This document shows, piece by piece, positions 1 to 21,159 of a DNA stretch of 21,159 nucleotides. Source of the DNA: a virus; the IMG/VR virus record IMGVR_UViG_3300009502_000234, positions 1 through 21,159 of that record; one strand, 5' to 3'. The translations under genes were made by a program, and so were the position numbers. The notes below the pieces were generated by a model. The model was not told the DNA's origin and did no database searches. It was given only the letters and a program-made list of their open reading frames with translations. Positions within the stretch are counted from its first letter, which is position 1; every line of letters starts with the position of its first letter.

Positions 1-55
1 CAATGTTGAGGAGTGGTATTTTGTCTAGGTGGTACTTGCTCTCAATAACATATAA

Positions 56-110
56 TTTTATAAAATTTTAAAAATTAATACTATATCATTACTTACAAAA
101 TTTTATAAAA
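56..110. repeat. 14-bp perfect inverted repeat, A/T only
   Basis: TTTTATAAAATTTT at 56-69 is the exact reverse complement of AAAATTTTATAAAA at 97-110, with a 27-base spacer. Each arm contains a near-palindromic AAAATTTT core. It could be an operator, a weak terminator for a transcript entering from either side, or a melting region. Being pure A/T in an A/T-rich genome, chance is a real alternative. Confidence 0.45.
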
Positions 111-221
111 AATTTTTATAGCTACATTACTACTATCTCATCATATACCTTACCACTATCTACATTACTCTATAACACTCAATACTTTCTCATTTTTATA
201 ATTATAATTGTAGGAAAATTA

Positions 222-253
222 TTTGGTAGTCTCACTTTTTTTAATTATATTTG
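222..253 (+). promoter_or_regulatory. Bacteroidota-type promoter
   Basis: TTTG at 222-225 is followed after 20 bases by TATATTTG at 246-253, a full match to the Bacteroidota housekeeping pattern (TTTG, 19-21 bases, TAnnTTTG). Transcription should start near 258-262. That leaves almost no leader for an ATG at 266 but about 30 bases for the ATG at 293. It probably drives the chain of overlapping genes that follows. Confidence 0.75.
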
Positions 254-292
254 CACATAATTTAAATGATATGTTTAATTAATTTGTTGAAT

Positions 293-475
293 ATGAGGAA
301 ATTGATTATTACGGTTGGCGTGATTAGTATATTTGTAGTTATGTTGTATGGTGTGGCTATTATGATGATAGATAGGGTTAATACTAGGATAGATCATCGT
401 ATAGATAGTTTACAAAAGAGTATAGATAGTGTATTATACATACGTAAATTAGACAGTTTGACACATGGAAAGTAA
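293..475 (+). CDS. Small single-pass membrane protein, unknown function
   Basis: A 60-residue protein starting MRKLIITVGV. A positively charged N-terminus is followed by one hydrophobic segment (about residues 4-25). A polar, heptad-like tail (about residues 26-60) contains DRVNTRIDHRIDSLQKSIDS and could form a short coiled coil. The frame is open upstream to an ATG at 266, adding nine residues. I prefer 293 because the promoter immediately upstream would leave the 266 start with almost no leader and because 293 gives a clean signal-anchor. It is the first gene after the promoter. The small size, one membrane anchor and helical tail recall i-spanin-like or other phage membrane proteins, but there is no specific family signature, so the role is left open. 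Confidence 0.65.
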   Translation: MRKLIITVGVISIFVVMLYGVAIMMIDRVNTRIDHRIDSLQKSIDSVLYIRKLDSLTHGK

Positions 476-527
476 ATATTATGTACCGGAAATAGATGAA
501 TTTTGTACTGATATTCCACTAAAATGA
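465..527 (+). CDS. Very short ORF (20 aa) coupled to the nuclease gene
   Basis: An ATG at 465 opens a 20-codon frame reading MESKYYVPEIDEFCTDIPLK. It overlaps the end of the membrane-protein gene and ends in a TGA that overlaps the nuclease start in an ATGA arrangement. It is too short to judge by content. It may be a leader peptide that couples translation of the nuclease, or the remnant N-terminus of a longer phage protein. It could also be chance. Confidence 0.3.
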   Translation: MESKYYVPEIDEFCTDIPLK

Positions 528-1312
528 AAGGTACATTGAAACATAATAACCCACATAAAAAGTCTATAGAATTAGATAAAGAAGGTAAACATTATATAAT
601 AGAGGGTGTTTCATTAGAAAGAGTTACACATTGGTTAGAGCAATATACTAAACCATTTGAGCCTATGAATACAGCTATAGGAGTACGACATTCTCATAAG
701 ACAAAAGGAGAACCATCATTATCTCCAGATAAGTTAGTCCACTACTGGAACTTAAATAGTAAGCGTAGTAATTCTTACGGTACAGGAACACATTGTTTTG
801 CAGAAATGTATATAATGGATAATGAAAATACTATACCTGATTTACCACGAGAAAAAGCAGTAGTATTATTCTTACAAGATATATTGAAAGATTATAAAGT
901 AATAGGTGTTGAGTTAAGAGTGTATTCTAAAAAGTATAAATTAGCAGGTACTATTGATCTACTATTACAACATTCCAGTACAGGAAAATATTTAATAGTA
1001 GATTGGAAAACATCTAGTAATATAGATAAGACTTATAATAAGTTAAAAGAACCATTTAAATTATTCCCACAGAGTAAGAGAATGGAGTATGAATTACAAC
1101 TAGGGGCTTATAAGTTATTGGGTTTCATTGAGTTACCAAACCATCTGATTCTACGAGTTAAACCTGATGAGTTTGAAACATCAAAACTAGTTATATTGAA
1201 TGGTAATGGAACATATTCAATAGAATTAGTAAATCATATTCCTGAACAATTGATACAGGAAGAACTTGAAAAACGCGCTGATTATGAAGAAGAAATTAAA
1301 GGATTACTATAA
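524..1312 (+). CDS. PD-(D/E)XK nuclease, RecB/Cas4-like
   Basis: A 262-residue protein with the ordered motifs of the RecB/Cas4-type PD-(D/E)XK nuclease family. These are a GTGTH segment with His90, GTID with Asp145, VDWKTS with Asp160 and Lys162, and QLGAY with Gln192 and Tyr196. In the family these residues bind divalent metal and cut DNA, usually as an exonuclease in recombination, repair or replication-end processing. No Cys cluster for an iron-sulfur site, as in true Cas4, is visible, and there are no cas genes nearby, so a phage recombination or DNA-processing exonuclease is the better reading. The start overlaps a mini-ORF stop (ATGA), and the stop overlaps the next start (TAATG), which suggests coupled translation. 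The family call is firm; the substrate is inferred. Confidence 0.82.
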   Translation: MKGTLKHNNPHKKSIELDKEGKHYIIEGVSLERVTHWLEQYTKPFEPMNTAIGVRHSHKTKGEPSLSPDKLVHYWNLNSKRSNSYGTGTHCFAEMYIMDNENTIPDLPREKAVVLFLQDILKDYKVIGVELRVYSKKYKLAGTIDLLLQHSSTGKYLIVDWKTSSNIDKTYNKLKEPFKLFPQSKRMEYELQLGAYKLLGFIELPNHLILRVKPDEFETSKLVILNGNGTYSIELVNHIPEQLIQEELEKRADYEEEIKGLL

Positions 1313-1692
1313 TGAGTAAAATATTTGATAACCTATCAATAATAAATAAACCATATACATTTGAAGAGTTTAAAACTGTTATGTATAAGAAATATAATAA
1401 ACCACGTAAATTAGGAGGGTTAATAGATGGTAATGGACAAGTTATTGATATTTTTGAAGTCCCAATTAGATACCCTTTATTATTACGAAATAAAGGAATA
1501 CTTGAATTAACTAATGATAATTGGTTAGAGTTATATGAACAGTATTTAAGAGAATGGGATCTACAATATAAAACTGTAGAATATTTAAAATGGAGAGACA
1601 GTATGTTAGATATACCAGCTATAATACAACCAGAGTATTTAGAAATAGATTTACAATACGAAGATCCAAATAATAGACGTAATGGATTATGA
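1312..1692 (+). CDS. Hypothetical protein, 126 aa
   Basis: A 126-residue soluble protein with no family I recognise. It is rich in aromatic and charged residues, with a Trp-rich middle (NWLELYEQYLREWDLQYK around residues 69-86) that is probably helical, and no membrane segment or Cys pair. Its ATG shares one base with the nuclease stop (TAATG), so it is very likely translated with the nuclease and could be a partner of it. Its own TGA overlaps the start of the small membrane protein at 1689. Coding status is supported by length, codon use and the tight packing. Confidence 0.7.
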   Translation: MSKIFDNLSIINKPYTFEEFKTVMYKKYNKPRKLGGLIDGNGQVIDIFEVPIRYPLLLRNKGILELTNDNWLELYEQYLREWDLQYKTVEYLKWRDSMLDIPAIIQPEYLEIDLQYEDPNNRRNGL

Positions 1693-1802
1693 TAAATGAA
1701 ATAGATTTAGAAAAAAAAGAATACGAAGGATGTTTATTTATATTAATAGTAATACTAACTATATCATGTTTAATCGGATTAATATATGGATACTTCTTTT
1801 AA
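1689..1802 (+). CDS. Small single-pass membrane protein, 37 aa
   Basis: ATG at 1689 overlaps the preceding TGA (ATGA) and the frame runs 37 codons to a TAA at 1800-1802. The first 14 residues are charged (MINEIDLEKKEYEG). The remaining 23 are almost wholly hydrophobic (CLFILIVILTISCLIGLIYG then YFF), which makes one membrane helix ending at the C-terminus. It overlaps the start of the glycosyltransferase gene by 17 bases. The ATGA junction and the sharp polar/hydrophobic division argue that it is a real gene. It could be a small holin-like, superinfection-exclusion or membrane-tethering protein, but nothing in the sequence decides among these. Confidence 0.6.
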   Translation: MINEIDLEKKEYEGCLFILIVILTISCLIGLIYGYFF

Positions 1803-2838
1803 TTCTAAATTCCTGGTACTCAGTTATTTACCACGCACTGCTTGTCCATTGTATAGACTAATTAATCCATACTCTAAGTTATCATCAATGGGTGTAGGAA
1901 CAAAGATATTAGAGTGTGATGGTGATATAAAGATGAGAAAGAGTGATTTTAATGAGTATAAATATATAGTACTACATACAGGATTTTGTAGTTTAGAGTT
2001 AATTAAACAACTCCATAGTATAGGTAAAATTGTAATAGTAGATAGTGATGATTATCATATATTGCCAGAATATCATGTATTACATAAGTTTTATAAAACA
2101 TCCAATACAGATAGAATAAGTAGTGTACTACGAGCAGCAGATATAATAACAACTACTAATGAGTTTTTAGCGGATAAATTAAAAGAGTATAATAAAAATG
2201 TATTTGTAATACCTAACTTTATACATCAAAGTGAGTATATGTATTTTCCACAAGTACAGGAAAAGGATTATAGTAAATTAAAAATTGCATATACTGGTGG
2301 TACTTGTCATCGTCAAGATATAGATGTAATTAAAGGATTAAATAGAGAATTAATGAAAAACAGTATAAACTATGAACTACATCTATATGGTAAAGGAAAA
2401 AATAAAGAGTTTGACCATTATTTTAATTTACTCACATATAATGGAAAATATGTAGATAATTTAGTATATCATGATTTTGTGGAAACTAAAGATTATTATT
2501 CTATATTCAATGATTTTAATATAGTATTAGCACCTTTAAAAATTGATACATTCAATAAATGTAAAAGTAATTTAAAATATTTAGAAGCTACATATTTTAA
2601 ATGTATACTAGCTGCAAGTAATATAAGTACATATAGTAAGGACATCAATAATGGGCATAATGGAATATTATTTAGTAATATAAAGGAATTAGTGAGTAAA
2701 TTACAATTAATAGAGCATAGACTTAAATTAGTATTACCAGAAATAATAAATTTAGCTGAAGAACAAATAGAAGAAGAATATAATATTAACCAGATAATGG
2801 AAAATTTTTTAAAACAACTTAACACATGGAGAGTATAA
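1786..2838 (+). CDS. Glycosyltransferase, GT-B fold (GT4-like)
   Basis: A 350-residue protein with the two-domain plan of GT-B retaining glycosyltransferases. The C-terminal half begins with a glycine-rich strand-loop (IAYTGGT, residues 167-173), then LHLYGKGK. The nucleotide-sugar-binding region reads IVLAPLKIDTF...KSNLKYLEATYF (246-270), with Glu267 at the position of the second acidic residue of the E-x7-E motif. By family it moves a sugar from an activated nucleotide donor to an acceptor. It opens a cassette of four sugar- or methyl-transfer genes, each overlapping the next, so they probably modify one glycan. Donor, acceptor and whether the target is virion, phage DNA or host surface are unknown. 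The start at 1786 lies inside the preceding small gene; a later start cannot be excluded. Confidence 0.8.
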   Translation: MDTSFNSKFLVLSYLPRTACPLYRLINPYSKLSSMGVGTKILECDGDIKMRKSDFNEYKYIVLHTGFCSLELIKQLHSIGKIVIVDSDDYHILPEYHVLHKFYKTSNTDRISSVLRAADIITTTNEFLADKLKEYNKNVFVIPNFIHQSEYMYFPQVQEKDYSKLKIAYTGGTCHRQDIDVIKGLNRELMKNSINYELHLYGKGKNKEFDHYFNLLTYNGKYVDNLVYHDFVETKDYYSIFNDFNIVLAPLKIDTFNKCKSNLKYLEATYFKCILAASNISTYSKDINNGHNGILFSNIKELVSKLQLIEHRLKLVLPEIINLAEEQIEEEYNINQIMENFLKQLNTWRV

Positions 2839-3470
2839 ATCCATATATTGCTATTTATACACACAAGGTAAAGGAATATTGTGACAAAGAGTTTTTTGAA
2901 CAACCTGAATTAAAAAAGTATAAGTATTATATAGTAGATAATACCAATGATAATTTAGAGTATTTTAATAAGTTAAAAACATTATATACTAATAATATAA
3001 CTCATATTGATATACCTATTACACCTAAAGAATCATTATTTAGAAGGAATGTAGTAGAATCAGTAAATTATTTACGTAATGATTTTATTAGTAAACCTGA
3101 GTATGATAATTTTATTATAATAGAAAGTGATTTAATACTTCCTGATAACGGAATAGAAATGTTATATAATAGTATAAGTAAAACTGTTAATTGGGGAATT
3201 ATAGGAGGACTATATTATAAAGGATTTCATGATTATAATAAAATAGGAGTACAACAAACTCATCATGTATTAAGTGGTTGTTCATTGTATAATAGAAAAT
3301 TAATAGAAGATACTGTATTTAGAATAGATGATAGTAATAAAGGAGCATTTCCAGATGCATGGATGAGTGTAGATGCTGGGGATAAAGGTTATAATTTATA
3401 TAATAATCATGATATTAAATGTAAACATTTACATGCTAAAGATGGACATAGAGGATGGAACAAACTATAA
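2826..3470 (+). CDS. Probable glycosyltransferase, GT-A-like
   Basis: A 214-residue protein that looks like a short GT-A fold enzyme. It has an N-terminal alternating strand-helix region (YIAIYTHKVKEY; YYIVDNTNDN). This leads to FIIIESDLILPDNGIEML around residues 96-113, where Glu100-Ser101-Asp102 after a hydrophobic strand takes the place of the metal-binding DxD. A later segment PDAWMSVDAGDKGYNLYNNHDIKCKHL resembles the acceptor-side region of such enzymes. It overlaps the upstream glycosyltransferase by 13 bases and the methyltransferase by 16. The GT-A call rests on the motif pattern and context and is weaker than for the flanking glycosyltransferases. Confidence 0.65.
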   Translation: MESINPYIAIYTHKVKEYCDKEFFEQPELKKYKYYIVDNTNDNLEYFNKLKTLYTNNITHIDIPITPKESLFRRNVVESVNYLRNDFISKPEYDNFIIIESDLILPDNGIEMLYNSISKTVNWGIIGGLYYKGFHDYNKIGVQQTHHVLSGCSLYNRKLIEDTVFRIDDSNKGAFPDAWMSVDAGDKGYNLYNNHDIKCKHLHAKDGHRGWNKL

Positions 3471-4012
3471 TTGAGTATAAACCAACAATATTTAATACAC
3501 CTAAAAAGTTAATAAAATTAGGTACTGCGTGGGTAGGATTAGAATCTATAATATATGATATACTTGTTAGGTTTAATATAAATACAAATATTGCATTAGA
3601 ATTTGGAGTAGAGTGGGGGTTTTCTACAGCAGCATTTGCAAATTATTTTACTCAAGTAGTAGGTGTAGATACTTTTACAGGAGATATACATAGTGGGGTA
3701 AAACAATGTCATTTAAATAGTACAAAAGAAAATTTAAAAGATTTTGATAATATAGTACTAATAAAAAGTGATTATAAAGAGTTTATAAAAAATAATAAAA
3801 ATCGTTATAATTTAATACATGTAGATATAGTTCATGATTATGAACATACTTATGAATGTGGGTTATGGTCAGTTAATCATAGTGATGTGACATTGTTTCA
3901 TGATACAGTATCTTTTAATGATGTTAATAATGCTGTGAAAGATATATGTAAATTAATTGGTAAAACTTATTATAATTATCCAAAACATTATGGATTGGGA
4001 ATAATAGTATGA
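3455..4012 (+). CDS. Class I SAM-dependent methyltransferase
   Basis: A 185-residue protein with a class I Rossmann methyltransferase core. Motif I is EFGVEWG at residues 49-55 (SAM-binding loop), followed by a strand ending VVGVDTF with acidic Asp72 to bind the SAM ribose. A later LIHVDIVHDYEHTYECG segment carries the Asp/His pattern seen in the Methyltransf_24-type enzymes that act on sugars and small molecules. No DNA-methyltransferase catalytic motif (DPPY or PC) is present. Lying between glycosyltransferases with overlapping ends, it most likely O-methylates a sugar made by this cassette. The methyltransferase call is firm; the sugar substrate is inferred from context. Confidence 0.78.
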   Translation: MEQTIIEYKPTIFNTPKKLIKLGTAWVGLESIIYDILVRFNINTNIALEFGVEWGFSTAAFANYFTQVVGVDTFTGDIHSGVKQCHLNSTKENLKDFDNIVLIKSDYKEFIKNNKNRYNLIHVDIVHDYEHTYECGLWSVNHSDVTLFHDTVSFNDVNNAVKDICKLIGKTYYNYPKHYGLGIIV

Positions 4013-4710
4013 TAGATTTATTTACATTTTGTTATAACGAAGAGTTTATGATACCATTTTTTATAAGGCACTATAGTACTATAGTAGATAGTATAACAGT
4101 ATATGATAATAAAAGTACTGATAGATCATGTGAAATATTAATATACGAATGTCTTAAATATAGAATTCCATTAACTATTATAAAATATGATACGGAAAAT
4201 CAGCAAGATGAATTCAAATTAATAGAATTAAAAAGTACAGTGTGGAAAGATTCTAAAGCTGATTATGTAATAGTATGTGATATGGATGAATTTATAGATT
4301 TATGTAACTTTGAAAATGAATTAGAAAAAAGATATAGTATTTATAAATTAGAAGGGTATCAAATGTATAGTAAATTAGAAGAATTAGAATATTTAAAACC
4401 TATAACGGAACAAATTAGAACAGGAATAAAAGATACATTATATGATAAATGTATATTATTCAAACCTACTATAAATGAAATAAAATATAGTGTAGGCGCA
4501 CACGTATGTTATAATGATAATATATACAATAGTAATATAAAATTATTACATTATAAAAATATAGGAATTAATAGAACTTTAAAATTATTTAAAGAACGTC
4601 AATTTAGAACTAATAAAATGTTTGAATTAAATATGGATTGGCATTATAGATTACCACAACAAGAAATAATAGATAAATTTGAAATTGGAACTAAACAACA
4701 AATAATTTAA
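4009..4710 (+). CDS. Glycosyltransferase, GT-A fold (GT2/GT92-like)
   Basis: A 233-residue protein with clear GT-A features: FCYNEEFMIPFFIRHY at the N-terminus (the NEE signature), VYDNKSTDRS at residues 31-40, and CDMDEF at 90-95, where Asp91 and Asp93 form the metal-binding DxD. Family members of the Glyco_tranf_2_4/GT92 kind add single sugars, often to polysaccharide or protein-linked glycans. No membrane segment is seen, so it is probably cytosolic. Its ATG overlaps the methyltransferase TGA (ATGA), and it closes the glycan cassette. Acceptor unknown. Confidence 0.82.
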   Translation: MIDLFTFCYNEEFMIPFFIRHYSTIVDSITVYDNKSTDRSCEILIYECLKYRIPLTIIKYDTENQQDEFKLIELKSTVWKDSKADYVIVCDMDEFIDLCNFENELEKRYSIYKLEGYQMYSKLEELEYLKPITEQIRTGIKDTLYDKCILFKPTINEIKYSVGAHVCYNDNIYNSNIKLLHYKNIGINRTLKLFKERQFRTNKMFELNMDWHYRLPQQEIIDKFEIGTKQQII

Positions 4711-4711
4711 T

Positions 4712-4882
4712 ATGCCAGTAACAACATATCCTATTAACGGAAAAGGTGAAAATGAATATTGTGTAGATGAAATTATACAATATACAGATGATGTAGATTA
4801 TCAAAAAAGTTCACCAACAATATTTGAAACTAATTTTGAACAAAAACTATTTGGAATAAATGAGCAAACTGAAAAAGACTAA
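4712..4882 (+). CDS. Hypothetical acidic protein, 56 aa
   Basis: ATG at 4712, one base after the glycosyltransferase stop, opens a 56-codon frame ending in a TAA at 4880-4882. It reads MPVTTYPINGKGENEYCVDE then a polar, acidic stretch (IIQYTDDVDYQKSS) and ends NEQTEKD. It fills an otherwise empty 149-base gap and overlaps the next gene by 23 bases, which fits the packing style of the region. No family recognised; one cysteine, no membrane segment. Confidence 0.6.
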   Translation: MPVTTYPINGKGENEYCVDEIIQYTDDVDYQKSSPTIFETNFEQKLFGINEQTEKD

Positions 4883-5291
4883 AATAATTGATGAAGATTT
4901 AATCACAATTGAAAGTGATTTTAAAAAAGCTATAATTAATCAATCTCATAGTTTATATAAACCTAAATATTATAAAGCAGGAGAATTTGATGTAATAGAA
5001 TTCTGTAATAGACATGAATTAGGGTTTAGTGAAGGTAATATAATTAAATATATAACACGTGCTGGAAAGAAAGATAGTAAGACTAAATTAGAAGATTTAA
5101 ATAAAGCTAAAGAATATTTAGATAGATTAATTAAATGGAATAACACTAATATAATAAGTATTGATTTAGCAAGTAAAGAATATGGAGACACATATAAACA
5201 ACTACAAAAAGAAGTACCTGATATGGATGAAGATTATTATTTAAGAAATACTATAAATATAATTAAAAATAAACGTTTGAATAATGAATGA
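4860..5291 (+). CDS. DUF3310-type protein (SaV-like)
   Basis: A 143-residue protein. Its central block (about residues 33-78) reads YKPKYYKAGEFDVIEFCNRH, then GNIIKYITRAGKK, then KLEDLNKAKEYLDRLIKW. This is the characteristic pattern of the DUF3310 family found widely in phages and sometimes annotated as nucleotide kinase. The catalytic role of the family is not established, and no P-loop is visible here, so I do not assign kinase activity. The N-terminal 32 residues and the C-terminal 55 are extensions without recognised features. It overlaps the upstream 56-residue ORF by 23 bases and the next gene by 8. Confidence 0.75.
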   Translation: MSKLKKTKIIDEDLITIESDFKKAIINQSHSLYKPKYYKAGEFDVIEFCNRHELGFSEGNIIKYITRAGKKDSKTKLEDLNKAKEYLDRLIKWNNTNIISIDLASKEYGDTYKQLQKEVPDMDEDYYLRNTINIIKNKRLNNE

Positions 5292-5559
5292 ACAAAAACA
5301 ACAAGAATTACAACTTAAAGTCGAGAAAGCACAAAAAGAAGGATTAATGTTATATCCATTTGATATAGTTACTAATCAAGAGACTGGAGAATATGAGAGA
5401 GTAGTATTATTTGAAGAAGAATTAACAGATGAACATAAACAATATTTACTACAGAACTTAACTCAATTATTTAGAACATTACCAAAAGATGTACAAGATA
5501 AGTTTGTACAAATAGTTAGTAAAACTAAATTAACTGATAAATTAATAATTACAAATTAA
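5284..5559 (+). CDS. Hypothetical protein, 91 aa
   Basis: A 91-residue, charged, probably mostly helical protein. It has a Gln/Lys-rich N-terminal helix (residues 1-20), a short hydrophobic middle (LMLYPFDIVTNQETGEYERVVLF) and a helical C-terminus. No family recognised. The start overlaps the preceding stop by 8 bases, which supports coupled translation and this start choice. Confidence 0.65.
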   Translation: MNEQKQQELQLKVEKAQKEGLMLYPFDIVTNQETGEYERVVLFEEELTDEHKQYLLQNLTQLFRTLPKDVQDKFVQIVSKTKLTDKLIITN

Positions 5560-5564
5560 ATAAT

Positions 5565-5912
5565 ATGCAAATAGAAAATTTTGATAAATTACAAGAATTA
5601 AGTGAAGATTATAAAACCTATTCTGAAGTAGTAAAAGAATATGAGAAGTATTTAGAAATAGGTGAAGTAGGAATGATTAAAATTGATTTAGTAGCTAAAG
5701 ATAATTTATGTGTAGAAGATCATAAATTAGTAGTTGAAAATCCATTAACACAAGGATCAATACATAGAGCTTTTAGTAAAGGAAAAAGAATATATACTAT
5801 AGGTAGTAAAGATAAAGAAATGGGTGAAACAATGTGGAAATTTATGATAAATTTCTATAAAGAAAAAGCTAATAAAATTAAAGAAGAATTTGAGTCAATT
5901 AAAATTAAATAA
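5565..5912 (+). CDS. Hypothetical protein, 115 aa
   Basis: A 115-residue soluble protein with no recognised family. It has a helical N-terminus (LQELSEDYKTYSEVVKEYEKYLE), a central segment with strand-like pattern (VGMIKIDLVAKDNLCVEDHKLVV), then a Gly/Lys-containing stretch and a lysine-rich C-terminal helix ending KIKEEFESIKIK. It sits five bases after the previous stop and two before the ferritin start, so it probably shares their transcript. Confidence 0.65.
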   Translation: MQIENFDKLQELSEDYKTYSEVVKEYEKYLEIGEVGMIKIDLVAKDNLCVEDHKLVVENPLTQGSIHRAFSKGKRIYTIGSKDKEMGETMWKFMINFYKEKANKIKEEFESIKIK

Positions 5913-5914
5913 CT

Positions 5915-6421
5915 ATGGAACTTAAAAAGAGAATATCAGAAGAAGTAGAAAAACTACTTAATGAACGAATTAAAGGTGAATATCAATCAGCATACATTTA
6001 TTGGGCTATGTCTAATTGGTGTGATTGTTATGGGTTTTTTAAAGCTAAAGATAAATATCGTAAGTATGGTGATGAAGAAATTAGTCATGCTAGAAAATTA
6101 GAAGATTATATTAATGATAGGAATGGTAAAGTAGTGTTACAAGTTATTCCTGTACCACAACAAGAATTTAAATCATTACTAGATGTTATTACTAAATCTT
6201 ATGAGCATGAACAAGTAGTAACAGATAATTATACTAAATTAGCAAGTGCAATATTTAATACTGATAAAGTAACGTTTGCAGAATTACAATGGTTTGTTAC
6301 TGAACAAATAGAAGAAGAAGCTAAGTTTGCTGATGCTATTATATTTGCTAACAGATTAGGTATTACAGATGAAACAACTGGTGTAGAGTTAGCAGAATTA
6401 GAAGATTTTCTTACTAAATAA
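5915..6421 (+). CDS. Ferritin (FtnA-type, intact ferroxidase site)
   Basis: A 168-residue protein of normal bacterial ferritin length. It has four-helix-bundle spacing and a full set of ferroxidase ligands: Glu22 in the first helix (ERIKGEYQSAYIYWAMSNWC), Glu55 and His58 in EEISHARKLEDY, Glu99 in SYEHEQVV, and Gln131 and Glu134 in EQIEEEAKFADA. In the family 24 subunits form a hollow shell that oxidises Fe(II) and stores it as mineral, protecting the cell from iron-driven oxidative damage. It has no bacterioferritin haem-binding Met or Dps-type dimer site that I can see. The gene lies in the overlapping small-gene chain, with the same A/T-rich codon use as its neighbours, so it is a settled part of the phage. 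In infection it could buffer iron or peroxide. Confidence 0.9.
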   Translation: MELKKRISEEVEKLLNERIKGEYQSAYIYWAMSNWCDCYGFFKAKDKYRKYGDEEISHARKLEDYINDRNGKVVLQVIPVPQQEFKSLLDVITKSYEHEQVVTDNYTKLASAIFNTDKVTFAELQWFVTEQIEEEAKFADAIIFANRLGITDETTGVELAELEDFLTK

Positions 6422-6423
6422 AT

Positions 6424-6624
6424 GTGGTTTTAACATTAGATCAAGTTAAAGTACTAGCAGATAGACTATGTAACCGTACAGGAATAAAATATATAGTCTA
6501 TTTATGCAGTACTGGAACTTACGAATTAACTGAAATTAATAATAGAAGTAAGTTGAAAAAAGAACAAATAAAATACATAACTGGAGAAAATAATGGTAAA
6601 ACAAGTACGATTAGGAGTAAATGA
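6424..6624 (+). CDS. Hypothetical protein, 66 aa, GTG start
   Basis: A 66-residue frame beginning at a GTG two bases after the ferritin stop; the nearby ATG at 6422 is in another frame and stops after three codons, and there is no internal ATG. The protein starts VLTLDQVKVLADRLCNRTGIKYIVYLCSTGTYE and ends in a basic tail. Two cysteines, no metal-site pattern. It overlaps the next gene by 32 bases. The rare start makes the exact 5' end less certain than the frame. Confidence 0.5.
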   Translation: MVLTLDQVKVLADRLCNRTGIKYIVYLCSTGTYELTEINNRSKLKKEQIKYITGENNGKTSTIRSK

Positions 6625-6991
6625 ACTTACCTTCTATAAATCATATATAGGAATAATAAATATTTTATATAAGTTAGAACTTACTAGACAACAACAATAT
6701 ATGTTTGCTGAATTGTTATATCAGAATAATAAGTATAAAGATTTAACTAGAGAAGAACGAAATGTAATTATATTTAGTACTGTTATTCGAAAGGAAATGA
6801 TGGATAGATTAAAAGTAGATGTAGGTACATTTAATAATAATATAAGTTTATTTAGAAAACAAAAGGGATTACAAGGAAGTATTATACAAGGTAAAGAGTT
6901 AAATGAAAATTATATAGTATATCCAGATAAAGATAATCAAATTAATATTAATTTACAAATAAACTATGGTACAACTCCAGGTATTAAATGA
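6593..6991 (+). CDS. Hypothetical protein, possible winged-helix DNA-binding
   Basis: A 132-residue, basic, largely helical protein. A central segment, LTREERNVIIFSTVIRKEMMDRLKVDVGTFNNNISLFRKQKGL, reads like a helix-turn-helix in which DVGTFNNNISLFRKQ would be the recognition part. The short strand pair after it would be a wing. This is an inference from residue pattern, not a recognised named family. The gene overlaps both neighbours (32 bases upstream, 26 downstream). It could be a phage regulator or a packaging/replication accessory protein. Confidence 0.6.
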   Translation: MVKQVRLGVNELTFYKSYIGIINILYKLELTRQQQYMFAELLYQNNKYKDLTREERNVIIFSTVIRKEMMDRLKVDVGTFNNNISLFRKQKGLQGSIIQGKELNENYIVYPDKDNQININLQINYGTTPGIK

Positions 6992-7238
6992 TATAGTTAG
7001 AAATAAAAAAGATGGTACTCAAAAGTTAATAGCTAAAAATATTAAATGTAGAATATGGGTTAGACCAGATAGAATATTAAGTGTTGGTGAAATAATACGA
7101 AATAAGAATAATATATATAAAACTAGATGTGAAGTTAGTGTTGAGAATGTTGGTAATCTTATAGTTAATATTAATGTTGATAAGTTAATAGATTTGTTAA
7201 GTAAAAATAAACCATTGGTAGGATATGTCAGACGTTAA
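6966..7238 (+). CDS. Hypothetical protein, 90 aa
   Basis: A 90-residue basic protein with alternating hydrophobic residues that suggest a small beta-rich fold (KNIKCRIWVRPDRILSVGEIIRNKNNIYKTRCEVSVENVGNLIVNINVDKLI). No family recognised. It overlaps the upstream gene by 26 bases and the following one by 14. Coding status rests on these overlaps and on codon use matching the neighbours. Confidence 0.6.
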   Translation: MVQLQVLNDIVRNKKDGTQKLIAKNIKCRIWVRPDRILSVGEIIRNKNNIYKTRCEVSVENVGNLIVNINVDKLIDLLSKNKPLVGYVRR

Positions 7239-7509
7239 CAGAATACAGGAACAGGAAGGGGTTATTAAGTTATATAGAGAATTAGCACAAGTACATAATA
7301 TTCCTATAGCAGAAATTAGAATAATAGTTCGTAGTCAATTTGCATTAATAGCAGATAATATTAGAAATACTAATTTAGAAGATAGTACTACTTATGATTA
7401 TGCAAGATTAGTTAATTTTGGAGTATTTTGTATAGATAAATCTGCAATAAATAAATATTTTAGATACAAAAAAATCAATGACAAATTACATAGTGAGTCT
7501 TTGGGGTAG
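7225..7509 (+). CDS. Small protein, possibly HU/IHF-like
   Basis: A 94-residue protein. The run LAQVHNIPIAEIRIIVRSQF, ALIADNIRN, then YDYARLVNFGVFCIDKSA follows the order of the HU/IHF N-terminal half: two helices, then a strand with an R-hydrophobic-FG-x-F turn. In that family the fold bends DNA. The long DNA-gripping arm is not obvious, so only the body may be conserved. Crassvirales are known to carry IHF-like genes near their structural block, which makes the idea reasonable. It ends in TAG, the only TAG stop in the window, and overlaps the next gene by 32 bases. Confidence 0.6.
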   Translation: MSDVNRIQEQEGVIKLYRELAQVHNIPIAEIRIIVRSQFALIADNIRNTNLEDSTTYDYARLVNFGVFCIDKSAINKYFRYKKINDKLHSESLG

Positions 7510-7945
7510 AGAGTATAATATTAAAGAAACTACATCTATAGAATGTATGACTGAAGATACATTATATGAATGTAAATGTGGTAATAAATTTATATGTAAA
7601 CGGGGATATAAACCACAATATAAGTATGATAATGATGATATAAAGAAAATGGTTAAAAATAACCCTATACTATATTATGGTAATCAAAAAAATATGGATG
7701 AAGACTTTAAAACATGTGAGTGTGGTAATAGATTTAACAATATGAAATTATTATATCCTAAATATATCCCATCTATAGCTCCTACAATTAGAATTAGAAC
7801 TGAACCGGATTTAGATATTAGTTATCATGAAGATGAAAGAAAACAAACTAATTGGTGGGAATTAGGTGGTGGTGTAGAAGAGTATAAAGATATACATCAT
7901 GGGGATGACCCACATAATAATGATAGAGTAATAAGACAAACATGA
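7478..7945 (+). CDS. CxC zinc-ribbon-like protein, 155 aa
   Basis: A 155-residue protein with two matching cysteine knuckles: CKCGNKF (Cys32, Cys34) and CECGNRF (Cys80, Cys82), about 46 residues apart, plus Cys40 close to the first. Paired CxCGN turns of this kind form a four-Cys zinc ribbon, which usually binds nucleic acid or stabilises a small domain. The C-terminal 70 residues are polar and rich in His, Asp and Trp (TNWWELGGGVEEYKDIHHGDD), of unknown role. It overlaps the upstream gene by 32 bases and shares an ATGA with the next. Its position just before the packaging genes allows, but does not show, a role there. Confidence 0.65.
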   Translation: MTNYIVSLWGREYNIKETTSIECMTEDTLYECKCGNKFICKRGYKPQYKYDNDDIKKMVKNNPILYYGNQKNMDEDFKTCECGNRFNNMKLLYPKYIPSIAPTIRIRTEPDLDISYHEDERKQTNWWELGGGVEEYKDIHHGDDPHNNDRVIRQT

Positions 7946-8520
7946 ATAAATTAATAGAACTTAATAGTGAAAATAATTTAGTTATACAACCAGAAGCATT
8001 AGTTATAGATGCTTATGCTGTTGTATGGAATAGAGATAAAAGTAAAGATAAAAAGTTGGCGATCAAAGAATTAACATTTGTATATTTTATGTGTAGTTTA
8101 GATAGATTAAATGTATATAAAGAATATGTACCAGAAGAACGGTTAAAAATGATAAAAGAAGACATGATGCCTAAAGATTGGAAAGTAGATAAAATAATAA
8201 AAGATGCTATAGAACAATATAAAAAACATAATTATTCAGCTACTACAGAATTAGTAATTGCTGCACAAAAAGCTGCTGATAATTTAAAGAAGTTCTTTGA
8301 GGAAATAGATTTAAATGAACGAGATACTGATACAGGAAAACCTATTCATAAGGCAACAGACTTAATGCGAAATTTAAAAGAGATGGCAGGAGTACGTAAA
8401 GGGTTACAAGAGTTACTACAAATGGAAGAAGAAGAAAAGACAGACAAAGGTAAAGTTAGAGGTGGTGGTAGAATAGGATTATTTGAAAATCATAAAATGG
8501 ACAAACAAATAAATATTTAA
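7942..8520 (+). CDS. Conserved-looking phage protein upstream of TerL (TerS candidate)
   Basis: A 192-residue, mostly helical, charged protein. The N-terminal half has VIDAYAVVWNRDKSKDKKLAIKE, then LTFVYFMCSLD; the middle is a long helix region rich in Ala and Lys (about residues 90-120). The tail is basic and Gly-rich (KVRGGGRIGLF). No small terminase subunit is otherwise evident, and this gene sits one gene before TerL, so TerS or another packaging accessory is possible. There is no clear helix-turn-helix, so this stays a weak inference. It begins in an ATGA overlap with the zinc-ribbon gene. Confidence 0.6.
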   Translation: MNKLIELNSENNLVIQPEALVIDAYAVVWNRDKSKDKKLAIKELTFVYFMCSLDRLNVYKEYVPEERLKMIKEDMMPKDWKVDKIIKDAIEQYKKHNYSATTELVIAAQKAADNLKKFFEEIDLNERDTDTGKPIHKATDLMRNLKEMAGVRKGLQELLQMEEEEKTDKGKVRGGGRIGLFENHKMDKQINI

Positions 8521-8521
8521 T

Positions 8522-8842
8522 ATGAGTAATAAATATTACCCAATAGACTTTGCTTATGAAAGAGTAGGAGGAGGAATTGATTTTGTAGGAATACATAATC
8601 AAATGCCTGGTATAAATTATGGATATTTTTATATAGATTTTGAATGTGACGACAAAGAATATTTTAGAAAAGGTAATGTATTAGTTGATAATACAGGAAA
8701 ATATCAAATAGAGTTAATAGATGAGCCTATTAATTTTAAATATAGAATAAATAGATATAAATGTAGAGTTAATAGTACTAATCCTAATAGTTATATTCCT
8801 GTAGAAAGATTACAGAAAGGGGTACTATGGAAAAAGTTATAA
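8522..8842 (+). CDS. Hypothetical protein, 106 aa
   Basis: A 106-residue protein rich in Tyr, Asn, Gly and Asp with a beta-strand-like pattern (YPIDFAYERVGGGIDFVGIHN; YGYFYIDFEC). It contains a repeated basic-aromatic turn near the end (FKYRINRYKCRVNS). No family recognised. It begins one base after the previous stop and overlaps the TerL start by 16 bases, so it is probably translated with TerL. Confidence 0.6.
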   Translation: MSNKYYPIDFAYERVGGGIDFVGIHNQMPGINYGYFYIDFECDDKEYFRKGNVLVDNTGKYQIELIDEPINFKYRINRYKCRVNSTNPNSYIPVERLQKGVLWKKL

Positions 8843-11067
8843 AGAAATATGATATACCAGAAAATATAATAGAATTTAATATCCCTATACCAATAGATGA
8901 TAATGAGTTATCAACTACATTAGGGCAGTCATATCCACCAGATAGTTTTGAATATAAAATAGTACAGCATTTTTGTAATGGAGAAAAGTTACCAGACTTC
9001 TCTCCATTTTTGCTTACTAGACAATTCTTTCAAGAAAATGGATATTATACTAATTTACGATATAATGGACACCCAGATAGTGCATATTTTAAATTTTGGG
9101 AGTCAGAACAACGTAAATGTATAGATGGTATAGATTGTGATATAGATAGACAAATATGGAAAATAACAGGATATTATTATTGGTATTTAACATTTAGTCC
9201 AATACATAGAGTAAAAGAAATAGGTAAAAATCCTATAACTGGTAAAGTAATGTCAGAACGTACTTATGCATTACCTGATATATATGATATAGACTATTTT
9301 TGGTTTTTATATGTAGATGAAGCTAGAAATCGTGGGCAACATGCTAGTTGTTTAAAGAAAAGAGGTATTGGTTTTTCATTTAAAGCTATGAGTATGTTAA
9401 CTCGTAATTTTTATATGATACCAAAGAGTAAAGGATATGCTGTGGCGGAATCATGGGATTATCTAACTAAAAAAGATGGTTTAATTAATAAGGTATCGGA
9501 ACATTTAGCATTTATAGATGAATTTACAGCATTTGGTAAAAGGCGTCAAGTAAAAGATACTGATGAGTTAAGAAGAACATCATATTGGGAAACTGATCCT
9601 GAAACTGGTAATAAAATACAAAAAGGTTATATGTCAGAAATGATAGCTATAACACTAGAAGGTAAGCCAGATAAAATGAGAGGGCTTAGGGGTCAATTAA
9701 TATTATACGAAGAGTCAGGTAATAATGCATGTATACAACAAGCATGGGAGATTAGTAGGAGTTCTGTAGAAGCTGGAGACTATGTGTATGGACAGTTAAT
9801 ATCGTTTGGAACTGGTGGCACAATTGGTAGTGGGTTTGAGGGGTTAGAGCGTATGACTAGAGATCCTAATAGTTTTAATATATATGGAATACCTAATATA
9901 TGGGAACGAAATAGGATACGACAACGAATAGGATTTTTTGTACCAGATTATATATGTAGAGAAGGTAATATAGATAAACATGGTAATTCAGACATATGTA
10001 CTGCACTACAATCTGAGTTAAAAGAAAGAGAGACTAAAAAAGGTAATCCATTAGTATTAAGACAAAGAATGGCAGAGCATCCATTTACTATAGATGATGC
10101 TATTATGCGAACTGATGGTAGTCCATTTGATCTACAAATGATACGTGAACAAAAAGCAGAGTTAATGGTTAATCCTATATATAAAGGGAGTGCTTATGTA
10201 GGAGAGATGATAATTAAAACTGATGGTATAGTAGACTTTAAAGTAAACCCCATATTAAAACCTATAATGGAATTTGATACTAAAAAGGGTAAACGACTAG
10301 AGGAACAAGATGGGTGTATAGTTATTTATGAAATGCCTGTACCAGATAGTAAAGGAAAAATAGGTTTTGGATGGTATGTAGCAGGAACAGATCCTATTAA
10401 TCTTGATAGAGATGATGTGAAGGATAATTTTTCATTAGCTAGTACATTTATATTAAATAGATTTACTAGACGTATAGTAGCTGAATATACAGGTAGACCA
10501 AGATTAGCTGCTACATTTTATGAACAATTACGTAGATTATTACTATTTTATAATTGTCAAACACTATTAGAAGTAAATATAGTAGGTGTATTTGAACATT
10601 TTAATAAATATAATTGTACACATTTATTAGCTGAAACTCCATCATTATTTAGGGATATGAATATAGGTGCTAGGGGAATGGGTAATAATATAGGTGTTAA
10701 ATCTGACCCACGTGGGCAAGTTAAAGCATTAGGTAGACAATATATAATAAAATGGATGGAAGAAGTTATAGAGAATGAAGTAACGGAAAATGGAGAAGTA
10801 AAGACACGATTCATGTGTAACACTATCAGAAGTATTCCATTACTACAAGAAATGGAACAGTGGTGTAAAGAAGGTAATTATGATAGAATAGACGCATTAA
10901 GTTATGCATTATTACATTTAGAGGAAAAAGTTAAGATAGTTCAGGATAGAACAAATACTCATAAAAGTGTATTAAATGATCCATTTTGGCATAAATTATC
11001 TGGTAATAGAACTAAACAACCTGCTATAACTATAGATAGAAATGGTATGATAAAAGTACATAATTAA
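8827..11067 (+). CDS. terL: Terminase large subunit (packaging ATPase-nuclease)
   Basis: A 746-residue TerL with both domains. The ATPase has a variant Walker A loop, KKRGIGFSFK (177-186), where the usual GK[ST] is GFS, so the ATP-contacting base is probably Lys177, Lys178 or Arg179. Walker B is LILYEE (291-296) and the coupling motif is SFGTGGT (326-332). The RNase H-like nuclease has VAGTD (Asp522), LLEVN (Glu582) and YDRIDALSYA (Asp686/Asp689) as metal ligands. TerL cuts concatemers and pumps DNA through the portal into the prohead. Length is at the large end for the family and similar to Bacteroidota phages. It is followed by the portal gene, the usual order. No small terminase gene is certain. 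Confidence 0.93.
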   Translation: MEKVIKKYDIPENIIEFNIPIPIDDNELSTTLGQSYPPDSFEYKIVQHFCNGEKLPDFSPFLLTRQFFQENGYYTNLRYNGHPDSAYFKFWESEQRKCIDGIDCDIDRQIWKITGYYYWYLTFSPIHRVKEIGKNPITGKVMSERTYALPDIYDIDYFWFLYVDEARNRGQHASCLKKRGIGFSFKAMSMLTRNFYMIPKSKGYAVAESWDYLTKKDGLINKVSEHLAFIDEFTAFGKRRQVKDTDELRRTSYWETDPETGNKIQKGYMSEMIAITLEGKPDKMRGLRGQLILYEESGNNACIQQAWEISRSSVEAGDYVYGQLISFGTGGTIGSGFEGLERMTRDPNSFNIYGIPNIWERNRIRQRIGFFVPDYICREGNIDKHGNSDICTALQSELKERETKKGNPLVLRQRMAEHPFTIDDAIMRTDGSPFDLQMIREQKAELMVNPIYKGSAYVGEMIIKTDGIVDFKVNPILKPIMEFDTKKGKRLEEQDGCIVIYEMPVPDSKGKIGFGWYVAGTDPINLDRDDVKDNFSLASTFILNRFTRRIVAEYTGRPRLAATFYEQLRRLLLFYNCQTLLEVNIVGVFEHFNKYNCTHLLAETPSLFRDMNIGARGMGNNIGVKSDPRGQVKALGRQYIIKWMEEVIENEVTENGEVKTRFMCNTIRSIPLLQEMEQWCKEGNYDRIDALSYALLHLEEKVKIVQDRTNTHKSVLNDPFWHKLSGNRTKQPAITIDRNGMIKVHN

Positions 11068-11085
11068 AAAAATTATCTATACCAA

Positions 11086-11117
11086 TTTTTTTTTATGAGA
11101 ATTTATAATTATCTTTG
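11086..11117 (+). promoter_or_regulatory. Probable promoter before the portal gene
   Basis: TATCTTTG at 11110-11117 matches TAnnTTTG. Twenty bases earlier there is only a T tract (TTTT at 11086-11089) in place of TTTG, so this is a weaker match than the other two. It is about 30 bases ahead of the portal ATG, which is a suitable distance. The upstream A and T tracts around 11066-11094 could also form an A/T hairpin, so weak termination of the TerL transcript may occur at the same place. Confidence 0.55.
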
Positions 11118-11146
11118 CTGGTAATTGAAATTTAATAATTAAAATA

Positions 11147-13612
11147 ATGATAACAGGTTTAAGTATTACATCTAGTGTATTCCCAAGTCAATTAGTTGAT
11201 ACTGAGAAGAAACAAGATGAAAAATGGCAAAAAGATTGTGTAGATGGCGGTATTAATAAAGTACTCTACACAAATGATTATATGAGAAAGAGTAAGCAAG
11301 ATAAAGTAGAGAACTATAGTATAGTTCATGGCAAATTTGATAGGAAAAAATTACTAGCACATCTTAATCCATTAATGTTGGAACAGGATGATATGGATGA
11401 TGATGTATATGAATTATTTGGAGATTCAGATGGGTATGCTATTATATTAGCACCATTAAAGACATTATTTGGTGAAGAATTAAAACGTAATTTTGATCCT
11501 AGAGCTTATGTAGTAAATGCAGATGCAGTAAGTGAGAAGGAAAGACTTATTAAAGATAAAGTTAATAAATTTTTAGATGAATTATTACAAGAGCAATTAA
11601 GTGAAGATGAAGTAAAGAAACGAACTGAGCAACTATTACAATGGAAAAATAAAGATGCTCAGACTATACATGAAACAATGGCTAATAATACATTAAAACA
11701 TTTTCTACCTAAACAACAATTTAAATGGAAGATGAATGATTGTTGGAAAGATTTATGTATAGCTGCTGAAGAATCTGTATATATAGGAGATGCTAACGGT
11801 GAGCCTTATATAAGAAAAACTAATCCATTACAAATAATGTGGTATGGTAATGGGCAGTCTAATAAAATACAAGATGCTACTATTATAGTAGAATGGGGAT
11901 ACTATAGTATATCTGCTATATTAACAGAATTTGGTAAAAAGATAAAAGAAGAAGATTTAATTAAATTAGAAAATTATCTTAATTATGGGACAACATCTAG
12001 TGGTAGTTTAATTAAAACTGCACAAGTAGCACCATTTGTAAATATACACAATGTAATGTTACCATTAGATGATATGTCATATTCTGAAACAGGATTTTCC
12101 CCATTTGGTTATACATGGTATGATAGACAAGGTAATATTCTAGTAGTAAGAGTAAATTGGTTGTCTCAACGTAAAATTGGTGATTTAAGTTATCCAGATG
12201 AATTTGGAGAGACTCAGCATAAATTTGTACCTGAATGGTATAAAGTTAATAAAGATGTTGGAGAAACTGTAGATTGGTTTTGGATAAATGAGTGGATGTC
12301 TGGTATTAAAATAGGATATGATATTTATGCTGATATTAAAGTTAATGAAGTTCAGTATAGAAGTATAACTAATCCAGCAATATGTAGACCACCTTATGTA
12401 GGTATAGTATCTAATATTAATAGTGGTAGAGCATATAGTATAGTAGATTCTATTAAAGAATTTGCTTATGAATATATAGTATATGCTAAAAAGTTAAAAC
12501 ACCTATGGTTAACTAACTTAGGTAGAATTGCCAATATAGATACTGCTAGTATTCCTACAGGTATGATGGAAGATGGTAGTAAATGGGATTTAAAACGTTG
12601 GTTTAATTTTATAAAAACACATCGTATAGCACTACGTAATAGTTTTCAAGAAGATAATAAAGGACATGCTGTAGGTAATATGCAGTCTCAAACTGGTTAT
12701 ATAGATATGACTGCTACTACTGAGATTGACCAAATAATAAGATATTTAGAGTATATAGAATCTAAAATAGATAAACTTAGTGGAGTTAGCCCACAAAGAC
12801 AAGGTGATATAGCACCTTCTCAAGGATTAGGTACAAGTAATCAAGCTGTAGCGTATTCAGCAACTCAAACAGAGGATTTGTTTAATATGCATGAGGAATT
12901 TAAACTAGATGTATTAAGATTCTTTTTAGAACAAGCTAAATGGTGTTTAAAAGATAAAAAAGTATTAGTACAAAATATACTAGATGACCAACAAATAAAA
13001 CTAATAGAGATTGATGGTGCATTATTTTCAGAAGCAGAATATGATATACAAATAACTAATTCGTATAAATTACAAGAATTTGAACGTATATTAAAAGGTG
13101 ATATATTAAGTAGAGCTGTACAAAATGGGTCAGTACAAATATCTGATGTAGCTGAAATGATGTTGTCAAATAGTCCAACTGATATGATTAATAGATTAAA
13201 AGTTGGAGAAAATAAAAAGATAGAAATGGAACAACAAAATCAGCAACAACAATTACAAATGCAACAAAAACAATTAGATGTACAAAGAGAAATGTTAGCA
13301 TTACAGCATAAAAATAAATTAGAAGAAATGGCTTTCCAAAGAGAAACTGATATGATGAAATTACAATTGCAATTACAAGATAAAGCTAATGCTGATGTAT
13401 TTGGTCAATATTATAAAGATACTAATTTAAATGGTATAGATGATGATATAGAATTAAAAAAACAAGAATTAGTTAATACTGATAAAGAAAAACAAAGAAC
13501 ACATGATGCAACACAATCAGAAAAAGATCGTAAACTACAGTTAGACTTGACTGAAAAAGATAATCAGACTAAATTAAAGATAGCTCATAGTAAAAAAAGT
13601 ACAACTAATTAA
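11147..13612 (+). CDS. Portal protein
   Basis: An 821-residue protein directly after TerL, the standard position and a normal size for portals of crAss-like phages. The N-terminal part has the FPSQ segment (residues 12-15), then a mixed alpha/beta wing region. The central part (about residues 440-600) has the long helical stem pattern, and DKLSGVSPQRQGDIAPSQGLG is a conserved-looking loop. The last 120 residues form a Gln/Lys-rich coiled coil (MEQQNQQQQLQMQQKQ) interrupted by an EF-hand-like loop (residues 758-769). Portals are 12-subunit rings at one capsid vertex through which DNA enters and leaves. The call rests on order, size and layout rather than on a single catalytic motif. It has its own promoter. 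Confidence 0.82.
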   Translation: MITGLSITSSVFPSQLVDTEKKQDEKWQKDCVDGGINKVLYTNDYMRKSKQDKVENYSIVHGKFDRKKLLAHLNPLMLEQDDMDDDVYELFGDSDGYAIILAPLKTLFGEELKRNFDPRAYVVNADAVSEKERLIKDKVNKFLDELLQEQLSEDEVKKRTEQLLQWKNKDAQTIHETMANNTLKHFLPKQQFKWKMNDCWKDLCIAAEESVYIGDANGEPYIRKTNPLQIMWYGNGQSNKIQDATIIVEWGYYSISAILTEFGKKIKEEDLIKLENYLNYGTTSSGSLIKTAQVAPFVNIHNVMLPLDDMSYSETGFSPFGYTWYDRQGNILVVRVNWLSQRKIGDLSYPDEFGETQHKFVPEWYKVNKDVGETVDWFWINEWMSGIKIGYDIYADIKVNEVQYRSITNPAICRPPYVGIVSNINSGRAYSIVDSIKEFAYEYIVYAKKLKHLWLTNLGRIANIDTASIPTGMMEDGSKWDLKRWFNFIKTHRIALRNSFQEDNKGHAVGNMQSQTGYIDMTATTEIDQIIRYLEYIESKIDKLSGVSPQRQGDIAPSQGLGTSNQAVAYSATQTEDLFNMHEEFKLDVLRFFLEQAKWCLKDKKVLVQNILDDQQIKLIEIDGALFSEAEYDIQITNSYKLQEFERILKGDILSRAVQNGSVQISDVAEMMLSNSPTDMINRLKVGENKKIEMEQQNQQQQLQMQQKQLDVQREMLALQHKNKLEEMAFQRETDMMKLQLQLQDKANADVFGQYYKDTNLNGIDDDIELKKQELVNTDKEKQRTHDATQSEKDRKLQLDLTEKDNQTKLKIAHSKKSTTN

Positions 13613-13680
13613 TAGTTATCTATTTGTAATAAAAATATAGTGTCAATAGCTATAATTAAAGTTTATTTTGACTCTAAAAA

Positions 13681-13713
13681 TTTGTAAAATGACAATTAAT
13701 ATAATTAAATTTG
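13681..13713 (+). promoter_or_regulatory. Bacteroidota-type promoter before scaffold/capsid genes
   Basis: TTTG at 13681-13684, 21 bases, then TAAATTTG at 13706-13713, a full match to the pattern. It sits in a 116-base intergenic gap and ends 15 bases before the ATG at 13729, so the leader would be very short and A-rich. It would give the scaffold-like, capsid and neck genes their own transcript. Confidence 0.75.
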
Positions 13714-13728
13714 TGAGATTTAAAAAAA

Positions 13729-14961
13729 ATGGCAAAATCTATTTATGATGATGACGACCAAGTAACATTGGTTATTCCAGATGATGATATATTTAATCTA
13801 CCTAAAATGTTTGAAGGAGATGGAACTGATATATCTAGTGTTCCTAAAGGTGGTGAAATTATAGATAAAACAGCAGAAATAGAAAAGACTATTAAAGCTA
13901 CATCTAAAAAGAAACCTATAGAAAAAGAAGAAGTTCTTTTATCTACAGAAGATGATGATGATGTTATAAAACCAGAGAATGATGATGAAGATGAACAAGA
14001 AGAACCCAAGTCTACATCTAAAGATAAAAAGACTAAACAATCTGAGAAAAAAGTAGAAACTAAAAAGGATAATAAAAAAGCAGAAGTAGAAGCTCCTACT
14101 TATGAATTAGATTATAATCCTATACTCCAAAGGTTAAAAGAGAAAGAAGTACTTACTATAGATTTACCAGAAAATGTAGAATCTGATGAAGATTTGTTAA
14201 ATGTATTTGAACAAGAAGCTATCGCATATAAAAATGATTATCATAATTATATGGATAGTAAATATAATGGTTTACTTACGTATTTAGAAGAAGGAGGGGA
14301 CGCATTAAATTTCTTTAAAACAGTTAAAGAAAATAATTATGATGAAATAGAATTTGATAAAATTAGAGAAGATCAAACAGCTAAAGAAAAAGCATATATT
14401 GATTTTTATAAAACTAAAGATATGGACGATGAAGATATTATGCGTAATATGAAACGTGCAAAAGATTTAGAAGAATTTAATATTGAAGTAGAAAAAATAT
14501 ATCCTAAACTTCAAAAACAAAGTAAACAACAAAAAGAAACGTTAAAAAAGGAAGCTAAAGAAAAAGAACAAAAAAGAGTAGATCAAGAAAAGATATTATA
14601 CCATAATATTTCTAGTACTATTCTAAAATCTGAAGAACTTATTCCTACGATTAAACTTAAAGAAAGTGACAAAAAAGCAATTACTAAATTAGCAGTATCT
14701 AATGATGTATTTAATAAATTATCACAAGACCCAGTAAAAAGTAGAATATTATTATCTGCATTAGCACATTATGGTATTTTAGATGGAAATTGGGATAAAA
14801 TTATAAAGAATATTGAAACAGGTAAAGTTAAGGAGTTAAAGTCACAGTTCTTAAAGAATCCTAGTAAAGGTAGTGAGACTAATGTTGATTTAACTAATAA
14901 TGATGATGACATTGGTGGAAGTATCGCTAAGAGTTACATGAAAACGTTTGCTAAACGGTAA
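13729..14961 (+). CDS. Acidic scaffold-like protein
   Basis: A 410-residue, highly charged protein between portal and major capsid genes, the usual place of a scaffolding protein. The first 125 residues are disordered-looking, with Asp/Glu clusters (DDDD near residue 5; DNDDEDEQEE-type runs near 85-92) and a Lys-rich stretch. The middle is a long helical and coiled region (about residues 200-290, rich in Glu, Lys and Gln), followed by a more compact C-terminal part ending SIAKSYMKTFAKR. Scaffolds guide capsid assembly and leave before packaging; an internal cargo or capsid-completion protein is the main alternative. No protease is evident in the window. Own promoter upstream. Confidence 0.6.
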   Translation: MAKSIYDDDDQVTLVIPDDDIFNLPKMFEGDGTDISSVPKGGEIIDKTAEIEKTIKATSKKKPIEKEEVLLSTEDDDDVIKPENDDEDEQEEPKSTSKDKKTKQSEKKVETKKDNKKAEVEAPTYELDYNPILQRLKEKEVLTIDLPENVESDEDLLNVFEQEAIAYKNDYHNYMDSKYNGLLTYLEEGGDALNFFKTVKENNYDEIEFDKIREDQTAKEKAYIDFYKTKDMDDEDIMRNMKRAKDLEEFNIEVEKIYPKLQKQSKQQKETLKKEAKEKEQKRVDQEKILYHNISSTILKSEELIPTIKLKESDKKAITKLAVSNDVFNKLSQDPVKSRILLSALAHYGILDGNWDKIIKNIETGKVKELKSQFLKNPSKGSETNVDLTNNDDDIGGSIAKSYMKTFAKR

Positions 14962-14988
14962 AATTTTAAACTCAATAAATAAATAACA

Positions 14989-16527
14989 ATGGCAGTACAA
15001 AAAGGTCAAGTTCGACCCTTTCAATTATATGAGGGTCAATGGCATACTGGGTTAACAATGGAAACCCACTTAGCCAATATGTATAAAAAGATGCCTTATT
15101 ATGCATCTGATATGGTAGAGAAAATGTTCGAATCTACTTTTGGAGACGATATTATTTCTCATGTAAATCAATATCCTGTATTTAAAGCTAAAGATAGAGT
15201 ATATCGTTGGTTAGGTGTTGGTATGACAGAGAAGAATATTCCTTTAATTCAAGCATGGGAAGATAAATCAGGTAGTATTCCTGTAGGTACATCTACACCT
15301 TATATTGGTGCAAACTCTACAGATTTCTTCTTAGATTTTGGAGAAAAGTTGTTTGGTAGTAAACAACATATCGTAGGTATGAAACCTGATCTATATAGAT
15401 TATGGATTCTTGAAGAACCTACAATGATTGAAGCTGGACGTTGGAGATACAGGTGTCAATTAACTGGTTCTGATGGGGTATATATTCCTAAAGAAGAGTT
15501 AAAAGCTGGAACAAGATGGTCAGGTGATGGTGGTTTGGTTGCAAATGACTTTTCACGTGATGGTTATCAACCTACATTTACTAGTCCATTTGAATTTGAG
15601 AATAGAATGTCTCAATTCCGTACTATGATTAAAGTACCTGGTTCAGTTTATCGTGAAGGTAAATATGGTGATAATGTTTATATGTTCAAATTCTTAGATT
15701 CTGATGGTAATCAACACAAAATTTGGTTTGATGCATATTGGTACACATTTTTAAAAATGAACAGAGTTGATAGAGCTAAAAAATTCTTGTATGACAAATC
15801 TAACAAATTAGCTGATGGAACAACTGCTAACGTAGATTCACAAACAGGTATGCCAGCAGATGAAGGTTCAGGATTATATGAACTTATGTCAGCAGGTAAT
15901 ATTCACCCATACTATCCAGGTGGTTTATCAGTAGATTATATCACTAAAGTTATTTTGGATGCGTCTGTAACTAAAGTACCTGAAGATAAACGTGCTATTA
16001 CAATTATGGCAGGTGAATATGGTCTAGTAGATTTGCATAAAATGTTACGTAGAGATTTGATTTCTACATATACAACTCCAGCTTATATGGGGGATACTAC
16101 TGGTCGTGCTTATCAATGGTCAGGTAATAAAGTTCATGTAAACTTAGGTCAGATTACTGGTTATGCTGATGTTAATGGTGTTAAAGTAACATTCATGCAT
16201 GCTCCACATAAAGATAATCCAACTCGTAATAAATTGTTATATCAAAATGGTGGTCGTGCTAGTTCATACGAATATGATATTTTAGACTTTGGTACTACTA
16301 ATGGTCGTCCAAATATCCAACGTGTAGAATTAGAAGGTGAGAATGATATTTACGCATTACAATTAGGTATTAGATCAGCATTTGGATCTCGTGGTTCTGA
16401 AAAGATGCCAGCTATAGTATCAACTGAAACAGATATGGATGTTATCCATTATATGTCTTGGATTGGTTCTATTATTTGGAATCCTACTAAGGTTATTAGA
16501 TTAATACCTGCTGTTCTTTACAGATAA
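14989..16527 (+). CDS. Major capsid protein
   Basis: A 512-residue protein in the expected place after portal and scaffold. It has the mixed alpha/beta, Gly/Tyr/Trp-rich composition of HK97-fold capsid proteins of Bacteroidota phages. The N-terminal region carries HLANMYKKMPYYASDMVEKM (helical, residues 27-46). The C-terminal region is beta-rich (NDIYALQLGIRSAFG, VIRLIPAVLYR). Codon use differs from the neighbours: Arg is about half CGT (13 by my count) rather than mostly AGA, and GGT is frequent, as expected for the most abundant protein. The start at 14989 is the first ATG of the frame, 27 bases after the scaffold stop, in an A/T-rich leader without Shine-Dalgarno. It may share the transcript from the promoter at 13681. 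Confidence 0.8.
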   Translation: MAVQKGQVRPFQLYEGQWHTGLTMETHLANMYKKMPYYASDMVEKMFESTFGDDIISHVNQYPVFKAKDRVYRWLGVGMTEKNIPLIQAWEDKSGSIPVGTSTPYIGANSTDFFLDFGEKLFGSKQHIVGMKPDLYRLWILEEPTMIEAGRWRYRCQLTGSDGVYIPKEELKAGTRWSGDGGLVANDFSRDGYQPTFTSPFEFENRMSQFRTMIKVPGSVYREGKYGDNVYMFKFLDSDGNQHKIWFDAYWYTFLKMNRVDRAKKFLYDKSNKLADGTTANVDSQTGMPADEGSGLYELMSAGNIHPYYPGGLSVDYITKVILDASVTKVPEDKRAITIMAGEYGLVDLHKMLRRDLISTYTTPAYMGDTTGRAYQWSGNKVHVNLGQITGYADVNGVKVTFMHAPHKDNPTRNKLLYQNGGRASSYEYDILDFGTTNGRPNIQRVELEGENDIYALQLGIRSAFGSRGSEKMPAIVSTETDMDVIHYMSWIGSIIWNPTKVIRLIPAVLYR

Positions 16528-16564
16528 TAAAAACATAGTATAATAAATACAAAAAGAAAAAGTC

Positions 16565-17518
16565 ATGACAAATTCGAGTGCTAGTGGAAAAGGTGTAGTA
16601 GAAAATACTACACCTAAATCCTGTTTAATACCTGGAAAAATAGTAAAAGTACGTCCTGTACCTGTGAGAAAAACTCCTTTTATTGTAGGAACTGATAGAG
16701 ATAGAATCAAGAGTGAACAAATAATGCTAACTGGGACATCAAGAAGTATTATATGCCCTAAATATGACAATGGTAGATTTGTAGAGCCATTAACATGGGA
16801 AGAACGAGAGTATCTTGAAAAAGCATTAGGAGTTAATTTGGATATAAATAAACCAAATGATAACTACTTAAATGAAGTACGAATTCAAGTTAGTAAAAAT
16901 TCAGATGATATTGGTGATGTTTTTACAGAATTAGATTTAGGTACTCCAGATGGTTTCTTAGCATGGAGAGTGTGTTTAGTTGCACCAGAAGTAGCTAGTG
17001 AAAAAAATCCAGAAGGACATTATAAAGCAGAACATTGGTTTTATTTAGATGATGATGAAGTACAAGAAACATCTGATAGAGATGGTAATAAAGTTGAAGA
17101 TGATTGTCTTAAATTCCTTTACACTATTGAAGATAATAAAGAAAAATTATATAATTTCTTACGTACATTTAATTTAATCTTTAAAACTAATAAACGAATA
17201 GATAAACAATCTGCTAGTTCAGATTGGATTTATAATGAAATAAAAGGTTTGATTAAATCAAGAGAAAGTAGAACTAGGGTACATCAATTAGTAGAAATGG
17301 TTAAAAAAGATTTAGCTAGTTACGAATTAAAATTGGTTATTCAAGATGCACTTTCAATTGGGGAGATTAAATACAATAGTTCATTGAACGAATATACTAA
17401 TTCAGTAAATGAAGTAATAGGTAAGAGTTTAAAAGATGTTGAAGATTTTTTACGTAATCCGGCTAATCAAATTAAACGAGAGCATATTAAAGCACAAATA
17501 AAGTTACAATTAAAATAA
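16565..17518 (+). CDS. Virion-block protein, unknown function
   Basis: A 317-residue protein following the capsid gene, with no enzymatic motif that I recognise. It has a flexible N-terminus, a basic beta segment (KIVKVRPVPVRKTPFIVGTD), LTWEEREYLEKALGVN (about residues 78-93), an acidic Asp-rich stretch (DDDEVQETSDRDGNKVEDD around 160-178) and a long helical C-terminus. It lies four bases ahead of the neck protein gene, so the two are probably translated together. A capsid-stabilising, cargo or head-completion role is plausible from position only. Its start codon follows a 37-base A-rich gap after the capsid gene. Confidence 0.65.
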   Translation: MTNSSASGKGVVENTTPKSCLIPGKIVKVRPVPVRKTPFIVGTDRDRIKSEQIMLTGTSRSIICPKYDNGRFVEPLTWEEREYLEKALGVNLDINKPNDNYLNEVRIQVSKNSDDIGDVFTELDLGTPDGFLAWRVCLVAPEVASEKNPEGHYKAEHWFYLDDDEVQETSDRDGNKVEDDCLKFLYTIEDNKEKLYNFLRTFNLIFKTNKRIDKQSASSDWIYNEIKGLIKSRESRTRVHQLVEMVKKDLASYELKLVIQDALSIGEIKYNSSLNEYTNSVNEVIGKSLKDVEDFLRNPANQIKREHIKAQIKLQLK

Positions 17519-17521
17519 GAT

Positions 17522-18478
17522 ATGACAGCTAACTCAATGGGTGATAGTTTACAACTATTATTCGAAGCTAGTACTGGAACAAATCGACAGTTTAATAGTA
17601 GAGAAAAGTCATTCTTTTTAAATATGGGAATGACTGACTTTATTAATAAACGTACATTTCCTGATGGAAATACTAAACAAAAAGGTTTAGAAAGTGATAA
17701 TAAACGAATATTAGACTTAGCACCATTATTAGGCACTACATCTGACTTGTATTTTAAAATACGAGATATAGGTGGTACTAATTATGGAGACTTCGTAAGA
17801 GGTACTTATGTTAATGGAGCTATGAGAAATCCTGATAAAGACGCTGATGGTATAACAGATAATGAAACTACGTATGGTACAATCACAGATGCAGAGGACA
17901 TGAAATACGGTGTATTAGTTGAGCTTCGTGATGAAGTCTTATTCATAGTATCTCAGAACTGTGATTTATCATACGGTACAGGAACAAATAAACAATGGCG
18001 ATACAATGTTAGAGTAGATAATATTCCTAACGAATTGTACAATGACCAAATCTATAATTCGTTTAAGCAACCTTATTTTGATTTAGTATGGAAGAAAGAA
18101 TTTGGTAAATCATTACCAACATCTCTATTATCATATAGGAATACTAATGAATTTCGTTCAAGCACTGCTGCGCGTAATAGTAGTACAACAACCCCTTTAA
18201 TTAACCCAGACTGGTATTTTAATGGTACTAGAAGTAGGATATTACAACTATTACCTGGTAAAGGTTGGGAAGTAGAGAAGTATAATGTTACTTATATAAA
18301 GAAACCAAATGAAATAGTGGTGGATTATGTAAGACCAGACAAGCAAGTTCATTGCGAATTGCATCCACAAGTTCATTATGAAGTGATACAATTAGCATTA
18401 AGATTTGCGGCAGAAGCTATTATCCCAAGTATACAGAAATATCAAGTTGTAGATAAAGAGAATAAAGAAAACGAATAA
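17522..18478 (+). CDS. Head-tail connector/neck ring protein
   Basis: A 318-residue protein in the neck position of Bacteroidota phage capsid blocks. A typical stretch near the C-terminus, VTYIKKPNEIVVDY (about 256-269), is followed by CELHPQVHYEVIQLALRFAAEAIIP (278-302). This matches the strand, Cys-Glu-Leu and amphipathic helix layout seen in such ring proteins of crAss-like phages. It would seal the portal opening and receive the tail. A metal-binding-like DxDxDGxxDxE loop lies at residues 105-115. The call comes from pattern and gene order. Confidence 0.65.
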   Translation: MTANSMGDSLQLLFEASTGTNRQFNSREKSFFLNMGMTDFINKRTFPDGNTKQKGLESDNKRILDLAPLLGTTSDLYFKIRDIGGTNYGDFVRGTYVNGAMRNPDKDADGITDNETTYGTITDAEDMKYGVLVELRDEVLFIVSQNCDLSYGTGTNKQWRYNVRVDNIPNELYNDQIYNSFKQPYFDLVWKKEFGKSLPTSLLSYRNTNEFRSSTAARNSSTTTPLINPDWYFNGTRSRILQLLPGKGWEVEKYNVTYIKKPNEIVVDYVRPDKQVHCELHPQVHYEVIQLALRFAAEAIIPSIQKYQVVDKENKENE

Positions 18479-18504
18479 ATAGACTAACAATAACAATTAA
18501 ATAA

Positions 18505-19968
18505 ATGGATTCAAATTTAAAAACTGTATTTGTACAACGTAGTACTATGACTGCTCCTGATGGAACAGCTAACTCTCAAATTTGGGATGCTACTACTACA
18601 GCTACATACATTGAAGATGGTGCAATTGTAGTTACTAATGAATTAGGATTAGTCCTTAATGCTAGTGATACTGCTGATACTATCGTTATTAGAGCACGAC
18701 AAGATGGTTCAGTATATAAATCAGTGTCAATTCCTGTTGCAGATGTTACTAACTATAAAGTATCAACTTATAGACCTGCATTAGAACAATCTACATTTGT
18801 AGGTTATAATGGAACTGATAGTACATTTACTAGTACTTTGACATCTACTGGAACATATCAAGTAAGTATTTGGAGAAACGATGATCCTTTCTATATGGGA
18901 GTAGATCGACCAAAAACTGCATCTTATGTACAAGGTAGTAATAGTCAATTAGCTTTAGGTTTATCTTCTACAGGTGTATCTCAAGCTGAAATCGTAATGG
19001 CACTACAAGATATTATTTATAAATCTTTTGTAAAAACTATTACTGGGTATTCACATGTTGATATTCCAATTAAAATTGAAGTAATCAGTGATTGTGGGGC
19101 TGGTAGTAAAACTGCATTAAATACAACTATCGCAGTTACTAATGAAAGTACATATTTTGTATTAGGTGGTGCAGCAGATGCATCTATGGTTGCTGGAGTT
19201 ATTTTAAGTATTGCTGGTAAATTATATGTTGTAAAAGATTATGATTCTACTGCACATACTGGTAACTTAATGTGCCCATATCAAGGTACAACAGCTACAG
19301 TATATAGTGGCACAAGTGCAACAACTTGTTTTACTTATGTAGGAACAGTTGCTAACTATAATACTGCTAAATTTGGTTTACAAATAACTGGTTTATCTAA
19401 GATATTTGCTACTAATTTGTGGCTATATAGAAAAACTAGATTTGATGTTCAAACTAATACTAATGTAACTGGTCAAGTACGAACTTATGCAGTTGGTAAT
19501 ATAGGCATTGATAAAAAAGGTTTAACTACTACAACTACTACTTATGTTAAAGCAGGTACAATTATACCTGATTTTGGAGCATTTGAAGGAGTAGGTACTT
19601 ATGAACGAGTTAGTGAAATTGAACATGAAAACTTAGGATTTCATGGAGTTGAGAAACAATATCGTGAAAGTATCGCAACTGAAAAACTACATCGTCAATT
19701 AGTATCTGATTTGAATGGTAGTTCCTGTGTATATTCTATACTTAACATGGAAATCAGAAAACAATATAAAGATAACCCTATCAATGTAATTAATGATAGT
19801 AATAATGTTATTATAGCTATTCCTGTAACTTATACAGATAATGGTTCTTCTGCCGTTAGTTTAGCAGAAACTAAAGCTACTGCTACTGGTTATGGTTATG
19901 TAACAGTTTTAGATGCTATTCTGCCTAGTACTTTAGCAGATCAAGCCACCGCTGTAACTACATATTAA
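18505..19968 (+). CDS. Large beta-rich virion protein (tail tube or capsid decoration candidate)
   Basis: A 487-residue protein rich in Thr, Ala, Gly and Val with a beta-strand pattern and no catalytic motif. The first half (about residues 1-150) resembles repeated strand-turn units. The centre has GYSHVDIPIKIEVI and a Gly-rich stretch. A run of Thr (GLTTTTTTYVKAGT) separates a C-terminal domain, GTYERVSEIEHENLGFHGVEKQYRE, which ends with an immunoglobulin-like strand series. A tail-tube, tail-sheath-like or head-decoration protein fits; the choice between them is not possible here. It ends in tandem stops (TAA TAG) just before a strong terminator, so it ends an abundantly expressed transcript. 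Confidence 0.6.
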   Translation: MDSNLKTVFVQRSTMTAPDGTANSQIWDATTTATYIEDGAIVVTNELGLVLNASDTADTIVIRARQDGSVYKSVSIPVADVTNYKVSTYRPALEQSTFVGYNGTDSTFTSTLTSTGTYQVSIWRNDDPFYMGVDRPKTASYVQGSNSQLALGLSSTGVSQAEIVMALQDIIYKSFVKTITGYSHVDIPIKIEVISDCGAGSKTALNTTIAVTNESTYFVLGGAADASMVAGVILSIAGKLYVVKDYDSTAHTGNLMCPYQGTTATVYSGTSATTCFTYVGTVANYNTAKFGLQITGLSKIFATNLWLYRKTRFDVQTNTNVTGQVRTYAVGNIGIDKKGLTTTTTTYVKAGTIIPDFGAFEGVGTYERVSEIEHENLGFHGVEKQYRESIATEKLHRQLVSDLNGSSCVYSILNMEIRKQYKDNPINVINDSNNVIIAIPVTYTDNGSSAVSLAETKATATGYGYVTVLDAILPSTLADQATAVTTY

Positions 19969-19988
19969 TAGTATATAACTTAATTTTC

Positions 19989-20026
19989 AAAGGGTAGTTT
20001 AACTTATAGTTGGGCTACCCTTTTTT
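19989..20026 (+). terminator. Rho-independent terminator
   Basis: AAAGGGTAGTTTAAC at 19989-20003 pairs with GTTGGGCTACCCTTT at 20009-20023 around a five-base TTATA loop: 15 pairs, three of them G-U, all uninterrupted. It is followed by a T tract (20021-20026). This is the strongest hairpin in the window. The reverse strand lacks a comparable T tract, so it acts for + transcription. It separates the capsid and neck transcript from the fibre-like genes. Confidence 0.85.
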
Positions 20027-20032
20027 AATATT

Positions 20033-20587
20033 ATGGAACTAGACTTTTATTTAGAGCAAATCGACAATTATACTATAAAGGTATTTGATAATACACTATC
20101 TACACAAGTTGATACTATAGGAGATATATATCAAATGTCGTTAGATGTAGTATGTAGTAAAATACCAAATGAACAAGTCTTAGGATTAGATTGTTTAAAT
20201 CATGTATTAACTTATCATAGAGATAAAGAAATATATGAGATTACTAGTGATGTATTAGGATTAGGAAATTCGCAAATATTACCAGATGGAATGTATACTT
20301 TAACTTGGACTATTAATAATATTATTAGTAAAGAACATAAATTTTGTGTATATTCTACTATTGAATCACAAATTAATGACTTAATAACTAGTACAGGATA
20401 TAATGTTCAAGTTGGTAACTATGATATTACTTTTACAGGAGATACGTGTGATGGAGATGTAGAGCAAGTAAGAATAGCAATTACTCTAATGGACTATTTA
20501 AGACAAGTTGCAGCAGAAGGTAATGAAGTTGAATGTAATAATACATTAGATAAATTGAATAGAATATTATTAATAATTAATAAATAA
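20033..20587 (+). CDS. Small virion-type protein, unknown
   Basis: A 184-residue protein after the terminator. The first 110 residues are beta-rich (TIKVFDNTLSTQVDTIGDIYQMSLDVV; ILPDGMYTLTWTINNIISKEHKFCVY), with a DGMYTLTW strand as in small phage tail or fibre-attachment domains. The C-terminal 75 residues form a helix-rich tail (ESQINDLITSTGYNV; DGDVEQVRIAITLMDYLRQVA). Three Cys residues lie in the last half. No known family is named. It begins close after the terminator (six bases) with no promoter visible, so it would depend on read-through. The start of the next gene overlaps its stop by one base (TAATG). Confidence 0.6.
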   Translation: MELDFYLEQIDNYTIKVFDNTLSTQVDTIGDIYQMSLDVVCSKIPNEQVLGLDCLNHVLTYHRDKEIYEITSDVLGLGNSQILPDGMYTLTWTINNIISKEHKFCVYSTIESQINDLITSTGYNVQVGNYDITFTGDTCDGDVEQVRIAITLMDYLRQVAAEGNEVECNNTLDKLNRILLIINK

Positions 20588-21159
20588 TGGCAAACCAAAT
20601 ATCAAACGATAAAGGAATTTTTAGATTATATGATGGGACTATAGTATATATTGAAGAAATATTATATAGTGCTGATGGTCAAACTAATTTCGAAGTATCA
20701 TTTAATCCTAATGAACATTTAAATACTATTACAGGAGTAGGTACATTAGCAGGACATAAATATAGAAAAGTACGTCATGCTGGAGATACTAAATGGCAAA
20801 TCCCTGAATATATTGTAGCTGAAAATGGTAAAAATATAGAATTACAAACTACTGATGAGTATTTACAGTGGAGAGTAGTAGGCTCAACTACATGGACTAA
20901 TTTAATATTATTAGATTCCATTAGAGGAAATAATGGTATTCAAGGTATACCCGGATCTGGTATAACAATAGATAGAACTGGTGCATTTGATACTAAACCT
21001 AGTTGCTCAACTACTACTGGAACAACTGGTACAACATTAGGATGTGGATGTACAGGAGTATCTTCTATAGGTGCTAGTGGACTAACTACATTCTTATCAT
21101 TAGGTAATCATATATTAAACGATACTGATGATACAGGAACATATTGGGCTAATGAAGGA
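20587..21159 (+). CDS. Fibre-like protein with collagen-like motif, partial (cut by window end)
   Basis: An open frame of 191 codons that runs off the right edge of the window with no stop. The first part (MANQISNDKGIFRLYDGTIV) is an N-terminal attachment-like domain followed by a beta-rich stretch. A collagen-like NGIQGIPGSGI run (about residues 118-128) has Gly at every third position, typical of trimeric phage fibres. A Thr/Gly/Cys-rich region (TTTGTTGTTLGCGCTG) follows. It is probably the beginning of a tail fibre, head fibre or adhesin gene. Confidence 0.65.
   Translation, partial: MANQISNDKGIFRLYDGTIVYIEEILYSADGQTNFEVSFNPNEHLNTITGVGTLAGHKYRKVRHAGDTKWQIPEYIVAENGKNIELQTTDEYLQWRVVGSTTWTNLILLDSIRGNNGIQGIPGSGITIDRTGAFDTKPSCSTTTGTTGTTLGCGCTGVSSIGASGLTTFLSLGNHILNDTDDTGTYWANEG

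Follow-up and report, generated by a model that had tools for sequence, protein, structure and literature searches.

Bacterial ferritins are known to take up Fe2+ through the protein shell; the di-iron centre then uses O2 or H2O2 as oxidant, and the iron is laid down as a ferric mineral. Site C is a typical feature of the bacterial FTNs (PMC4771812). Ferritin-superfamily genes are already known in phages, including the Dps type in gut crAss phages and, in the relevant sections of PMC8008677, Dps together with Mn-catalase in the 'Gratiaviridae'. A benefit under oxidative stress was proposed in those sections for the Dps and Mn-catalase of gut phages, and the same benefit was proposed for the Dps of a Lactobacillus phage (PMC6669764). 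The enzymes of 'Gratiaviridae' and 'Flandersviridae' are also phage-borne iron and ROS enzymes with this proposed role, but they belong to other branches of the superfamily and to other phage families, and the FtnA type is not named in the same sections (PMC8008677).

The ferritin studied here lies in a viral sequence record 21,159 bases long, the whole of which is called the window. Its fold is shared by phrog_16594 (unknown function), by the BFVD entry A0A8D9C9X5 of an uncultured marine phage and by the 'putative ferritin' of Thermus phage phiLo, which are uncharacterised and whose crAss context is undescribed; the phiLo protein was found to differ in several metal-site columns. The EncFtn of encapsulins pairs a ferritin with an HK97-type shell and resembles the present case by analogy only. 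The EncFtn subunit, as described in the relevant part of PMC5012862, contains two main helices, whereas the window protein contains the full FtnA-type fold. An encapsulin cargo system, defined by EncFtn-type cargo that bears a shell-targeting peptide and is encoded in a cellular encapsulin operon, was rejected on the full FtnA fold and the presence of a phage MCP, terminase and portal. In a literature search of open-licence papers, no link between ferritin and Crassvirales was found; two papers name ferritin as well as crAss-like phages, and the pertinent one, PMC8008677, deals with Dps and Mn-catalase of other families.

Within Crassvirales, a close described system is the Dps-type mini-ferritin of Steigviridae, which was found as 'putative DpsA' in cr126_1 and crAss001 (gp7) and occurs in 47 phage records. 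In cr126_1 the DpsA gene shares the strand of TerL and precedes it by approximately 5 kb, and the window ferritin likewise lies upstream of TerL. The DpsA alignment contained invariant H43, H52, D56, D67 and E71 residues, the last four with an invariant H-4-D-11-D-4-E spacing that is the Dps spacing by comparison with E. coli Dps numbering. The DpsA profile matched only Dps-type structures in the PDB, and the proteins (L124:6497-6943, L129:3929-4378 and relatives) were found to contain an intact Dps metal site, although none of the curated Dps models matched crAss DpsA above cut-off and Pfam gave only DUF5856, below its own cut-off. Unlike the window ferritin, DpsA has a Dps-type site, a length of about 150 aa and no PF00210 match.

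Identification of the phage and the gene neighbourhood

The TerL, portal and MCP of the window were found to be approximately 22-36% identical to those of crAss-type phages (Bacteroides crAss, Flavobacterium, Cellulophaga and Azobacteroides phages). By these three crAss-type proteins and the TerL tree, the window is identified as a fragment of a crAss-like phage (Crassvirales). Two other public contigs were found to be 99.94% identical over the shared stretch, one of 67,308 bp containing the whole window and one of 23,249 bp containing 16.5 kb of it, and the ferritin protein was 100% identical in both, giving three assemblies in all. In the 67-kb contig the genes to the left of the window lie on the other strand, and the window genes are part of the long rightward late/structural block.

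The ferritin ORF (5915-6421, + strand) was found to extend from ATG to stop and to encode 168 aa. It lies in a tight same-strand chain, separated by gaps of 2 bases from the preceding gene (last base 5912) and from the following one (first base 6424). The ferritin is followed by a small ORF of 66 aa with a GTG start (6424-6624, +). In the related phages G305 and G383, small ORFs of 55 and 61 aa, respectively, were also present 3' of the ferritin. Their sequences could barely be aligned with that of the window ORF (28% over 47 aa for G305), and this conservation is too poor to support the ORF as a ferritin partner. Five small genes of 132, 90, 94, 155 and 192 aa (6593-8520, +) separate ferritin from TerL, with unchanged order in G305, and the 192-aa gene was assigned to phrog_16390, which is commonly located just upstream of the crAss TerL. 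These are followed by a 106-aa ORF (8522-8842, +) with similarity to a single domain of the major capsid protein of crassviruses (PF23898 Crass_capsid, 4.1e-07, profile positions 100-172); it is a stand-alone relative of this capsid domain and possibly a decoration or assembly protein, and no counterpart was seen at the equivalent place in G305.

The structural genes, all on the + strand, comprised the crAss-type terminase large subunit (8827-11067; phrog_6681, 2.4e-100; 152 phage records, crAss-type), the crAss-type portal protein (11147-13612; phrog_6547, 1.3e-98), a putative scaffold/head-maturation gene assigned by its position in the portal-MCP interval and its homologues in G305 and G310 (13729-14961), and the crAss-type major capsid protein (14989-16527; phrog_11589, 2.4e-60). 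The location of the ferritin in a phage small-gene chain was thus borne out. The stretch upstream of the ferritin region (1786-4710) contains a cassette in which two glycosyltransferases are accompanied by a methyltransferase-like gene and one unknown gene, and in L253 (the ferritin locus of G383) a related glycosyltransferase was located directly upstream of the ferritin. The GC3 of the ferritin gene was 0.09, similar to that of the neighbouring genes.

Conserved metal ligands and class of the ferritin

The window protein was found to match Pfam Ferritin PF00210 with 6.8e-29 and 101.1 bits (curated cut-off 24.5). In the PDB sequence search, bacterial and archaeal ferritins were matched, the strongest being 1krq (1.3e-27), whereas the top NCBIfam model, PRK10304 non-haem ferritin, scored 88 bits, below the FtnA equivalog cut-off of 178. 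The complete ferritin ORF of the original prediction was confirmed with exact coordinates.

The intra-subunit di-iron ligands E22, E55, H58, E99, Q131 and E134, each of which had been predicted, were all found in the window protein and were invariant in the alignments. The conserved Tyr29 was likewise present and alignment-invariant, as were E54 and E130, two glutamates of site C. E133 of the C site was present in the window protein and near-invariant among the relatives; the protein thus contains the C site of prokaryotic Ftn (E54, E130, E133/E134). Residues E22, Y29, E54, E55, H58, E99, E130, Q131 and E134 were conserved in 22 of the 22 crAss ferritins examined, whereas E133 was replaced by Ser in two and W126 by Lys in eight of them. 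The Trp to Lys replacement (window position 126) was found in ferritins located between giant genes, namely L250, L251, L325, L328-L331 and similar loci. The PDB alignments are independent of the E. coli FtnA row used in the ligand alignment.

A bacterioferritin (BFR) was ruled out by the Ftn ligand set with Q131 and the absence of the BFR-type His130 ligand. A Dps protein was ruled out by the Ftn site and the E helix, in place of the inter-subunit H...H-x3-D...D-x3-E site, and the DpsA profile gave no match in the window lineage. The FtnA-type assignment is upheld, on sequence and model, by PF00210, the Ftn ligand set, the C site and the E helix.

Predicted structure

The AlphaFold2 model of the window protein monomer (28 aligned sequences) was found to contain four long helices and an E helix, with a mean pLDDT of 93.4. 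The helices occupied residues 9-38, 42-68, 88-113, 118-147 and 157-167, the last being the short E helix that follows the four-helix bundle of a ferritin. The best solved match was the ferritin of Campylobacter jejuni, 1krq (TM 0.88, rmsd 1.6, Foldseek). A portal-linked relative, L268, was modelled with a pLDDT of 95.9 and matched the Vibrio cholerae ferritin with TM 0.94 and rmsd 0.9. The original prediction had been open to challenge by a model unable to form the metal site or the shell; the modelled monomer contained the five ferritin helices at TM 0.88, and its assembly into a 24-mer would be expected.

In comparison with FtnA of C. jejuni (1krq), E. coli (1eum/9bye) and V. cholerae (3qz3), the window protein was found to share the length, the five helices, the ferroxidase ligands, the Tyr and the C site, with TM 0.86-0.89 and 31-38% identity. 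It differs from FtnA in having at most approximately 35-44% identity to cellular ferritins, a one-residue deletion in the loop before D117, a score below the NCBIfam equivalog cut-off and a gene located in a phage late operon. With an intact di-iron centre, the C site and the fold, this protein of a crAss-like phage is predicted, from sequence and model, to be an FtnA-type ferritin competent for catalysis.

Occurrence and placement across crAss-like phages

Searching with a profile of the window TerL recovered 80 crAss-like contigs, 78 of which were not copies of the window. PF00210 ferritin was found in four of these 78 and in three of the nine that were at least 70 kb long, and further scans with ferritin alignments added more carriers. 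The crAss TerL and ferritin were found together in 24 records (the window, its two copies, 15 and a further six), and two more fragments contained a crAss portal, MCP and ferritin. The original prediction regarded a ferritin in a phage as unusual; a one-off gene is ruled out, as at least 24 crAss contigs carry it, and ferritin-superfamily proteins were already known in phages.

Three placements were found, all of them within the late morphogenesis operon. In the first, the ferritin is located approximately 3 kb upstream of TerL (the window, G305/L252 and G383/L253). The ferritins at this same site in the divergent phages G305 and G383 were 59-64% identical to the window protein, and the G305 order, ferritin-small-132-90-94-155-192-TerL-portal-scaffold-MCP, was that of the window minus the extra 106-aa ORF. 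In the second, the ferritin directly follows the portal or lies one gene further on, before the scaffold/MCP, in 10 lineages (L254, L255, L267, L268, L269, L270, L271, L272, L273/L274/L275 and L281). In the third, the ferritin lies between two giant late genes in nine lineages (L250/L282, L251, L277, L325, L328-L331 and L334); in G514 one of the two is homologous to the giant late gene of the window lineage, and neither Pfam nor PHROG gave a match to the giant late genes tested (proteins of 1200-2700 aa). L253 (104,710 bp) and L270 (99,711 bp) carry direct terminal repeats of 127 and 123 bp, respectively, so both look like complete genomes. The TerL frames of L270 and L281 were approximately 1130 and 1513 aa long, with the match split by long in-frame insertions that are perhaps inteins.

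The DpsA profile had no match in 22 environmental crAss records, including 12 ferritin carriers, and matched eight reference records; seven of these eight were the profile's own rows, so the matches serve as a control and not as a frequency. An exchange of Dps for ferritin among Crassvirales is suggestive only on these sequence searches, because ferritin-less environmental phages lack Dps too.

Ferritins were also found outside the crAss-like phages. Records L260, L261, L265 and L266 (34-198 kb) represent a separate non-crAss phage group in which the ferritin is opposite in strand to its neighbours and DUF3310-like genes lie nearby, and their ferritins formed their own 100% clade. A huge-phage contig of 395,473 bp (L099) contained a ferritin with the full ligand set. 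Unannotated phage-labelled records with ferritin (L090, OR845001.1; L089; L091-L093) may be host DNA.

Phylogeny and selection

Between the window and G305, MCP was 74%, ferritin 64%, portal 59% and TerL 50% identical, while the small neighbouring genes reached 27-46%. Closer ferritin pairs had a dN/dS of 0.016-0.15; the three comparisons of the window type, with a dS of approximately 0.8-1.1, gave 0.29-0.42. At sequence level, the ferritin is retained over the long term in many crAss-like lineages and is under purifying selection.

In a tree of 65 rows, all 16 crAss ferritins were found on one side of a branch with support of 99/80, and after addition of the best Bacteroidota matches to the crAss profile the crAss ferritin support was 92/79. 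When six crAss and four viral rows were added, 21 of the 22 crAss ferritins grouped with two TerL-less phage contigs and no cellular members (97/82). The window, L252 and L253 formed a group with 100/100. A single clade of all 22 crAss ferritins was formally rejected in the enlarged tree (p-AU 0.00014), because the two TerL-less phage contigs fall inside the group and the long-branched L281 outside it. A phage ferritin group lacking sampled cellular members stands with moderate support in these trees, and one origin of the crAss ferritins appears likely from them; long branches restrict what the sequences can tell of the ultimate cellular donor. A position beside host genes with host flanks, which would have spoken against the original prediction, was not found, as the crAss ferritins grouped together and phage flanks were present throughout the crAss copies. 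On the TerL tree, the presence of ferritin takes seven changes, at least six of them forced, so crAss lineages have lost the gene, gained it or passed it to one another. Horizontal exchange of ferritin among crAss lineages is suggested by this pattern, in which the tree cannot tell gain from loss.

Proposed function and alternative explanations

From its sequence and predicted structure, the protein is probably a late-expressed ferroxidase and iron store that would curb Fenton chemistry in the infected cell. Late in infection, ferritin subunits would form a hollow 24-mer, which would take up Fe2+; the ferroxidase centre would oxidise it, using O2 or H2O2, before it is stored as ferric mineral. 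This would keep free Fe2+ and peroxide low and spare newly synthesised phage DNA and proteins from Fenton damage at a time when the cell's own control of iron and stress would have been switched off. The ferritin would thereby fill the role thought to be that of the Dps-type mini-ferritin in Steigviridae crAss phages. Three observations count against this explanation: 172 of 296 sampled Bacteroidota genomes match ferritin, so that hosts are already equipped; presence among the TerL-selected records is patchy, as counted above; and the linkage with portal and giant late genes fits a structural or virion role too.

Bacterial ferritin serves both as iron store and as oxidant protection through the same enzyme, and crAss phages can persist alongside their hosts. 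Both points would suit a ferritin that acts as an iron buffer, supplying infection enzymes (Fe-S or di-iron) or keeping a carrier cell healthy rather than defending against oxidants. This reading is unlikely, as a scan of the 20 larger ORFs of the G383 genome, which has terminal repeats, turned up no ribonucleotide reductase or other obvious iron enzyme that could be its client, and late-operon timing would be too late for feeding DNA precursor synthesis.

The close linkage of the ferritin with portal and giant late genes raises the question of a role in the virion or in morphogenesis, in which the ferritin would be packaged in the particle or would help to build it, as capsid cargo or as an encapsulin-like iron-filled nanocage beside the HK97-type shell. 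The 10 portal-linked lineages (zero to one gene after the portal, before scaffold/MCP), the nine lineages with giant-gene neighbours and the restriction of all three sites to the late module speak for such a role. Its placement in the window, however, is upstream of TerL among small genes, and the accessory head region of 'Gratiaviridae', in the part of PMC8008677 that describes it, hosts a non-structural gene too, a kinase between portal and MCP. The virion atlas of crAss001 names neither Dps nor ferritin (PMC10172136), and the fully conserved ferroxidase ligands would be needless for a passive structural part, which makes this role quite unlikely. The bolder form, a phage-owned ferritin lineage tied to morphogenesis and either packed into the HK97-type capsid or its ejected cargo or built together with them, is decidedly improbable; if true, the virion itself would hold an iron store or bring a ferroxidase to the next host cell.

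That the gene was recently captured from a host, or that a host contig was wrongly binned as phage, is a very remote prospect: ferritin is common in Bacteroidota and some ferritin-bearing 'phage' records are unannotated and may be host pieces, but every crAss copy with flanking sequence lies between phage genes, 24 records contain crAss TerL, GC3 is as in the neighbours, the best cellular identity is only approximately 44% against 59-64% for L252/L253, the tree group is phage-only, and two ferritin-bearing contigs have terminal repeats, so that host contamination was ruled out by the two-sided phage genes, the GC3 and the repeats.

Significance for crAss-like phages

Measured against the open-licence papers searched, what appears to be new is that environmental crAss-like phages share a conserved lineage of FtnA-type ferritins, which occupies three fixed sites in the late operon. 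Related environmental phages keep the gene beside particle-building genes, so iron handling seems to be a lasting part of their life and would be a conserved, selected trait of many environmental crAss-like phages. The branches of Crassvirales would differ in this respect, with Dps in Steigviridae and the FtnA type in the environmental relatives studied. The ferroxidase and iron store proposed here offers an entry point to the question of whether reproduction in anaerobic or microaerobic Bacteroidota requires phages to control Fe2+ and peroxide, and it may bear on the movement of iron when such phages lyse cells.
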